Positions 1 through 64,000 of a stretch of DNA of 64,000 nucleotides are shown piece by piece. The notes beneath the pieces were generated by a model, which had not been told where the DNA came from, did not search any database, and worked only from the letters and a program-made list of their open reading frames with translations. The translations under genes and the position numbers were made by a program. Origin of the DNA: Halobaculum sp. CBA1158 (GTDB lineage Archaea > Halobacteriota > Halobacteria > Halobacteriales > Haloferacaceae); NCBI RefSeq assembly GCF_021431925.1, contig NZ_CP090371.1:2232001-2296000 (forward strand). The letters run 5' to 3'. Each line of letters begins with the position of its first letter. The first letter of the stretch is position 1.

Positions 1-316
1 CGACCGTCCGTGCGGGCGCGAGGTGGTCGACCGCGCCGTGGGGAAGCCCGAGGACGAGGACGCTGACCGCCAGCGGGGCGTACCGAACCCACGCCGGTAC
101 CGCGGGGGCGACCCCGAGTACGGCCGCGAGCGCCGCCGCGGCGGCGATCGTGCCCACGGCGACCCACCCGGGGCGACACCCGAGCGCGAGCATGACGCCG
201 CGAACCGGCGAGTCTCCGGCGGCGGAGGCCGTCGGTCGGGCCCTGACGCCGTCGGTCGTCCGGCTGTCGGTCGTCCGGCCGTCGATCGGCTCGCCGCCGT
301 CGACCTCCCCCGTCAT
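1..316 (-). CDS. blh: Brp/Blh family beta-carotene 15,15'-dioxygenase, N-terminal part (runs off window)
   Basis: The ATG at 316 opens a frame that stays open to the window edge, giving about 105 residues of the N-terminus. After an Asp/Gly/Thr-rich leader of about 40 residues comes a hydrophobic segment and the sequence GLPHGAVDHLA, which matches the first histidine motif of the Brp/Blh membrane enzymes that cleave beta-carotene to retinal. It starts 4 nt after the crtY stop, so the two are almost certainly co-transcribed and translationally linked. The leader contains a small duplication (RTTDSRTTDG). A second ATG at 193 would remove the acidic leader. The family call rests on one motif plus strong context: opsin, lycopene cyclase and retinal-forming enzyme in one run. 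The C-terminal histidines are outside the window. Confidence 0.85.
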   Translation of the reverse strand, partial: MTGEVDGGEPIDGRTTDSRTTDGVRARPTASAAGDSPVRGVMLALGCRPGWVAVGTIAAAAALAAVLGVAPAVPAWVRYAPLAVSVLVLGLPHGAVDHLAPARTV

Positions 317-320
317 CGCG

Positions 321-1139
321 TCAGTTCCCCCCGTCGTCGGATCCGAGGGCGGAGCGGCCCGGCAGGGACGGGAGAGACGAAGCGGCTCCGCGGCGGTCGA
401 GCACCCACCGGAACAGCACCAGCCCCTGGACGACGAACAGGTTCGTCACGAGGAAGAACACCGCCTCCTCGACCGGGAGGCCGGCGACGTGGATCCCGGT
501 CGTGTACCGCTCGGAGAGGATCCAGATGCCGTACTCGATCGCGATCCGGTCGACGAGACACAGGTACAGCGCCGGGACGAGCGTCCCGAGGGCGACGAGT
601 CGCCGCCGGGCCCACAGTTGGGGTGCACCGACCGCCCACTGGAGCGCCAACACCGGAGCGGCCCACGCCGCGATCGCCCCGAGGTACAGCGTCGCGTCGG
701 TCCCGAGCGCGAGCCACCCGCCGACGCCGATCGCGGCCGCGAGAGCGACGCCCGCCGCCCGGGACGCGACCGGACGGTCGACCGTCGGCCACGTCGACGG
801 GAGCGACAGGTGCGCGAGCCACAGCGCCGTCAGCCACGGCTGGACCAGGATGAACAGGTACTCGCCGACCGGGGCGTAGCCGACGGTGGCGACCGTCGCG
901 TCGGGGCCGTACCACCACACGCCCCTCGCGATGAGGTAGTTGTCCCACGGGATCGTGTACGCCAGCGCGATCCCGGTGACGATCGCGACGCCGGTCCAGT
1001 AGCGCCGGTCGGCGAGCGACCCGAGGACCTCCTCTCCCTGGATCCGCGTGCGGCTGACGAAGCCGGTGGCGACCAGGAACAGCACGAGCGGGACGAGGAA
1101 CGCGAGGTGGAACTGGAGATACGTGAGGACGGTCGTCAT
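321..1139 (-). CDS. crtY: lycopene beta-cyclase (CrtY, membrane type)
   Basis: A 272-residue integral membrane protein with about seven hydrophobic segments. It has the two-fold repeat of archaeal and actinobacterial lycopene cyclases. The first half carries PWDN (64-67) and PVGE (90-93). The second half carries an IEYGIW segment (about 201-206) and PVEE (222-225). The duplicated P-x-E motifs are typical of the crtYcd-fused family. The enzyme cyclises lycopene to beta-carotene in the membrane, which feeds the downstream blh product and so the bop opsin. The frame extends upstream to 1322, but that part is Arg/Pro-rich junk, and the ATG at 1139 begins the first membrane segment. It sits 248 nt after bop and 4 nt before blh on the same strand. 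Confidence 0.93.
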   Translation of the reverse strand: MTTVLTYLQFHLAFLVPLVLFLVATGFVSRTRIQGEEVLGSLADRRYWTGVAIVTGIALAYTIPWDNYLIARGVWWYGPDATVATVGYAPVGEYLFILVQPWLTALWLAHLSLPSTWPTVDRPVASRAAGVALAAAIGVGGWLALGTDATLYLGAIAAWAAPVLALQWAVGAPQLWARRRLVALGTLVPALYLCLVDRIAIEYGIWILSERYTTGIHVAGLPVEEAVFFLVTNLFVVQGLVLFRWVLDRRGAASSLPSLPGRSALGSDDGGN

Positions 1140-1387
1140 CGGGGGGTGGTGTGTGTCGTCGGTCGGATATCGGTTCGGTCGCGGGTCCCGGGAGCGGTCC
1201 CGAGGCCTGTCGCGACCGGGCGGTCCGGCGGGGTGCGGGCGACGCGGTCGCCCCGCGGGGCGGTTCCTCGCGGGCACGGCGTCGACACCCTCAGCGAGGG
1301 GGTCGAGCGTCGCCGGCGACACCCGTCGGCGGACCGGCCGTCCGCGTCACGCGGGTCGCAAGCGGCGTGGCGAGGCCGCGGCCGAGA

Positions 1388-2134
1388 TCAGTCGGCCGTG
1401 GCGGCGTCGCCAGTCGCGCTGCCCGCGGCGTCGAGCACCTCGCGGCTCGACAGCAGGATGATCCCGAAGCCGACCTTGGCTACGAGGTCGAGGACCATGA
1501 AGCCCGCCGTCTCGATGTTCAGCGAGACGATGCCGAGGCCCTCGGTGCCGACGATCCACCAGACCGGATACACGAGCCAGACCACGACGATCAGCGTGCG
1601 GAGCGTGCTGAACGTCGAAGCGGCGTCGCCGCTGAGCTGGCTGGCCTTCTCTCCGAGGGAGCCGTACAGCATGTACAGCAGCACCAGCAGGAAGCCGGTG
1701 GAGACGCCCCACCACACCAGGCGACGGGCCCCCGCGCCGAGCGCGCCGGGACCGGCCGACAGCGTCGCCACGGCACCCGTGCCGATCATCAGCATGTCGA
1801 GCCCGACGAGCGAGGACAGCTCGTTACGGTTTGCCCCCGCGAGCAGGCCCAAGTCGATGAGCAGCAGCGGTGTGGTGAAGAACCAGTCCGTGTATCGCGC
1901 CCAGTAGATGGGAACCTCTTCGCCGCCGAGTTCCACCATCGTTAGGCCGAACCCGAGTGCCATCGCCAGATAGTTCACGAACGCGATCGCCGTGATGAAT
2001 ATCGTGACGATGTAGAACTCTTGGCGGCGTCTGTCCGTTTCGCCCCAACCCCTGGCGATGAAGTACAACATCCCCAGGAACATTCCGAGCGTCCCGATCC
2101 ACAGCCAAATGCCTTCGCTGCCAGGTTGTGGCAT
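1388..2134 (-). CDS. bop: bacteriorhodopsin, light-driven proton pump (cruxrhodopsin-like)
   Basis: A 248-residue seven-helix retinal protein. The helix C motif is [16 protein letters not shown]83 corresponds to the proton acceptor D85 of Halobacterium bacteriorhodopsin and D94 to the donor D96, so it should pump protons rather than chloride. E198 and E208 match the proton-release glutamates E194 and E204. D216 and the retinal Schiff-base lysine K220 ([10 protein letters not shown]) match D212 and K216. The short N-terminus ([10 protein letters not shown]) and much of the sequence resemble Haloarcula cruxrhodopsins as I recall them. Thr82 replaces the Ala84 of the classical protein. It follows bat by 47 nt and is followed by crtY and blh, which make its chromophore. 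It acts in the cytoplasmic membrane. Confidence 0.97.
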
Positions 2135-2181
2135 GATGCATGTGTCCTTTAGGACGTTAAACGGGTAAGTGAACTACACAA
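2135..2181 (-). promoter_or_regulatory. bat-bop intergenic spacer, likely bop promoter
   Basis: This 47-nt spacer is the only room for a separate bop promoter. It is AT-richer than its surroundings. On the minus strand a TTTAA core lies about 22-26 nt before the bop ATG, where a TATA box for a nearly leaderless transcript would lie. Upstream activator sites would have to overlap the end of bat. I cannot assign a Bat-binding site with confidence. Confidence 0.4.
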
Positions 2182-3966
2182 CTAGTTTGGATCTGCGGGA
2201 GCCGTCGGCGATTCTGTCCGGTCGGGATCGACGAACGCACCCACGAGCTTTCGCTGTGCGGCCCGGAGGTGCTGATGGAACGTCGACCGACACACGCCCA
2301 TGGACTCCGCGAGGTCGTCGCCGTCGACGTCGCGGGACCACTCGAAGTAGCCCGTCGTGTACGCGCGCACGAGGGCGGCGCGCTGGCGCTCGGTCAGGTC
2401 GCGCTCGACGGCGGCGACGAACTCCGGCCGGGTCCGACCGCGACGCTCTCGGCGACGGTAGCCGGTCAGCTCGGCCGACTCGAACCGCTCGGTGACGGCC
2501 GCCACCAGCGACTGCGCCAGCGCCTCGCGCGCGACGACGACCGTGACGCGGGCGGTGTCGCCGTCGACCGTTACGGCGTCGAGTTCGCCGCCGTGCTCGG
2601 CGACCAGCGGCCGGAGCGGCGGCGCTTCGATCGACACCTCGACGACCGAGCTCTCGCCGTCCGTCTCGAGTATCGAGTGGACGGCGACCCCGTCGACTCC
2701 CACGGATTCGAGGCTGTCCGCGGTCGAGGCCGACCCGTCGAGCGAGGTCTCGAACAGCATCGACGGCCGAGCGCGGTCGCTGAGGCCGCCGAGATACCGC
2801 ATCGTGCGGCCCGCGTCGCCGGCGAGTTCGACCAGCGGATGGTCACCGATTCCGAACCGCAGTTCGAACGCCCCCTCCTCCTGCAGCGTCCGCCGGCTCT
2901 CGATGGCGTTGATCCCGGTGGCGACCGAGCGTCCCAGCGCCGTCAACACGGCGTGTTCGTCGCTCGCGAAGCCGTCATTGGATCGGGTGTACACCCCGAT
3001 GGCCCCGTACGTCGCGTCGCCGTAGTGGAGCGGGATCGCCGCGATCGCCGTCGCCTCGGTGTCCGCGTCCTCGACCGACGCCGTCCGGACGAAGCGCTCC
3101 TCGAGCGCCGCCGACGCCGCCGCGGAGGTGGGATCGTCGACCGCCTCACCCTCGGTCGCGCTCCCGTCCGTCGCGTCCCCCTCGGTCGGGGCGTTCCCCT
3201 CGGTCGGGGCGTTCCCGACGGGGATCCGGTCACGGTCGCCGTCGCCGTCGGATCCCCCGGTGGCGGCGGTGACGGTCAGTTCCTCCGTCCGGGGATCGTA
3301 CCTGCCGATCCAGGCACCGGCGTACGTCCGCTCGATTCGCTCGACCACGGTCCGTTCGAGCCCCTCCCGCGAGGACGCGCCCGTCACCGCCTCGGTCACG
3401 TCGACGACGACCCCGTCGAGCCGCTGGAGCAGGCGGCGCTGGGCGACGCGCTCGCGCTCGATCCGCCCGGCGCGTTCGGTGGCCGCACGCTCGGCGCGCT
3501 TGCGTCGGGTCACGTCCTGCTGGAAGCCGACGTAGTTGACGACGCGTCCCTCGTCGTCCCGCAGCGGTGCGATGGTGACCTCGTTCCAGAACAGTTCGCC
3601 GTCGCGACGGTAGTTGCGGATCTCGACGGTCGTCGCCTCCCCGTTCCGGATCGCCGTTCGCATGCGCTCGACCGGCTCCTCCCGGGTGGCCTCGCCCTGG
3701 AGGAACCGGCAGTTCCGGCCGACCGCATACTCCGGGGGATATCCCGTGATCCGCTCGAACGCGGCGTTGGCGTACACCAGCGGCATCTCGGGTTCGGTCG
3801 CGTCGGCTATCGTGATGCCGACGGGGGCCTCGTCCATCGCCCGCGTCTTCAGTAGCTCGTCGACCGCCTCCGTGCTCGCCGGGTTCGAGGGGCGCGACGC
3901 CGCCGACTGCGTCGGCTCCGGTGAGTCGGATCCCGCGCTGCCGCGACCGGACCCATGAGATGTCAT
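2182..3966 (-). CDS. bat: Bat-type transcriptional activator of bop with LOV-like PAS, GAF and HTH_10 domains
   Basis: From the ATG at 3966 the protein has 594 residues; an ATG two codons upstream (3972) is equally possible. A PAS domain spans about 44-157 and contains GRNCRFLQG, with the cysteine at about 86. It also has the later NYRRDG, FWN and VGFQ elements, which is the residue set that binds flavin in LOV photoreceptors. A GAF domain follows at about 184-359. It is interrupted by a low-complexity insert with the repeat NAPTEG (about 251-273). The C-terminus (about 519-579) is the HTH_10 domain of the bacterio-opsin activator family (LTERQRAALVRAY, then SMGVCRSTFHQHL). It lies directly upstream of bop on the same strand and should control it. 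Light or redox sensing is inferred. Confidence 0.92.
   Translation of the reverse strand: MTSHGSGRGSAGSDSPEPTQSAASRPSNPASTEAVDELLKTRAMDEAPVGITIADATEPEMPLVYANAAFERITGYPPEYAVGRNCRFLQGEATREEPVERMRTAIRNGEATTVEIRNYRRDGELFWNEVTIAPLRDDEGRVVNYVGFQQDVTRRKRAERAATERAGRIERERVAQRRLLQRLDGVVVDVTEAVTGASSREGLERTVVERIERTYAGAWIGRYDPRTEELTVTAATGGSDGDGDRDRIPVGNAPTEGNAPTEGDATDGSATEGEAVDDPTSAAASAALEERFVRTASVEDADTEATAIAAIPLHYGDATYGAIGVYTRSNDGFASDEHAVLTALGRSVATGINAIESRRTLQEEGAFELRFGIGDHPLVELAGDAGRTMRYLGGLSDRARPSMLFETSLDGSASTADSLESVGVDGVAVHSILETDGESSVVEVSIEAPPLRPLVAEHGGELDAVTVDGDTARVTVVVAREALAQSLVAAVTERFESAELTGYRRRERRGRTRPEFVAAVERDLTERQRAALVRAYTTGYFEWSRDVDGDDLAESMGVCRSTFHQHLRAAQRKLVGAFVDPDRTESPTAPADPN
3178..3217. repeat. 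18-bp tandem repeat inside bat
   Basis: Two full copies and a partial copy of an 18-bp unit read ccctcggtcggggcgttc on the plus strand. They encode the NAPTEG duplication in the linker of the Bat GAF domain. The repeat is in frame, so copy-number slippage would change only linker length. Confidence 0.75.
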
Positions 3967-4147
3967 AGCCATCCAAGGGGACGGAATCATAAAACGACCG
4001 GGGCGAATCCGGCCGACGACTCCGGTCAATCCGACCGCCGTGAGCGTCCGTTTCGGGCGTTTTTGGCGACCGCGAGCGGGCGTTCAGGTGTTCAGCGTCC
4101 GCGAGCGGGCGTGTCGAACGTCGCGATCGGCCGCGACCGGCCGATCT

Positions 4148-5407
4148 TCAGGGCCAGTTGCCGTTGTCCATGAACGCGTTCACCACCCGCTGGATGGCGA
4201 CGACGTACGCGGCCGTTCGGAAGTTCGGCACGTCGAGCGACTCGTAACACTCCGTCAGGTCGTCGAAGGCGTTCACGATGTGACGCTCCAGTTCCTCGTT
4301 GACCTTCTGTTCGCTCCAGTAGAAGCGCTGGCGGTTCTGCACCCACTCGAAGTAGCTGACGGTGACGCCGCCGGCGTTCGCGAGGATGTCCGGGAACACG
4401 TGCACGTCGGCCTCGGTGAGCACGTCGTCGGCGTCGGGGGTGAGGGGGCCATTCGCGGCCTCGACGATCACGTCGGCCCGCACGTCGCGCGCGAGGTCCT
4501 CGTCGATGGCGTTCTCCAGCGCGGCGGGCACGAGCAGGTCCACGTCGAGCGTCAGCAGGTCCTCGTTGGAGAACTCCTCGTCCGCGTCGGGGTATCCCGA
4601 GACGGACCCGGTCTCGTTCTTGTGCGCCTTCACGGCTCGGGTGTCGAGTCCGTCCTCGGCGTACACCGCGCCCGAGGAGTCCGAGACGGCGACGACGTTC
4701 GCGCCCAGGTCGTCGATGAGGTCGGCGGCGACGTGGCCGGCGTTCCCGTAGCCCTGGACGGCGACGCTGGCGTCCGCAACGTCGGTGCCGAGGTAGTCAA
4801 ACGCCTCGCGGGCGGTGAGCATCACAGAGCGGCCCGTCGCCTCGACGCGCCCCTCAGAGCCGCCGGCCTCCAGCGACTTTCCGGTGACGACGCCGGGTTC
4901 GGTCGTGTGCTCCAGCGTCTCGTAGGTGTCCTTGATCCAGTTCATCTCCCGCTGGCCCGTATTCACGTCGGGTGCGGGGATGTCGCGGTCCTCGCCGATC
5001 AGCGGTCTGAGCTCCTCGGCGAACGATCGGGTGACGCGTTCCAGTTCGGCCGCCGAGTACTCCGAGGGGTCGATGACGATCCCGCCCTTGCCGCCGCCGT
5101 AGGGGATGTCGACGACCGCGCACTTGTACACCATCCACCCCGACAGCGCCTTCACCTCGTCGCGCGAGACCCCCGGGTGGTACCGGATCCCCCCCTTGTA
5201 CGGTCCGCGGTCGCCGTTGAACTGCGAGCGGAACGCGCGGAAGCGTTCCAGCGATCCGTCGTCCATATCCACCGAGAGGTTGAGCTCCAGTACCCGTTCG
5301 GGGTTCTTGAGACGCTCGACGACGTCGTCGTCCGTGTCGAGATACGCCGCGGCGTCGTCGATCTGCTCCTGGAGGCTCTCGAAGGGATTTGCCTCGTCAC
5401 CGGACAT
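4148..5407 (-). CDS. gdhA: glutamate dehydrogenase (Glu/Leu/Phe/Val family)
   Basis: A 419-residue hexameric-type glutamate dehydrogenase, the usual archaeal length. It interconverts glutamate and 2-oxoglutarate plus ammonia with NAD(P)H. The substrate domain shows [13 protein letters not shown] and the catalytic-lysine region PYGGGKGGI. The dinucleotide-binding domain shows [15 protein letters not shown]. It is transcribed divergently from a second glutamate dehydrogenase that starts at 5812. This copy has more tryptophan and asparagine in its C-terminus and differs clearly from the other, so the two are paralogues and not a recent duplication. Cofactor preference cannot be read reliably here. 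The ATG at 5407 lies about 34 nt after the predicted transcription start. Confidence 0.95.
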
Positions 5408-5445
5408 GCCTGATGCGCCGGCATCACCGCTCTTAATCGCATCGA

Positions 5446-5460
5446 ATCAATACCATTGAT
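5446..5460. promoter_or_regulatory. palindromic candidate operator in the gdh promoter region
   Basis: A perfect inverted repeat, ATCAAT-acc-ATTGAT, in an AT-rich island. On the minus strand a TATA-like TATAAG lies just upstream at about 5466-5471, so the palindrome would fall between the TATA box and the start of transcription of the minus-strand gdhA. This is a typical repressor position. The word ATCAATAC at its left end recurs at 5740-5747, beside the TATA-like element of the divergent gdh gene. Confidence 0.5.
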
Positions 5461-5709
5461 ATTCCTTATAGTGCATTATATATCTGGATCCGCGACCGTC
5501 GCGTCCGGGCGAGCGACCAGTTCCGTGGACCGGGAGATGGCCGATCCGGGACGACGGGGCGTGATCGGTCCGGGGGACGGCGATAGGGGGCGACGACACG
5601 CCGACGGCGGACGACCGCGATCGACGACACGCAGACGGCGGACGACAACGCATCGACGGCGAGCGCCGCCGCTCGGAGCGACGGTCGTGTCGTCGTTCAC
5701 CATGGCGTT
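5461..5709. other. noncoding middle of the divergent gdh intergenic region
   Basis: No convincing gene is present between the two glutamate dehydrogenase promoters. Short frames here have Arg/Ser-rich, noncoding-type composition. The stretch contains the minus-strand TATA element near 5466 and an imperfect 25-bp direct repeat (see the separate entry). Confidence 0.55.
5591..5646. repeat. 25-bp imperfect direct repeat
   Basis: Two copies at 5591-5615 and 5622-5646 differ at one base. The unit begins cgacgacacg and ends ggcggacgac, with a 31-bp offset. It lies between the two divergent gdh promoters and has no coding frame. Confidence 0.65.
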
Positions 5710-5739
5710 GTGATTATATCCCTTAGATCGGTGCATATC

Positions 5740-5752
5740 ATCAATACTATAT
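5740..5752 (+). promoter_or_regulatory. candidate promoter of second gdh with shared motif
   Basis: ATCAATAC (5740-5747) runs directly into the TATA-like CTATAT (5747-5752). This would place transcription start near 5778 and leave a leader of about 35 nt before the ATG at 5812. The same 8-nt word is part of the palindrome in the opposite gdh promoter, which suggests common control. Confidence 0.4.
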
Positions 5753-5811
5753 CGGTCAACGGTCGAGGCGTCGGTATCGACCCCGCCGAATGCGGCGGGC
5801 GACACACAATC

Positions 5812-7128
5812 ATGTCTACCGGAACCGCAGACTCCGCCGAGAAGCGCGCGAACTCCGAGCAACAGCAGGAGCCGGAAACAGCGTTGGAGACGGCGCGGCG
5901 ACAGTTGGAGCACGCCGCGGCGCACCTCGACGTGGACTCGGGCGTTATCAAGCGTCTCAAGCACCCGACGACGGTTCATCGGGTCGCGGTTCCGCTGGAG
6001 CGCGACGACGGCTCAGTCGAGGTGTTCACGGGCTACCGTGCCCAACACGACGACGTCCGCGGGCCGTACAAGGGCGGCCTCCGGTTCCACCCCGACGTGA
6101 GCGAGGAGGAGTGCGTCGGACTGTCGATGTGGATGACCTGGAAGTGCGCCGTGATGGATCTGCCCTTCGGCGGCGGGAAGGGCGGCGTCGTCGTGAACCC
6201 GAAGGAGCTGTCGACCGACGAGAAAGAGCGACTCACCCGGCGGTTCGCCGAGGAACTGCGAAAGTTCGTCGGCCCCAAGAAGGACATCCCCGCGCCCGAC
6301 ATGGGAACGGACGCCCAGACGATGGCGTGGTTCATGGACGCGTACTCGATGCAGGAGGGCGAGACGATTCCGGGCGTCGTCACGGGCAAGCCTCCGGTCG
6401 TCGGCGGCTCCGAGGGCCGCGAGGAGGCTCCCGGTCGCTCGGTCGCGATCGTCACGCGCGAGGCGGCGGAGTACTACGACTACGACCTCGACGGCCTCAC
6501 CGTCGCCGTCCAGGGGTACGGCTCGGTCGGCGCGAACGCGGCGCGCCTGCTCGACGACTGGGGCGCGGACGTGGTCGCCGTCTCCGACACCGGGGGCGCG
6601 GTTCACGACCCCACGGGGCTCGACACCCACGCGATCCCGAGCTTCGCCGAGGAGCCGAACGCCGTGACCGACCGCGCCGACGAGGTCGACGGGGTCGACC
6701 TGCTCGACGACGGGAGCGACATCCTCGAACTCGACGTGGACGTGCTTATCCCGGCGGCCGTCGGCAACGTCATCACCGTCGACAACGCGAACGACGTGCG
6801 CGCCGACGTCGTCGTCGAGGGGGCGAACGGCCCGACGACCTCTGCCGCCGACGGGATCCTCGCCGAGCGCGGCGTCCACGTCATCCCGGACATCCTCGCG
6901 AACGCCGGCGGCGTCACCGTCAGCTACTTCGAGTGGCTTCAGGACATCAACCGCCGCACGTGGACGCTGGAGCAGGTCCACTCCGAGTTGGAGTCGGAGA
7001 TGCTCTCGGCGTGGAACGACGTGCGCGCGGAGGTCGAGGCGAAGGAGATAACCTGGCGCGACGCGGCGTACGTCGTCGCGCTCGACCGCATCGCGGACGC
7101 GAAGAGCGTCCGCGGCCTGTGGCCCTGA
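5812..7128 (+). CDS. gdhB: glutamate dehydrogenase, second paralogue
   Basis: A 438-residue enzyme of the same family as the divergent gene at 4148. It has [13 protein letters not shown] and [10 protein letters not shown] in the substrate domain and [15 protein letters not shown] in the dinucleotide domain. The N-terminus carries an acidic, Gln-rich extension of about 20 residues. An in-frame ATG at 5710 lies upstream of the probable promoter, so 5812 is preferred. It is followed by a convergent CitE-like lyase and a MaoC hydratase. Glutamate supply is part of the haloarchaeal methylaspartate cycle, so this copy may serve acetyl-CoA assimilation, with the other serving nitrogen metabolism. 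That split is inference. Confidence 0.95.
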
Positions 7129-7171
7129 CGCGGTAGCGACGCGCAGAGCGACCGGGATCGACCGCCGACCC

Positions 7172-8038
7172 TCACTCGTCCGCCCCGTCCTCCCACACGC
7201 CCGCCAGCCGCGCGTACTCGCGGATTCGCTCGGCCTGCGCGACCAGCGGCGCGTCGATCATCTCGCCGTCGACCTCGAAGACCCCCCGATCCGCTGCGGC
7301 GGCGTCCTCGCGGGCGGCGAGCACTCGCCGAGCCCACGCGATCTCGTCGTCTTCGGGAGTGAACGCGTCGTTGATCACGGGCACCTGCGACGGGTGGATC
7401 GCCATCTTTCCGTCGTAGCCGAGCGTCGCCGCGAACCGCGTCTCCTCGGCGAGCCCCGACCCGTCACCGAAATCGGTGTACACGGTGTCGATCGCGTCGA
7501 CGCCGGCGGCCGCGGCCGCGGCGACGACCGTCTCGCGGGCGTACAACACCTCCGTCCCCTCGTCGGTCCGAGTCGCCCCCAGGTCCGCCGCGAGGTCCTC
7601 CGCGCCGAAGGCGACGGCGTCGGTCGGGCCCGCGTCGGCGACGGACTCGGCGTTGAGCACCCCGCGCGCCGTCTCGATCAGCGCGATCACCGGGACCGCG
7701 CGGCCGTGCTCGCGGAGTTGAGTTCCGAGGTGTTCGACCGCGTCGCCCGACTCCGCCTTCGGAAGCATCACCGCGTCGAAGGCCGCATCCCCCTGGTCGG
7801 CGAGCACCCCGAGGTCGCGATACGTCTCGGTCCCGGTAACGCGGACGCACACCTCCGCGGCGGGATCGAAGTCGGGGTCGGCGAGCACGTCGCGGACGGC
7901 CGCCCGCGCCTCCGCCTTGCGGCCGGGGGCGACCGCGTCCTCGAGGTCGAAGACGATCGTGTCCGCGCCGGTTCCGGAGGCCTTCCGCATCAGCTCGGGC
8001 CGGTCGCCCGGCGAGAACATGACGCTGCGTCTGGGCAT
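7172..8038 (-). CDS. CitE/HpcH-HpaI family CoA lyase (beta-methylmalyl-CoA lyase or malyl-CoA thioesterase type)
   Basis: A 288-residue TIM-barrel protein of the citrate lyase beta/CitE-like family. Motifs are RRSVMFSPGD at the N-terminus, VFDLEDAV (metal and substrate binding), ALIETARGV, and FGAEDLAADLGA. GYDGKMAIHPSQ near the C-terminus is characteristic of the family. Members of this family in Haloarcula act as beta-methylmalyl-CoA lyase or malyl-CoA thioesterase in the methylaspartate cycle. The divergent MaoC-type hydratase at 8263 and a glutamate dehydrogenase next door fit that pathway. No glutamate mutase or methylaspartate ammonia-lyase is in the window, so the role stays inferred. 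The frame extends upstream to 8143 through a tandem repeat; the ATG at 8038 begins the conserved region. Confidence 0.85.
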   Translation of the reverse strand: MPRRSVMFSPGDRPELMRKASGTGADTIVFDLEDAVAPGRKAEARAAVRDVLADPDFDPAAEVCVRVTGTETYRDLGVLADQGDAAFDAVMLPKAESGDAVEHLGTQLREHGRAVPVIALIETARGVLNAESVADAGPTDAVAFGAEDLAADLGATRTDEGTEVLYARETVVAAAAAAGVDAIDTVYTDFGDGSGLAEETRFAATLGYDGKMAIHPSQVPVINDAFTPEDDEIAWARRVLAAREDAAAADRGVFEVDGEMIDAPLVAQAERIREYARLAGVWEDGADE

Positions 8039-8093
8039 GGCTCGAGGTTCGTTCGACTGGCGTATCAATCCAGCCGACTCCCCGCCGACGGTC

Positions 8094-8165
8094 ACCCGCG
8101 GTGTGGACGCGGTCGCTACCCGCGGTGTGGACGCGGTCGCCACTCACGGTGTGGAGGCGGTCGAC
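8094..8165. repeat. three tandem 24-bp units between citE-like and maoC-like genes
   Basis: Units at 8094-8117, 8118-8141 and 8142-8165 follow the pattern acccgcggtgtggacgcggt plus four bases. The first two are almost identical and the third has diverged. They lie in the divergent promoter region. Confidence 0.8.
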
Positions 8166-8180
8166 CCGTCGCGACGGGTC
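8163..8180. repeat. 18-bp perfect palindrome
   Basis: GACCCGTCG is followed immediately by CGACGGGTC with no spacer. It lies just after the tandem repeat and about 80 nt before the maoC start. It could be a protein-binding site, though GC-rich palindromes also arise by chance in such DNA. Confidence 0.5.
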
Positions 8181-8262
8181 GGACGGTCGCCCCCGACGGA
8201 CCCGTCGATCCCGCCGCGGCGCTTCCCGTACGGTTTTCATCGACCCCGGCTACGGTCGACCC

Positions 8263-8742
8263 ATGGCCGGCACGTATTACGAGGAGTTCGAGGTCGGCGA
8301 GACGATCGCTCACGGGAAGCGCCGAACCGTCTCCGAGCGGGACAACCAGGTGTTCTGCGACATGACGATGAACCAGCAGCCGCTGCACTTAGACGCGGAG
8401 TTCGCCGCCGACACGCAGTTCGGCGAGCGCCTGGTGAACGGCATCTACACGATGGCGCTGGCGACCGGGCTGTCCATCCCGGATACCACCGACGGCACCA
8501 TCGTCGCGAACCTCTCGTACGACGACGTGGAACACCCGAACCCGGTCTTCCACGGAGACACGATCCGGGCGGAGTCGACGGTGCTCGACAAGCGCGAAAC
8601 CAGCGACGGCGAGCGCGGAATCGTGACGATGCGCGTGGACGCGTACAAGCTCGCGGACGACCGCGAGGGACCGGAGGACGACACGCTCGTGTGCACGTTC
8701 GAGCGGACGGTGCTGTCGCAGAAGCGGGCGAACGCCGAGTAG
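8263..8742 (+). CDS. MaoC-like (R)-hydratase domain protein, possible mesaconyl-CoA hydratase
   Basis: A 159-residue single hot-dog domain. The N-terminus YYEEFEVGE and the hydratase-2 type segment FCDMTMNQQPLHLD (catalytic Asp and His) are clear. ERLVNGIYTMALATGL and NPVFHGDTI complete the fold. MaoC hydratases act on acyl-CoA enoyl groups. In the haloarchaeal methylaspartate cycle a MaoC protein hydrates mesaconyl-CoA to beta-methylmalyl-CoA, the substrate of the CitE-type lyase encoded divergently at 7172. This pairing supports the call. The ATG at 8263 starts the fold; the upstream in-frame part is repeat-derived. A general enoyl-CoA hydratase role is the alternative. Confidence 0.85.
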   Translation: MAGTYYEEFEVGETIAHGKRRTVSERDNQVFCDMTMNQQPLHLDAEFAADTQFGERLVNGIYTMALATGLSIPDTTDGTIVANLSYDDVEHPNPVFHGDTIRAESTVLDKRETSDGERGIVTMRVDAYKLADDREGPEDDTLVCTFERTVLSQKRANAE

Positions 8743-8899
8743 GGTCCGACGGCTCACGCCCGTTTCCCGTCACCGTCGCGACGAACGCCCCGACGTGTCG
8801 TTCGCACGGATTCGAATCGTCTGGTGAGACGAAAAATCATCTCCGGAACAGTAGCATACTACTATGTGATCGGGGGACGGAGAGAGCCATGACCCACGC

Positions 8900-9607
8900 G
8901 TGACGACGGACGAGTCGGAAGACGACGGGAGCGACGAGGGACAGATGACGACCGTGGACGGGCGAGCGGACCGGGTCGCTGATGTCGGTCGAGCGGACGA
9001 ACACGACGACGACGCGCTCGACCGGGTCGCGAACTACATGGCCCGGGAGCTGTGTGCGGGGTTCCGGTACCACGACGAGGGGGAGCGGGACGCAGCCGTC
9101 GAGTCGTTCCTGGCGGTCGACCGGCGGCAGTTCGCACACCTCGGGGACGACCGTGCGCGACGAGCGGCCGAGGGGTACGTCGACGCCCTGTGGGCGAAAG
9201 ACGCCGTCGAGGACGACCACGCCCGTGCGGACACCCTCGACGCCGACGCCGTCGCGTTCGGCGACTGGGTGCCCGTCCGCGAGGCTCTGCTCGACCGGGC
9301 CGACGCCGTCGGGATGGACCGCGCGTACGCCGACGCGACGACGCGGGCGTGGCGCGAGCACAAATCCGGCGGCGACTACTGGACGCCGATGCTGCGCGCG
9401 CAGGCGATCGAGTACCGGGCCGCCACCGGACGGGAGACGTATCCGGAGAAGCCGAGCGACGGCCAGTCGGGGTACGGTGCAGCGCCGGTCCGATATCTCC
9501 TCGGAGTCGAACTTCACGACCTTCACGACGAGTCCCGCTGGGCGGAGGCGCGACGGGTGATGCGCCCCTACTACCGCCGGATCCTCTCGGCACACCGGGA
9601 GGAGTGA
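8900..9607 (+). CDS. hypothetical protein, alpha-helical, function unknown
   Basis: A 235-residue acidic protein read from GTG 8900; an ATG at 8945 is a possible shorter start. I do not recognise the family. It appears all-helical with many Arg/Asp pairs and no membrane segment. Visible elements are ALDRVANYMARELCAGFRYHD (with a possible helical repeat) and a C-terminal half with WREHKSGGDYWTPMLRAQA and VRYLLGVELHDLHDE. Codon composition is typical of its neighbours. It stands alone between maoC and the PH-domain gene pair, 49 nt before the latter, so it could share their transcript. Confidence 0.75.
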   Translation: MTTDESEDDGSDEGQMTTVDGRADRVADVGRADEHDDDALDRVANYMARELCAGFRYHDEGERDAAVESFLAVDRRQFAHLGDDRARRAAEGYVDALWAKDAVEDDHARADTLDADAVAFGDWVPVREALLDRADAVGMDRAYADATTRAWREHKSGGDYWTPMLRAQAIEYRAATGRETYPEKPSDGQSGYGAAPVRYLLGVELHDLHDESRWAEARRVMRPYYRRILSAHREE

Positions 9608-9656
9608 ACTCGCGGCGGGTGCGGGCTTTATTCCATCCCGGGGAGCACTACCGCGC

Positions 9657-10337
9657 ATGGCAACACCCTCCGCGGACGACGCGCTGCCCGACGGCTTCGA
9701 CTGGCTTTCGTTGGATCCCGAAGAAGAGGTCGTCTGGACCGGCAACCCTCACTCGATGAGTCTCGTCCCCGCGTTCGTCGTCGGGATCCCGCTGTCGCTG
9801 GTGCTCGTCGGACTGTTCGTCATCGCTTCCGCGTACCTCTCGCGCGAGAACACGGAGTACGTCATCACCACCGAGGCGCTGTACAAGAAGCGCGGCGTGC
9901 TCTCCCGGGACGTGAAGCGCGTCGGCTTCGAGAAGGTGCAGGACACCTCCTACACGCAGGACTTCTTCGGCACGCAGTTCGGCTATGGCACCGTCGAGAT
10001 CTCGACGGCCGGCGGCTCGGGCGTCGAACTCAGCTTCGACAACGTCGAGGAGCCCAAGCGGATCCAGGAACTCGTCAACGAGCGCATCCGCGCTCGCGAC
10101 GGCCGTGGCTCGCGCGAGGAGTCGAAAGGCGACGTACTGGACGAGATCCTCGCCGAGTTGCGCGCTATCCGTGCGGCCGTGGAGGCGGATCCGCCGACCG
10201 TGACGGCCGGGGCGAGAGACGCCGGTGCGACCGCCGGCGACGACGACGGACCGACCGAGTCACCGCCGACGGAGCCGAGTCCGACGGGAGATGCGGAGCC
10301 GACGGCGGACGACGACGCGTCGGCCGACGACCGATGA
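9657..10337 (+). CDS. PH-domain (bPH2/YdbS-like) membrane protein
   Basis: A 226-residue protein with one or two hydrophobic segments near residues 33-62 (SLVPAFVVGIPLSLVLVGLF). A bacterial-type PH domain follows, with ENTEYVITTEALYKKRGVLSRDVKRV and later FGTQFGYGTVEIS. The last 70 residues are an acidic, Thr/Pro-rich disordered tail. The gene overlaps the next one by 4 nt (ATGA), and the two proteins share the same domain plan, so they likely form a complex or duplicated pair in the membrane. Function of these pairs is not established. Confidence 0.85.
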   Translation: MATPSADDALPDGFDWLSLDPEEEVVWTGNPHSMSLVPAFVVGIPLSLVLVGLFVIASAYLSRENTEYVITTEALYKKRGVLSRDVKRVGFEKVQDTSYTQDFFGTQFGYGTVEISTAGGSGVELSFDNVEEPKRIQELVNERIRARDGRGSREESKGDVLDEILAELRAIRAAVEADPPTVTAGARDAGATAGDDDGPTESPPTEPSPTGDAEPTADDDASADDR

Positions 10338-10918
10338 CCGCGCACGCGACCCGCGAGGACGTTCCCGAGGCCGTCACGCTCGCCGACGACGAGACGGTAC
10401 TGTGGACCGGACGGCCGCGGCTCTCGGCGTCGATACCGGCCGCCGTGGTCGGCGTCGCGGTCGCGGTCGTCGGCCTGGGCGTGGCGGTCGGCCCGGCCGC
10501 GACCGCGACGGCCGCCCCGGCGCTGGCCGCGCTCGCCGTGCTGGTCGGCCTCGCGATCCCCGGGCTCGCGGTGCTGTCGCTGGCGAACACCCGATACGTC
10601 CTCACAGACCGCGCGGCGTCGGTGAAGCGGGGCGTGGTCGGCCGCCGCGTCGCTCGCGCGCGACTCGCGACCGTCGAGAACTCCGCCTACGAGCAGTCGA
10701 TCACCGGATCGCTGTTCGGCTACGGAACGGTGACGTTGGAGACCGCCGCCGCCGGCGTCTCCTTTCGTCGCGTCGACGACCCGCAGGCCGTGCGGGCGCT
10801 CGTCGACGAGCACGCGGGGAACGACGGGGACTCCCGCGAGTCGATCCCGGGATCGATAGACGCCTGGCGGGCCGTCCGCGAGGAGGTCGGACGGCTTCGA
10901 GCGACGATCGAGCGGTGA
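10334..10918 (+). CDS. PH-domain membrane protein, partner of upstream gene
   Basis: A 194-residue protein. A long Ala/Val-rich hydrophobic region at about 35-85 suggests two membrane segments. A PH-like domain follows: NTRYVLTDRAASVKRGVVGRR, then SITGSLFGYGTVTLETAAAG. The FGYGTV element is shared with the upstream partner. The start overlaps the upstream stop (ATGA), so translation is coupled. The C-terminus ends in a short helix (WRAVREEVGRLRATIER) like the end of the partner. Confidence 0.83.
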   Translation: MTAHATREDVPEAVTLADDETVLWTGRPRLSASIPAAVVGVAVAVVGLGVAVGPAATATAAPALAALAVLVGLAIPGLAVLSLANTRYVLTDRAASVKRGVVGRRVARARLATVENSAYEQSITGSLFGYGTVTLETAAAGVSFRRVDDPQAVRALVDEHAGNDGDSRESIPGSIDAWRAVREEVGRLRATIER

Positions 10919-11082
10919 GTTCCGTCGGCGTCGGCGGCGTCGCTCGGCGGGAGATATGGCTGACAGACGGTGCGGTCGGCCCGGACGGCGGGGCACCGTG
11001 CGCCCGCTGACCGCCGTCCGTCGGGTGGTCAGGTCACGGCGATCGTGGCCCCGTTATCGGACTTGAAGCTGATCCCGTCCGA

Positions 11083-12879
11083 TCAGAGAACGGTTCCGTG
11101 CTTCTTGTCCGGGATCGACTTCTCGATGCCCTCGTAGAAGTCGAACCGCTGGGTGAGTTCCTCGCGGAGCTTCGAGGGCGGGACGATCTCGTCGATGACG
11201 ACCTCGCTCGCCATCCGGTGGATGTCGATGTCGCGGCGGTACTCCTCGCGGAGTTCGTCCTCGCGTTCGGCGCGCTCTTCGGGGTCGTCGATCTCCGCGA
11301 GCTTGTTCGCGTACACAGCGTTGATCGCGGCCTCGGGGCCCATGATCCCGATCTCGCCCGAGGGGAGGCCGATCACCGACTCCGGCTCGTAGGCCGGCCC
11401 GCCCATCGCGTAGATACCTGCGCCGTACGCCTTGCGGACGACGACCGTCTGCTTGGGGACCGTGGCCGAGGACGTCGCGTAGATGAACTTCTTGCCCTTC
11501 TCCAGGATCGCGTCCCTTTCGACCTGCGACCCGGCCATGAATCCGGGGGTGTCACAGAGGTAGAGGAGGGGGATCTCGTAGGCGTCGCACGTCCAGATGA
11601 ACTCCGCTGCCTTCTCGGCGGCGTCGGGAAAGATCGCCCCCGAGCGCTCGGTGGGTTGGTTCGCGACCACGCCGACCGGCCTGCCGTCGATGCGGGCGAA
11701 CGCCGTAACGATCTCTTTCCCGTACTCCGATTTCAGCTCGAAGACCGACTCCGCGTCGCAGATCCGCTCGAGGAGATCGTGAACGTCGTACGGCCGGTTC
11801 GGGGCCTCCGGGATCAGTTCATCGATGCCGTCGGGGGAGTACGTCGGCGGCTTCGGATCGCTTCGGGGGGGCTTCTCGCCGGCCTTGTCCGGGAGGTAGC
11901 TCATCAGATCCGCGACGAGATCCCGGGCGTGTTGCTCATCCTCGGCGACGAGGTCTGCGCTCCCGGAGTGCTTCGCGTGCACGTCCGGGCCGCCGAGGTC
12001 GTCCATCTCGATCTCCTCGCCGGTGACCATTTTCACCATCCGCGGCGACGCGATCGCCATCGCGGACATCCCCTCGACCATGACCGTGAAGTCGGCGAAC
12101 ACCGGGGTGTACGCCGCGCCGGCGATACAGGGGCCGTAGAGCACGCAGATCTGCGGGACGCGCCCCGAGAGCATCGAGTGGTTGTAGTAGTACTTCCCGA
12201 TCCCCTCGCGGTTGGCGAAGAAGCCGGTCTGCTGGTCGATCCGGCCGCCCGAGGAGTCCATCAGGTAGAGGACGGGCTTGCCGTTCTTCAGGGCTCGCTG
12301 TTGCATCCGGAGGAACTTCTCGACGCCGCGGCCGGCCATCGACCCGGCCTTCACGGTGAAGTCGTTGGCCATGAAGTGCAGGTCGCGCCCCTCGAACTCG
12401 GCCGCGCCGGTGATGAGACCGTCCGCGGGGAGGCGGTTCCCCTCGTCGTACTCGTCCACGTCGGGAGAGTTGGGGTGCCACTCGTCGAAGTGCGCGAACT
12501 TCCCGTCCTCGAACCGGACGCCGTCGGCGGCGTCATCGGTACTCGCGTCGCCAACGCCGCCGTCGCCGCCGTCACCGAACCACAGGTCGAGCCGGTCCCG
12601 AACGAACAGCTTTCCCTGCTCGGAGAGCCGGTCCTTGTACTTCTCCGGCCCGCCCTGGAGGATGTCGTCGATCTCGTCGCGCAGGGCGGCCTCTCGGTCG
12701 GTCGGCCCGCGGTCGTCCTCGAGCGGGTACTCGACCTCCGGCGGCTCGGCGCTCGCCAGCGGCTCGTCGGCGTTCTCCCCGGCGTACACGTCGACGGCGA
12801 CGCCGAAGTGCTCGGCCATCGCCTCGGCGATGGCCGCGGCCTCCTCGTCGGTCGCCGCCGCGCCCACGTGGACTCTCAT
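11083..12879 (-). CDS. acyl-CoA carboxylase carboxyltransferase subunit (PccB/MmdA type) with extra N-terminal domain
   Basis: A 598-residue protein. Residues from about 150 onward form the carboxyltransferase fold of biotin-dependent acetyl/propionyl-CoA carboxylases: LITGAAEFEGRDLHFMANDF, GGRIDQQTGFFANREGIG, the second half GRPVGVVANQPTERSGAIF, and the C-terminal GEIGIMGPEAAINAVYA. The first 40 residues (MRVHVGAAATDEEAAAIAEA, then a short strand) look like the small epsilon/PccX-type subunit of these carboxylases, joined by an acidic linker. Typical PccB proteins are near 515 residues, so the extension is real. No biotin carboxylase gene is nearby. The ATG at 12879 is chosen because upstream codons look noncoding. 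Confidence 0.9.
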   Translation of the reverse strand: MRVHVGAAATDEEAAAIAEAMAEHFGVAVDVYAGENADEPLASAEPPEVEYPLEDDRGPTDREAALRDEIDDILQGGPEKYKDRLSEQGKLFVRDRLDLWFGDGGDGGVGDASTDDAADGVRFEDGKFAHFDEWHPNSPDVDEYDEGNRLPADGLITGAAEFEGRDLHFMANDFTVKAGSMAGRGVEKFLRMQQRALKNGKPVLYLMDSSGGRIDQQTGFFANREGIGKYYYNHSMLSGRVPQICVLYGPCIAGAAYTPVFADFTVMVEGMSAMAIASPRMVKMVTGEEIEMDDLGGPDVHAKHSGSADLVAEDEQHARDLVADLMSYLPDKAGEKPPRSDPKPPTYSPDGIDELIPEAPNRPYDVHDLLERICDAESVFELKSEYGKEIVTAFARIDGRPVGVVANQPTERSGAIFPDAAEKAAEFIWTCDAYEIPLLYLCDTPGFMAGSQVERDAILEKGKKFIYATSSATVPKQTVVVRKAYGAGIYAMGGPAYEPESVIGLPSGEIGIMGPEAAINAVYANKLAEIDDPEERAEREDELREEYRRDIDIHRMASEVVIDEIVPPSKLREELTQRFDFYEGIEKSIPDKKHGTVL

Positions 12880-13009
12880 GGTGAGACGTGCGCAAGAATT
12901 GCGGAAAGGGTTTTCCATGATCGACCGGCGGCGAGACGCAACCCCGTTCGCGGCGTCGCGGAACGAACGTTCAGGACAGACTGAAGTCCCCGGGGTCGAA
13001 CGGACGAAC

Positions 13010-14941
13010 GTGACCGACGACCCCGACGACACCCTCCGAGCCCTCGCCGAGTTGCCGACGATGGCGCACCCGACGCCGACGCCCGACGGCGACGAGGTGG
13101 CGCTGTACTACGACATCGACGGCCGTAACGAACTGTACCGCCTCGACCCCGGAACCGGAGACCTCGAACGGTGGTCCGACGGCCAGGTTCCCAAGGACGC
13201 CCGCCACGGCTTCGCGTGGGACGCCGACGGCGAGCGCGTGTTCTTCCACCTCGACGAGGCCGGCAACGAGCAGAACGACGTGCACGCCATCGACCGCGAC
13301 GGCGTCGCCGAACCGGTCGTCGAGATGGACGGGCAGGTGACGCTGCAGTCGGTCGGCGACGACGGCGAGACGCTGCTGGTCGGATCCAACGCCGGCGGCC
13401 AGATGAACGTCTACCGGCACGACCTCCCGACCGGCGAGACGACGGCGCTCACCGACTACGACCGCGCCGTCTGGACGGCCGAGCTGTCGCCCGACTGCGA
13501 GCGGTTCGCGTTCATGACGAACACCTCGGAGGACTACGACAACGCCGACGTCTTCGTGGCGAGCGTGGCGCGAAGCGCCACGGAAAGCCGGCCGGCGGCC
13601 GGCGACGCTGTCGACGGCTCGAACGCCCGGAACCTCGAGGTCGGAGAGACCGGCGCGGAGGCGGCCCCCGCGGACTGGCACCCCGCCGGCGACGCGCTGC
13701 TCGTCTCCGACAACACGCCGGATACGGGTCGCTGTGGCGTGTACGACCTCGAAACCGACGAGGTGGCGTGGTACGGCTCCGGGGAGTACGAGGAGACGCC
13801 CGGGTTCTTCCTCCCGGACGGGGACCGCTTCCTCGCGACGCGCTCGCGCGACGCCGAGGCCGTCCCCGTCGTCTACGACGTCGAGTCCGGCGACGGTCGC
13901 GAACTCGACCTCCCGGGCGGCGTCGCGTCGCTGGCGGACGACACGCCCCTCGACGACGGGCGCGTCCTGATCCAGCACACGACGCCGACACGCCGCCCCG
14001 AGCTGATCGCCTACGACATCGACACCGACGACCACGAGACGGTGCTCGAGGCCGAGTACGGCCCGTTCGCTCCCGAGGACTTCGTGGACGCGGAGTACCT
14101 CACCGTCGAGTCCGACGGCGTGCCCGAGACGCCCCAGCGCGCCGTCGAGCACGACCCCTACGAGGAACTGGAGATCGGCGCGATCCTCTACGACTCCGGC
14201 GAGCGTCCTTCGCCGCTGATCGTCAACCCCCACGGCGGCCCGCGCGCTCGAGACACGCTCTCGTTCGGGTACCGCACGCAGTTTCTGCTCTCTCGCGGCT
14301 TCTCCGTGCTGCAGGTGAACTACCGCGGCTCCACGGGTCGCGGCCGCGAGTTCGTCGAGGAACTGTACGACGATTGGGGCGGGGCCGAACAGGGCGACGT
14401 GGCGACCGCCGCCGAGCACGTCCTCGCGGAGTACGACTGGCTCGACGAGGACCGCGTCGTCGTCTACGGCGGCTCCTACGGCGGCTACTCCGCGAACTGG
14501 CAGCTCGTCCAGTACCCGGACCTCTACGACGCCGGCATCACGTGGGTCGGCGTGAGCGACCTGTTCGACATGGCCGAGAACACGATGCCGCACTTCCGCT
14601 CGGAGCTGATGGTGAAGTACCTCGGCGAACCCGAGGAGAACGAGGCGCTGTACGAGGAGCGCTCGCCCGTCACCCACGCCGACAACCTCGCGGCCCCCCT
14701 CCTGATCGTCCACGGCGTCAACGACCGCCGTGTTCCGGTGTCGCAGGCGCGGCTCCTCCGCGACGCGCTCGCCGAGACCGGTCTCGAGGAGGGCGAGGAC
14801 TTCGAGTACGAGGAACTCGGCGAGGAGGGCCACGGCTCCTCGGACATCGAGGACAAGCTCCGGAGCCTCGAACTGCTCGACGACTTCCTCGACCGCCACA
14901 TCGGCACGGTCGACGCCGCCGTCGCCGCGAGCGACGACTGA
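13010..14941 (+). CDS. S9 family prolyl oligopeptidase / acylaminoacyl peptidase
   Basis: A 643-residue cytoplasmic serine peptidase starting at GTG 13010; an ATG at 13061 is possible. The first 380 residues form a beta-propeller with repeated Gly-Asp-rich blades. The alpha/beta-hydrolase domain follows with the oxyanion segment VNPHGGPRARD. The catalytic triad is S489 (GGSYGGYS), D572 (VHGVNDRRVPVSQ) and H608 (GEEGHGSSD). The conserved NYRGSTGRGREF segment lies between. It probably trims peptides or N-acylated peptides after proteasomal degradation. Two small blade insertions, around the segment ESRPAAGDAVDGS, look haloarchaeal-specific. It is divergent from the carboxyltransferase gene. Confidence 0.93.
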   Translation: MTDDPDDTLRALAELPTMAHPTPTPDGDEVALYYDIDGRNELYRLDPGTGDLERWSDGQVPKDARHGFAWDADGERVFFHLDEAGNEQNDVHAIDRDGVAEPVVEMDGQVTLQSVGDDGETLLVGSNAGGQMNVYRHDLPTGETTALTDYDRAVWTAELSPDCERFAFMTNTSEDYDNADVFVASVARSATESRPAAGDAVDGSNARNLEVGETGAEAAPADWHPAGDALLVSDNTPDTGRCGVYDLETDEVAWYGSGEYEETPGFFLPDGDRFLATRSRDAEAVPVVYDVESGDGRELDLPGGVASLADDTPLDDGRVLIQHTTPTRRPELIAYDIDTDDHETVLEAEYGPFAPEDFVDAEYLTVESDGVPETPQRAVEHDPYEELEIGAILYDSGERPSPLIVNPHGGPRARDTLSFGYRTQFLLSRGFSVLQVNYRGSTGRGREFVEELYDDWGGAEQGDVATAAEHVLAEYDWLDEDRVVVYGGSYGGYSANWQLVQYPDLYDAGITWVGVSDLFDMAENTMPHFRSELMVKYLGEPEENEALYEERSPVTHADNLAAPLLIVHGVNDRRVPVSQARLLRDALAETGLEEGEDFEYEELGEEGHGSSDIEDKLRSLELLDDFLDRHIGTVDAAVAASDD

Positions 14942-15101
14942 ACGGGCGGGAGAGAACCATCCGACGCAGGTCGGCTCCACCACCAGTCTTCTCCACCGTC
15001 GTCGAATCTCCGCGGTCGCGGTCGGTCACGCACATCTCGCCGCCGCGGTTCCGTCGTCTCACTCGCTCCCGTCGTTCGCTCGTTCGACGACGCTAAGCTT
15101 C

Positions 15102-15188
15102 TGGGCGGCTCGGTCGCTCACTCCGTTCGCTTCCTCGCTTGTGATTGGCTTTGGGCGGCTCGGTCGCTCACTCCGTTCGCTTCCTCGC
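15102..15188. repeat. 37-bp exact direct repeat downstream of S9 peptidase
   Basis: Identical copies at 15102-15138 and 15152-15188, starting tgggcggctcggtcgctcac and ending ttcctcgc, lie 50 bp apart. The region 14942-15194 holds no gene. Such gcgaacggagtgagcgacc-type words are common in haloarchaeal spacers, which lowers the chance of a specific function. Confidence 0.8.
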
Positions 15189-15194
15189 GCCTCG

Positions 15195-15422
15195 CTAGTC
15201 GAACATCTTGTCGTCGAACTCCGGCACGTCGAAGCCGCCCTCGCCGCCCCAGCCGTCCATCACCCGGCTCTGATACAGCATCACCGCCACCTTCGGCACC
15301 GCCTGCGGGGGAACCGGCGAGGAGTCGTCGAAGGCCCCCTCCGCCCAGGTGTTGTACTCGTCGACGATGTCCATGGCGTCCTTGAAGCTCCGCAGCATCA
15401 ACGCCTTGTACCGGTCTCTCAT
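15195..15422 (-). CDS. small conserved-looking protein of unknown function
   Basis: A 75-residue protein. The N-terminal half is a helix with basic and hydrophobic faces (MRDRYKALMLRSFKDAMDIV). The rest contains PPQAVPKVAVMLYQSRVMDG and an acidic end. Amino-acid composition and codon use look protein-coding, and it lies on the same strand as and just downstream of fbp (49 nt). I do not recognise the family. Confidence 0.75.
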   Translation of the reverse strand: MRDRYKALMLRSFKDAMDIVDEYNTWAEGAFDDSSPVPPQAVPKVAVMLYQSRVMDGWGGEGGFDVPEFDDKMFD

Positions 15423-15470
15423 TACTCGCGTTCGCGGCCGGCGACGTGTGGGTTTATCGGTTCCGAGCGG

Positions 15471-16346
15471 TCACGACAGCGCCGCCTCCAGCCGCTCGAT
15501 CAGCGCCGGGTTCCCGACGTGGACCGGCACGCGCTGGTGGAGTTCCGTCGCCGGCACGTCCAACAGCGAGCCGTCGCCGTCGGAGGAGCGCCCGCCCGCC
15601 CCCTCGACGAGGTACGCGACGGGATTCCCCTCGAACTGGAGCCGGAGCTTTCCGTCGGGAGCCGACTCCAGGGCGGGGTACGCGAACACGCCGCCGTAGG
15701 TGAGCACCTGGCTCACGTCGGCGATCATCGCGCCGCCGTACCGGAGCTTCAGTTCGTCCTCGATCGCGTCGACGTAGGCGGCGAAGTCGGCGGGCCAGTC
15801 GGGGACGCGCCCGCCGAAGCCGTACACCGTCGGATCGGTCGGGAGCGACACCGGACCCAGGTCCTCGCGGTCGCCGTCGGCGACGAGGTACTCGCGGACC
15901 GTCGCGTCCTCGGGCGACCCCGTCCCGGCGACCATCGTCGTCACCGGCCCGTACAGCACGAACCCCGCGCCGACGAGGTCCCGTCCCGACGCCGGCAGGT
16001 CGCCGTCGTAGACCGCGACGACCGTCCCCATCGGGTTGTTCGACGCGAGGTTCGAGGAGCCGTCCAGCGGGTCGACCGCCACCGACACGTCGCCGCCGCC
16101 GAGGTCGACCGCCGACTCGCGCTCCTCGCTGGCGTACGCGCCCGCGCCGGGCACGTTCGAGAGCGCCGACTCCACCAACTCGTCGGCGTACACGTCCGCC
16201 GCGAGCACGTCCTCGCCCGAGGGGTTCTCGTCGTCGAGATAGCGCCGCCTGCCGGGCAGTCCCTCGCGGATCTCCGGGGCGACCTCGGCCACCGCGTCGA
16301 GAACGCGTTCGGCGACGGCGACCGGGTCCCGGTCTCGGTCGCTCAT
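15471..16346 (-). CDS. fbp: fructose-1,6-bisphosphatase class I
   Basis: A 291-residue enzyme that removes the 1-phosphate of fructose 1,6-bisphosphate in gluconeogenesis. The metal-binding motifs of the inositol monophosphatase/FBPase superfamily are present: SEERE (73-77) and DPLDGSSN (92-99). A conserved LRYGGAMIADVSQVL segment and a C-terminal EGAGG follow. The start codon overlaps the stop of the upstream aldolase by one base (TGATG), so the two steps of gluconeogenesis are translated together. The frame runs on upstream, but ATG 16346 is the first codon after the aldolase stop that makes a normal-length protein. Confidence 0.95.
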   Translation of the reverse strand: MSDRDRDPVAVAERVLDAVAEVAPEIREGLPGRRRYLDDENPSGEDVLAADVYADELVESALSNVPGAGAYASEERESAVDLGGGDVSVAVDPLDGSSNLASNNPMGTVVAVYDGDLPASGRDLVGAGFVLYGPVTTMVAGTGSPEDATVREYLVADGDREDLGPVSLPTDPTVYGFGGRVPDWPADFAAYVDAIEDELKLRYGGAMIADVSQVLTYGGVFAYPALESAPDGKLRLQFEGNPVAYLVEGAGGRSSDGDGSLLDVPATELHQRVPVHVGNPALIERLEAALS

Positions 16347-17161
16347 CAGTCGTCCGCGACGGCTGAGGTCGTCGTGTGCTCCAGCGCCTCGTCGACGCTC
16401 GCCTCCTCGAAGATGACCGCCTCGAGCGCGTCGAGGATCTCCGTGGGGTTCTCCCGCTGGAAGACGTTCCGACCGACCGCGAGTCCGCGCGCGCCGCCCT
16501 CGATGGCACCGGCGACCGTCTCCAGGAACGCCCGGTCGTCGGTCTTCGACCCGCCCGACATCACGACCTTCGTCGGCCCGGCCATCTCGGCGGCGTGGGC
16601 CATCGCATCCGGCGATCCGGGGTACTTCACCTTCGCGATGTCCGCGCCCAACTCCAGTCCGAGGCGGGCCGCGTACGCGATGGTGTCCGCGCTGGTGTCG
16701 TTCTTCAACCCCTGCCCGCGCGGGTACGACCACATGACGACGCCCATGTCGTGCTCGCGGGCGGCCTCCTGGGCATCGCGGAACTCCTCGGCCATCTCGA
16801 CTTCGTTGTTCGAGCCGCCGTACAGCGTGAATCCGATCGCGTCCGCGCCCAACTCTGCGGCGTACTCGGGCGACCAGTTCACCGCCGAGTCCGGCTCGCC
16901 CATCCAGAGGTTCGAGGTGCCGTTGAGCTTCGCCAGCAGCGACACGTCGTCATCGTACTCGGGGTAGTACGCCTCGGCGACGCCCTTCCCGACGGCGAGC
17001 GCCGTCACCGCGTCGTGGGTCGCGAGCTCGAACACCCGCTCGGGGTCGGCCGTCTCTGGGTTCGGTTCGAAGTCCACGGGACCGTGCTCGATGCCGTGGT
17101 CGTACGCGAGGATGAGTACCTTGCCGTCCCGGCTGATGGCGTCGACCGCATCGGGGAGCAT
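16346..17161 (-). CDS. fba: archaeal class I fructose-1,6-bisphosphate aldolase (DhnA/DeoC family)
   Basis: A 271-residue TIM-barrel aldolase. ILAYDHGIEHGP at the N-terminus, MWSYPRG (143-149, with the catalytic-type tyrosine) and the Schiff-base lysine region ADIAKVKYPG (K177/K179) are the marks of the archaeal class I type. GLAVGRNVFQ near the C-terminus binds phosphate. The same family includes 2-amino-3,7-dideoxy-hept-6-ulosonate synthase, an aromatic-biosynthesis enzyme. Coupling to fbp through a one-base overlap strongly favours fructose-bisphosphate aldolase. The gene is read from a leaderless-type promoter (TATA near 17188). Confidence 0.92.
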   Translation of the reverse strand: MLPDAVDAISRDGKVLILAYDHGIEHGPVDFEPNPETADPERVFELATHDAVTALAVGKGVAEAYYPEYDDDVSLLAKLNGTSNLWMGEPDSAVNWSPEYAAELGADAIGFTLYGGSNNEVEMAEEFRDAQEAAREHDMGVVMWSYPRGQGLKNDTSADTIAYAARLGLELGADIAKVKYPGSPDAMAHAAEMAGPTKVVMSGGSKTDDRAFLETVAGAIEGGARGLAVGRNVFQRENPTEILDALEAVIFEEASVDEALEHTTTSAVADD

Positions 17162-17187
17162 GTACCAGAATCGGCAACGCCATCGCT

Positions 17188-17194
17188 CATAAAT
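17188..17194 (-). promoter_or_regulatory. TATA box of fba-fbp operon
   Basis: ATTTATG on the minus strand is centred 30 nt before the aldolase ATG. This is the usual spacing for a leaderless haloarchaeal transcript, in a locally AT-rich stretch. Confidence 0.6.
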
Positions 17195-17249
17195 CGAATG
17201 GTGTACGGGAACTGATATTTACTCGGTGGCGAGTATCGGCTTCGTTCAG

Positions 17250-17984
17250 TCAGTCGACGTGCTCGGCGGCCGCCTCCCGCAGCGCCTCGACGCGGTCGGG
17301 GTCGCGGCCGAGCGCGTCGGCGACCGCGTCGGCGTCGGCGCTGGCGAGGCTCCGGGCCGACGTTATACCCGCCTCGGCCAGGTCCGCGGCGTCGGCGGAG
17401 GACACTCCGTCGACGGCGTCCAGCGGCGTCGGTCGCGAGCGCTCGCGCCAGGCGGACTCGGCGGCGACCGGGTCGCCCGAGCCGTCGGCCTTCGGTGCCG
17501 ACTCGTCGGCGTTCGACGGCGAGGCGGCCACCCACGCGGCCTCCGCGTCGGCGGCGTCCTCGCTCGATTCCCCGGCGTCACCGGATCCGCCGGCCTCACC
17601 GGATCCGCCGGCCTCACCGGATCCGCCGGCCTCACCGGATCCGTCTGCGTCGTCGGACCGGTCGACTTCGCGGGCGTCCTCTGAGTCGTCGCCGTCCTGC
17701 CAGTCGCCGGAAGAGGCCGCCACCCACGCCCGCTCCTCGTCGCCGAGCCCTCGGATCTGTGAGGACCGCCGGCGGAGGTCCTCGCCCTCGGATTCGAACG
17801 ACCACGCCAGCGAGTGCTCGCGACGGATGCGCGCGGCGACGCCGGGGTTCACTCCCGCGTCGATGAGCATCCGATACGAGACGCTCTTCGCGCGGACGTC
17901 CTCGGCACCGAACGGCGCGTCCGCGAGCACCGCCGCGGTCGCCGGCCCCACGAATTTCAGCTCTCTGATCGGTTCATCCCCCAC
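17250..17984 (-). CDS. helix-hairpin-helix protein with low-complexity linker
   Basis: A 244-residue protein. The N-terminus IRELKFVGPATAAVL is an HhH-like hairpin, and residues to about 60 look like a small DNA-binding domain (LIDAGVNPGVAARIRREHSL). A linker of about 100 residues contains four GSG(E/D)AG units from an 18-bp tandem repeat and two copies of the segment AWVAAS. The C-terminal 60 residues (DAVDGVSSADAADLAEAGI) form a second HhH pair. Paired HhH domains bind DNA without sequence specificity in repair and replication proteins. The precise role is unknown. Confidence 0.82.
   Translation of the reverse strand: MGDEPIRELKFVGPATAAVLADAPFGAEDVRAKSVSYRMLIDAGVNPGVAARIRREHSLAWSFESEGEDLRRRSSQIRGLGDEERAWVAASSGDWQDGDDSEDAREVDRSDDADGSGEAGGSGEAGGSGEAGGSGDAGESSEDAADAEAAWVAASPSNADESAPKADGSGDPVAAESAWRERSRPTPLDAVDGVSSADAADLAEAGITSARSLASADADAVADALGRDPDRVEALREAAAEHVD
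17581..17646. repeat. 18-bp tandem repeat, about 3.5 copies, in HhH gene
   Basis: The unit ggatccgccggcctcacc is repeated in frame, with near-perfect copies, encoding the GSGEAG linker units. The purity suggests recent expansion by slippage. Confidence 0.85.
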
Positions 17985-18143
17985 GCGGTCTCACCTGTGG
18001 TGAGCCTCGTGACCGAACCCTTTAACGTTTCTGCGGCGATTCTCGACTCTGGATAATTCGTCGCCTCGGCGACGCGTTCGGTCGGCGTCCCCGTCTCGCC
18101 GATCTCCGCTAGGCTTACGGTGGGCGACGGGGGAGTCGACCGT

Positions 18144-19001
18144 ATGCGCGAACTCTCCGCGGTGGAAACCGTCGGCGTCGTCGGCGCGGGAACGATGGGC
18201 AACGGCATCGCCCAGGTCGCCGCGACCGCCGGCTACGACGTGGTGATGCGCGACATCGAACCCGAGTACGTCGAGAACGGCTTCGATTCGATCGAGTCGT
18301 CGCTGTCGCGACTCGACGAGAAGGACGCGCTGGAGGAGGACCCGGAGACGATTCGCGGACGGATCGCCGGCACGACCGATCTCTCGGATCTGGCTGACGC
18401 GGACGTGGTCGTTGAGGCGGCGCTCGAGGACATGGAGGTAAAACAGGACATCTTCGGCGACCTCGAGGAGGCCACCGACGACGACGTGGTGCTCGCGACG
18501 AACACCTCCACCCTCTCCATCACGACCATCGCGTCGGCGACCGACCGCGAGGACCTCGTGGTCGGACTGCACTTCATGAACCCCGTCCCGATCATGGAGG
18601 GCGTCGAGATCGTCACGGGCGAGAAGACCGCCGACGGGACCGCCGACTTCGCCCACGCGTTCGCCGAGGATCTCGGCAAGGAGACGTGGGAGAGCGACGA
18701 CAAGCCCGGATTCGTGACGAACCGCGTGCTCATGCCGTGGATCAACGAGGGCATCCGCGCGTTCGACGAGGGCGTCGCCACGAAGGAGGACATGGACAAG
18801 GGGATGAAGCTCGGCACGAACGTCCCGATGGGCCCCCTCGAACTCGCCGACCATATCGGACTCGACATCTGTCTCGACGCCAGCGAGACGCTACACGAGG
18901 AACTCGGCGACCGCTACAAGCCCGCGTACCTCCTGAAGCGGAAGGTCGACGCCGGCGACCTCGGGAAGAAGACCGGGAAGGGGTTCTACGAGTACGAGTG
19001 A
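18144..19001 (+). CDS. 3-hydroxyacyl-CoA dehydrogenase
   Basis: A 285-residue NAD-dependent enzyme of beta-oxidation, oxidising L-3-hydroxyacyl-CoA. The Rossmann motif GAGTMGNG (14-21), the signature VGLHFMNPVPIMEGVEIV with the catalytic histidine, and the C-terminal helical domain (NRVLMPWINEGIRAFDEGVA, MGPLELADHIGLD) are all intact. The length matches single-domain family members. ATG 18144 is preferred to the in-frame GTG at 18120, because the Rossmann strand follows closely. It stands alone with no enoyl-CoA hydratase beside it. Confidence 0.95.
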   Translation: MRELSAVETVGVVGAGTMGNGIAQVAATAGYDVVMRDIEPEYVENGFDSIESSLSRLDEKDALEEDPETIRGRIAGTTDLSDLADADVVVEAALEDMEVKQDIFGDLEEATDDDVVLATNTSTLSITTIASATDREDLVVGLHFMNPVPIMEGVEIVTGEKTADGTADFAHAFAEDLGKETWESDDKPGFVTNRVLMPWINEGIRAFDEGVATKEDMDKGMKLGTNVPMGPLELADHIGLDICLDASETLHEELGDRYKPAYLLKRKVDAGDLGKKTGKGFYEYE

Positions 19002-19095
19002 CGCGAGCGGGCCGCCGTCGGCCTTGCTGCCGGCGGCGACGGCCCGGGTACGACCATTCGGAACGACTAACCCCCGGCCCGCCCGTTCGGCGGGT

Positions 19096-20097
19096 ATGAA
19101 GGCCACCGCGACGGCCCACCCCATCCAGGGCCTCGTGAAGTACCACGGGATGCGCGACGCCGAGCGTCGGCTCCCGTATCACGACTCGATCAGCCTCTGT
19201 ACCGCGCCATCGCGGACGACGACGACCGTCGAGTGGGAGCCCGACGCTGCCCCCGCGGACGACGAGTACCGGATCGGGGGCGAGGTCGTCGACGGCCGCG
19301 GTGCCGAGCGCATCGAGATGGTCGTCGATCACGTCCGCGAGATCGCGGGACTCGACGCCGCCGTCCGCGTCGAGTCCGAGAACTCCTTCCCGTCGAACGT
19401 CGGCTTCGGCTCCTCCTCGTCGGGGTTCGCCGCGCTGGCGACCGCGCTGGTGGAGGCGGCTGGCCTCGAGATGACCCGCCCGGAGATATCGACGGTCGCG
19501 CGTCGCGGGTCCTCGTCGGCCGCCCGCGCCGTCACCGGGGCGTATTCGGTGCTGTACGCCGGGATGAACGACGAGGACTGCCGCGCCGAGCGCCTCGACG
19601 TCGGCGTCGGTCCCGACGGGTTCGACCCGGAGGAAGACCTCCGCGTGGTGACGGCTCTCGTTCCGGCCTACAAGGAGACCGAAGAGGCCCACCGGGAGGC
19701 GGAGGCCAGCCACATGTTCGACGCCCGGATGGCGCACGTCCACGAGCAGCTTCAGCGGATGCGCGACAGCCTCCGAACGGGGAAATTCTCCGGGATCTTC
19801 GAGATCGCCGAACACGACTCGCTATCGCTGACGGCGACGACGATGACCGGCCCCGCCGGGTGGGTGTACTGGCAGCCCGAGACGATCGCCGTGTTCAACG
19901 CCGTCCGGGAGCTCCGCGAGGAGGAGGACATTCCGGTGTACTTCTCGACGGACACCGGCGCGAGCGTCTACGTCAACACGCCGGCCGAACACGCAGAGCG
20001 CGTCGAGGAGCGCGTCTCGGCGGTCGGCGTCGAGACGAACATCTGGGATGTCGGCGGACCGGCACGGGTGCTCGGGGAGTCGAAGTCGCTGTTCTGA
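19096..20097 (+). CDS. mvaD: phosphomevalonate decarboxylase (mevalonate-diphosphate decarboxylase family)
   Basis: A 333-residue GHMP-kinase-fold enzyme of isoprenoid synthesis. The ATP loop GFGSSSSGFAALATA (103-117), SSSAARAVTGAYSVL, and the catalytic Asp at 286 in FSTDTGASVYVN match the family. In Haloferax volcanii the equivalent protein was shown to decarboxylate phosphomevalonate rather than the diphosphate, giving isopentenyl phosphate. Haloarchaeal members are expected to do the same. The product feeds carotenoid, retinal and archaeal lipid synthesis. ATG 19096 begins the conserved HPIQGLVKYHG segment. Confidence 0.92.
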   Translation: MKATATAHPIQGLVKYHGMRDAERRLPYHDSISLCTAPSRTTTTVEWEPDAAPADDEYRIGGEVVDGRGAERIEMVVDHVREIAGLDAAVRVESENSFPSNVGFGSSSSGFAALATALVEAAGLEMTRPEISTVARRGSSSAARAVTGAYSVLYAGMNDEDCRAERLDVGVGPDGFDPEEDLRVVTALVPAYKETEEAHREAEASHMFDARMAHVHEQLQRMRDSLRTGKFSGIFEIAEHDSLSLTATTMTGPAGWVYWQPETIAVFNAVRELREEEDIPVYFSTDTGASVYVNTPAEHAERVEERVSAVGVETNIWDVGGPARVLGESKSLF

Positions 20098-20404
20098 TCG
20101 CCGGAGCGCAGCGCGAACCGACGCGTAGCCGTCGCTGCGCCCGCGATTGACAGGCGGCGCGGGTGCGTCCGCGAGGGAGTCGTCGTCGGCCGGAACACGG
20201 CCCGGCGGGTTGCCGCCGGCCGGTCGCCGTCGCGAGCGTCGGATCCCTCGCCGTCCCGAGCGGTGCGCCGCACGCCCGCTTCTCGCTCGGGACCGGGGTC
20301 ACGTCATCGTGGACGCTGGCCGCGCTTTCGTATATGAACGTTCGCACGTTCCCCGTCGGGGTCGCCGTCACGTCCTTACGCGCGGGCCGCGTAACCGCGA
20401 TCGA
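20098..20404. other. 307-nt spacer with no gene seen
   Basis: Between mvaD and the NDH-like gene I see no coding frame with normal haloarchaeal composition and no tRNA-like fold. A stem of 8 bp (GCGCAGCG at 20106-20113 with CGCTGCGC at 20133-20140) just after mvaD could be incidental. A weak TTACG element about 30 nt before 20405 could be the downstream promoter. Confidence 0.5.
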
Positions 20405-21544
20405 ATGCACGTCGCCGTTCTCGGAGCCGGCTACGCCGGCGTCGCCGTGACCCGGAAGCTCGAGTCCCGACTCCCGCCGGAGGTCGACATCACGCTCGTC
20501 AACGAGGGAGCGGATCACGTCCTCGTCCACGAGATCCATCGAGCGATCCGCCGACCGGCTGTTGCCGACGCGGTGTCGGTCCCCCTCGTGGATCTGCTGG
20601 ACCGTGCGGAACTCGTCGTCGACCGCGTCGACGACATAGACGCCGAGGCCGGACGCGCGGAGCTGGCCTCCGGCGACGCCGTCGAGTGGGACTACGGGGC
20701 GGTGTGTCTCGGCTCCGAGACTGCGTACTACGGGATCGACGGGCTGCGCGAGCACGGGACGCCGCTGAAGTCCCTGGACGACGCCGCCGCGATCCGCGAG
20801 GAGTTCCTCGACGTGGTCGCCGAGGGAGACCGGGCCGTGGTCGGCGGCGCGGGCCTCTCGGGCGTCCAGGTCGCGGGCGAGCTCGCCGCGCTCGCCCGCG
20901 AGGAGGGCGCGGCGGGTCCCGACGACGTAGAGGTCAAACTGGTCGAGCAGCTCGAGGAGGTGGCTCCGAACTTCCCCGCGAACTTCCGGCGGGCCGTCCG
21001 CGATCAACTGGAGGAGCGCGGCGTCAGCGTCGAGACGGGCACCACCGTCGAACGCGTGACCGACGACAGACTCGTCACCGACGCGGGCGAGATCGCGTAC
21101 GACCAGCTCGTCTGGACCGGCGGCATCGCCGGCGACGACGCCCTCGATGGCGACCGACCGGTCGTCCGAGCCGACCTGCGCCTGACCGATCGCACGTTCG
21201 CGCTGGGGGACGCCGCCCGCGTCGTCGACGCCGACGGCGAGGCCGTGCCGGCCTCGGCGTCGGCGGCGGTCCGCGAGGCCGAGACCGCCGCCGAGAACGT
21301 CGCCCGCCTCGTCGAGCACGACCGGGCCGACGACGACGACTTCGCGCCGCGGCTGGCGCGGTATCGGTTCGATGTCCCCGGATGGCTGGTCTCCGTCGGC
21401 GACGGCGCGGTCGCGCAGTTGGGACCGACCGTGCTCACCGGGGTGGCCGCGAGGGCGTCGAAGGCGTCCGTCGGCGCGGGGTATCTCACCGGCGTCGGCG
21501 CTGTCGACAGGGCCATCGACCTCGTCGAGGAGGAACTGCTGTGA
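20405..21544 (+). CDS. NADH dehydrogenase-like FAD/NAD(P) oxidoreductase (NDH-2 family)
   Basis: A 379-residue flavoprotein with the two dinucleotide folds of type II NADH dehydrogenases. The FAD motif VLGAGYAGVA is at 4-13. A second nucleotide motif, VVGGAGLSGVQVAGELA, lies near 147-163. A typical FALGDAAR segment binds FAD near residue 265. The C-terminus is short and helical and could attach to the membrane surface. Such proteins pass electrons from NADH to quinone without pumping protons. Sulfide:quinone reductase is an alternative, but I see no paired redox cysteines. Confidence 0.85.
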   Translation: MHVAVLGAGYAGVAVTRKLESRLPPEVDITLVNEGADHVLVHEIHRAIRRPAVADAVSVPLVDLLDRAELVVDRVDDIDAEAGRAELASGDAVEWDYGAVCLGSETAYYGIDGLREHGTPLKSLDDAAAIREEFLDVVAEGDRAVVGGAGLSGVQVAGELAALAREEGAAGPDDVEVKLVEQLEEVAPNFPANFRRAVRDQLEERGVSVETGTTVERVTDDRLVTDAGEIAYDQLVWTGGIAGDDALDGDRPVVRADLRLTDRTFALGDAARVVDADGEAVPASASAAVREAETAAENVARLVEHDRADDDDFAPRLARYRFDVPGWLVSVGDGAVAQLGPTVLTGVAARASKASVGAGYLTGVGAVDRAIDLVEEELL

Positions 21545-21709
21545 CGGCAATCGTCGCGTCCGCCGTGTCACTCGCGTAGCGGGTCGGGGACGCATTTCGA
21601 AATAGCGAATAAAACCGATCGATCGGTCACCGCTAGTGTTTAAGGAACTAGGAATATTGTGATGTGTTCGTAGAAAACGCTTACAACGGATACCGCGTCA
21701 CGTATACAC

Positions 21710-21859
21710 ATGCCAGCCATCGACATCGATCCCCACAGCTCGACGGAGGGGCTGTTCGAGTGCATCGGCTGCGGGAGTCGCGTCCGATCGGCGAACCACC
21801 CGGGCACCTGTCCGAACTGTGAGGCCGACCTCCGGAACATCGCCGTTCCCCGGGAGTAG
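21710..21859 (+). CDS. 49-residue zinc-ribbon protein (rubrerythrin-like domain type)
   Basis: A small protein with two CxxC knuckles, ECIGCGSRV and TCPNCEADL, spaced 12 residues apart, forming a zinc or iron ribbon. The N-terminus is MPAIDIDPHS. The start ATG at 21710 follows an AT-rich region (TTTAAGG near 21639, GCTTACAAC near 21680) unlike the surrounding GC-rich DNA, which supports a real promoter. Similar short proteins are common in haloarchaea and are often labelled rubrerythrin-like. Role unknown. Confidence 0.85.
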   Translation: MPAIDIDPHSSTEGLFECIGCGSRVRSANHPGTCPNCEADLRNIAVPRE

Positions 21860-22094
21860 CCGACCCGACACGACCGATCGCTGCAGCCGGTCGTGATGCG
21901 ATCGCCTCGACACCGCGGTCGCCGACGCCGGTTCTGCTCCGGTCCCGCCGCCGACGGCGTTGCCGTCGCTGTCTCCGTTGTCGTCGCTGCCGCCGTCTCT
22001 GTCCCCTCGTGTCGCAGCCGAGTTCGTCGTCTCGCGTGGCTTCAGATCCCCCGCGAGCGCGACGCTTAACACGCTCGCACCGCTAGCGACGCCG

Positions 22095-24932
22095 ATGAGC
22101 GAACCGCCGCGAGCGACCGGGATGGACGCGTTCGCGGCGCTGGGGGAGGAAGTGCGGTCGGCGCTGTCCGAGCGCGGGTTCTCCACGCCGACGGCCCCGC
22201 AGCGCCGGGCGATCCCGCCGATCGCGGACGGCGACGACGCTCTCGTGATCGCACCGACCGGGACGGGCAAGACCGAGACCGCGATGCTCCCGGTGCTGTC
22301 TGCGCTCGCGGAGTCCCGCCCCGAGGGGCTGGGGGCGCTGTACGTGACGCCGCTTCGGGCGCTGAACCGCGACATGCGCGAGCGCCTGGAGTGGTGGGGC
22401 GAGTACCTCGACCTCGACGTACAGGTCCGCCACGGCGACACCTCCGACTACCAGCGGGGCAAGCAGGCCGACGACCCGCCGGACGTGCTCGTCACGACGC
22501 CGGAGACGCTCCAGGCGATGTTGACGGGCGAGAAGCTCCGGGCGGCGCTGTCGGACGTGGAGCACGTCGTCGTCGACGAGGTCCACGAGTTGGCGGCCTC
22601 GAAACGGGGCGCACAGTTGACCGTCGGGCTCGAACGGGTCCGGCGGCTCGCCGGCGACTTCCAGCGGATCGGCCTCTCGGCGACCGTCGGCGACCCCGAG
22701 GAGGTGGGGAAGTTCCTCACGGGCGACCGCGGCTGTGAGATCGTCGAGGTCGACGCGGGGAGCAAGATCGAGTTCGACGTGGTGTCGCCCGAGGTGACGA
22801 CGGAGGACGAGCGCCTCGCCGGAAAGCTGGCGACCGATCCCGAGATCGCGAGCCACGTCCGGTTCATCCGTGACCTCGTCCGCGAGCACGAGTCGACCCT
22901 GATCTTCGTCAACACTCGCCAGACCGCGGAGGCGCTCGGTTCGCGGTTCAAGACGCTCGACGAGCCGATCGGCGTCCACCACGGCTCGCTGTCGACGGAC
23001 GCTCGGATCGAGGTCGAGGACGCGTTCAAGTCCGGCGAGATCGACGGCCTCGTGTGCACCTCCTCGATGGAGTTGGGGATCGACGTGGGGAGGGTGGACC
23101 ACGTCGTGCAGTACAACTCTCCCCGCGAGGTCGCGCGCCTGCTCCAGCGCGTCGGCCGTGCCGGCCACCGCCGCGACGAGGTGAGCCACGGCACCGTCGT
23201 CACCGACGCACCGGATGACACGATGGAGGCGCTGGCGATCGCCCGCCGGGCCGTCGCGGGCGAGGTCGAGGAGTCCGGAATCCACCACGGCAGCCTCGAC
23301 ACGCTCGCGAACCAGATCGTCGGCCTCCTCATGGACATGGGCGAGGTCGACGCCCGCGAGGCATACGAGCTGATCACCCGGGCGTACCCCTTCCGCGACC
23401 TCCCCGAGGAGACGTTCCGGGAGGTCGCCCGCGAGCTGTCCGGGAACCGGCTGCTGTGGATCGACGAGGAGCGCGACGTGCTGGAGACCTCCGGCGGGAC
23501 GTGGCAGTACTACTACCGGAACCTCTCGATGATCCCCGACGAGGAGACGTACGAGGTGTACGACATCTCCTCGCGCCGGCAGATCGGCACCCTCGACGAG
23601 CGCTTCGTCGTCAACTTCGCCCAGCCGGGCGAGGCGTTCATCCAGCGGGGGGAGCTGTGGCGCATCAACGACATCGACGAGGAGGAGTCGGAGGTGAACG
23701 TCGCGCCCATCGAGGACCCCGCCGGCGAGGTGCCCTCTTGGACCGGCCAGGAGATCCCCGTCCCCCGCGCCGTCGCGAGCGAGGTCGGGGAGATGCGGGG
23801 CGTCGCGGAGCCGCAGTTAGCGAGCGGTGCCGACGCGACGGCCGTCGGCCGGGAGTTCGCCGGGCGCTATCCCGCCGACGCGGACACGATACGCGTCGGC
23901 CTGGAATCCGTCGAGCGCCACGTCGAGGGCGGTCACCCGATGCCGACCGACGACCGGATCGTAGTCGAGGGGAGGGGGCGCTCGATCGCGGTCAACGCGG
24001 CCCTCGGCCACCGGATGAATCGGACGCTGGGTCGCCTGCTCTCGGCGCTGATCGGCCAGCGCACCGGATCGTCCGTCGGGATGGAGGCCGACCCCTACCG
24101 CGTCGAGTTGGAGGTGCCCAACGGCGTGACGCCGGGGACCGTCATCGAGGTTCTCGAGGAGACCGACCCCGCACACGTCGAGGCGCTGTTGGAGTTGGCA
24201 CTGAAGAACTCGGACACCCTCAAGTTCACCCTCGCGCACGTCGCCGCGAAGTTCGGCGCGCTCAAGCGCTACCAGGGGAGCGAACGGTTCGGCGGCGACC
24301 GCCTCATGGCGGCGCTGGAGGACACTCCCGTCTTCGAGGAGGCCGTGCGGGAGGTGTTCCACACCGAGTTGGCCGTCGAGGAGACGGCGGACCTGCTCGG
24401 CGCTATCGACGACGGCGACGTCGAGGTCGTCGCCGCCCGCGAACGCACCCCGCTGGGCACCGACGGCCGCTCGTCGGGCCGGGAGTTCCTCGTGCCCGAG
24501 AACGCCGACGCCTCCGTGATCGAGACGATCCGCGACCGGATCATGGACGACCACGTCATCCAGTTGTGCGTCCATTGCGGCGAGTGGAACCAACGGACGA
24601 AGGTGCGTCGCGTCCGTGACACGCCGGAGTGTCCCGAGTGCGGGTCCACCCGGATCGCCGCGCTGAATCCGTGGGCCGATGAGGTCGTGAAAGCGGTCCG
24701 CGCGAGCGACAAGGACGACGAGCAGGAGAAACTGACCCGCAAGGCGAACCGCGCGGCGAACCTCGTGCAGGCGCACGGCAAGCAGGCGGTGATCGCGCTG
24801 GCTGCCAGGGGAGTGGGACCGCACAACGCCGCCCGGATCATCGGGAAGCTTCGCGAGAACGAGGACGACTTCTACCGCGACATTCTCAAACAGGAGCGCC
24901 AGTACGCCCGAACCAAGAGCTTCTGGGAGTAG
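22095..24932 (+). CDS. lhr: Lhr-type superfamily 2 ATP-dependent helicase
   Basis: A 945-residue helicase. Walker A is APTGTGKTE, motif II DEVH, motif III GLSATVGD. The second RecA domain has STLIFVNTRQTAE, SSMELGIDVG and LQRVGRAGHR. The long C-terminal part contains the Lhr-core winged-helix and beta-barrel regions. It ends with a four-cysteine zinc motif, CVHCGEWN then CPECGST, common in archaeal Lhr. Lhr proteins unwind forked DNA or RNA-DNA hybrids and are linked to DNA repair. ATG 22095 lies at the start of the Q-motif region; upstream codons look noncoding. Confidence 0.95.
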   Translation: MSEPPRATGMDAFAALGEEVRSALSERGFSTPTAPQRRAIPPIADGDDALVIAPTGTGKTETAMLPVLSALAESRPEGLGALYVTPLRALNRDMRERLEWWGEYLDLDVQVRHGDTSDYQRGKQADDPPDVLVTTPETLQAMLTGEKLRAALSDVEHVVVDEVHELAASKRGAQLTVGLERVRRLAGDFQRIGLSATVGDPEEVGKFLTGDRGCEIVEVDAGSKIEFDVVSPEVTTEDERLAGKLATDPEIASHVRFIRDLVREHESTLIFVNTRQTAEALGSRFKTLDEPIGVHHGSLSTDARIEVEDAFKSGEIDGLVCTSSMELGIDVGRVDHVVQYNSPREVARLLQRVGRAGHRRDEVSHGTVVTDAPDDTMEALAIARRAVAGEVEESGIHHGSLDTLANQIVGLLMDMGEVDAREAYELITRAYPFRDLPEETFREVARELSGNRLLWIDEERDVLETSGGTWQYYYRNLSMIPDEETYEVYDISSRRQIGTLDERFVVNFAQPGEAFIQRGELWRINDIDEEESEVNVAPIEDPAGEVPSWTGQEIPVPRAVASEVGEMRGVAEPQLASGADATAVGREFAGRYPADADTIRVGLESVERHVEGGHPMPTDDRIVVEGRGRSIAVNAALGHRMNRTLGRLLSALIGQRTGSSVGMEADPYRVELEVPNGVTPGTVIEVLEETDPAHVEALLELALKNSDTLKFTLAHVAAKFGALKRYQGSERFGGDRLMAALEDTPVFEEAVREVFHTELAVEETADLLGAIDDGDVEVVAARERTPLGTDGRSSGREFLVPENADASVIETIRDRIMDDHVIQLCVHCGEWNQRTKVRRVRDTPECPECGSTRIAALNPWADEVVKAVRASDKDDEQEKLTRKANRAANLVQAHGKQAVIALAARGVGPHNAARIIGKLRENEDDFYRDILKQERQYARTKSFWE

Positions 24933-24959
24933 TCGTCGCCGGCGCGGCTCGTTCGCGAC

Positions 24960-25349
24960 TCAGTCCTCTCCCTGCCACTCCTCCAGCGTCGCCGCCACGG
25001 CGCTGGCGAGGTGGTTGAAGTCGCGCAGCGCCATCCCGTCGCTGGTGACGAGCACGCCCTTGTCGCCGCCGTCGATGCGGACGGCGTAGCCGTTCTCGAA
25101 CACCCGAAGCGTGTAGCGGTACTCGCCCAGTTCCGTGCCCGAGTAGCCGTCGCTGGCCATCGCGAAGTCCTGGCGTTCGGTGCCGATGAACGCCATCAGG
25201 TCGGCGTCCTGCTCCAGGTCGTCACGGAGGTACAGCTGTTCGTGGTCGGTCCGCGAGAAGTACGTCACCGACCGGGCGTTGTCGCCGACCGTGGTTCGAC
25301 ACGTCGAGACGAGTCGCTCCGCGGCCTCGTCGGGAAGCAGTTGGGACAT
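24960..25349 (-). CDS. haloarchaeal conserved protein of unknown function
   Basis: A 129-residue soluble protein. Segments such as RSVTYFSRTDHEQLYLRDDL and ELGEYRYTLRVFENGYAVRI suggest an alpha/beta fold like those of a widespread haloarchaeal family that I recall only as a domain of unknown function. It is convergent with lhr and ends 27 nt from it. The frame extends to 25619, but the ATG at 25349 begins the conserved part. Confidence 0.82.
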   Translation of the reverse strand: MSQLLPDEAAERLVSTCRTTVGDNARSVTYFSRTDHEQLYLRDDLEQDADLMAFIGTERQDFAMASDGYSGTELGEYRYTLRVFENGYAVRIDGGDKGVLVTSDGMALRDFNHLASAVAATLEEWQGED

Positions 25350-25476
25350 ACTCGCCACGCGCCGTCCGCGTCGGTAGTCGGTGTGGTAGGTGCCATCCTT
25401 GCCGGTTCCTGTGCGTCGGTGCGTGCGGTACCATCTCTCACGAACCGTTTTCGGGAGCACCTCCCTCGTGGGCGGT

Positions 25477-26232
25477 ATGTCGACAGGCGATCCCGGCGGC
25501 GGCGCGACGGACACCGACGGAACGGACCCATTCGGTCGCGCGATCCGCGACTTCCGCCGGGGCGAGCAGGACGAGCCGCTGTGGTGCGTCGACGGCGACG
25601 AGCGGCTCGAACACCCCATCGAGCGCTTCTACTTCGCCGAGCGCGACGAGTCCGTGTACGAGGCGCTCGACGCCGACGGGCTGGCGACGCCGCTGCTCGA
25701 CCTGGGTGCCGGCGCGGGCCGCGACGCGCTCCGGTTTCAGGAACGCTACGAGGGGGAGGTTGTCGGCCTGGAACCCTCCGCGCACCTCATCGCGACGATG
25801 CGCGAGCGCGGCGTCGAGTCGGCCGTCGAGGGCGACATGTTCGCGCTCCGGGAGTCGTTCGAGCGCGACCGCTTTCGCGCCGTCTACGCCCACGGCACCC
25901 AACTGGGGCTCGCGCGACCGCCACACCGCCTCCGGGAGTTCCTCGGGGATCTGGCGTTCGTGACCGACGACGACGCCGTCGCCGTGCTGGACAACTACGA
26001 CCCCGAGGCGGCGGCGGCGCGCGACCTACTGGGCTGGCGGCCGGACCCGACGCCGGGGATGGGCTACCGCGTGATGCACTTCGAGTACGAGGGCGACGTG
26101 GGCGAGTCGCTGCTGTTCCGGCCGTTCACGCCCGAGGTGCTGCGGGAGGCGTGCGTGGGGTCGGCGTGGACCGTCGGGGAGGTTCGATACACGAACGCCC
26201 ACCACTACGAGGTGGTGTTGCAGAAGGCGTGA
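25477..26232 (+). CDS. class I SAM-dependent methyltransferase
   Basis: A 251-residue protein with the Rossmann methyltransferase motif I LLDLGAGAGRDALRF, and VVGLEPSAHLI as motif II. Post-I residues VEGDMFAL and the later AVYAHGTQLGLA complete the core. The substrate cannot be told; the unusual FYFAERDESVYEAL N-terminal segment is typical of small-molecule methyltransferases. The start at 25477 removes a basic upstream stretch. The NUDIX gene at 26305 begins 72 nt downstream on the same strand. Confidence 0.88.
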   Translation: MSTGDPGGGATDTDGTDPFGRAIRDFRRGEQDEPLWCVDGDERLEHPIERFYFAERDESVYEALDADGLATPLLDLGAGAGRDALRFQERYEGEVVGLEPSAHLIATMRERGVESAVEGDMFALRESFERDRFRAVYAHGTQLGLARPPHRLREFLGDLAFVTDDDAVAVLDNYDPEAAAARDLLGWRPDPTPGMGYRVMHFEYEGDVGESLLFRPFTPEVLREACVGSAWTVGEVRYTNAHHYEVVLQKA

Positions 26233-26304
26233 CGCGGCGCGGATCCGGTGTGGGACCCGTCGGACGGCCGACAGAGCTACCCGGGACGGACCGGGGTGAT
26301 CTGC

Positions 26305-26814
26305 ATGGTCGCCGTCGAGCCGTACTACTGTCATCAGTGCGGTACCGAGTTGATCGAGCGCCGGATACACGGTCGCGATCGGAAGTCGTGTCCCGAGTGC
26401 GGCCACCGCCACTTCCGAAACGCCGTCGTGTCCGTCGACGTGATCGTCCGCGACGGCGAGGAGGTCGTCCTGCTCGACCCGGCGGCCGGGGGACCGTGGG
26501 AGCTTCCCGGGGGCCATCCCGAATTCGACGAGGGCCCCGAGGTCGCTGCCGTCCGAGAGCTTCGAGAGGAGACCGGGCTGGAGGCGCGGGCCCCCGACTT
26601 GGACCTGCTGTCGGTCGTTCACAGCGTCCACGGGGAACGACACTACCACATGGTGACGTACGTGCTCGACCGCGCCGAGACAGCCGGCGAACCGACGCCG
26701 GGCGAGGAAGCGACGGCGGTCGAGTGGTGGTCGGTCGACCGGGCGCTCTCGTCCCCAAGCGAGACGAGGGAGATAGACAGAGAGGCGTTGCGTTCCGTGT
26801 TCGTCCGGGAATAG
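26305..26814 (+). CDS. NUDIX hydrolase with N-terminal zinc ribbon
   Basis: A 169-residue protein. The first 40 residues hold two CxxC pairs (YCHQCGTEL, SCPECGHRH), a zinc ribbon as in NADH pyrophosphatase-like enzymes. The NUDIX box is complete: G-x5-E-x7-REL-R-EETGL, starting at GHPEFDEGPE. It should hydrolyse a nucleoside diphosphate derivative. An in-frame ATG at 26248 would add 19 residues, but 26305 begins the ribbon. Confidence 0.9.
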   Translation: MVAVEPYYCHQCGTELIERRIHGRDRKSCPECGHRHFRNAVVSVDVIVRDGEEVVLLDPAAGGPWELPGGHPEFDEGPEVAAVRELREETGLEARAPDLDLLSVVHSVHGERHYHMVTYVLDRAETAGEPTPGEEATAVEWWSVDRALSSPSETREIDREALRSVFVRE

Positions 26815-26889
26815 AGACCCCATCCGTGAACGGGTACTGACCGGGGGCAGGGAACGGTCTCGTTCCCACGGAACCGACACCTGTCCCAG

Positions 26890-29205
26890 TCAGTCGGCCG
26901 CCTCGGGCGGCGTCACCCGCTTCAGCGCCGCCTCGAAGTCGTCCGCCGTCACCGACAGCGCGTCGGCGTGGTCGTTGGCCGCCTCGCCGAACTCGTCGGC
27001 GACGCGCTCGACCGACCGCATGGTCGCCTCGCGCACGACCGCCGTGAGTTCGGCACCCGAGTAGCCCTCGCTGTGCTCGGCCACGTCGTCGAGGTCCACG
27101 TCGTCCGCGAGCGGCGTTCGCTCGGTGTGGACGGCGAGGATCTTCCGGCGACCGTCCACGTCCGGGAGGGGGACCTCGACGTGGCTCTCGAGGCGGCCCG
27201 GCCGGACGAGCGCGTCGTCGAGCGCCTCCCGGCGGTTCGTGGCGGCGATCACCGCGAGGTTGGGGTTGTCGCCGGCGCGATCCAGCTCCGTCAGGAGTTG
27301 GGAGACGACGCGCTCGCCGACGCCCGAGGAGCCGCCCATGCCGTCGCGGTCGGTCGCGATGGCGTCGATCTCGTCGAAGAAGACGATCGACGGAGCCGCC
27401 TGGCGGGCGCGCTCGAACACCTCCCGCACAGCTTTCTCGGACTCGCCGACGTAGCGGTCGAGCAGTTCCGGTCCGGCGACCTCGATGAAGTTCACCTCCG
27501 ACTCGCCGGCGATGGCGCGCGCGAGCAGCGTCTTCCCGGTTCCCGGCGGCCCGTACAGCAGGACGCCCGTCGGCGGGTCCGCCCCGGCGGCGTCGAACAG
27601 CGGGGCGTAGGTGAGCGGCCACGTCACCGCCCGCGAGAGCGTCTCCTTCGCGTCCGCGAGTCCGCCCACATCGTCGAAGGTGGTATCGGGCTGTTCGGCG
27701 ACGTACTCGCGCATCGCCGAGGGCTCGACGGTCGCGAGCGCCGTCTCGAAGTCCGCGCGGGTGACCTCAACGGCGGCGAGGTCGACCGCGCTGTCCTCCC
27801 GGCGCGCCCGGCGCAGCGCCGTCAGCGCCGCCTCCGTCGTCAGCGAGTCGATGTCGGCCCCGACGAAGCCGTACGTGCGAGCGGCGAGGCGGTCGACGTC
27901 CACGTCGTCGGCGAGGGGCATCCGGCGGGTGTGCACCTCGAGGATCTCCCGGCGGCCCGCCTCGCCCGGCACCCCGATCTCGATCTCGCGGTCGAAGCGA
28001 CCGCCCCGTCTGAGAGCGGGGTCGATGGCGTCCACGCGGTTGGTCGCGCCGATGACGATCACGTCCTCGCGGGCGTCGAGCCCGTCCATCAGCGAGAGCA
28101 GTTGGCCGACGATCCGGTTTTCCATGTCGCCGCCGTCGCCGCGCTGGCCGGCGATGGAGTCGATCTCGTCGAAGAAGACGATGCTGGGTGCCGACTCGTT
28201 CGCCTCCGCGAATATCTCCCGGAGCTTCTCCTCGCTTTCCCCCTTGTACTTCGAGGTGATCTCCGGCCCCGACACCGAGATGAAGTTCGCCGCCACCTCG
28301 TTGGCGACGGCCTTCGCTATCAGCGTCTTGCCGGTCCCGGGCGGCCCGTGCAGGAGGACGCCCTTCGGCGGGTCGATGCCGAGGCGGGCGAACACCTCCG
28401 GCTCCGACAGCGGGAGCTCGATCGTCTCGCGCACGAGCTCGAGCTCCTCGTCGAGGCCGCCGATGTCCTCGTAGGTGACGTCGGCGGCCGTGGGCGTCGG
28501 CGTCGCGGGCGCGTCGCCGCCGGCGTCGGGCGCGCCGGTTCCGGGCGCACCGTCGCCGCGGTCGCCGCCGGCGCGTCGATCGCGCGTCGGAAGATCGACC
28601 GACGCGCCGGTGCCAGAAGACGTGTTCACCCCTCCCCCGCCGTCAGCGTTGCCGCCGGACTCCGCGCTGGCTCCGTCGGTCGCGTCGCCCGCGCGGTCGG
28701 TCGAGTGCCGGACCGTCATCCGGGTACCGTCGTGGACCCGAACCGGGCCCTCCGGCGTCGTCTCGGCGACGACGAACACGTTGCCGCCGAGGTGTGAGAG
28801 CCGCACCTGCTCGCCCGCGCTGACGGGGCGGCCGTCGAGGTCGCGCGCGGCGTACCGTTCCAGCGTCTCGGCGTCGATGTCGACGCCGTCGAGCGCCGCC
28901 GGCGCGGTCAGCGTCACGGCGTCGGCCTCGTCCACGCGCTCCTTGTGGACGCGGACCCGCTCGCCGATCTTCGCGCCGGCGTTCGATCTGGTCTCGCCGT
29001 CGACGAGCACCTCGTCGTCGCCGGCGTCGGTCCCGGCCGGCCACACCTTCGCGGCCGTCTCGCGCTCGCCGGCGATGATCACCGTCTCGCCCGACAGCAC
29101 GCCGAGGCGATTCATCGTCGCGTCGGACAGGCGGGCGATGCCGCGGCCGGCGTCGCGCTTGGCCGCGCCCCGGACCGTCAGCGGGAGGCCCTCGTCGTCG
29201 CTCAT
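26890..29205 (-). CDS. cdc48: CDC48/VAT-type AAA+ ATPase
   Basis: A 771-residue double-ring ATPase that unfolds proteins for the proteasome and remodels complexes. The N-terminal double-psi barrel (about 1-165) includes [14 protein letters not shown]. It is followed by a Gly/Asp/Ala-rich linker (about 172-242) that is longer than usual. D1 has Walker A GPPGTGKT (about 287-294) and Walker [11 protein letters not shown]2 has a second GPPGTGKT (about 552-559) and VFFDEIDAI. Arginine fingers and sensor segments ([20 protein letters not shown]) are present. Compared with typical haloarchaeal CDC48 (about 740 residues), the extra length is in the linker. ATG 29205 precedes the barrel. Confidence 0.95.
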
Positions 29206-29398
29206 GTCACCGGCTTTGGAGTCCCGGGGCTTACCGCTTTCCACGTCCGCCTGCCGAATCTCGTCCCACCCCTATCCCTCGGCTCCCGTCTCCCCGCGCT
29301 CGTCTCTCAGCCCCGTCTCTCGTCTCCCGCCCGTCGGCTCGCGACGTGACGGACAGAAACACTTATCAACAACACCGACAGTCGGTGGTGATGAATCT

Positions 29399-29812
29399 AT
29401 GACACGTGCGCTGAAAGGATCGGGATTCCTCGGCCTCGCGGTGATGATGGCCGTGGGGCTGCATCAGTTCGTGATACTGTCGGGCGGGAGCGCGGTCCCG
29501 CCGTGGATGATCGGGGGTCACGCCCACCTCGGCGTGCTGTCGATCCTCGCGATCGTGATGGGCTTTGCCGTCCCCGCCCTCGGCGTGACCGGGTCGCTGC
29601 GGACCGCAGTGACCGGCCTGTTCATCGCCGGCCAATGGGGGATCCCGGGGATCGTCTGGCTGGGCGAGGGGTTCGGCCTCACGTTCCTGATGCCGACAGG
29701 GTTCCTCTGGGGCGGCGCGCTGATCGTCTCGATGCTGATCATGCTCTACAAGTCGGTGACGGTGCCCGACGACGACGTCGGCGGTCCCGCGGCCGCGCCC
29801 GCCGACGACTGA
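29399..29812 (+). CDS. small polytopic membrane protein, unknown function
   Basis: A 137-residue protein with four predicted membrane segments (about 7-30, 44-65, 69-90, 93-115) and an acidic Ala-rich tail. It contains HQFVILSGGS and a GGHAHLGVLSILAIVMG segment with two His residues that might bind a metal or haem. An overlapping ATG at 29391 stops after three codons, so 29399 is the start. An AT-rich ACTTATCAAC element near 29360 is a possible promoter. It is divergent from cdc48. I do not recognise the family. Confidence 0.82.
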   Translation: MTRALKGSGFLGLAVMMAVGLHQFVILSGGSAVPPWMIGGHAHLGVLSILAIVMGFAVPALGVTGSLRTAVTGLFIAGQWGIPGIVWLGEGFGLTFLMPTGFLWGGALIVSMLIMLYKSVTVPDDDVGGPAAAPADD

Positions 29813-29937
29813 GCTACCCGGAGATACGGCGTCCGGTCCCGTGAACACGGCGTCTGCTCCCGGAGACGAAGCGCGCGATCCCGGGTGACGGCGTCGGATC
29901 GCAATCGGTTTCAGCCGCCTTCTCGTCGCCACGCGCC

Positions 29938-30138
29938 ATGTCAGAAGGGGCGTCCACGGCCTCGGCGGTCGCGTACCGATTCGGCATCCAACTCCCGGCC
30001 GTGCTCGTCGCCGCCGGCGCGGTCGGCGTCCTGTCGTTGTATTTCCTGACGGCCACGGCGGTCGTCGTCGGGGCGGCGCTGGGGCTCGCGACCGCCGCGG
30101 TCGTCGCCGGCGTCGCCGGCGTGATCGCGACTCGGTAG
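29938..30138 (+). CDS. 66-residue two-helix membrane protein
   Basis: A short protein with two hydrophobic helices (about 18-38 and 42-62), rich in Ala/Val/Gly and joined by a short turn. The N-terminus is hydrophilic (MSEGASTASAVAYR). The ORF is full length and its stop codon TAG abuts the stop of the convergent gene (TAGCTA), leaving no terminator between them. Function unknown. Confidence 0.7.
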   Translation: MSEGASTASAVAYRFGIQLPAVLVAAGAVGVLSLYFLTATAVVVGAALGLATAAVVAGVAGVIATR

Positions 30139-30771
30139 CTATCCGAGATCGATATCCGAATCCGCCAACAGCGACCGGATCGTCTCCTCCGGCGGCGCGC
30201 CCGGATTCACGCGTCGAGCGTACCACCGCAGCGCCGTCTCCAGCGTGTCCGTCGGGTCGCCGGCGGCGACGCGGAGCGTGTCGGTCTCCCCGCCGGCGGC
30301 GACCGCGAGCGCGAAGCCGTGGGGAGCCGCGAGCGCGTCGAGTTCCGTCGCGACCGCAGCCAGCGGGTCGTCGTGGTCGGCGTCGACCCCCTCGCCTCCG
30401 GTCGACTCCCCCCCGTCGGCCGAGTCGTCGCCGACGGCCGGACCGTCTCCGGTGGCTGACGGCTCCTCGGACCCCGAGATACCCGCGTCGGCGACGGGTC
30501 GGTCGTCCGTTCCGTTCGGCGCGGTGGACGACTCTGAGTCGTCGGCGCGTGCGGCGGCCGTGGTGATGACGTATCGGCCGTCGTCGGTCTCGTCGACGCC
30601 GTCGCGGTCGCGGATGTCGAGGTCCTCCGGGTCCATCACTCCCTCGCGACCCGGCGGTCCGTCGGCGTCCTCCGCGTCGCCGTCGGTCGGCTCCTCGCCG
30701 TCGACGCGGACCACGTCTCGAACCGGATCGTCGTGAGCGTCCTCGGATTCCGGGCCGTCTGCGTCGCTCAT
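30139..30771 (-). CDS. acidic haloarchaeal protein with conserved ends, function unknown
   Basis: A 210-residue protein. A short conserved-looking element, VMDPEDLDIRDRDGVDETDDGRYV, lies at about 45-70. The middle (about 72-135) is low-complexity acidic sequence. The last 75 residues form a folded domain (HGFALAVAAGGETDTLRVA, then TALRWYARRVNPGAPPEET). The pattern is typical of haloarchaeal proteins with no assigned role. It is convergent with the small membrane gene and directly abuts its stop. Confidence 0.78.
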   Translation of the reverse strand: MSDADGPESEDAHDDPVRDVVRVDGEEPTDGDAEDADGPPGREGVMDPEDLDIRDRDGVDETDDGRYVITTAAARADDSESSTAPNGTDDRPVADAGISGSEEPSATGDGPAVGDDSADGGESTGGEGVDADHDDPLAAVATELDALAAPHGFALAVAAGGETDTLRVAAGDPTDTLETALRWYARRVNPGAPPEETIRSLLADSDIDLG

Positions 30772-31028
30772 CGTCGAGCGGTTTCGGGGCCGGCGGTATC
30801 AACGCTCCCCCGTGGTTCTCACGGCTGAGAGCGCGGCGGGGTGGGGCGGCTCGGCCCTTCGGACCTCGCCGCCGTGGTCCGTGTGTCTCAGTCGTTCGCC
30901 TCGCTCACTCACGGGTCACTCCGTTCCCCGTTCGCTATCGCGGTCTCACTTCGTTCGACCGCGCACTCCTCCGACACACGCTCTGCCAGACCACCGACTT
31001 GATAACCTCCCGCCGGTTTCTCCCGTTC

Positions 31029-34000
31029 ATGGACGACAGCGACATCTCGGACCAGTACACGCCGGAGGCGGTGGAGACCGCCGTCTCCGAGCGCTGGGAC
31101 GAGACGAACGCCTACGAGGTGACGAAGGAGGCCCACGCCGACGACCCCTCGTTCTTCTTCGTCGACGGCCCGCCGTACACGACCGGGCAGATGCACCTGG
31201 GGACGGCCTGGAACAAGACCCTCAAGGACACCGTCATCCGGTACACCCGGATGCAGGGCCACGACGTGACCGACCGCCCCGGCTACGACATGCACGGGCT
31301 CCCCATCGAGACGAAAGTCGAGCAGGAACTCGGCTTCGACACCAAGCGAGACATCGAGGAGTTCGGCATGGAGAACTTCATCGACGAGTGCCGGGAGTTC
31401 GCCCTCAGGAACAGAGAGAACATGGACGAGGACTTCCGGTCCATCGGCGCGTGGATGGACTGGGACGACCCGTACCAGACCATCGAGCCGGAGTACATGG
31501 AGGCCGCCTGGTGGGCGCTCCGGCAGGTTCACGAGCGTGGACTCGTCGAGCAGGGCAAGCGTTCCATCTCGCAGTGTCCCCGGTGTGAGACCGCCATCGC
31601 CAACAACGAGGTCGAGTACGAGGAGATCGAGTCGCCGTCGATCTACGTGAAGTTCCCCCTCTCCGACCGCGAGGGGAGCCTCGTCATCTGGACGACGACC
31701 CCGTGGACCATCCCCGCGAACACCTTCGTCGCCGTCGGGAGCGACCTCACCTACCAGGAGGTCGAGGCGACGAGGGACGGACAGACGGAGACGCTGTTCC
31801 TCGCGGAGTCGACCGTCGAGGACGCCCTCCGCCGGGGCCGCTACGACGACTACGAGGTCGTCGCCGAGTATTCCGGCGACGAACTGGTCGGCTGGGAGTA
31901 CGACCACCCGCTCGCCGAGGAGGTGCCCGACCACCCGAGCTTCGACGGCGCGGGAGAGGTCTACACCGCCGAGTACGTCGAGGCCGACCGCACGGGGCTG
32001 GTCCACTCCGCGCCCGGCCACGGCCAGGAGGACTTCGAGCGCGGCGAGGAACTCGGCCTGGAGTCGTTCTGTCCGGTCGGCGGCGACGGCGTCTACACCG
32101 AGGCGGCCGGGAAGTACGCCGGGGAGTTCGTCCGCGACGCCAACGACGACATCATCGCCGACCTCGACGCGGGAGGCCACCTGCTCGCCAGCGAGACCCA
32201 CGAGCACAGCTACGGGCACTGCTGGCGGTGTGACACCCCCATCGTCTTCCTCGCGACCGACCAGTGGTTCATCCGGATCACCGAGATCAAAGACGAGCTG
32301 CTGGACAACATCGACGACGCCGAGTGGCACCCCCACTCCGCCCGAGAGGGCCGCTTCCGCAACTTCGTCGAGGAGGCACCCGACTGGAACGTCTCCCGGC
32401 AGCGTTACTGGGGCATTCCCCTCCCGATCTGGGTGCCCGAGGACGCCGAGACGTACGACGCTGACGAACTGATCGTCGTCGGCACGCGCGAGGAGCTCGC
32501 CGAGCGCGTCGACCAGGAGATCGACCCCGAGACGATCGACCTCCACCGCCCCTCGGTCGACGATCTGACCATCACCGAGGACGGGACCGTCTACGAGCGC
32601 GTCCCGGACGTGTTCGACGTGTGGTTCGACTCCTCGGTCGCCACCCTCGGAACGATCGGCTACCCGAGCGACGAGACGGACTTCGAGGAGCTGTGGCCCG
32701 CCGACCTCATCATCGAAGCACACGACCAGACCCGCGGGTGGTTCTGGTCGCAGCTCGGCATGGGCACCGCCGCGCTCGGGGAGTCCCCGTACGACGAAGT
32801 CCTGATGCACGGGTTCACGACGATGGGCGACGGCTCGAAGATGTCCAAGTCGAAGGGCAACATTGTCGAGCCCGAGGAGGCCATCGACGCCGCCGGCCGG
32901 GACCCCCTGCGGTGTTACCTCCTCAGCCACGAGCAGCAGGAGAAGAACCTCGCGTTCGAGTGGGACGGCCTCCACGAGATGCAGTCGACGCTGAACATCC
33001 TCTGGAACGTCTTCCGGTTCCCGCTGCCGTACATGCGGCTGGACGGCTACGATCCGGCCGAGCCCGACCCCGAATCGGCCGATCTGGAGGTCGTCGACGA
33101 GTGGGTGCTCTCGCGCTTGCAGACCGTCAAGGCCGAGATGGCCGACGCGTGGGAGGACTACGAGGTCGACGACGCGCTCAACGCCCTGCTCGACTTCGTC
33201 ACGGGCGACGTGTCGCGCTTCTACGTGAAGGCGATCCGCGAGCGGATGTGGGAGGACGAGGACAGCGCCAGCAAGCGCGCCGCCTACGACACGATGGCGA
33301 CCGTGCTCGGCGAGGTCACCCGGCTGCTTGCCCCGTACGCACCGTACCTCACCGAACGGATGTACCAGCACCTCGACGGCGAGGCGACGACGGTCCACCA
33401 GCTCGCGTACCCCGAGGTCGACGAGAACCTCCGCGACGAGCAGCTCGAAACCGACATGGCCGTCCTCCGGGACGTGGAGGAGGCGGCCGCGAACGCCCGA
33501 CAGCGCGCCGAGCGCAAGCTCCGCTGGCCCGTCACCCGCGTCGTCGTCGAGAGCGGCGACGAGGCGACGCGCGACTCCGTTTCGAACCTCCGCGAGCTGC
33601 TTGCCGATCGCGTCAACAGTCGGTCGGTGGAGGTCGTCGACTCCTACGGCGAACTCGTCGAGGTCGCCGAGCCGGTGATGTCGGAGTTGGGTCCCGCCTT
33701 CGGCGGCGACGCCCAGGAGGTCATGGCGGCCATCGAGGGCGCGACCCGCACGGAACTGGAGGCGAGCGGCCGCCTCGCGGTCGAGGTCGCCGGCGAGGAG
33801 TACGAACTCGAGGAGGGGATGGTGACGTTCCACTCGCAGGCCCCCGAGGGCGTCGTGAGCGCCGAGTTCGACTCGGGGACCGTCTACGTCGACACCGAAC
33901 TCACCGAGGACGTCGAGTCCGAGGGGTACGCGCGCGACGTGGTCCGCCGGATCCAGGAGATGCGAAAGGAGCTCGACCTCGACGTGGACGAGCGGATCCG

Positions 34001-34202
34001 CGTCTCGCTGGACGTCGCCGACGACCGCGTCGCCGACTTCGTCGACGAGCACCGCGAGTACGTCGCCGAGGAGACCCGCACCGACGCGTTCGTCGACCGG
34101 ACGGCCGCCGACTTCGATCTCATCGAGGAGTGGACCGTCGAGGGCGTCGCAGTCACCATCGGCGTCGCGCGCGCCGAAGCGGAATCGCCCGCGGACGACT
34201 GA
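31029..34202 (+). CDS. ileS: isoleucyl-tRNA synthetase
   Basis: A 1057-residue class I synthetase that charges tRNA-Ile. The HIGH-type signature is HLGT at 56-59 in PPYTTGQMHLGTAWNK. The KMSKS loop is intact at 604-608 (DGSKMSKSKGNIVEP). The connective-peptide editing domain includes IWTTTPWTIPANTF. The C-terminal anticodon-binding helical region follows (FPLPYMRLDGY). The GWFWSQL catalytic-site region is typical of IleRS rather than Val/LeuRS. ATG 31029 is the first codon of the conserved N-terminus; an ATG at 30999 gives ten extra residues. It stands as a single transcription unit. Confidence 0.96.
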   Translation: MDDSDISDQYTPEAVETAVSERWDETNAYEVTKEAHADDPSFFFVDGPPYTTGQMHLGTAWNKTLKDTVIRYTRMQGHDVTDRPGYDMHGLPIETKVEQELGFDTKRDIEEFGMENFIDECREFALRNRENMDEDFRSIGAWMDWDDPYQTIEPEYMEAAWWALRQVHERGLVEQGKRSISQCPRCETAIANNEVEYEEIESPSIYVKFPLSDREGSLVIWTTTPWTIPANTFVAVGSDLTYQEVEATRDGQTETLFLAESTVEDALRRGRYDDYEVVAEYSGDELVGWEYDHPLAEEVPDHPSFDGAGEVYTAEYVEADRTGLVHSAPGHGQEDFERGEELGLESFCPVGGDGVYTEAAGKYAGEFVRDANDDIIADLDAGGHLLASETHEHSYGHCWRCDTPIVFLATDQWFIRITEIKDELLDNIDDAEWHPHSAREGRFRNFVEEAPDWNVSRQRYWGIPLPIWVPEDAETYDADELIVVGTREELAERVDQEIDPETIDLHRPSVDDLTITEDGTVYERVPDVFDVWFDSSVATLGTIGYPSDETDFEELWPADLIIEAHDQTRGWFWSQLGMGTAALGESPYDEVLMHGFTTMGDGSKMSKSKGNIVEPEEAIDAAGRDPLRCYLLSHEQQEKNLAFEWDGLHEMQSTLNILWNVFRFPLPYMRLDGYDPAEPDPESADLEVVDEWVLSRLQTVKAEMADAWEDYEVDDALNALLDFVTGDVSRFYVKAIRERMWEDEDSASKRAAYDTMATVLGEVTRLLAPYAPYLTERMYQHLDGEATTVHQLAYPEVDENLRDEQLETDMAVLRDVEEAAANARQRAERKLRWPVTRVVVESGDEATRDSVSNLRELLADRVNSRSVEVVDSYGELVEVAEPVMSELGPAFGGDAQEVMAAIEGATRTELEASGRLAVEVAGEEYELEEGMVTFHSQAPEGVVSAEFDSGTVYVDTELTEDVESEGYARDVVRRIQEMRKELDLDVDERIRVSLDVADDRVADFVDEHREYVAEETRTDAFVDRTAADFDLIEEWTVEGVAVTIGVARAEAESPADD

Positions 34203-34381
34203 CGCGGACGACCGACTGGCGGACGGCTGACGCCGGCACGGTGGACGCCGCGGCGGTGGGCTCCGCGTCCCCCCGCTCGGCCCGAAGCCACCGCAGCGTC
34301 TCACGCACTTTCTGGCGACGGGAACCGTCCCCGGAACCGTTCGACCGACACACTCATCTGAACAGTTTTACAATCGTTTGT

Positions 34382-34786
34382 ATGGCAACGACAGATCGGT
34401 TGGAGCGCCTCATCACCGACGAGGTCGGCGAGTGCCGTGCGAGCGACGTCGACGACCGGCTCGACGACCTCCGCGCGCTGGAGGCGCGGGCCAGCGTCGC
34501 CGACGGCGACGAGTCCGCCGACCTCGACGCGCTGTCGGCGCTCAGGAGCGACACGCGCTACCGACTCGCGCGCCTGCTCGCCGCGGCCGACGGCGACCTG
34601 TGCGTCTGCGAGTTGGAGCCGCTGATGGACGTGAGTTCCTCGGCTGTCAGTCACGCGCTGTCGACGCTCGCGGACGCCGGCCTCCTCTCGCGCCGCAAGG
34701 AGGGGAAGTGGCGCTACTACGACGCCACCGAACGCGCGGACGCGGTGCTCGAGGCGCTGGATGCGACCCGCGGGGGAGACGCGTGA
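34382..34786 (+). CDS. ArsR-family winged-helix transcriptional regulator
   Basis: A 134-residue protein. Residues about 47-115 form the ArsR winged helix: LDALSALRSDTRYRLARLL, then CVCELEPLMDVSSSAVSHAL and LLSRRKEGKWRYY in the wing. The CVCEL motif is the classical ArsR metalloid-binding motif, which supports arsenite/antimonite sensing. The gene overlaps the next by 4 nt (GTGA). A CTGAACAGTTTTACAATCGTTTG stretch just before the start may hold the operator. No arsenite pump follows. Confidence 0.9.
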   Translation: MATTDRLERLITDEVGECRASDVDDRLDDLRALEARASVADGDESADLDALSALRSDTRYRLARLLAAADGDLCVCELEPLMDVSSSAVSHALSTLADAGLLSRRKEGKWRYYDATERADAVLEALDATRGGDA

Positions 34787-35328
34787 GCGACGACGGTGCG
34801 GACGCGGTCGGAGGCGGAACCGCCGACGCGGCGGACGCCGCCGCCGACCCCGTTCGCCTCGCGTTCGTCTGCGTGCAGAACGCCGGGCGCTCGCAGATGT
34901 CGTACGCGTTCGCGGAGCGCGAGGCCGATCGTCGCGGTCTCGGCGACCGCGTGCAACTGCTGACCGGCGGCACCCGCCCCGCCGACCGCGTCCATGACGA
35001 GGTGGTCGGCGCGATGGCCGAGGTCGGGATCGACGTGTCCGACCGCGCCCCGCGGGAGGTGACGGACGCCGAGTTGAACGCCTGCGACTACGTCGCGACG
35101 ATGGGGTGTTCGACGCTCTCGCTTTCGGACTCCGTCGAGGCGCGCGACTGGGCGCTCGCCGACCCCGACGGGAAGTCCCCCGAGGCGGTCGCCGCGATCC
35201 GCGACGAGATCGAATCGCGGGTCGTCGCGCTGTTCGACGAGGTGTTCGGGAAGCGCGAGAGTCCGGACGCGACCTGTCGCGACGACGGGCGAGGAACGGC
35301 CCCGACCGACTCGCCGACCGACGACTGA
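34783..35328 (+). CDS. arsenate reductase / low-molecular-weight tyrosine phosphatase family protein
   Basis: A 181-residue protein read from GTG 34783, overlapping the arsR-like stop. The phosphate loop C30-x5-R36-S (CVQNAGRS) and the downstream Asp-Pro acid (D127 in LADPDG) match the LMW-PTP/thioredoxin-type ArsC fold. C101 and C109 (NACDYVATMGCS) could serve as resolving cysteines as in Staphylococcus ArsC. The ArsR gene upstream carries the metalloid motif, so arsenate reduction is likely. The first 24 and last 30 residues are acidic and disordered. A tyrosine phosphatase role is the alternative. Confidence 0.88.
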   Translation: MSDDGADAVGGGTADAADAAADPVRLAFVCVQNAGRSQMSYAFAEREADRRGLGDRVQLLTGGTRPADRVHDEVVGAMAEVGIDVSDRAPREVTDAELNACDYVATMGCSTLSLSDSVEARDWALADPDGKSPEAVAAIRDEIESRVVALFDEVFGKRESPDATCRDDGRGTAPTDSPTDD

Positions 35329-35404
35329 GCCTGCCGACCGCGCCCCCTTCGTCCGATCGACTGACCCGCGTCGGCGACCGCTCCGTCGGTCTCGCGGCCG
35401 CCGG

Positions 35405-35845
35405 TCAGTCGTGCTCGCCGTCGAGCGCCTCCTCGCGGAGGTCGCGACCGCGGTCGGACTCGACTGTGATGTCCGGCACCTCGGTCGGGCGCATGTCGTC
35501 GTCGACGGCGACGAACACGAAGTACGACTCCGTCGTCTGCTCGCGCACGCCCGTCCGCGGGGCCTCGCGGTAGGCGCGAAGGCGCACCCGGACGGACGTG
35601 CGGCCGGTCGCGTACGCGTACGACTCGATGACGCAGATGTCCCCGCGGGGGACGGGTCGATCGAAGTCCAGCCGGTTGATCCGCGCGGTGACGCACGTCT
35701 CGCCGGCGTGGCGCATCGCCGACATCGCGCCGACCTCGTCCATCCACTTGGCGACGTTCCCTCCGTGGACGGTGCCGTAGTTGTTCGCGTCGTCGGGCTG
35801 CACGCGTTCGCGGTTCTCGATGTACGTGTCGCTGACCGTCGCCAT
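35405..35845 (-). CDS. acyl-CoA thioesterase (hot-dog fold, YciA/BFIT type)
   Basis: A 146-residue single hot-dog domain. The motif NYGTVHGGNVAKWMDEVGAM holds the usual catalytic HGG and Asp/Glu region of acyl-CoA thioesterases. The following strand pair is VTARINRLDFDRPVPRGD. An acidic tail closes the protein. It hydrolyses acyl-CoA to free acid and CoA, probably with broad specificity. It is separate from its neighbours and precedes glpC on the same strand with a 136-nt gap. Confidence 0.9.
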   Translation of the reverse strand: MATVSDTYIENRERVQPDDANNYGTVHGGNVAKWMDEVGAMSAMRHAGETCVTARINRLDFDRPVPRGDICVIESYAYATGRTSVRVRLRAYREAPRTGVREQTTESYFVFVAVDDDMRPTEVPDITVESDRGRDLREEALDGEHD

Positions 35846-35981
35846 GCGTGCGGGACGCGAGCGAGACGGGTATGCCTGTTCCCCGGGTCCAGTTCCGGTG
35901 CCGGTTCCGGTGTCGACGTGCCCGACCGCGTCCCCGTCTCAAGTCGGGATCCGACGGCAGTCGGACCCGACTGCGGGACCA

Positions 35982-37391
35982 TCACACCTCCACGTCGGTG
36001 TCGACTAACGCCGCCTCCAGCACCTGCAGCGGGTGATCGATCTCGTAGCCGGTGCCGTGCTCCATCTGCATCGAGCAGGTCGGACACTCGGTCATGCCGG
36101 TCTCGCCTTCGGCGTGCTCCATGTGCTCGAACATCTCCTCGCCGATCTCCATCGAGTACTCGTACTTCTCCTCCTTCCAGCCGTAGGTCCCCGAGATCCC
36201 CGAGCAGGAGTCGCCCACGTCCTCGACGTTCACGCCGTCGAGGTGGCGGAACAGCTCGACCGCCTGGCGGTCGAGGCCCTGGTTCCGGGAGTGACACGGG
36301 GCGTGGTACGCGAAGTCGGGGATGTCGTGGTCGCCGGCGTCGACCTCGCTCAGCGGGTCGATCACGTTCTCGTTGATCAGCAGGTACTCCAGGGCGTCGT
36401 AGGTGTTGGCGGCGACCGTCTCGGTGCCCTCGAAGTCGAACAGCTCGGGGTACTCCTGTCGGAGCGCCATCGAACAGGAGGTACAGGAGGCGACCACGTC
36501 GTACCCCTGCTCGATGGCGTCGCCGAGGCTCTCGACGTTGACCTCCGCCGAGCGCCGGGCGTCGTCGAGCATCCCGTTGGCGAACATCGGCGTGCCCGAA
36601 CAGCGCTGGTCGGGGACGAGGATCTCGTACCCGAACGCCTCGTACACGCGGACGAGCGCCTTCGCGACCTCGACGGTGTTGTAGTTGGCGTAGTCACCGT
36701 GGAAGTACGCGATCCGCTTGTCCTCGCTGTCGACTCTCGGTCCGCCCCGCTGCTTCCACCAGCTCCGGAACGTCTGGTCGGCGAACTCGGGGAAGTCGCG
36801 CTCGGCGGTGATGCCCAGCAGCTTCTCGTTGACTGTCTGGACCAGCGAGTTGCCCATGATCGCGTTCGTCAGCCGGGGCACCTTCGAGCCGAGCCCGGCG
36901 AGCGTGCCGTAGTTGGCGAGGATCCGGTTGCGGAGGTACTCCCGCGAGAGCGTCGGCTGCTGGTTCTCGACGTACTCCGCGCGGGCGGTGTTGTGCATCT
37001 GTGACAGCGGCACGTCCGAGGGACACGCCCCGTCACAGCGCATGCAGTTCGAACAGCCCGTGATCGAGTCGTCGATCTCGGTGTCCTCCTTGCGCTTGAG
37101 CCGCCATTGCTCGGGGCCCTGGAACTTCGGCCCCGGGAAGGAGTCGTCGACCTCCGCGACCGGGCAGGAGGTGTCACAGGAGGTGCACTTGTAACAGGAG
37201 TCCGCGCCGGGGCGGAGGTCCATGTCGGACCCCTCGAACACGTCGACGGGCTCGAACTCGCCGCCCGCGTCCGCGGCGGTGCCGCCGTCGGCGACGGGCT
37301 CCGCGCCGGCCGCCGTCCGCTGGTTCTCGTCACGCTCGCGGTCACAGCCGCAGTCGTCGTGGGTGTCGTGAGTGTCGTCCATGTCGGTCAT
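35982..37391 (-). CDS. glpC: anaerobic-type glycerol-3-phosphate dehydrogenase subunit C (iron-sulfur)
   Basis: A 469-residue electron-transfer subunit. Two [4Fe-4S] motifs lie in the N-terminal third: CYKCTSCDTSCPV and CSNCMRCDGACPSDVP. Two CCG-type cysteine motifs follow: SCTSCSMALRQ and ECPTCSMQME, with CHSRNQG and CSGISG. It carries electrons from GlpA to membrane quinone. The start overlaps the glpB stop (ATGA). A strong Shine-Dalgarno-like GAGGAGGT directly abuts ATG 37391. An ATG at 37382 would have a more normal 9-nt spacing, so that start may be used. The His/Asp-rich N-terminus (DTHDTHDD) is unusual. Confidence 0.94.
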   Translation of the reverse strand: MTDMDDTHDTHDDCGCDRERDENQRTAAGAEPVADGGTAADAGGEFEPVDVFEGSDMDLRPGADSCYKCTSCDTSCPVAEVDDSFPGPKFQGPEQWRLKRKEDTEIDDSITGCSNCMRCDGACPSDVPLSQMHNTARAEYVENQQPTLSREYLRNRILANYGTLAGLGSKVPRLTNAIMGNSLVQTVNEKLLGITAERDFPEFADQTFRSWWKQRGGPRVDSEDKRIAYFHGDYANYNTVEVAKALVRVYEAFGYEILVPDQRCSGTPMFANGMLDDARRSAEVNVESLGDAIEQGYDVVASCTSCSMALRQEYPELFDFEGTETVAANTYDALEYLLINENVIDPLSEVDAGDHDIPDFAYHAPCHSRNQGLDRQAVELFRHLDGVNVEDVGDSCSGISGTYGWKEEKYEYSMEIGEEMFEHMEHAEGETGMTECPTCSMQMEHGTGYEIDHPLQVLEAALVDTDVEV

Positions 37392-38665
37392 ACCTCCTCG
37401 GCCGCGGTGCGTCCCGCGACCGCTCCGGTGGCCAGCGAGACGCCGCTGGCCGACTTCTCGCGCGCCACGTCAGCGCCGCCGACGACGCCGCCGGCGGCCG
37501 TCAGGTTCTCGAACTCCGGGTCCCCGGCGGCGTCGAGCGGACGCGCCCGTCCGTCGATCCGGACGCCGAACCGGGCGAACGCGTGGTCGGCGAACGCGCC
37601 CGCCTCCGACCACGCCGTCCGGTCGTCCGGCTGGGGGACGTGACAGCCGAACAGGTCCTCGCGCGCGGCCTCGCGGCCGGAGTCGAGCCCTTTGCCGACT
37701 AGCCCGCCAGTCGCGAGGACGAACGCGCCCGCCGAGTACGGTATCCGCGCGCCGTTGCGGTCGATGGTCACCGACGCGATCCGACCGTCCGGGTCCGTCT
37801 CGAAGTCGACCACGGGCGTTCCGGTCGTCATCGACACGCCGGCCTCGTCGAGCGCCTCGAACAGTCGGTCGGAGAGCCGGATCCCCGGCAGGCTCGGCGG
37901 CCCCGTCGGCACCTCGAACACGTCGACGCCGAGGCGGTCGGACAGGTCCGCGCGTACCTCCTCGACGCGACCGTCGCCCAGCATCGCCGGGAAGCCGACG
38001 CGCCCGGCGTCGTCGAGGTGTGGACGCACGCGGTCGGCGAGCCGCTGCCGGGTCGTCCGCCCATCCCCTGCGTCCTCGTCTCTCTCCAGCGCGTGCGCCA
38101 ACCGCGTCACGGCGGCGTCCGCGCGGTACTCCCCGGGGAACGCGATCGTCGTGCCCGCAACGGCGAACGGGACGCCCGCGGCCGAGAGGCGCTGTGCGGC
38201 GAGCGGCGCGTCGAAGTCCGTCGCGGCTTCGAAGCCCACGAGGAGCATCGGGCGCTCGTCGCTCGCGAGGCCGGGCGCGACGCTTCGCGGGTATCTGGCC
38301 GTCGGCTTCACCCGCCCCGAGGTCGTCGTCGCGAGCGCGTTGCGGTCGGTGTGACTCCCGCGGTACGGGTCGCCGACGGCGTCGTCGAACAGCGCCAGCC
38401 CCTCCCGGAGCGCGTCCCCCCCGAGGGTCCGATACGGGTGGGTCGACGGGAGGTCGTCGACGGCGTCGAACGGGTCCGCCGCCGGCGTCGCTCCCGCGTC
38501 CGGGTCCGGATAGCCGAGCGCGTCGACGAGGCCGCTCGCCTGCCGAAGCGTGCTCTCGTTCGCCGAGATCAGGTGGACGTGTGCGCCCTCCCGGGCGGCC
38601 GACAGCGCCGCCGTCGCGCCGGCGAGGCCGCCGCCGACGACGACCACGTCAGCCTCAATCGCCAC
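37388..38665 (-). CDS. glpB: glycerol-3-phosphate dehydrogenase subunit B
   Basis: A 425-residue flavoprotein-like subunit. The dinucleotide motif [20 protein letters not shown] starts at about residue 6. Later segments [27 protein letters not shown] and a C-terminal [20 protein letters not shown] match GlpB proteins that bind FMN and link GlpA to GlpC. GTG 38665 is preceded by GGAGGTGA at a spacing of about five nt. This favours it over the GTG at 38674, which lies inside that Shine-Dalgarno. It overlaps the end of glpA. Confidence 0.92.
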
Positions 38666-40448
38666 CCGCGTCACCTCCCGGGTCGCGGGCGGGCACGCCG
38701 CCGTCGGCAGCCGCCGGTCCGGATTCCCCGTCGGCGTCGTCCGCGGTCGGGTCGTCCGCGGTCCCCTCGCCCGTCGCCGAGTCGGCCGCGCCCGCGTCGA
38801 ACGCCGAGAAGTCCTCGGGCGTCGCCCCGTCGCGGTTGAACGTCGTCGCGTGCAGCAGGTGGTTGAGCATCGCCTGCGAGAGCTGTTCGCCCCACAGCGC
38901 GTGGCGCTGTCCCTTCCAGCGCTCCTGCCACAGCTCGTCGAGCGCGGCGTCGACGGTCGGGCGGTCGAACGCCTCGTCGGCGTCGTGGAGCTCGTTCGCC
39001 ATCCGGTGGGCACAGAAGCCGCCCTGGCAGTTGCCCATCGACGCGCGGGTCCGCAGGCGGACCGCATTCAGGTCCGACCCCGAGCCGTCGATGGCGTCCC
39101 GGAGTTCCGCGCGGGTAACGGCCTCGCACTGGCAGACGACCGGATTCGGCTCGTCGGTGTCGAGCACCTCGTCGGCGCGGGAGCCGAGCCGCTGGACGCT
39201 CCGGCGTCCGATCGGCGAGCGCAGGCCGAACTCGTCCATGTAGTCGCGCAGCACCGAGAAGTCCTCGCTGCCGGGAAGGGGTCGGTCCGCCGTGGTGCAC
39301 TCGGCGTTCACGCCGAGGAGGTCGCAGACGTGATCGGAGATCTGCTCGGCCATCAGGCGGTAGGTGGTGAACTTCCCGCCGACGATGGAGGTCATCCCCG
39401 GCAGGTCGTCGCGCTCGGCGTGATCCAGCAGGAAGAAGTCGCGCGTGATGTCGGTGGGGTCCTCTGTGCCGGTGCCCGGCGGCTCGTACAGCGGGCGCAC
39501 GCCCCAGTACGAGCGGATGGTGCGCGCGTCCTCGAGCATCGGCACCAGCTTCGACAGCTCCTCGATCATCAGGTCGACCTCCCACGCCTCCTCGGGGTAG
39601 TCCTCGGGGTCGTCGACCTCCTCGTCCGTCGTCCCCAGGATGCAGGTGGTCTCGTGGGGGACCACGATGTCGGCGTCGCCCTTCGGCTTGCACCGGTTGA
39701 TCACCGTGTCGACCTCGCGGACGTTCATCACCGTCATCACCCCCTTGCTCGGCCGCACCTCCACGTCGACGCCGGCCATGTCGCCGACGCGGCCCGCCCA
39801 CGCGCCCGTCGCGTTGACGACGTGGTCGGCGCGTATCTCCTCGGTGCCGCCCTCGCGACCGTGGATCCGGTTCCCCGACCCCGATTCGTGGGTCACCTCG
39901 CACCCGACGACCTCGCCGTCCTCGACGAGCACGTCGGTGACGGGCGAGTGCGTCTCGATACGCGCGCCGTGTGCCTCGGCGTCGGCGGCGTTCGCGACGC
40001 ACAGGCGGAAGGGGTCGACCGCGCCGTCGGGAACCCGGATCGCCTTGTCGATGTCGCCCGCGAGGAACGGCTCCGCCTCGCGGGCCTCCTCGGCGGTGAG
40101 CACCTCCGCGGGAATGCCGCAGTCGCGACACCCCTCCAGCTTCTCCCGAAAGTACTCCTCGGTGTCCTCCGGGCGCTTGACGAACAGCCCGCCCGTCAGC
40201 TCGACGCAGTGGCTCGCGATGTCGCGCAACACCCGGTTCTCCTCGATACACTCCCGGGCGCTGGCCTGGTCGGAGACGGCGTAGCGTCCGCCGCTGTGAA
40301 GCAGCCCGTGCATCCGCCCCGTCGTCCCGTGTGTGAGGTTGCCCTGTTCGACGAGCGTCACGTCGACCCCGCGGGTGGCCAGATCGCGCGCCACGCCGCA
40401 GCCGGTCGAGCCGCCGCCGATCACGAGCACCTCCGTCCGGTCGCTCAT
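38655..40448 (-). CDS. glpA: glycerol-3-phosphate dehydrogenase subunit A (catalytic flavoprotein)
   Basis: A 597-residue enzyme oxidising sn-glycerol 3-phosphate to dihydroxyacetone phosphate. The FAD motif [19 protein letters not shown] starts at about residue 8. The signature [15 protein letters not shown] follows at about 40-55. [13 protein letters not shown] is near the end of the oxidoreductase domain. A BFD-like [2Fe-2S] module follows (VVCQCEAVT then [11 protein letters not shown]). The last 50 residues are acidic and disordered. The ATG at 40448 starts the FAD strand; upstream codons are promoter sequence. glpA, glpB and glpC overlap and form one operon. Confidence 0.95.
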
Positions 40449-40498
40449 AGTATGACTCCGTGTATCACACCCCACGGACGCCGGGAGTATTACGCTAT

Positions 40499-40518
40499 CG
40501 ATCACCCCCTAGTGATCG
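40499..40518. promoter_or_regulatory. inverted repeat operator upstream of glpABC
   Basis: CGATCAC and GTGATCG, with a 6-nt spacer, form a perfect 7-bp arm palindrome about 50-70 nt before the glpA ATG. A possible TATA element (GTAATAC on the minus strand, near 40490) lies just downstream, so the palindrome abuts the core promoter. A glycerol-responsive regulator site is likely; which protein binds is unknown. Confidence 0.55.
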
Positions 40519-40549
40519 TAGATAACAGTTCACCGACGGTACCGCGGAT

Positions 40550-41728
40550 TCAGGCGGGGACCTCCTCCACCTTCCGCCGGACGAGCCGACGGAACGCGAG
40601 CGTCGGGAACCGGGGATCGATCCGGCTCGGCGGCCGTCCCGGACCGTCCGTGCCCTCGACGCGCACGCGCTCGACGACGCCCGTCTCCGCGAGTTCGTAG
40701 AGGAACCGCTCGACCGTCGAGGCCGTCAGGTCCATCCGATCGGCGATCCGGGCGGCGCAGTCGCCGACGGGCGCGCGCTCGGCCGGATCCAGGTCGACCA
40801 GGTGCGCCAGCGTCCGCACCCGGTTCGTCGGGAGCGCGAGCACGCGCCCGAGCGGGACGCACGGCCACGGGACCGCCGCCATCCCCGCGTCGACGGCGTC
40901 GTCGCCGACGCCGTCCTCGCCCGCGCGGGAGGCGACCTCGACCGCCCCGAGCAGCGCCGACAGCGCGATCCCCGCGTTTCCTTCGGCCCACTCCGCGAGC
41001 CGGCGAACCGCGCCGTGAGCGAGCGCGCCCTGTCCCAGTCCCGCGTCCGCGCGGGTCGCGAGCAGGTCGGTCAGCGCCGCCCGGGAGTACGGCTCGACGC
41101 CGATCGCCTCCGTGCCCGTCGGGAGGTCCGCGTCCTCGGGCGACGTGCGGCCGATCGCGAGCCAGGCGAACGCCCCGTCGACGGCGTCGAGGCGCTCGGC
41201 GACGGTCCGCGCGTCGACGGTCTCCGGTTCGCCCACGTGGTCGGCGACGACCACGACGGGACCCGTGCCCCGCACCTGTCGCTCCAGCCGATCGCGGAGT
41301 TCGTCGGTGCCGACGCCGCGCCGTGGCACCGGCTCGGCGGTCAGCGCGTCGAGCACCGCGTGGAGGAACTCGAACGTCGAGTCCGCGCGCCGGAGGTCGA
41401 CCCGGACGAACGAGACGCCCGGGGCGCTGGCCCCGCGAGTTGTCGTGTAGAGGGCGTCGCCTGTCGAGGACAGCGACTCCGAGAGCCGGTCCGCGAGCGC
41501 GACGGTCACCGCGGACTTCCCGACTCCCCCCGGCCCGTGGAGGTAGCCGTTCGGCGGCGTCCGTCCGTCGAAGACGGGATCGAAGTGGTCGAGCAGTCGC
41601 TCGACGAGCGAGCCGCGGCCGACCGGCTCCTCGGGGTGCCAGACGGGGCTCAGCGGCTCCTCCTCGAGCACGACGCGCTGACGGTCACCGGTACGCTGTC
41701 TGCGTGCGATCCTGTCCTCGATGTCCAT
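40550..41728 (-). CDS. ORC1/Cdc6-like AAA ATPase, possibly a regulator
   Basis: A 392-residue protein resembling archaeal Orc1/Cdc6: basic start, WHPEEPVGRGSLVERLLDHF, then Walker A GPGGVGKS (65-72). The Walker B position reads VVVVADHVGEPE (158-169), with D163-H164 instead of the usual Asp-Glu, so ATP hydrolysis may be weak. The C-terminal 90 residues form a winged helix (ARIADRMDLTASTVERFLYELAETGVV). True replication initiators usually have a strong Walker B and an origin next to them, and I see no origin repeats here. It lies between glpABC and glpK, which hints at a role in that region. It may also be an inactive paralogue. Confidence 0.78.
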   Translation of the reverse strand: MDIEDRIARRQRTGDRQRVVLEEEPLSPVWHPEEPVGRGSLVERLLDHFDPVFDGRTPPNGYLHGPGGVGKSAVTVALADRLSESLSSTGDALYTTTRGASAPGVSFVRVDLRRADSTFEFLHAVLDALTAEPVPRRGVGTDELRDRLERQVRGTGPVVVVADHVGEPETVDARTVAERLDAVDGAFAWLAIGRTSPEDADLPTGTEAIGVEPYSRAALTDLLATRADAGLGQGALAHGAVRRLAEWAEGNAGIALSALLGAVEVASRAGEDGVGDDAVDAGMAAVPWPCVPLGRVLALPTNRVRTLAHLVDLDPAERAPVGDCAARIADRMDLTASTVERFLYELAETGVVERVRVEGTDGPGRPPSRIDPRFPTLAFRRLVRRKVEEVPA

Positions 41729-41866
41729 GAGTCGTTGGCGTCGGACGGCGCGCCCGCCGGCGTGCCGCCGTTCGTGCGCCGTCTACGGGGGCGGGGGTTC
41801 TAATCGTCTCGGAACCGTCAGTCGAGGCCGGTCTCGTCATTGTTTACTCTCACTACCCTGTCCGTT

Positions 41867-41897
41867 AGTAACGTTTATAATAGTTCACTATGTTACT
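41867..41897 (+). promoter_or_regulatory. glpK promoter: TATA box framed by inverted repeats
   Basis: A strong TATA box, TTTATAAT (41874-41881), is flanked by AGTAAC (41867-41872) and GTTACT (41892-41897), which are inverted copies. ATAGT-tc-ACTAT (41880-41891) is a second palindrome just after the TATA. The predicted start of transcription is near 41904, about 43 nt before the glpK ATG. A GGAGG at 41934-41938 is the ribosome-binding site. Confidence 0.65.
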
Positions 41898-41946
41898 GAG
41901 TAGCGAGGGAACTCGTGGGAGCGAGCCCGACACGGAGGACACACGA

Positions 41947-43479
41947 ATGGCCAACACGTACGTCGGCGCGATCGATCAGGGAACGACCGGGACGCGGTTC
42001 ATGGTGTTCGACCACGCGGGACAGGTCGTCGCCAACGCGTACCGGACGCACGAACAGATCTATCCCGAACCCGGGTGGGTCGAACACGACCCGACGGAGA
42101 TATGGGAGAACACGAAGGCGGTCGTCACCGCGGGGCTCGAGGAGGCGGGCCTCGACGCGACCCAGTTGGAGGCGCTCGGGATCACGAACCAACGCGAGAC
42201 GACGGTCGTCTGGGACGAGGCGACCGGCAGGCCCGTCCACAACGCGCTCGTGTGGCAGGACCGTCGGACGACCGATCGAATCGAGGAGCTGGAGGCCGAG
42301 GACAAGATCGAGTGGATCCGCGAGACGACCGGACTCGAGGCCGACGCGTACTTCTCGGCGACGAAGACGGAGTGGATCCTCGACAACGCCGAGCCGCTGA
42401 AGCTGCAGGCGTCCCGGAGCGAGGACGTTCGCGACCGCGCCGAACACGGCGAGCTCCTGATGGGCACCATCGATAGCTGGCTCATCTACAACCTGACGGG
42501 CGAGCACATCACCGACGTGACGAACGCCTCGCGGACGATGCTGTACGACATCCGCGGGCTGGAGTGGGACGACGACCTCCTCGCGGAGTTTCGCGTCCCC
42601 GAGTCGATGCTTCCGGAGGTGCGCCCCTCCTCCGACGAGGCGTACTACGGCCACACCGATCCCGACGGGTTCCTCGGGGCGGAGGTGCCGGTCGCGGGCG
42701 CGCTGGGCGACCAACAGGCGGCGATGTTCGGCCAGACGTGCTTCGACGCCGGCGACGCGAAGAACACCTACGGCACCGGCTCCTTTTACCTGATGAACAC
42801 GGGCACCGAGGCGGTCGAGTCCGACCACGGCCTGCTCACGACGATCGGCTTCCAACTGTCCGGCGAGCCGGTGCAGTACGCGCTGGAGGGGTCGATCTTC
42901 GTCACCGGCGCGGCCATCGAGTGGCTGGAGGACGTGGACCTGATCAACAACGCCGCCCAGACGGCCGAGCTCGCTCGATCGGTCGACTCAACCGACGGCG
43001 TGTACATGGTCCCGGCGTTCACCGGCCTGGGCGCGCCCCACTGGGACGGTCGCGCCCGCGGCACCATCGTCGGCATGACCCGAGGGACGCGCAAGGAGCA
43101 CGTCGTCCGCGCGACGCTGGAGTCGATCGCGTATCAGACGCGCGACGTGGCCGAGGCGATGGAGGCCGACTCCGGCGTCGAGACCACGAGCCTGCGCGTC
43201 GACGGCGGCGCTGTGAAGAACAACTTCCTGTGTCAGCTCCAGTCGGACATCATCCAGACGGACATCGCCCGCCCGCAGGTCGACGAGACGACCGCGCTCG
43301 GCTCGGCGTACGCCGCCGGGCTCGCGGTCGGCTACTGGGACTCCGTCGACGACCTGCGCGAGAACTGGCAGGTCGACCGGGAGTTCTCCCCGGAGATGGA
43401 CGCGGACGACGCCGACCGGATGTACGGTCGCTGGGACGACGCGGTCGAGCGCTCGCTGGACTGGGCGAGGGAGGACTGA
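41947..43479 (+). CDS. glpK: glycerol kinase
   Basis: A 510-residue kinase that phosphorylates glycerol to sn-glycerol 3-phosphate, the substrate of GlpA. The N-terminal phosphate loop AIDQGTTGTRFMVFD, ITNQRETTVVWD, and WQDRR are the FGGY family marks. Later segments GALGDQQAAMFGQ and VDGGAVKNNFLCQLQSD complete the active site. The ATG at 41890 lies upstream of the likely transcription start, while 41947 has GGAGG eight nt before it. The membrane protein gene follows after 3 nt, so they form an operon. glpABC is transcribed away on the minus strand. Confidence 0.97.
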   Translation: MANTYVGAIDQGTTGTRFMVFDHAGQVVANAYRTHEQIYPEPGWVEHDPTEIWENTKAVVTAGLEEAGLDATQLEALGITNQRETTVVWDEATGRPVHNALVWQDRRTTDRIEELEAEDKIEWIRETTGLEADAYFSATKTEWILDNAEPLKLQASRSEDVRDRAEHGELLMGTIDSWLIYNLTGEHITDVTNASRTMLYDIRGLEWDDDLLAEFRVPESMLPEVRPSSDEAYYGHTDPDGFLGAEVPVAGALGDQQAAMFGQTCFDAGDAKNTYGTGSFYLMNTGTEAVESDHGLLTTIGFQLSGEPVQYALEGSIFVTGAAIEWLEDVDLINNAAQTAELARSVDSTDGVYMVPAFTGLGAPHWDGRARGTIVGMTRGTRKEHVVRATLESIAYQTRDVAEAMEADSGVETTSLRVDGGAVKNNFLCQLQSDIIQTDIARPQVDETTALGSAYAAGLAVGYWDSVDDLRENWQVDREFSPEMDADDADRMYGRWDDAVERSLDWARED

Positions 43480-43482
43480 CCG

Positions 43483-44559
43483 ATGACCGAGCTGCTCCTG
43501 CAGGTACCCCTGCTCGGGATGGAGTGGGAGACGTTCCTGCTGCTGTTCATCACGGCGCTCGCCGGCGGGGCGTTCGGCGCGGCCATCGGCGCGCTCCCCT
43601 CGTTCATCTTCACGGGCTTCGTCGTGTTTCTCGGCGAGGGGCTCGCGATACTCCAGCGGGAGATCGGCACGCTCCCGAACGTCAACGGCGGCGAACTCGC
43701 CGCCGGCGTGACCGGCGTGATCGGCTTCGGCGCGGTCACGGGCCCGCACATCGCCTTCGCCGGCGGCGTCGCCGCCTCGGCGTACGCGGGCAAGAAGTAC
43801 CCCGAGATGGAGCCCGAGGGATGGGACTACCACTTCGGGAAGAACATCCTGTACGCGTTCGGCACCAAGCCGGACATCCTCGCGGTCGGCGCGGTCTTCG
43901 GCCTCCTGGGGATGCTCATCAATCAGGTCGGCGCGGCCGTCGGCACCCCCACCGACACGATCGCGCTGTCGGTCGTGCTCACGGCGCTGATCGCCCGCGT
44001 CGCGTTCGACTACCCGCTCGTCGGGACGGCCGCCGGCGGGAGCCTGTTCGACATGACGCCGTTCGAGCGCGAGGAGCCTCGCGCCGTCGGCGACGGCGGC
44101 GAGGTGCCCGAGGAGCACGCCGGTCGCCTCGCGACCGAGCCGTGGCTGCCACACCAGTACAAGTGGGGCGGCGTGGCCGCGATCGGCCTCGTCGGCGGCA
44201 TCCTCGGCGGCTACATCTGGATCCGGACCGGGAGCATCTTCCTGGGCTACGCCATCTCGGCGATGAGCCTGCTGTTCCTCCAGTTGGGCGTCGAGAACAT
44301 TCCGGTGACCCACCACATCACCCTGATCGGGGCGGTCGGCGCGGTCGTCGTCGACCCCGTCGCCGGGAGCGTCGTCGCGCTGCTGGCGGCGGGCGCGTTC
44401 GGCGTCGCCAGCGGCCTGCTCGGCGAGGTGACCCAGCGGCTCCTGTACGCCCACTCGGGGACCCACGTCGACCCGCCCGCGATGGCCATCGCGATCGCGA
44501 TGCTCGTCGTCGCCGTGCTGGCGCTGTTCGGCGTGCTTCCCAACGCGGGCTATCTCTGA
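43483..44559 (+). CDS. polytopic membrane protein tied to glpK, candidate glycerol transporter
   Basis: A 358-residue protein with about nine to ten membrane segments and no NPA motif of aquaglyceroporins. It starts 3 nt after glpK, so the two are co-translated. Gly-rich repeats such as GGAFGAAIGALPSF and TGVIGFGAVTGPHIAF recall families with paired hairpins. A soluble loop near residue 195-225 is acidic. In Haloferax a membrane gene in this position was called a putative glycerol facilitator (glpX) as I recall, but I see no direct proof of transport. A role in glycerol uptake is inferred from position only. Confidence 0.82.
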   Translation: MTELLLQVPLLGMEWETFLLLFITALAGGAFGAAIGALPSFIFTGFVVFLGEGLAILQREIGTLPNVNGGELAAGVTGVIGFGAVTGPHIAFAGGVAASAYAGKKYPEMEPEGWDYHFGKNILYAFGTKPDILAVGAVFGLLGMLINQVGAAVGTPTDTIALSVVLTALIARVAFDYPLVGTAAGGSLFDMTPFEREEPRAVGDGGEVPEEHAGRLATEPWLPHQYKWGGVAAIGLVGGILGGYIWIRTGSIFLGYAISAMSLLFLQLGVENIPVTHHITLIGAVGAVVVDPVAGSVVALLAAGAFGVASGLLGEVTQRLLYAHSGTHVDPPAMAIAIAMLVVAVLALFGVLPNAGYL

Positions 44560-44580
44560 GTAGCCCCCCGCAGTATCCCA

Positions 44581-44585
44581 TTTTT
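44581..44585 (+). terminator. possible terminator after glpK operon
   Basis: Five T residues 21 nt after the membrane-protein stop, preceded by a C-rich stretch. Archaeal RNA polymerase stops at T-runs. No strong stem is present. Confidence 0.35.
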
Positions 44586-44609
44586 CGAGCTCCTTCACCG
44601 CCGACCGCA

Positions 44610-44690
44610 CGGGCGACGCATCCCTCACGGACCGTCCGGGCGACCCACCCCTCACGGACCGCCCGGGCGACGCATCCCTCGCCGACTGCG
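44610..44690. repeat. three 27-bp tandem units before the CinA-like gene
   Basis: Units start at 44610, 44637 and 44664, each beginning cgggcgac and continuing cgcatccctc in two copies. They lie in the 206-nt spacer between the glpK operon and the CinA-like gene. They do not code for a conserved protein. Confidence 0.75.
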
Positions 44691-44765
44691 TCCGCCACGG
44701 ACCGCGTCGGCGACGACGCGGGCTCGCCGCCGAACTTAAGCCCGCGACAGCCGTCGGGTCCGTCG

Positions 44766-45485
44766 ATGCACGTCGCGCTCGTCACCGTCGGCGACGAACT
44801 GCTCGCGGGCGACACCGTGAACACGAACGCCTCGTGGCTCGGCGAGCGCCTCACCGCCCGCGGCGTCGCCGTCGAGCGCGTCACGACCGTCCCGGACCGC
44901 GTCGGCGACATCGCGGCCGTCGTTAGCGAGTACCGCGACGCCTACGACGCCGTGCTCGTCACCGGCGGGGTCGGTCCGACCCACGACGACGTGACGATGG
45001 ACGGCGTCGCCGCCGCGGTCGGCGTCGACCTCGTCTCCAACGGCGAGGCGCTGGCGTATCTCACCGATCACGGGGGGTACGCCGCCGAGGACCTTACCGA
45101 GGGCACGACCCACCTCCCCGCCGGCGCGCGCGTCGTCCACAACGAGGTCGGCGTCGCGCCCGGCTGCGTGATCGACTCGGTGTACGTGTTCCCCGGCGTG
45201 CCCGCGGAGCTCCACGCGATGTTCGAGTCGGTCGCCGACGAGTTCGCCGGCGAGGAGCCGCACACCGCCGTCGTGGAGACGCCGGAGCCGGAGTCGCGCC
45301 TGCTCGACCGGCTCGCCGAGGTGCGCGAGCGCTACGACGTGGCCGTCGGCTCGTATCCCGGCGAGCACGTCCGAGTGAAATTCACGGCCACCGACGAGGC
45401 GCTCGTCGAGGAGGCGGCCGCGTGGTTCCGCGAGCGCGTCGAGTCGGTCGACGGCGGCGACGACAGCGGCGACGCCGCCGAGTGA
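44766..45485 (+). CDS. CinA-like molybdopterin-binding domain protein
   Basis: A 239-residue protein with the MoCF-binding fold: VTVGDELLAGDTVNTN, then VLVTGGVGPTHDDVTMDGVAAAVG. The C-terminal part of bacterial CinA (nicotinamide-nucleotide amidase) is absent, so this is the short archaeal form that may act as an ADP-ribose or NAD-derivative pyrophosphatase. The family also includes molybdopterin biosynthesis enzymes, so the exact reaction is open. ATG 44766 starts the fold. Confidence 0.88.
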   Translation: MHVALVTVGDELLAGDTVNTNASWLGERLTARGVAVERVTTVPDRVGDIAAVVSEYRDAYDAVLVTGGVGPTHDDVTMDGVAAAVGVDLVSNGEALAYLTDHGGYAAEDLTEGTTHLPAGARVVHNEVGVAPGCVIDSVYVFPGVPAELHAMFESVADEFAGEEPHTAVVETPEPESRLLDRLAEVRERYDVAVGSYPGEHVRVKFTATDEALVEEAAAWFRERVESVDGGDDSGDAAE

Positions 45486-45503
45486 CGTGCGCGTCCGCGA
45501 CGC

Positions 45504-45632
45504 TCAGCGGTAGAGGTACGCCAGCCAGCCGGCTGTGATCAGGAGACTGACGACCAGCACGACGACCGCGACGGGCGTCGTCGGCAGCGCGACCTCGGCA
45601 CCGGACTGGGCGAGGATCGAAACCGGATTCAT
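45504..45632 (-). CDS. 42-residue single-span membrane protein
   Basis: A very short protein, MNPVSILAQSGAE and then a 20-residue hydrophobic helix ending in LAYLYR. Pro-rich upstream codons suggest that the ATG at 45632 is the start. It is convergent with the CinA-like gene and ends 18 nt after it. Function unknown, but the hydrophobic helix with flanking Arg is not expected by chance. Confidence 0.6.
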   Translation of the reverse strand: MNPVSILAQSGAEVALPTTPVAVVVLVVSLLITAGWLAYLYR

Positions 45633-45764
45633 GTCCGTGGCTGCGGGCGAACGGGGTATAAACGTGTATATCCCTCGCGGCGACGGCGGTGGTGGCGATG
45701 CCGCCGGTGACCGCGTCGGCAACGGCGACGACGACGCGCCGGGATCGGCGACGCAATCGGCGAC

Positions 45765-46562
45765 CTATTCGTAGTCGGCGGCCAGTCCGTCGAGCGCCTC
45801 GTGGTGTCTGACCGAGTGGGGCGCAGTCAGCGGCGACACCGACACGCGTCCCTCGACGATGGCTCGACGGTCGGTGCCGACCGGGTCCGGGATGTCGCCC
45901 TCGAGCATCCGGTCCCAGGTGCGATCGAGCAGTTCCACGCGGTCGCCGTCGCGCTCGGCGGTCATGTCGTACAGCGTCGAGGGGCGGGTCACCTCCATGC
46001 GCGCGGGGGCGTCGTCGCCGGCGTCCCACGGCGCGTTCACGTTCAGGTAGTCGGCCTCCTCGAACACGCCGGCCTCGGTGGCGCGCTCGGCGAGGTAGCC
46101 GGCGGCCGCGACCGCGCCGCGGTAGTCGTCGGCGTCGGTCGCCTTCTCGCGCCAGGCGTCGCCGGTGCCGCCGGGGACGTACAGCGACACCGCCATCGCG
46201 GGCACGCCGAAGAAGGCCGCCTCGACCGCCGCCGAGACCGTGCCCGAGCGCCCGAGGACGTACGCCCCGATGTTCGCGCCCTTGTTACAGCCGGCGACGA
46301 CCATGTCGGCGTCGGGACACAGCGACCCCAGTCCGACGACGGTGCAGTCGGCCGGCGTCCCCTCGATGGCGTAGCCGAGTTCGTGCTCGCGGACCTCGAC
46401 GCCCCCCGAGAGCGCCCGCCCGACCGCCGACTGATCGTCGGCGGGCGCGACCCCGACCACCTCGCCCAGTTCCGCCAGTTCGTCGTACAACGCGCGAAAC
46501 CCGGGGCTGTCGATGCCGTCGTCGTTCGTCAACAGGAACCTGGGTCCGTCGCTTGCGCTCAT
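45765..46562 (-). CDS. surE: 5'/3'-nucleotidase SurE
   Basis: A 265-residue phosphatase with the SurE signature LLTNDDGIDSPG (metal Asp-Asp) and GCNKGANIGAYVLGRSGTVSAAVEA. SVSPLTAPHSVR near the end is also a family feature. It dephosphorylates nucleoside monophosphates and helps in stress survival. The out-of-frame ATG at 46569 is a distractor; 46562 begins the protein. Confidence 0.94.
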   Translation of the reverse strand: MSASDGPRFLLTNDDGIDSPGFRALYDELAELGEVVGVAPADDQSAVGRALSGGVEVREHELGYAIEGTPADCTVVGLGSLCPDADMVVAGCNKGANIGAYVLGRSGTVSAAVEAAFFGVPAMAVSLYVPGGTGDAWREKATDADDYRGAVAAAGYLAERATEAGVFEEADYLNVNAPWDAGDDAPARMEVTRPSTLYDMTAERDGDRVELLDRTWDRMLEGDIPDPVGTDRRAIVEGRVSVSPLTAPHSVRHHEALDGLAADYE

Positions 46563-46662
46563 CGTCCATCGCTGGGACGGCGGGTGCAAAAGCGCGCCGC
46601 TCCTCGGTCGTTCGGTCTCCGGTGTGAGTCGGGCGGTCGCCGCGCGACCCGAGCCACGCGAC

Positions 46663-47091
46663 TCAGACGATGGGATCGTCGTCCGCGGCGTCGTCGTCGC
46701 GGGGTGAGTCCGTTCGGCCGCCGGCGGAGCCCTCGCGTGCGTCGCCGTCCGGTGCCTCCGCCCCGAGGCCCGCATCGCCGTCCACGTCGGGACCGGCGTC
46801 GCCGCCTCGGTCGCGCGACCCCGGGAGCGGGAACGCCGCCTCGCGCGCGGAGATGCGTAACACGACCGCGTCGTTGACGCCCCTGACGTAGCGGAACGGG
46901 ATCGTGAGTCCCGCCGACTCGCTCGGGAGCGTTCCCAGCGTCCGGCGCTCGACGTCCGCGAGCGCGAGCGACACCTCGCCGGCGTCCATGAGGTCGACGA
47001 CCACGTCGACGACTCGGCCGACGCGCTCGCCGTCGGCGGTGTACACCTGCTTGTCCGCGAGCGCGGTGACCGGGGTGGAGTCGGACGCCAT
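46663..47091 (-). CDS. PRC-barrel domain protein
   Basis: A 142-residue protein. Residues 1-80 form a PRC barrel: ADKQVYTADGERVGRVVDVVVDL and LTIPFRYVRGVNDAVVLRI. The rest is an acidic disordered tail. Archaeal PRC-barrel proteins occur in ribosome maturation and cell-division (CdpB-type) roles. The tail and solo context do not decide between them. It is separate from surE by 100 nt. Confidence 0.88.
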   Translation of the reverse strand: MASDSTPVTALADKQVYTADGERVGRVVDVVVDLMDAGEVSLALADVERRTLGTLPSESAGLTIPFRYVRGVNDAVVLRISAREAAFPLPGSRDRGGDAGPDVDGDAGLGAEAPDGDAREGSAGGRTDSPRDDDAADDDPIV

Positions 47092-47139
47092 GACGGTCGA
47101 ACGCTTCGCCGCCTGTCACTTAACGTCTTGCGCATCCAA

Positions 47140-48129
47140 TCAGTACGTCGAGAGGTCGTGCGCGAGCGCGGCGAGCCGGTCGCGAAGCGCGGGGCCGCCC
47201 AGGAACGAGCCCTGCGGACTGCCGCCGTACTCGCCGTCCGGGCGGGGGGCGGCGGCGTCGCCGTAGCGGTCGAGTTCGGTGACGAGGCGCATCCGGACGG
47301 TCCGGACCTCGCGGCGGTCGACGCCGACGTCCGCGTTGAGGTGCCTGTCGTCGACGACCCGGAGGAGGCGGCCGGTGTCGCGGTCGAGCGTCGCCCGAAC
47401 CGCCGCGTCGTCGTGGATCGCCTCGACGGACACGAACGGCAGGGGAACCGCCCGGGCGTACGCGTCGGGGCCCGACAGGCGGTAAGTGACCGTCGCGTCG
47501 TCGCGGTCGTGTTCGGTCCATGAGCCGCGGTGAGGACGGATCGACTCGCCGAACATCGGGCGCTCGAAGTCGTCGACCGGAAACGTTCCGGCGTCGCCGC
47601 CGTCGACGGTGACGGGATCGCCGACGGCCTGTTCGGGGGCGTCCCGGTCGTACGCGAGGCTGCCGTCACTCACGTGGAACACGAACCGCTCGGGGAGGGT
47701 TTCGGGGTCCGCCAGCGTCGCGTCGACGAAGTGGACGTACGCGTTGAGCGTCGCGTACGGCGAGAGCGTCCGCGGGTCGATCCCGTCGCGCTCGCGGTCG
47801 GCCAGCACCAGCCCGTTTCCAAACGTCGTGAGCGCGTGGGTGTGTCGCCGCCGGGAGTGCTCGTGGAGTTCGCGGTGGCGCGTCAGCCGGTAGGGCGCGT
47901 CGCCGGTCCAGTCGTCGAGCACCCGAACGCGCGTCACCGCCCGGTGGTCGGCCGCGAACCGGTGTTCGACCGCCGCCAGCACGCGCTCGCGCGGCGTCGG
48001 ATCGGTGCCGAGGTCGTCGGCGGGGACGCCCGGGTCGTACGGGCGCACGTCGGCGACGCGGACCGCGCCGTAGCCGGTCGCCGTCGCCGCGGCCGCGCCG
48101 ACGCCCGCGAGGAAGGCGCGTCTGTTCAC
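47140..48129 (-). CDS. Tat-exported protein of unknown function
   Basis: A 329-residue protein. GTG 48129 starts MNRRAFLAGVGAAAATATGYG, a twin-arginine signal with no lipobox cysteine, so it may be secreted or anchored. The rest is beta-rich and polar with His-rich patches (HRELHEHSRRRHTHAL). YVHFVDATLADPETLPERF and RDTGRLLRVVDDRHLNADVG suggest a lipoprotein-like LolA-type fold, but I cannot assign it. The start overlaps the upstream lipoprotein stop (GTGA), so they are translated together. Confidence 0.82.
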   Translation of the reverse strand: MNRRAFLAGVGAAAATATGYGAVRVADVRPYDPGVPADDLGTDPTPRERVLAAVEHRFAADHRAVTRVRVLDDWTGDAPYRLTRHRELHEHSRRRHTHALTTFGNGLVLADRERDGIDPRTLSPYATLNAYVHFVDATLADPETLPERFVFHVSDGSLAYDRDAPEQAVGDPVTVDGGDAGTFPVDDFERPMFGESIRPHRGSWTEHDRDDATVTYRLSGPDAYARAVPLPFVSVEAIHDDAAVRATLDRDTGRLLRVVDDRHLNADVGVDRREVRTVRMRLVTELDRYGDAAAPRPDGEYGGSPQGSFLGGPALRDRLAALAHDLSTY

Positions 48130-48650
48130 GACCCCTCGCCCCCGGGCGTCGCCGTGGCGGTCCCCCCGGTCGGGGTTCCCGCGGTCGACCCGTCGCCGGT
48201 CGCCGTCGCGGCCGACTGACTCTCCCGACGCCACCGGCCGACCGCCCGCGAGGAGTCACCGTCGGGGGCGACCCACACCACCCGGACCGTCCCGGGCGAC
48301 TCGACCGGCACGCGCAGCGTCGCCCCCGGCGACAGCGGGAACTCCCGTCGCGGGTCGCCGAGGTCGTCGCCACCGACGCCGTCGACCGCGCCGACCCACG
48401 GCGTCGCCACGGCGTCGCCGCCGGGCGCGCCCCCGTCGACGCGGACCAGGAGTCGGCCGGTGTTGTCGGCCGCGAGTCGGTTCCCGCGGGCGAACGTCAC
48501 CTCGTAGGCCGGGCCGTCGGCGTCCCACTCGAACGCGAAGAACGCGTTGGGGGGCGTCTCGGGGTAGCCGTCCGTCGTCGGCGGGGAGGGGGCGAGGCCG
48601 CATCCGGCGAGCGTCGCCGTCGCGGCCGCGAGGACCGTTCGTCGGTACAC
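48126..48650 (-). CDS. haloarchaeal lipoprotein
   Basis: A 174-residue protein with the signal MYRRTVLAAATATLAGC, where C17 is in a lipobox (LAGC) and the paired Arg suggests Tat export. GTG 48650 gives this signal; an ATG at 48677 adds nine residues. The body has NAFFAFEWDADGPAYEV then LLVRVDGG, a beta-sandwich pattern, and ends in a Thr/Gly-rich tail likely to be disordered. It is coupled by a 4-nt overlap to the Tat gene downstream. Confidence 0.84.
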   Translation of the reverse strand: MYRRTVLAAATATLAGCGLAPSPPTTDGYPETPPNAFFAFEWDADGPAYEVTFARGNRLAADNTGRLLVRVDGGAPGGDAVATPWVGAVDGVGGDDLGDPRREFPLSPGATLRVPVESPGTVRVVWVAPDGDSSRAVGRWRRESQSAATATGDGSTAGTPTGGTATATPGGEGS

Positions 48651-48750
48651 GATCCGCGAGACGACCACCGGCGACATAACGGTCACGCCGCGGCGTCGAC
48701 GCGCCCGCTCGGACCGCAACGCACAGGGGCGACCGCCGAGACGGACAGAT

Positions 48751-49092
48751 ATGGGACTCGGAAGCACGGCGAAGAAGCTCCAGACGGTCGCCGACCTCGC
48801 CGAGAAGCTGTACGCGAAGGTCAACGAGATCCGCGAGCGCGTCGAGGCCATGCAGGGGGCCGTCCAGACCACCGAGGAGCGGGTGAAGACGCTCGAGCGC
48901 GACCTCGCCGAACAGCGCGCGATCGTCGAGGCCATGGCGGAGGCCGAGGGGATCGACGTGGCCGCCGTCGTCGACGACGTCGACCACGACGGCGACGAGC
49001 CGACCGACGAGACCGCCGGCGACGCGGGCGAGAGCCCCGCCGACACGACCGCTGACGGCGACGACAGCACGACCGTCGACGGCGACGCCTGA
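48751..49092 (+). CDS. coiled-coil haloarchaeal protein (DUF5798-like)
   Basis: A 113-residue protein. Residues 1-65 form a long heptad-repeat helix (MGLGSTAKKLQTVADLAEKL, then RERVEAMQGAVQTTEERV), and the rest is an acidic tail. The N-terminus MGLGSTAKKLQ matches a widespread haloarchaeal family that I recall as DUF5798. No catalytic residues. It precedes cysteine synthase by 77 nt on the same strand. Confidence 0.85.
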   Translation: MGLGSTAKKLQTVADLAEKLYAKVNEIRERVEAMQGAVQTTEERVKTLERDLAEQRAIVEAMAEAEGIDVAAVVDDVDHDGDEPTDETAGDAGESPADTTADGDDSTTVDGDA

Positions 49093-49169
49093 GGGATCGA
49101 CCGCCGACCCCGTCGTCGGGTCGCGCTCGGATGGAAAGATACGTGTTCGTCGGCAAGAGTTGCGAGCGT

Positions 49170-50150
49170 ATGACCACGCACCGCGAGCCCCTCGACTCCG
49201 TGCTGGAGACGATCGGGGAGACGCCGCTCGTCCGGGTACACGCCGCGCCCGACGAGGTGCCGGTGTACGCGAAGCTGGAGACGTTCAACCCCGGCGCGTC
49301 GGTGAAGGACCGCATCGGGAGGCACATGCTCGAACGCATGCTCGAGGAGGGGACGATCTCCCCCGGCGGCACCGTCGTCGAGCCGACCGCGGGCAACACA
49401 GGCATCGGCTTCGCGGTCGCGGCCGGACAGCTCGACGTGAACGCGGTGTTCGTCGTGCCCGAGCGCTTCAGCGTCGAGAAGCAGCAGCTCATGCGCGCGC
49501 TCGGCGCGGAGGTCGTCAACACGCCCAGCGAGGACGGCATGGGCCGGGCCATCGAGCGCGCCCACGAACTCGCCGACGAACTCGACGACGCGGTCGTCCC
49601 ACAGCAGTTCTCGAACCCCCTGAACGCGGAGGCGCACTACGCGACGACCGGACCGGAGGTGTTCGACGCGCTCGACGGCGAGGTCGGCGCGATCGTCGCC
49701 GGGATGGGCACCGGCGGGACGCTGATGGGGATGGCCGACTACGCCCGCGAGCAGGGCTCGGAGGCGCGGATCGTCGGCGTCCAGCCCGAGGGGTCGACGT
49801 ACGGCGACCTGTTCGGCGAGGACGCCGAGGAGGGCGAGTACAAGACCGAGGGGATCGGTACCCACGACGTGTCGACGAACGAGCTCGTGGACCCCGAGAC
49901 GCTGGACGACCTGAAGACGGTCCCCGACCGTGCCGTCCACGAGGAGATGGCCCGGCTCGCACGCGAGGAGGGGCAACTCGTCGCCTCCAGCGCGGCCGCG
50001 AACTCGCTGGCGGCGGTCGAGGTCGCCGAGGCGATCCGCGACGGCGACGTGGACGCCCCGCACGACGCGGTCGTCACTGTGTTTTGCGACTCCAGCGAGC
50101 GCTACCTCTCGAAGGGCGTCTACCGCGAGTTCGAGGAGTGGCAGGGCTGA
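49170..50150 (+). CDS. cysK: cysteine synthase (O-acetylserine sulfhydrylase family)
   Basis: A 326-residue PLP enzyme. The Schiff-base lysine is K46 in GASVKDRIG. The TAGNTGIGFAVAA loop binds the substrate carboxylate, and MGTGGTLMGMADY binds PLP phosphate. The C-terminus FCDSSERYLSKGVY is typical of cysteine synthase. It makes cysteine from O-acetylserine or a related substrate; cystathionine beta-synthase is a close relative but has extra domains. ATG 49170 starts the conserved part. Confidence 0.94.
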   Translation: MTTHREPLDSVLETIGETPLVRVHAAPDEVPVYAKLETFNPGASVKDRIGRHMLERMLEEGTISPGGTVVEPTAGNTGIGFAVAAGQLDVNAVFVVPERFSVEKQQLMRALGAEVVNTPSEDGMGRAIERAHELADELDDAVVPQQFSNPLNAEAHYATTGPEVFDALDGEVGAIVAGMGTGGTLMGMADYAREQGSEARIVGVQPEGSTYGDLFGEDAEEGEYKTEGIGTHDVSTNELVDPETLDDLKTVPDRAVHEEMARLAREEGQLVASSAAANSLAAVEVAEAIRDGDVDAPHDAVVTVFCDSSERYLSKGVYREFEEWQG

Positions 50151-50239
50151 TCCGCTCCGGGCGATCACGGCTCGGGGTTACTCACACGCCCGTTTGACCC
50201 TACACGAGATACTTGTCCCAACTCCGGCAACGGATCGGT

Positions 50240-51064
50240 ATGGATCGACGGACGGTTCTCGCGGCCATCGGCGCGGGAGCGGCGTCGCTCGCGGGGTGTA
50301 CGGCGGATCCCGGTTCGGCGGGAACAAACGACGAGACGTCCGCGGGCCGGAGTTCCGAGGGGGACCCGTCCGAGCGCTCGAGGAGCGAAGACGGGAGCGC
50401 CTCGGCGGACTGTCCGACGTCGCAAGACCTGGGCGTCGACTGGCCCGAGGACCTCGACCGGTCAACCGTCGAGTCGTTCGTCGAAGCGTACGAGCGCGTG
50501 TACTACCGGGAGCGCGTCGTCGAGTACGAGCCCGAGTCCCCGCTCGATTCCTACGATCTGGCCGGGAGCGTGAACGAGTCACCGACGCGCGTCGGCGACG
50601 GGTGGGAGGTGACGTACTCCGGAAGCGGCGGGGTGTACAGGCCGACGCTGTTCCTCGAGGCCGCGACGACGGACCCCGACGACGGAGAAACCGAGTTCTC
50701 CGTGGACGAGGTCGACGACGAGGCCCTCGCCGACCTGCTCGAACGGGCCGCGGAGACGGGAGACGCCGAGTTGCACGTCGACTCGCCGGGCGAGGAGGTG
50801 GAACGATACGTCGATCTGCTCGTGTCGCTGTCGACGGAGTTCGAGTCGCTCTCGGGTCGGGGCGACAGCGAGGCGGTCCGCGTCGACGTCGATGGAACCA
50901 CGGTCGAACTGACCGCACAGGCGTCCAGTCTCCACGGCGACTACTGGTGGGAGGCGCGGTACTACGTCACCGATCGGGTCGTCCGGCGGACCGACGACGA
51001 CGAGACCGATCCCCGCGACGGAACCCTCCTCGAGTGTCGATCGGGCGAGGGGTCATCCGGATAG
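50240..51064 (+). CDS. Tat-dependent lipoprotein, unknown function
   Basis: A 274-residue protein with MDRRTVLAAIGAGAASLAGC, a twin-arginine signal with lipobox C20. A Ser/Asp-rich linker of about 35 residues follows. A folded domain begins at DCPTSQDLGVDWPEDLDRST, with mixed strands and helices such as TVESFVEAYERVYYRERV. The surface fold has no recognisable relatives. It is likely an extracellular anchored protein. Confidence 0.85.
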   Translation: MDRRTVLAAIGAGAASLAGCTADPGSAGTNDETSAGRSSEGDPSERSRSEDGSASADCPTSQDLGVDWPEDLDRSTVESFVEAYERVYYRERVVEYEPESPLDSYDLAGSVNESPTRVGDGWEVTYSGSGGVYRPTLFLEAATTDPDDGETEFSVDEVDDEALADLLERAAETGDAELHVDSPGEEVERYVDLLVSLSTEFESLSGRGDSEAVRVDVDGTTVELTAQASSLHGDYWWEARYYVTDRVVRRTDDDETDPRDGTLLECRSGEGSSG

Positions 51065-51084
51065 GCTCGATAGATCGCCCCCGC

Positions 51085-51486
51085 TTACGCCCGTCGCGCC
51101 AGATCCCGTTCGAGCAGTCGGACGTTACGGCGATTGAGCTTCACGACCGCGTCGAGCACGTCGCCGACGACGGGGACGGAGCCGACGACGAAGTCGACGC
51201 CGACGGAGACGAGCATCACCGCGAGCGTCCGTCGGCGCGCGCCGAGTCGGAACGCCTCCCAGACGACGAGAAGCGAGAGGAAGGCCGCAAAGAGGTCGCC
51301 GGCGACGGGGAGCAGTCCCGCGATCGCGTCGACGCCGACGCGGTAGCGGATGACGGGGAGTCGAACCGCGTCGTCGAGCAGGTGAGCGAGGCGGCGGGCG
51401 CGCCGCAGGCGACGGACGGCCCCCGGCGTCGACACCAACGACTCCGCCGGTCGGTCGGCGAGCGCGGTCGCCTCCGGATCTCCCAT
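51085..51486 (-). CDS. DUF4112 family membrane protein
   Basis: A 133-residue protein with two hydrophobic helices (about 50-80 and 86-110), IRYRVGVDAIAGLLPVAGDL and VDFVVGSVPVVGDVLD. Each has the Asp-Pro-Gly element of the DUF4112 family. The C-terminus is basic (NRRNVRLLERDLARRA). It starts at ATG 51486 and overlaps the stop of the upstream gene by one base (TGATG). Confidence 0.86.
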   Translation of the reverse strand: MGDPEATALADRPAESLVSTPGAVRRLRRARRLAHLLDDAVRLPVIRYRVGVDAIAGLLPVAGDLFAAFLSLLVVWEAFRLGARRRTLAVMLVSVGVDFVVGSVPVVGDVLDAVVKLNRRNVRLLERDLARRA

Positions 51487-51764
51487 CAGAGCTTGGACTC
51501 GGCGTCGTCCGCGAGCTCCTCCATGCGCTTGCCGACGCGGCCGGCGTTGGAGAACTCGTCCTCGGACATGGCGCTCGCGAGCGCGTTGCCGAGGACGAAC
51601 ACCGCGTGTTTGTGTTCGCTCTTCGACTTGTGGACGTGCGAGGGGTCGACGCTCAGCTCGTGGTACGGCTCGAACAGCTCCTCGTCGACGCCCTCTCGCG
51701 CGGCGAAGTTCTCCATGATGGTGACCATCTGCTCGTGGAGTTCGAGGAGTTCGTCCTTGTGCAT
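51486..51764 (-). CDS. UPF0058 family protein
   Basis: A 92-residue all-helical protein, MHKDELLELHEQMVTIMENF, with a central HVHKSKSEHKHAVFVLGNAL. These match the UPF0058 family of small archaeal proteins with unknown role. It forms an operon with the DUF4112 gene by one-base overlap, and starts at ATG 51764. Confidence 0.88.
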   Translation of the reverse strand: MHKDELLELHEQMVTIMENFAAREGVDEELFEPYHELSVDPSHVHKSKSEHKHAVFVLGNALASAMSEDEFSNAGRVGKRMEELADDAESKL

Positions 51765-51878
51765 ACGGCAGGCTTGGCCACTCTCCGAGTTAAGCGTTGT
51801 TCGTGCACCGGTCGCACGGACGCGTCGCGGAGGGATATCGGTCGAACCGGGCGATTCGGCACCGCAGACCGACGATCC

Positions 51879-52094
51879 TCAGAAAACGTACTCGTCCTCG
51901 TGGCCCATCATTCCGTCGTCCTCGAAGTCCGGATCCGTGTCGCTGTCCTGCGGTCCACTCGTCTTGTACGCCTTCATCCCGGTCGATACCAGTTCCTCTA
52001 TCGCCTCCTCGCGATTGACGAACTCGCCCTGTTCGACCATCTGGGCGATCTGCATCTCCAGGTGCTCCGGGACCGTGATCTCGACTTTCGGCAT
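51879..52094 (-). CDS. ribbon-helix-helix (CopG-like) regulator
   Basis: A 71-residue protein. The first 45 residues are a ribbon-helix-helix motif: MPKVEITVPEHLEMQIAQMV, then EGEFVNREEAIEELVSTGM in the pattern of Arc/CopG proteins. The remainder is an acidic tail (DTDPDFEDDGMMG). A leaderless-type TATA lies 25-33 nt upstream. No toxin gene is next to it, so it is likely a solo regulator. Confidence 0.86.
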   Translation of the reverse strand: MPKVEITVPEHLEMQIAQMVEQGEFVNREEAIEELVSTGMKAYKTSGPQDSDTDPDFEDDGMMGHEDEYVF

Positions 52095-52118
52095 CTACGC
52101 GGGGCTTGACGGACGGAC

Positions 52119-52127
52119 TATTTAAAA
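52119..52127 (-). promoter_or_regulatory. TATA box for ribbon-helix-helix gene
   Basis: TTTTAAATA on the minus strand, centred 29 nt before ATG 52094, in an otherwise GC-rich stretch. The spacing implies a leaderless mRNA. Confidence 0.65.
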
Positions 52128-52292
52128 CCTGTGGGGGTTGTTTATCGCTGAGAAAACTGTAGCTTCGCCAATGCCGCATCTACGTTTTCGAACAGCCAAT
52201 AAATAGTGTCGAAACCGCGAATCGTGCGCGCGCCAGCGACGGCGACGTCCGAAGTCGACAGTCTCAGGTGACAGCGCCCGTTTCACTACAAC

Positions 52293-52895
52293 ATGAGCAG
52301 CGAGCCGTCCGATCACACGGATCTGTACGAGGAGTTTTCGGACGAGCGACTCCCGCCGGGGCAGCGCAAGACCGACCGGTTTCCGGTGTTGTCGAAGTCG
52401 GGGACGCCCGACTGGCACCGCGAGGACTGGCGCTTCGAGGTGTGGGGGGCCGTCGAGGAGGAGTTGACGTTCGACTACGACGAGTTCCGCGACCTGCCCG
52501 CCGAGACGCAGCGGCAGGACTTCCATTGCGTCACCGGCTGGTCGAAGTTCGACTGCGAGTTCACCGGCGTCACGTTCCCGCAGTTGGCCGAGCTCGCCGG
52601 CGTCCGCGACGAGGCCGAGTGGGTCATGTTCCACGCGCTCGACGGCTACACGACCGACCTCCCGCTCTCGGAGTGCGACCGCGAGGAGGTCATGTTCGTC
52701 TACGACTACGACGGCGAGCGGCTGCCGGACGACCACGGGGGGCCGCTGCGGGTCGTCACGCCCCACAAGTACGCATATAAGGGTGCGAAGTGGGTGACCG
52801 GCGTCGAGTTCCTCACCGAACCCGAGCGTGGGTACTGGGAGAAGCGGGGGTACTCGGACACCGCGAACCCGTGGGACGAAGAGCGGTACAGCTAG
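52293..52895 (+). CDS. sulfite-oxidase-like molybdopterin-binding oxidoreductase
   Basis: A 200-residue protein with a single Mo-cofactor domain of the sulfite oxidase/YedY type. The Mo-ligand cysteine is C79 in DFHCVTGWSKFD. VTPHKYAYKGAKWVTGVEFL near the end is characteristic. There is no Tat or haem domain, so it is cytoplasmic and its electron partner and substrate are unknown. AT-rich DNA at 52130-52210 may hold its promoter. Confidence 0.92.
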   Translation: MSSEPSDHTDLYEEFSDERLPPGQRKTDRFPVLSKSGTPDWHREDWRFEVWGAVEEELTFDYDEFRDLPAETQRQDFHCVTGWSKFDCEFTGVTFPQLAELAGVRDEAEWVMFHALDGYTTDLPLSECDREEVMFVYDYDGERLPDDHGGPLRVVTPHKYAYKGAKWVTGVEFLTEPERGYWEKRGYSDTANPWDEERYS

Positions 52896-53238
52896 AGCGA
52901 GGCCGAGTGAGCGAAGCGAACGAGGCCTCGGATGACGGCGGCGAGGTCTCCGTGCCGAGCCGCCCATGAAAAGAGCGAGACGCGATCGAAGCGAGCATCT
53001 CGACCGCCGGCGAAGCGGTCTCGTGCCGCTTCGCCCACGAAAACAGCGAGGCGGGAGAGAGCGAAGCGACCGACCGCCTCGGATGACGGCGTTCACAAAT
53101 CGCTCCGCGATTTGTGCGCTCACGAGACCTGCGGTCTCGTGAACGGCGAGCCGAACCGACCCCGCATCGTCGCCCGCTCAACTACCGACGAGACCCGGAA
53201 CCAACGGCGTAAAGAACGACCCGCCCCAATCGGGACTA
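52896..53238. other. 343-nt noncoding stretch with three strong hairpins and repeated words
   Basis: No gene is visible. The words cctcggatgacggcg (two copies) and gcccatgaaaagagcgag / gcccacgaaaacagcgag repeat about 70-160 nt apart, as if a block had duplicated. Three hairpins stand out: 53009-53035, 53094-53116 and 53120-53142 (see the entry). Confidence 0.7.
53009..53142. repeat. three 10-bp-stem hairpins
   Basis: Hairpin 1 pairs GGCGAAGCGG (53009-53018) with CCGCTTCGCC (53026-53035). Hairpin 2 pairs CACAAATCGC (53094-53103) with GCGATTTGTG (53107-53116). Hairpin 3 pairs TCACGAGACC (53120-53129) with GGTCTCGTGA (53133-53142). All are perfect, and the loops are 7, 3 and 3 nt. No T-run follows, so these are not plain terminators. 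Confidence 0.8.
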
Positions 53239-54591
53239 ATGAATCCGCCGGACGGCGAGGCCGGGGCCGCGCTCGCCCCCGACGCGGACGCGGCGCTGGT
53301 GAGTCGCAGCTGTGAGGTGTCGGACGTGTCGTTCGGCTCCTTCCTCGCCGCGGGCGACCGCCACCGGGTCCATTGGGCCGCCCCGGACGGACTGGAAGTC
53401 GCCGGCGGCGGCGCGGCCGCGCGGCTGGTCGCCGACGGCCCCGACCGCTTCGAGACGCTCCGCGAGGACGCCGAGACGCTGTTCGCGACGGTCGATCACG
53501 AGGGCCCCGCGGCGACGCGACCGCGCGTGTTCGGCGGGCTCTCGTTCGGCTCCGATCACGACGCCGACGGCGTCTGGGCTGGCTTTCCCGCCGCGTCGTT
53601 CACCCTCCCGGCGATCCAGCTCACTCGCGCGGACGACGCCACCCACCTCACGGTCACGCGCCACGGCCCCGACGCAGACGCCGACGACGCCGAGTTGGCG
53701 CTCGCGACCGCCCGCGAGCGCCTCGAGGACCTCCCGATGATGCGCCCGCATGGCGAGAAACCGGGCGTCGTCGACACCGAGTGGCTCGTCGACCGCGACG
53801 CCTGGACGGCCCAGGTCGCGAGCGTGATCGACCGCATCCGCGAGGGCGACCTCCGGAAGGTGGTGTTGGCGACGGCGCTTCGGGTCGACCTCACCGACGA
53901 CGTCGACATTCCCGACACGCTGGGTCGGCTGCGGCGCACCTACCCCGAGTGCTACCGCTTTCTCGTCCAGCCGACCGACGGCAACGGGTTCTTCGGGCCG
54001 CCGCCCGAGCGGCTCGTCCGCCGCGAGGGCGAGGTCGTCGAGACGGAGGCGCTCGCGGGGTCGGTGCCCCGCGGCGACACCCCGGAAGCGGACGCAGAGC
54101 ACGCCCGCTCGCTGCTGGAGTCCGAGAAGCTCCAGCACGAACAGCGGCTCGTCGTCGACACCATCTGCGAGCAGTTGGACGCGTTCGGCACCGTCGGCGA
54201 GGGCGAACAGGGCGTCCGCAAGCTGACCAACATCCAGCACCTCGAGACGCCGATCACCGCCGTCCTCGACGACGACACGCACGTCCTCGAACTCGTGGAG
54301 GCGCTCCACCCGACGCCCGCGGTCGGCGGCCTCCCGCTGGATCTGGCGCTGGAGACCATCCGCGAGACGGAGACGTGGGACCGCGGGTGGTACGCCTCCC
54401 CCGTCGGCTGGTTCGACGCCGCCGGCGACGGCGAGTTCGCGGTCGGCATCCGCTCGGGCGTCGCCGGCGGCCGCGAGGCGACGCTGTTCGCCGGAAACGG
54501 AATCGTCGGCGACTCCGACCCCGCCGACGAGTGGGACGAGCTCCAGCCGAAGGTGCGGCCGATCATGGACGAACTGGAGCGTGAGACGTGA
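53239..54591 (+). CDS. menF: isochorismate synthase (menaquinone pathway)
   Basis: A 450-residue enzyme of the anthranilate synthase component I fold. The C-terminal chorismate-binding half shows IREGDLRKVVLATALRV, ALAGSVPRG, NIQHLETPI, LHPTPAVGG and YASPVGWFD. These distinguish isochorismate synthase from anthranilate synthase, since the LASE inhibitor motif is absent. It converts chorismate to isochorismate for menaquinone. menD is not next to it, unlike in many haloarchaea. ATG 53239 begins the protein. Confidence 0.92.
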   Translation: MNPPDGEAGAALAPDADAALVSRSCEVSDVSFGSFLAAGDRHRVHWAAPDGLEVAGGGAAARLVADGPDRFETLREDAETLFATVDHEGPAATRPRVFGGLSFGSDHDADGVWAGFPAASFTLPAIQLTRADDATHLTVTRHGPDADADDAELALATARERLEDLPMMRPHGEKPGVVDTEWLVDRDAWTAQVASVIDRIREGDLRKVVLATALRVDLTDDVDIPDTLGRLRRTYPECYRFLVQPTDGNGFFGPPPERLVRREGEVVETEALAGSVPRGDTPEADAEHARSLLESEKLQHEQRLVVDTICEQLDAFGTVGEGEQGVRKLTNIQHLETPITAVLDDDTHVLELVEALHPTPAVGGLPLDLALETIRETETWDRGWYASPVGWFDAAGDGEFAVGIRSGVAGGREATLFAGNGIVGDSDPADEWDELQPKVRPIMDELERET

Positions 54592-54694
54592 CCGGAGCGA
54601 GCGAAGCGACCGCGAGCGAACGGGACGAGTGATCTCCCCGGCCTCCGCTCGCCGCCTGCCGAACGACTAACACCGCCGCCCGCGACCTGTCCCC

Positions 54695-55873
54695 ATGAGC
54701 GACGCAGGCGAGGTCGAGGGAGTCGACGCGGCGGTCATCGAAGAGAAGGTCGCGGCGGCGCGGGAGGCGGTCGCCGCCAGCGACGACGCGGACGCGTGGC
54801 TGTCGATCGGCCGCGAGACGGACGTGAGCCCGGAGCCGTGTTTCCCGTACCTGCTCGGGTTCGACGTGGTGTGGCCGACGGCGGTCGTCGTCGGCCCCGA
54901 GTCGTCGGCGGTCGTGCTCGGTCGCCACGACGCGCCGACGGCCCGCGACCTCGGGATTCACGAGGTGCGCGCGTACGACGAGTCGATCGCCGAGCCGCTG
55001 CGGGAGGTGCTCGACGAGATGGACGCCGAGCGCGTCGCGCTCAACTTCGACCGCGACGATGTCGTCGCCGACGGGCTCTCACACGGGCTGTTCCTCCAGC
55101 TTCGCGAGTACCTCCCGGACCGCGAGTTCGTGTCGGCGAGCGCCCTGATCCGTCGCCTGCGCGGAGTGAAATCCGAGACCGAGTACGATCGGATCCGCGC
55201 GGCCGCCGCCGAGACCGAGGAGTTGCTCCAGACCGCGACGGCGACGTGGACGCCGGCGACGACCGAACGCGAGTTCGTCGACTTCCTCCACGAGCGGATG
55301 GTCGAGCGCGGCCTCGACTCGGCGTGGGCGTGGGACTACTGCCCGACCGTCCACATGGGCGACCGCGAGGTCGGCCACACCCTCCCCGCCGATCACACCG
55401 TCGACGAGGGGGAACTGCTGCACGTCGATTTCGGCGTCCGACGCGACGGCTACGCGTCGGACATCCAGCGGCTGTGGGTCCGCGGGGAGGCGAGCGACGG
55501 CCTCCGAGAGGCGTTTCGGGACGTGCGCGCGGCCATCGACGCCGGCCACGACGCGCTCGAGGCCGGGGGCGTCGGCCACGAGGTCGACGCCGCCGCCCGC
55601 GAGGAACTCACCTCGCAGGGGTGGCCGGCGTTCGAACACGCCTTCGGCCACCAGGTCGGCCGGGCCGCCCACGACGGAGGCACCTTGCTCGGCCCGGAGT
55701 GGGAGCGCTACGGCGAGGCACCGCGCCACGAGGTCCGGTCGGGGGAAGTGTACACGATGGAGTTGGGCGTCGCCACCGAGTGGGGGTACGTCGGGCAGGA
55801 GGAGATGGTCCGGGTCACCGGGACGGGCACCGAGTGGGTGGTGCCGCCGCAGACCGAACTCCGGACGCTCTGA
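54695..55873 (+). CDS. M24 family metallopeptidase (Xaa-Pro peptidase)
   Basis: A 392-residue protein. The N-terminal creatinase-like domain (1-150) is followed by the pita-bread domain. Metal ligands lie in LHVDFGVRRDGYASDIQ (two Asp), HAFGHQVGRAAHDGG (His), TMELGV and GQEEMVRV (two Glu). It removes N-terminal residues before proline from peptides. The residue set seems intact, so it should be active. A start at ATG 54695 gives the usual length. Confidence 0.92.
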   Translation: MSDAGEVEGVDAAVIEEKVAAAREAVAASDDADAWLSIGRETDVSPEPCFPYLLGFDVVWPTAVVVGPESSAVVLGRHDAPTARDLGIHEVRAYDESIAEPLREVLDEMDAERVALNFDRDDVVADGLSHGLFLQLREYLPDREFVSASALIRRLRGVKSETEYDRIRAAAAETEELLQTATATWTPATTEREFVDFLHERMVERGLDSAWAWDYCPTVHMGDREVGHTLPADHTVDEGELLHVDFGVRRDGYASDIQRLWVRGEASDGLREAFRDVRAAIDAGHDALEAGGVGHEVDAAAREELTSQGWPAFEHAFGHQVGRAAHDGGTLLGPEWERYGEAPRHEVRSGEVYTMELGVATEWGYVGQEEMVRVTGTGTEWVVPPQTELRTL

Positions 55874-55980
55874 GCCCCGATCCGCCGGCGTGACGGGGGA
55901 GTGCTCGGCAACCACCGGCGACCGCCGACGGCGGCTCCCCGGAGCGGCACGGTGAAGTGCGGCGGGGTCCGACCCCCTGT

Positions 55981-57681
55981 GTGATCCCCGACCTCGTGAC
56001 CGCCTCGCGTGCGGCGGTCGTCGTCGCCGCGGTCCTCGCCGTCGCGGTCACGGTCGCGCTCGATCGACTCGCCGGTGGCGAGCGCGTCGCGGTCCTCCGG
56101 CGACGGTTCGTCCTCGGCGTCCCGTGGGGGACCCTGACCGTCACGGGACTCGTGCTCGCTGTGTACCTGTTCGTCCAGGGCGGGTGGACGAACTGGTACA
56201 GTCCGGTCGTGACGCCGTTTCGCGCGTGGTCGTACCTCGCGCCGCTGGGCGTCGCCGTCTCGGGGTTCGCCCACGCGGGACCGGGGCACCTCCTCGGCAA
56301 CTTGTTCGGCACGCTCGCGGTCGCGCCGCTCGTCGAGTACGCCGTCGGCCACTTCCCCCGCGAGCGCGGGTCGTCCTCGTTCGGGTCGGCCCGCGACAAT
56401 CCCTACGTCCGCGCGTTCGTGCTGTTCCCGGCCGCGACGGTCGCCGTCGGTCTCGCCTCGGGCGCGTTCGCGCTCGGGCCCGTCATCGGCTTCTCCGGGG
56501 TCGTGTTCGCGTTCGTCGGCGCGGCGCTGGTGTACCGCCCGCTCGGCACCGTCGTCGCGCTGTCGGCGTCGGGGCTGATATCGACGGCGTACCGGGCGCT
56601 CGCCTCGCCGGTGGTCGAGGCAAGCGGGCGTCCGGCGTACATCACCCCGTGGTGGGCCGACATCGCCATCCAGGGGCACGCGCTGGGCCTGCTCGTGGGC
56701 GTGCTCGCGGCGGCGTGGCTGGCGGCCGCCCGCGGCGACGACCTCCCGCGACCGCGACGGCTGGCGCTGGGGGCGCTGTTGGTCGCCGTCGAGCAGTCGC
56801 TGTGGGCGGTGTACTGGTACCGCGGCGGCGAGACGTACGTGCTCTATCGGGGGGTCGGCCTCGCGCTCGTCGCGGTCGCGGCGGTGCTCGTGGCCGCGCT
56901 GGCGGTCGACCGCGACGCGCCTCCCGCCGACACCGTCCGGGAGGCGCTCCGGGACCTCACCCCCCGTCGGGGGTCGGTCGCGGCCCTGCTGGTCGTGCTC
57001 GCGGCGCTGTCGGGGCCCGCCGTGGTCGTGAACCTCGCGGCCGTCGACGACGACCCCCTCCCCGGCGATCCCGTCGAGGTCCGCGGGTACACGGTCACCT
57101 ACGCCGAGGGCGTCGAGAACGGGATGGTGTCGGTCGTCGACGTGGAGGCGTTCGGCGAGACGACGAGCGTCACCACCTCCGGAGTGCTCGTTCGCAACCC
57201 CGACCGGGGCGTGTGGGCGACGGCCGTCTCGAAGGGGCGGCTGGCGTTCGCCGGGCGACAGCGCGTCGTCGTCGGCGGCCTCGGCTGGCGGGAGGTCGTC
57301 ACCGTCACCCGACGCGGGTGGACGACCGTCGGCGGCGACGGGCCCGCCTACCGGGTGACGCTCTCGCACGACGGGGAGACGACGCTGGCGTACCTGTCGA
57401 ACGCCTCGACGGCGGGCCCGCGGATCGACGGCCGTAACGTCTCAGTCGCCCCCACGGGCTCCGGCTTCGAACTCGTCGTCGCCGGCGACAACGACACCGT
57501 CCGGGCTCCGATCCCCGGGGAGAACGAGACCGTCACGGCCAACGGCCTGACGTTCGTCCGCGAGGGCCGCGCGGTGGTCGCGCTCGCCGGCGAGGTGACC
57601 GGCGACCCGGCCGCGGGGAACGTCACCGCGCCGACGCGCGTTCGGGTGGCGACGCGGGAACGCTACGGCGGCGAGAACTGA
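55981..57681 (+). CDS. rhomboid family protease with long C-terminal extracytoplasmic region
   Basis: A 566-residue membrane protein read from GTG 55981 (GTG 55957 is possible). Six or more membrane segments hold the rhomboid motifs: AHAGPGHLLGNLFG (about H98, H103, N107), catalytic GFSGVVFAF (Ser172), and the catalytic histidine in AIQGHALGLL (H233). Two more membrane helices follow near 285-305 and 330-350. A C-terminal domain of about 210 residues has beta-rich, acidic, Thr/Val sequence. That domain may bind substrates or cell-surface proteins. Rhomboids usually end after the core, so the tail is unusual. Confidence 0.9.
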   Translation: MIPDLVTASRAAVVVAAVLAVAVTVALDRLAGGERVAVLRRRFVLGVPWGTLTVTGLVLAVYLFVQGGWTNWYSPVVTPFRAWSYLAPLGVAVSGFAHAGPGHLLGNLFGTLAVAPLVEYAVGHFPRERGSSSFGSARDNPYVRAFVLFPAATVAVGLASGAFALGPVIGFSGVVFAFVGAALVYRPLGTVVALSASGLISTAYRALASPVVEASGRPAYITPWWADIAIQGHALGLLVGVLAAAWLAAARGDDLPRPRRLALGALLVAVEQSLWAVYWYRGGETYVLYRGVGLALVAVAAVLVAALAVDRDAPPADTVREALRDLTPRRGSVAALLVVLAALSGPAVVVNLAAVDDDPLPGDPVEVRGYTVTYAEGVENGMVSVVDVEAFGETTSVTTSGVLVRNPDRGVWATAVSKGRLAFAGRQRVVVGGLGWREVVTVTRRGWTTVGGDGPAYRVTLSHDGETTLAYLSNASTAGPRIDGRNVSVAPTGSGFELVVAGDNDTVRAPIPGENETVTANGLTFVREGRAVVALAGEVTGDPAAGNVTAPTRVRVATRERYGGEN

Positions 57682-57702
57682 GATCCGGGCGACCGCGAGT
57701 CG

Positions 57703-58425
57703 TCAGTCGTCGCTCGCGCGGCTCCACTCGATCCGGAACACCTCGGCGTCCACGTCGGCCGACTCGTTCGTCTGATGGCCGTACGTCCGGTCGAGCGTGA
57801 GCGTCGCCGCGAAGGCGTCGGTCACCGCGCCGCCCTCGTCGGCGGCGAACGACTCGACGAACTCCCGGCTACCTGCGTTGTGCACCGAGTAAGACACGTC
57901 CGCGAGGTCCGCGACCGTCGCGAGAAACGCGCGGTCCGCATGCTCGTTGCCCGTCTGTGCGCCGAACGGGGGGTTCATGATCGCCGTGACCGCCCCGTCG
58001 CCTCCGGTGTCGGTGTCGCCTCCGGCGTCGCTGTCGCCTCCGTCACCGCCGCGTTCCCCGTCGCCGACGGCGACGAGTCGATCGCGCGTCAGGGGCGGCC
58101 GAGTCGCGTCGGCGTTGACCCAATGGACGGCGGTGCGCGCGCCGACTCGACGTTCGTTGTCGCGGGCGACCGCCAGCGCGCCGGCGTCGAGTTCCACGCC
58201 GACGACGCGGTCGGCCCCCCGGAGGGCGGCACCGAGCGCGAACATGCCGGTTCCGGCCCCCAGGTCGACGACGGTGCGACCGTCGAGGTCGCCACGGAGG
58301 TCCGCGAGGTGGACGACGTGGGCCGCCACGTCGGCGGGCGTGGGGTACTGTTCGAGGGCGGCGGTGGGATCGGCGAAGCCGGCGACGACCGCCAACTCGC
58401 CCTCCAGCGCGCGACGGGTGTTCAC
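57703..58425 (-). CDS. METTL5-like N6-adenine methyltransferase
   Basis: A 240-residue SAM-dependent enzyme. Motif I is VVDLGAGTGMFALGAAL (52-68), and the catalytic NPPF is at 151-154 (IMNPPFGAQTG). This order and the HADRAFLATV segment match the METTL5 family that methylates adenine in small-subunit rRNA. Between motif I and NPPF, residues about 117-144 hold a Gly/Asp insertion (GERGGDGGDSDAGGDTDTGG). It starts 4 nt after the gene at 58430, so the two form an operon. The partner protein TRMT112, needed by eukaryotic METTL5, is not visible. Confidence 0.88.
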   Translation of the reverse strand: MNTRRALEGELAVVAGFADPTAALEQYPTPADVAAHVVHLADLRGDLDGRTVVDLGAGTGMFALGAALRGADRVVGVELDAGALAVARDNERRVGARTAVHWVNADATRPPLTRDRLVAVGDGERGGDGGDSDAGGDTDTGGDGAVTAIMNPPFGAQTGNEHADRAFLATVADLADVSYSVHNAGSREFVESFAADEGGAVTDAFAATLTLDRTYGHQTNESADVDAEVFRIEWSRASDD

Positions 58426-58429
58426 CGGC

Positions 58430-58888
58430 TCAGTCGTCGCCGACGCGGTCGGCGGTGTCGGCGACGACGGTGCCGGCGGCGCTGTCAGTCGCCGCGGTGA
58501 TCCCCCCGCCGGTGACCGTCAGCGAGACGCCCTCGCGGTCGGCCCGCTCGTCGAGCGCGTCGAGCGCCGGAGCGACCTTGCCGGGAGCGGCCACGTCGCC
58601 GGGATCGACGACGAGCTCGCCGGCACCGAGGTGCGATGCCGCCCGCAGCAGCGAGCGCAGACGGTCGGCCTCGCGCTGGGTCTCGATCGAACAGTCCGTC
58701 CCGAAGTCCGCCTCGACCCGCAGACCGGCCGGGACGTACCCCTCGTCGGCGAGGGCCGCACGGAGGTTCCGGAGGTCGCCGGGGGCCGTCGACTCCAGCG
58801 CTGCCGCCTCGACGATCACCGGCTCCGCGTCGACCGACTCGGCGCTGGCGACCGCCCGCTGGACGTGTGATGCCGCGTGTGTGCTCAT
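58430..58888 (-). CDS. haloarchaeal protein, unknown function, in operon with METTL5-like gene
   Basis: A 152-residue protein, mostly helix and strand mix with EAAALESTAPGDLRNLRAAL and LRVEADFGTDCSIETQREAD. It carries no known motif. The gene leads the operon: its stop is 4 nt before the methyltransferase ATG. The upstream spacer (58889-58960) is AT-rich, with a TTTTGTATTACC element on the minus strand. Association with rRNA methylation is inferred only. Confidence 0.8.
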   Translation of the reverse strand: MSTHAASHVQRAVASAESVDAEPVIVEAAALESTAPGDLRNLRAALADEGYVPAGLRVEADFGTDCSIETQREADRLRSLLRAASHLGAGELVVDPGDVAAPGKVAPALDALDERADREGVSLTVTGGGITAATDSAAGTVVADTADRVGDD

Positions 58889-59130
58889 GGCTGTCTCCTA
58901 GAGACGGTAATACAAAAGCGTTTGTGAATAATTAGTAGTTATTCCGCAGCGATCTCCACGGGCGATCGACGGCCGTCGGTCGCCGACGCCGGGAGTGGCG
59001 CGGGCGCGTCTGACGCCGGCGATTCGGGCATCACATACCTATCGATCCGGTTGAGACCCCCGAATCTTCCAAAAACCGGTGACTCGACCGATGTCGCTCG
59101 CAGATGCTCCTGGTCGAGCCGCCCCAATAG

Positions 59131-59137
59131 TTAAATA
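59131..59137 (+). promoter_or_regulatory. TATA box of tfb
   Basis: TTAAATA centred 28 nt before the TFB ATG at 59162, the spacing expected for a leaderless transcript. It lies in an AT-rich pocket. Confidence 0.65.
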
Positions 59138-59161
59138 CGAGCGGCGACACAAGACTTATCA

Positions 59162-60118
59162 ATGGAAGGTCCGAGCCGACAGCGACAGCGGGAGAGCGAC
59201 GAGTCGGAGACCCAGTCGGACGAGACGCTCACGTGCCCGGAGTGTTCCAGCGACGACGTCGTCATGGACGCCGACCAGGGGGAGTTGGTCTGTGACGACT
59301 GCGGGCTCGTGCTGGACGAGCGCCAGATCGATCGGGGACCGGAGTGGCGGGCGTTCAACCACTCCGAGCGTCAGTCGAAGTCCCGCGTTGGGGCCCCAGT
59401 CACCGAGACCATGCACGACAAGGGTCTCACCACCACCATCGACTGGAAGGACAAGGACGCTTACGGTCGGTCGCTCTCCTCGGAGAAGCGCTCGCAGATG
59501 CACCGCCTCCGCAAGTGGCAGGAGCGCATCCGCACCAAAGACGCCGGCGAGCGCAACCTCCAGTTCGCCCTCTCGGAGATCGACCGCATGGCGAGCGCCC
59601 TCGGGGTTCCGCGGTCGGTCCGGGAGGTCGCCTCCGTGATTTATCGGCGTGCGCTCAAAGAGGACCTCATCCGCGGGCGCTCCATCGAGGGCGTCGCAAC
59701 CGCGGCGCTGTACGCCGCCTGCCGCCAGGAGGGCATCCCCCGGTCGCTCGACGAGGTCGCGGAGGTGTCGCGAGTCGAGCAGAAGGAGATCGGTCGGACC
59801 TACCGCTACATCTCCCAGGAACTCGGCCTGGAGTTGAAGCCCGTCGACCCCAAGCAGTTCGTTCCCCGCTTCGCATCCGCGCTCGGCCTCAGCGAGGAGA
59901 CCCAGGCCAAGGCGACGGAGATCATCGACGTGTCCGCCGAGCAGGGACTGCTCTCGGGCAAGTCACCCACGGGCTTTGCGGCCGCCGCCATCTACGCGGC
60001 CTCCCTGCTGTGCAACGAGAAGAAGACTCAACGCGAAGTCGCCGACGTCGCCCAAGTCACCGAAGTCACCATCCGAAACCGGTATCAAGAACAGATCGAA
60101 GCCATGGGCTTCCGCTGA
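59162..60118 (+). CDS. tfb: transcription initiation factor TFB
   Basis: A 318-residue archaeal TFIIB. A zinc ribbon has C25, C28, C44 and C47 ([10 protein letters not shown] and LVCDDCGLV). The B-reader region with [16 protein letters not shown] follows. Two cyclin repeats cover about 120-210 and 215-305 ([20 protein letters not shown], then [17 protein letters not shown]). The C-terminal helix-turn-helix ([20 protein letters not shown]) recognises the BRE. Haloarchaea carry several TFBs, and this one cannot be placed among them without alignment. Confidence 0.97.
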
Positions 60119-60353
60119 CGGACGGCGAGAACCGACGATACCCCGCGAACCCTTTTATCCGATACCGGGACCAGCCCCGTCGTGACCGGAGTGCCGCCAC
60201 GCGACGGTCAGCGAGTGCGAGGTCGACGAACCGGAGACCTCGATGCGAACGGCGCAGCCGTGAGCGAGTGCGGTCATCCGTCGCGTGTGCTGTGCGCCGA
60301 ACCGGAGCCCCGTTCGGCGTCGACCGCCCGACAGCCAGTACCCAGCGTCCCGC

Positions 60354-62024
60354 TCACTCCTCGACGAACACGACGACCGTCCGGTCCCACAGCCCCAGAC
60401 GGAGGTCGTACTGCTCGTAGCCGTCGAGCGTCGTGGTGACCGTGACCCGCTGGTCCGGGGTCGTGACGACGACCGGCGGCGGGTCCTCCGCGAGTTGGCC
60501 CGCCGAGAGGACGCTCGACGACTCCGCGCCCATCCGCTCGAAGTACCACTGCAGCGGGAGCCGCGCCCCCCAGGCCTCGCGGTCGCCGCGTTCGACCGGC
60601 GGAAGCGCGTACTCCTGGCCGGTGTGGAGGTCGCGACCGACGTACACCACGTCGCTGCCGTCCCCGTCGCCGGCGCGGTCGTCGATGGCCGCCTCGGCGG
60701 CCGCAATCATCGGGTCGAGGTCGTCCGACGGTTGGGCGAACTGCGCGTACGGCGAGCCCGGCTCCGGGGCCGCGTAGACGCCGGCCGCCGTGCCGCCGTA
60801 GCCGACGAGACCGGCGGAGGCGACGAGCAGCACCGCGAGCAGCAGCGCCGGGTCGGCGGGCGTCGCACGCGCGCCGGCCCAGCGGGCGACCCGAGCCAGC
60901 CCCACAGCGCCGGGGAGCGCCAGTAGCGGGACGACGTGGACGACCGACCACGGGGCCACCGGCAGGGCGACGACCGGGAAGACGAGCAGCCCGAACCCGG
61001 CCGCGTAGCCGCCGAAGGCGACGACGCCGCGGGTGTCGGAACGGTACCGCTCTACGAGGAAGCCGAGGATGCCGAACCCGAGCGCCGGCCAGGCGGTGGC
61101 GACGAGCGTCCGGGCGTAGCCGACGACCGCGGGGATGAACGACTCGCCGTCGGCCGGCGGGTCGAGCCGGTGGGCGAACCGGAGGGAGACGAACCGCTCG
61201 GGGGCCTCCGAGACCGCGAACGACACCGCCGTCGGGAGCGTCGACGGGTCCCACAGCCCGGGAGCGACGCCGCCGCCGCGGGGCGCGAACAGCAGGAGTG
61301 CGACGCCGAGAAAAACGAACGCCGCGCGCGCCAGCGGCGTCGCGGTGGCGCGGAGCCACGCGAGTCCCCGGGTCGCGCGAGCGAACGCCGCGGCCGGGAC
61401 GCCGCGGACCCGGGCCTCGTCGAAGACGAACGCGGCGGCGACGAGCCACACGACCGGGTACGCGACGGCGAACCCCGACGAGCCGAGCGCGAGCGCGAAG
61501 GCGGCCGCCGAGAGGTACAGCGGCCAGCGCGCGCCGGTGTCGCGGTGGCGGACGACGCCGCCGACCGCGACGAGGCCGAACGCGGCCGCGGGCACGTCGC
61601 CGCGGAGGAACCGCGAGTAGTAGATCAGAAGCGGCGACCCGGCCAAGAGCGCCGCGAGCGCGACGGTCTCGTCGTCGCGAAGCGTGCCGCGGAACAACAG
61701 CGCCGCCGCGGGGAGGAGCCCGCCCACGACCGCGACGAACGCCCGAGCGGCGGCGTCGGAGCGTCCGAGCGCCGCGATCGTCCGCGCGGTCCCGAGGTGG
61801 ACGAGCGGTCCGCCGAGCGCCGGTCGGTAGGAGTAGACGCCGGTGTCGAGGTAGCGGAGGCTCCAGTAGCCGGCCCGACCCTCGTGCCAGTGGAACGGGC
61901 GGGCGTCGAGGAAGACGGCCCGCGCGAGCAGCGCGAGCGCGACGACGGCCGCGACCGCGACCGCGACGCGGGAGCCGTCGAGACGCCCCGGTCGCGATCG
62001 GTCCTCTCGGTCGCCGTCGGACAT
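60354..62024 (-). CDS. agl23: Agl23-like membrane protein (TIGR03663, glycosylation-associated)
   Basis: A 556-residue polytopic membrane protein. The N-terminal motif DARPFHWHEGRAGYWSLRYL is close to the acidic loop of archaeal dolichol-linked glycosyltransferase-like proteins. Some 11-12 helices follow, with ALLAGSPLLIYYSRFLRGD. The C-terminal extracellular part of about 130 residues has no clear motif. The family is tied to flippase activity in S-layer N-glycosylation. It acts in the cytoplasmic membrane. The ATG at 62024 is chosen because upstream codons look noncoding. Confidence 0.9.
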   Translation of the reverse strand: MSDGDREDRSRPGRLDGSRVAVAVAAVVALALLARAVFLDARPFHWHEGRAGYWSLRYLDTGVYSYRPALGGPLVHLGTARTIAALGRSDAAARAFVAVVGGLLPAAALLFRGTLRDDETVALAALLAGSPLLIYYSRFLRGDVPAAAFGLVAVGGVVRHRDTGARWPLYLSAAAFALALGSSGFAVAYPVVWLVAAAFVFDEARVRGVPAAAFARATRGLAWLRATATPLARAAFVFLGVALLLFAPRGGGVAPGLWDPSTLPTAVSFAVSEAPERFVSLRFAHRLDPPADGESFIPAVVGYARTLVATAWPALGFGILGFLVERYRSDTRGVVAFGGYAAGFGLLVFPVVALPVAPWSVVHVVPLLALPGAVGLARVARWAGARATPADPALLLAVLLVASAGLVGYGGTAAGVYAAPEPGSPYAQFAQPSDDLDPMIAAAEAAIDDRAGDGDGSDVVYVGRDLHTGQEYALPPVERGDREAWGARLPLQWYFERMGAESSSVLSAGQLAEDPPPVVVTTPDQRVTVTTTLDGYEQYDLRLGLWDRTVVVFVEE

Positions 62025-62167
62025 ACCCGGCCGTGCCTCCGCCGCGGTAGTATGTCTTCGGGTTTCCAGCGCCCGCGGCCGCGTCGCGACGGCGGCCCGC
62101 GCGCGAACCGGACCGGTGTCCACGGGCGAGACGACACGCTCTTTCGGGCTCGGCGTCGAACGCGGGT

Positions 62168-62479
62168 ATGTCGCTGGTCGCGTCGCTGCCGGGTCGTCCG
62201 CTCACCGACGGGGAGATCGCCTCGCTCAACCGCGCCGACGCCGTCGAGCTCGCCGTCGCCGTCGACAGCGAGACCGCGTCCGAGGCCGCCGAGGCCAACG
62301 CCGCCGCCGACGGGGCGGAGGGGTTGCTCCTCGCGACCGACGCGTGGGTGAAGGGCCTGGACTTCCTCGGTGGCGCGTGGGAGGTCGTCGAGACCGTCCC
62401 CATCGACGGGGAGGGCGACCGCTACGACGCGCTTCGCGCCTGCGAGGACGCCGTCCGCGCGAACCGCGAGCGCGAGTAA
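62168..62479 (+). CDS. small haloarchaeal protein, unknown function
   Basis: A 103-residue protein with a possible beta-alpha fold: LTDGEIASLNRADAVELAVA and AEGLLLATDAWVKGLDFLGG. It is acidic at the C-terminus. No motif recognised. Codon use and composition are typical. It is divergent from agl23 with a 143-nt spacer, and is followed by a stem with a T-run. Confidence 0.75.
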   Translation: MSLVASLPGRPLTDGEIASLNRADAVELAVAVDSETASEAAEANAAADGAEGLLLATDAWVKGLDFLGGAWEVVETVPIDGEGDRYDALRACEDAVRANRERE

Positions 62480-62543
62480 CAGACGTGGAGTAGCCGGGAG
62501 CCGACGACCGGACGCGATCGTCCGACTCGACTCCCGTATACGG

Positions 62544-62576
62544 CCGGCGGACGCACCCGTCGGCCGCCGGTTTTTT
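62544..62576 (+). terminator. stem-loop with six T residues
   Basis: CCGGCGG (62544-62550) pairs with CCGCCGG (62564-62570), then T6 at 62571-62576. This looks like a terminator for the preceding gene. The T-run also sits about 28-33 nt before the UspA ATG, where a TATA box would be, so a dual role is possible. Confidence 0.45.
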
Positions 62577-62603
62577 CGCGTGGCTCGCGTATGACGAGGT
62601 GAC

Positions 62604-63038
62604 ATGTACGACGAGATCCTGGTTCCGACCGACGGGAGTCCCGCCGCCGACGCCGCCGTCGAGCACGCCGTGACGATCGCCGACCGATTCGACGCCACGG
62701 TCCACGCGCTGTACGTCGTCGACGCGACCGCGTACTCGACGCTGGAGGCCGGCGGCGAGGTCGTCGTCGACGCCCTAGAGCAGGAGGGGGAAGACGCGGT
62801 CAAGCGGATCGCCGAGGCGGCCGACACGGAGGACCTCCCCGTGATCGAGTCGGTCGTCTCCGGCACCGCCTACCAGTCGATCACGGAGTACGCCGACGAC
62901 GAGGGCATCGACATGATCGTGATGGGGACGCACGGTCGACAGGGGCTCGACCGCTACCTGCTCGGCTCGGTCACCGAACGCGTCGTCCGGTCGGCCGACC
63001 AGCCGGTGCTCACGGTCCGCCAGCCCGACGACGAGTAG
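62604..63038 (+). CDS. universal stress protein (UspA family)
   Basis: A 144-residue protein. MYDEILVPTDGSPAADAAVEHA is the family N-terminus, with the ATP-binding G-x2-G-x9-G-S motif near the end (GTHGRQGLDRYLLGSVTERV). This marks the ATP-binding class. It likely forms a dimer. Haloarchaea encode many such proteins, so a specific role cannot be given. Confidence 0.95.
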   Translation: MYDEILVPTDGSPAADAAVEHAVTIADRFDATVHALYVVDATAYSTLEAGGEVVVDALEQEGEDAVKRIAEAADTEDLPVIESVVSGTAYQSITEYADDEGIDMIVMGTHGRQGLDRYLLGSVTERVVRSADQPVLTVRQPDDE

Positions 63039-63123
63039 ATCGCCGCTCCGCTGTTCTGTCGGTGGTGTCGGCGCTGTCGGTGTCACCGTCGCTGTCGCTG
63101 TCGCGGGAGCCGTCGCGATCCTC

Positions 63124-63197
63124 GTCGCTGCCGCCGGTGTCGCAATCCCCGTCGCTGCCGCCGGTGTCGCAATCCCCGTCGCTGTCGCCGGTGTCGT
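63124..63197. repeat. 27-bp tandem repeat before M20 gene
   Basis: Copies at 63124-63150 and 63151-63177 are identical, and a partial third follows. The unit starts gtcgctgccgccggtgtcgc and ends aatcccc. On the minus strand it gives an acidic repeat (CDTGGSDGD) inside an open frame that has no other support. Confidence 0.8.
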
Positions 63198-63277
63198 CGT
63201 CGCGGCAGCCGTCCCGATCGTCGGTCCACGCTTCCGCGAGGCCCGGGTTTATCACCGCAGACGCGGACCACTCGGGT

Positions 63278-64000
63278 ATGAGCCGAACCGTCGCTCACGA
63301 GGACCTGACCGCCGTACGTCGAGACCTCCACCGCCACCCCGAGCCCGCGTGGTGTGAGTTCTACACCACCGCCCGCATCGTCGACGAACTGGAGGCGCGC
63401 GACCTCACCGCGGTCCACTACGGCCCCGAGATCCTGGGGTCCGAGCGGATGAACGTCCCCGACGACGACGAACTCGACGAGTGGTTCGAACGCGCCCGGG
63501 CGGCCGGCGCGCGCGAGGACGTGCTGGAGGCGATCGAGGGAGGATACACGGGCGCGGTCGCGGTACTGGAGCGCGGGGACGGTCCCGTGGTCGGCGTCCG
63601 CGTCGACATCGACGGGCTCCCGATCCTCGAGTCCGAGGACGGTGAGCACGTCCCGGCGGCCGAGGGGTTCCGCTCGGAGCACGAGGGGTACATGCACGCC
63701 TGCGGCCACGACGCGCACGCGACGTTCGGCCTGGGCCTGATCGACGAGGTCCTCGCGTCCGACTTCGAGGGGACGCTGAAGGTGTTCTTCCAGCCCGGCG
63801 AAGAGCAGATCGTCGGCGGCGGGCCGATGGCCGAGTCCGACCTCATCGAGGACGTGGAGTACTTCCTGGCGGCCCACGTCGGCCTCGACCACCCGACCGG
63901 CGAGGTGATCTGCGGCATCGACGGCTTCCTCGCCGTCTCGCACTTCCTCGCGGAGTTCGAGGGCGAACCCGCTCACGCCGGCGGTCACCCCGAGCAGGGC
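63278..64000 (+). CDS. M20 family amidohydrolase (AbgA-like), N-terminal part
   Basis: The ATG at 63278 opens a frame still open at the window end (241 codons). The metal-binding motif HACGHDAHATF is at about 140-150, and the catalytic Glu pair follows in FFQPGEEQIVGGG. The first half HPEPAWCEFYTTARIVDEL is typical of AbgA-type amidohydrolases rather than IAA hydrolases. It cleaves amide bonds of N-acyl amino acids or peptides such as aminobenzoyl-glutamate. The lid domain and C-terminus are outside the window. Confidence 0.9.
   Translation, partial: MSRTVAHEDLTAVRRDLHRHPEPAWCEFYTTARIVDELEARDLTAVHYGPEILGSERMNVPDDDELDEWFERARAAGAREDVLEAIEGGYTGAVAVLERGDGPVVGVRVDIDGLPILESEDGEHVPAAEGFRSEHEGYMHACGHDAHATFGLGLIDEVLASDFEGTLKVFFQPGEEQIVGGGPMAESDLIEDVEYFLAAHVGLDHPTGEVICGIDGFLAVSHFLAEFEGEPAHAGGHPEQG

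Follow-up and report, generated by a model that had tools for sequence, protein, structure and literature searches.

The window analyzed here, a 64,000-nt stretch of the Halobaculum sp. CBA1158 contig NZ_CP090371.1 (positions 2,232,001 to 2,296,000 of the forward strand), contains a rhodopsin locus in which bat, bop, a lycopene cyclase-domain gene and a Brp/Blh-type gene follow one another in that order on one strand (Table 1). Read on the minus strand, the bat frame runs from an ATG at 3966 to a TAG stop at 2182 with no internal stops. An earlier note on this DNA had placed a Bat regulator of a rhodopsin locus at 2182-3966, which is exactly this 594-residue frame, and the rhodopsin locus is real, with a Bac_rhodopsin match at 2134-1388. 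The GAF and HTH_10 domains that it named were both recovered by Pfam, together with a BAT domain between them that it had left unnamed. The full order is PAS_9 (residues 48-153), GAF_2, BAT and HTH_10 (boundaries in Table 1), which is the architecture of the Bat family, and the protein is also linked to bop, whose ATG lies 47 nt past the bat stop. The closest solved relatives of the opsin are bacteriorhodopsin (4pxk) and cruxrhodopsin-3 (4jr8), and we take its key residues to be those of a proton pump. The open frame at 321-1322 was considered as Brp/Blh and ruled out, since family models identify it as the lycopene cyclase-domain gene. Upstream of bat lies a glutamate dehydrogenase gene (5407-4148, minus strand), head to head with a second glutamate dehydrogenase-like gene (5710-7128, plus strand); the former matches the GdhB_Halo model below its cut-off, and the latter was assigned by eye.

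Table 1. Features of the bat-bop locus, in window coordinates.
Feature	Position	Strand	Basis
bat, Bat-family one-component regulator (LOV-GAF-BAT-HTH_10), 594 aa	2182..3966	-	translation, Pfam, tree
LOV domain, residues 41-162	3481..3846	-	Pfam, PDB sequence search, clade alignment, model
Cys86 codon TGC, adduct-forming position of LOV domains	3709..3711	-	sequence, state table
GAF domain, residues 198-352; long modeled helix 153-196 joins LOV to GAF	2911..3375	-	Pfam, model
BAT domain PF15915, residues 368-517	2416..2865	-	Pfam
HTH_10 DNA-binding domain, residues 524-575	2242..2397	-	Pfam
bop, bacteriorhodopsin-type opsin, 248 aa, proton-pump residues (presumed roles)	1388..2134	-	Bac_rhodopsin Pfam match, sequence
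Lycopene cyclase-domain gene (CarR_dom TIGR03462), likely start 1139, 272 aa	321..1139	-	family models
End of Brp/Blh-type gene (PF15461 match G000:C1:2231195-2232067), across the left edge of the window	1..67	-	Pfam
TTTTAT, possible TATA-like sequence lying 23-28 nt upstream of the bat ATG	3989..3994	-	
Putative activator site CCAAACTAGTTG, roughly 52 nt upstream of the bop ATG, spanning the bat stop TAG	2179..2190	-	
CTTA, possible TATA-like spot of the bop promoter, suggested by a conserved cgcTTA downstream of the element	2166..2169	-	

The N-terminal domain of the window Bat had been described as a flavin-type LOV domain on the strength of four motifs, all of which are present: GRNCRFLQG (83-91, containing Cys86), NYRRDG (118-123), FWN (126-128) and VGFQ (146-149). 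Residues, family models, modeled fold and conservation all back that description. Ten of ten LOV signature residues are found, the adduct-forming cysteine of GxNCRFLQ being Cys86 and the nine others G83, N85, R87, F88, L89, Q90, N118, N128 and Q149; in YtvA numbering, the available text of PMC4682037 gives the conserved LOV residues as G59, N61, R63, F64, L65, Q66, N94, N104 and Q123. A phmmer search of the PDB returned 6hmj as the best chain (E 2.4e-36), followed by LOV chains, far beyond chance, and the NCBIfam model YtvA_fam matched with 142.9 bits (E 1.2e-41), which is less than its whole-protein cut-off of 250, with one domain matching. A structure model built from 66 window and locus sequences has a mean pLDDT of 84.5, with 85-96 per ten-residue block over residues 71-170 and 59-78 over residues 41-70. 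This model has one helix that begins at residue 86 and another, long one (153-196) that runs into the GAF domain; the best solved match is the LOV domain of 9vf7 (Z 19.0, rmsd 1.4 Å over 137 residues), and the top fold matches, by Foldseek likewise, are LOV, so that the predicted model has a LOV/PAS fold. Among 26 of the 28 members of the window clade described below, mean pairwise identity is 82.3% for LOV, 76.5% for HTH_10, 49.6% for GAF and 49.1% for BAT, and 63 of the 122 LOV positions (41-162) are invariant. Taken together, these predicted features make a strong case for a LOV domain.

We searched 391 Halobacteria genomes with the window protein, bop and the H. salinarum-type Bat, and obtained, from 137 genomes, 146 distinct open frames that encode both LOV and BAT-HTH domains; these are best hits or opsin neighbors and not a random sample. 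The LOV profile used to collect them was built from Cys-type rows, and of 154 distinct frames 10 that had no LOV match, some being truncated copies, were left out. No borderline Bats were dropped, because no Bat frame had a LOV match below 60 bits. At the adduct position, 109 of the 146 LOV-type Bats have Cys, 27 Pro and 10 His, and the pocket residues labeled N, N94, Q and Q123 (two Asn, two Gln) are kept in 146/146. With Cys86 in place, the window protein differs from the Cys-less form known as BAT-LOV*. All 27 Pro-type Bats come from one genus, Halorubrum. The His-type Bats are the ten best matches to the H. salinarum-type Bat (E 1.8e-226 or less), and one of their genomes (G018) encodes an opsin identical over residues 3-262 to the H. 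salinarum sequence. Six of the 137 genomes hold both kinds of Bat: Cys and His together in G138, G293, G134, G239 and G148, and Cys and Pro in G354, which is matched to Halorubrum kocurii.

R103 of the window protein aligns in the PDB search with an arginine of phototropin LOV domains that presumably contacts the FMN phosphate; it is kept in 86/109 Cys-type Bats (41/46 of those adjacent to bop), 0/10 His-type and 0/27 Pro-type Bats. Tyr145 occupies a flavin-side position where phototropin-type LOV domains have Phe. Tyr is found there in 78/109 Cys-type Bats and also in 6hmj, an RNA-binding LOV receptor, and a tyrosine beside the flavin could quench it. At the position of window Phe70, all 27 Pro-type Bats have Trp, and the Cys- and His-types have Phe or Tyr. 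This Trp is perhaps the Trp172 that the available text of PMC4682037 links to quenching.

A tree of the 146 Bats was made with the adduct column removed. The three states need two changes on it, His and Pro each forming one side of a branch; the Pro rows neighbor three Cys rows (support 100) and the His rows 13 Cys rows (97). A single lineage of Cys-less Bats was rejected when His and Pro rows were held together (p-AU 1e-10, 61 of 146 rows). In a LOV-only tree with eight outgroup LOV domains, His and Pro rows again stand beside Cys rows (93/82 and 90/94), although two of the eight outgroup rows lack the cysteine (Ala, Gly) and the 6hmj row is placed among the Bats, so that this rooting is only moderate. 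Since both Cys-less groups are nested with Cys rows, loss of the cysteine in the sampled Bat family is most simply explained as derived, by two separate losses. This bears on the question, raised in the portion of PMC4682037 available, of whether LOV proteins lacking the cysteine represent the ancestral state; among the Bats sampled here, such forms seem to be derived, on two occasions. The window protein falls in a distinct 28-row clade (99) in which Cys is present in 28/28. It was considered as the ortholog of H. salinarum Bat and rejected as such, the tree putting the H. salinarum-type rows in a 10-row clade of their own.

The linkage of the window Bat to bop is conserved. Bop lies directly downstream of Bat in 27/28 members of the window clade, and in the whole sample 46 Bats, spread over 17 genera, are directly followed by an opsin frame (same strand, at most 350 nt between open frames), every one of the opsins scoring at least 264 bits against window bop. 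All 46 Bats are Cys-type. On the Bat tree, this gene order requires 9 changes; the cysteine changed just twice, and the association of Cys with linkage therefore rests on few independent events. The other types are arranged differently: a pump-type opsin is found in the flank of 8/10 His-type Bats, on the opposite strand, and of 15/27 Pro-type Bats, upstream on the same strand, 14 of these 15 at 1.2-2.7 kb. On a quick opsin tree the type of Bat partner needs only two changes, and Bat and opsin thus seem to travel together. The idea that Cys marks only bop-linked Bats was rejected: within the fetched flanks, the shorter side of which measured 1.3-5.2 kb, 50/109 Cys-type Bats have no pump-type opsin (46 no opsin, four a low-scoring one), and Cys is therefore not special to bop. 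One locus (L123, in G085) carries a tandem pair of pump-type opsin genes with equal scores, about 1.2 kb apart.

The junction between bat and bop also carries a putative cis-element, whose 13-nt consensus CCCAACTAGTTGG includes the palindrome CAACTAGTTG. The string CCNNACTAGTTG has one copy in the whole 3.32-Mb assembly, at this junction (2179-2190). Across 11 genomes of the same genus, the five that have the locus each contain exactly one CCNNACTAGTTG, at the bat-bop junction; of the six that lack it, four have no copy and two (G145 and G222) have one, and there neither bop nor Bat was matched in the 3 kb fetched around it (L328, L329). When the pattern was reversed as a control, each genome had 5 to 16 copies. 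Haloarchaea tend to avoid CTAG, which may explain the rarity of CCNNACTAGTTG. An exact ACTAGTT occurs 49-55 nt before the predicted start codon of 32/187 opsins (31/160 of those with at least 200 bits, plus one weaker), and no copy was seen in the 240 nt read upstream of bat itself.

For a broader count, we allowed at most four mismatches to the 13-nt consensus, itself drawn partly from the sequences counted, at -47 to -57 in the 159 opsins with enough sequence; G018, which is H. salinarum-like, was left out, its bop promoter being cut by a contig end at 82 nt. The element precedes 43/46 opsins that lie directly behind a Cys-Bat (0.25 expected from shuffling, 2 in an off-position window) and 7/13 opsins otherwise linked to a Cys-Bat (shuffle 0.05, off-position 0). 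It was counted in 5/15 Pro-Bat-linked opsins (0.05 and 0), in 3/8 His-Bat-linked opsins (0.05 and 2), hardly above the off-position control, and in 19/77 opsins whose flank contains no LOV-Bat (0.5 and 1). Pro-linked opsins share a similar string, for example CCTGACTGGGTTG, at -51. The upstream activator sequence of H. salinarum has a consensus close to ACCcnactagTTnG.

LOV domains in Bat-like proteins had already been published, as the earlier note cautioned. In Losi et al. (2014, PMC4844311), 167 LOV proteins were reported from archaea, with an HTH in 30% of the halobacterial ones; the authors pointed out that one LOV-HTH arrangement resembles Bat and that the Bat of H. salinarum is without the cysteine. 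A Pro-type BAT-LOV* from Halorubrum was investigated as a sensor of redox and light by Yee et al. (2015, PMC4682037). Presence alone is therefore not new. The LOV-HTH proteins of PMC4844311 resemble the window Bat in having an intact-Cys LOV, a GAF and a C-terminal HTH in Halobacteria, whereas the available text there gives no gene neighborhood, bop tie or cis-element. Halorubrum BAT-LOV* shares the family and the flavin pocket and, in the available text, differs in having Pro for Cys and a reported slow photoreduction (PMC4682037); our 27 Pro-type rows further differ from the window in having Trp for Phe70 and R103 in none. H. salinarum Bat is likewise described as a bop activator with PAS/LOV fold, GAF, BAT and HTH_10 domains (PMC3184054, PMC2253796; partial texts), but it has His at the Cys position, only 36% identity to the window protein and a weak N-terminal receiver-like match (23.2 bits, under the Pfam cut-off), and its locus has brp-bat on the strand opposite bop with brz between. 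In that species, according to the available text of PMC3184054, bat, brz and brb were all required for light to enhance the output of a bop reporter; since that Bat has no cysteine, light control does not need it. A 2007 comparison of haloarchaeal bop regions found gene order variable, and the words LOV and PAS are absent from the text available (PMC1885257). ALovD-1 is a haloarchaeal Cys-LOV like that of the window, with a slow photocycle measured up to 3 M salt, but belongs to a Halonotius-like histidine kinase and not to a Bat regulator (Valle et al. 2025, PMC12202551, as far as its text was available); its main text has no words beginning with bacterio-, HTH or opsin, and one beginning with rhodopsin, in the introduction.

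The window genome has a histidine kinase of its own with a LOV-like domain (L002, HATPase_c, G000:C1:801374-801790), whose PAS reads GRNPRMLQ, a Cys-to-Pro form outside the Bat family. Among solved structures, 6hmj is the closest to the window LOV by sequence and shares the flavin-side Tyr, but its output is RNA binding; the output of YtvA is STAS, and both 6hmj and the YtvA family are of bacterial origin.

Our best reading, probable on what the sequence and its comparisons offer, is that the window Bat is a dedicated one-component blue-light activator of bop. Its observed part comprises the domain order, the full LOV residue set and the LOV fold of the model, as well as the conserved linkage to bop and the conserved, near-unique site whose spacing from bop is fixed. 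The remaining steps would be as follows. The canonical LOV domain of a soluble Bat would bind a flavin, and blue light would drive an adduct between Cys86 and that flavin. The signal would pass via helix 153-196 and then the GAF and BAT domains to a presumably dimeric HTH_10 head, and activated Bat would bind the palindromic site at about -52 and turn on bop, light thereby raising rather than lowering its expression. A further signal, for example redox state, may enter through the GAF domain. Direct switching of the pump by blue light is plausible, and it is better founded now that the bop linkage and the near-unique upstream element have been found.

It is possible, though we think it unlikely, that the window Bat is mainly a flavin redox or oxygen sensor, a role already suggested for Cys-less BAT-LOV*; it would signal through reduction of its flavin when oxygen is low, with Cys86 an electron donor or a relic and light of minor importance. 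In the available texts, induction of bop by the classical Bat is reported for low oxygen (PMC2253796), and a change of shape upon reduction for the Cys-less BAT-LOV* (PMC4682037); in the pocket, N, Q, N94 and Q123 are retained by 146/146 Bats, Cys or not. Against this reading, the cysteine is kept in 28/28 members of the window clade, in which GAF and BAT show only about 50% identity. The arginine presumed to contact the FMN phosphate is, moreover, absent along with the cysteine (0/37 Cys-less forms), which suggests two separate working modes. Another reading is a photoactive LOV domain working with the opposite sign, light relieving or blocking activation (for instance, to spare retinal), or serving chiefly targets other than bop. 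Nothing in the sequence fixes the sign, and the 50/109 Cys-type Bats without a pump-type opsin in the fetched flank would accord with other targets; the fixed bop linkage and the once-per-genome CCNNACTAGTTG at the junction in 5/5 genomes with the locus speak against it, and we consider this improbable. That the LOV domain takes neither light nor redox input and is a structural dimerization module, with the GAF domain as the sensor, seems very improbable: a GAF domain is indeed there, but LOV is the most conserved domain and GAF among the least.

Extending the blue-light reading to the family, we offer a tentative and rather doubtful generalization. Haloarchaea may have two kinds of pump locus, one light-gated, with a Cys-LOV Bat directly upstream of bop and a CAACTAGTTG site, the other redox-gated, with a His- or Pro-Bat beside an H. 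salinarum- or Halorubrum-type opsin, and some cells may run both. The cysteine would then be an evolutionary toggle between light and redox, switched off twice, and the textbook Bat a derived, blinded form.

Searches of open-license PubMed Central main texts gave no account of the linkage between Cys-type Bat and bop or of a separate 28-member clade, nor of the two-change tree, the Cys/Pro/His counts, the genomes with both kinds of Bat or the palindromic site. Direct light sensing by Bat has been suggested and not definitively established, in the wording available from PMC4682037, and with no such cysteine in its Bat, the textbook species is poorly suited to answering the question. The main worth of the window Bat is that this old question becomes testable: a full-LOV Bat with a fixed bop partner, a near-unique putative site and relatives holding both kinds brings it within reach of one mutation. 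If the proposal holds, a halophilic one-component blue-light switch would be a useful haloarchaeal tool. In one member of the window clade, G226 (L176/L031), a Cys-LOV Bat has been kept although the flank fetched around it contains no opsin, which offers a natural test of what else such a Bat controls.
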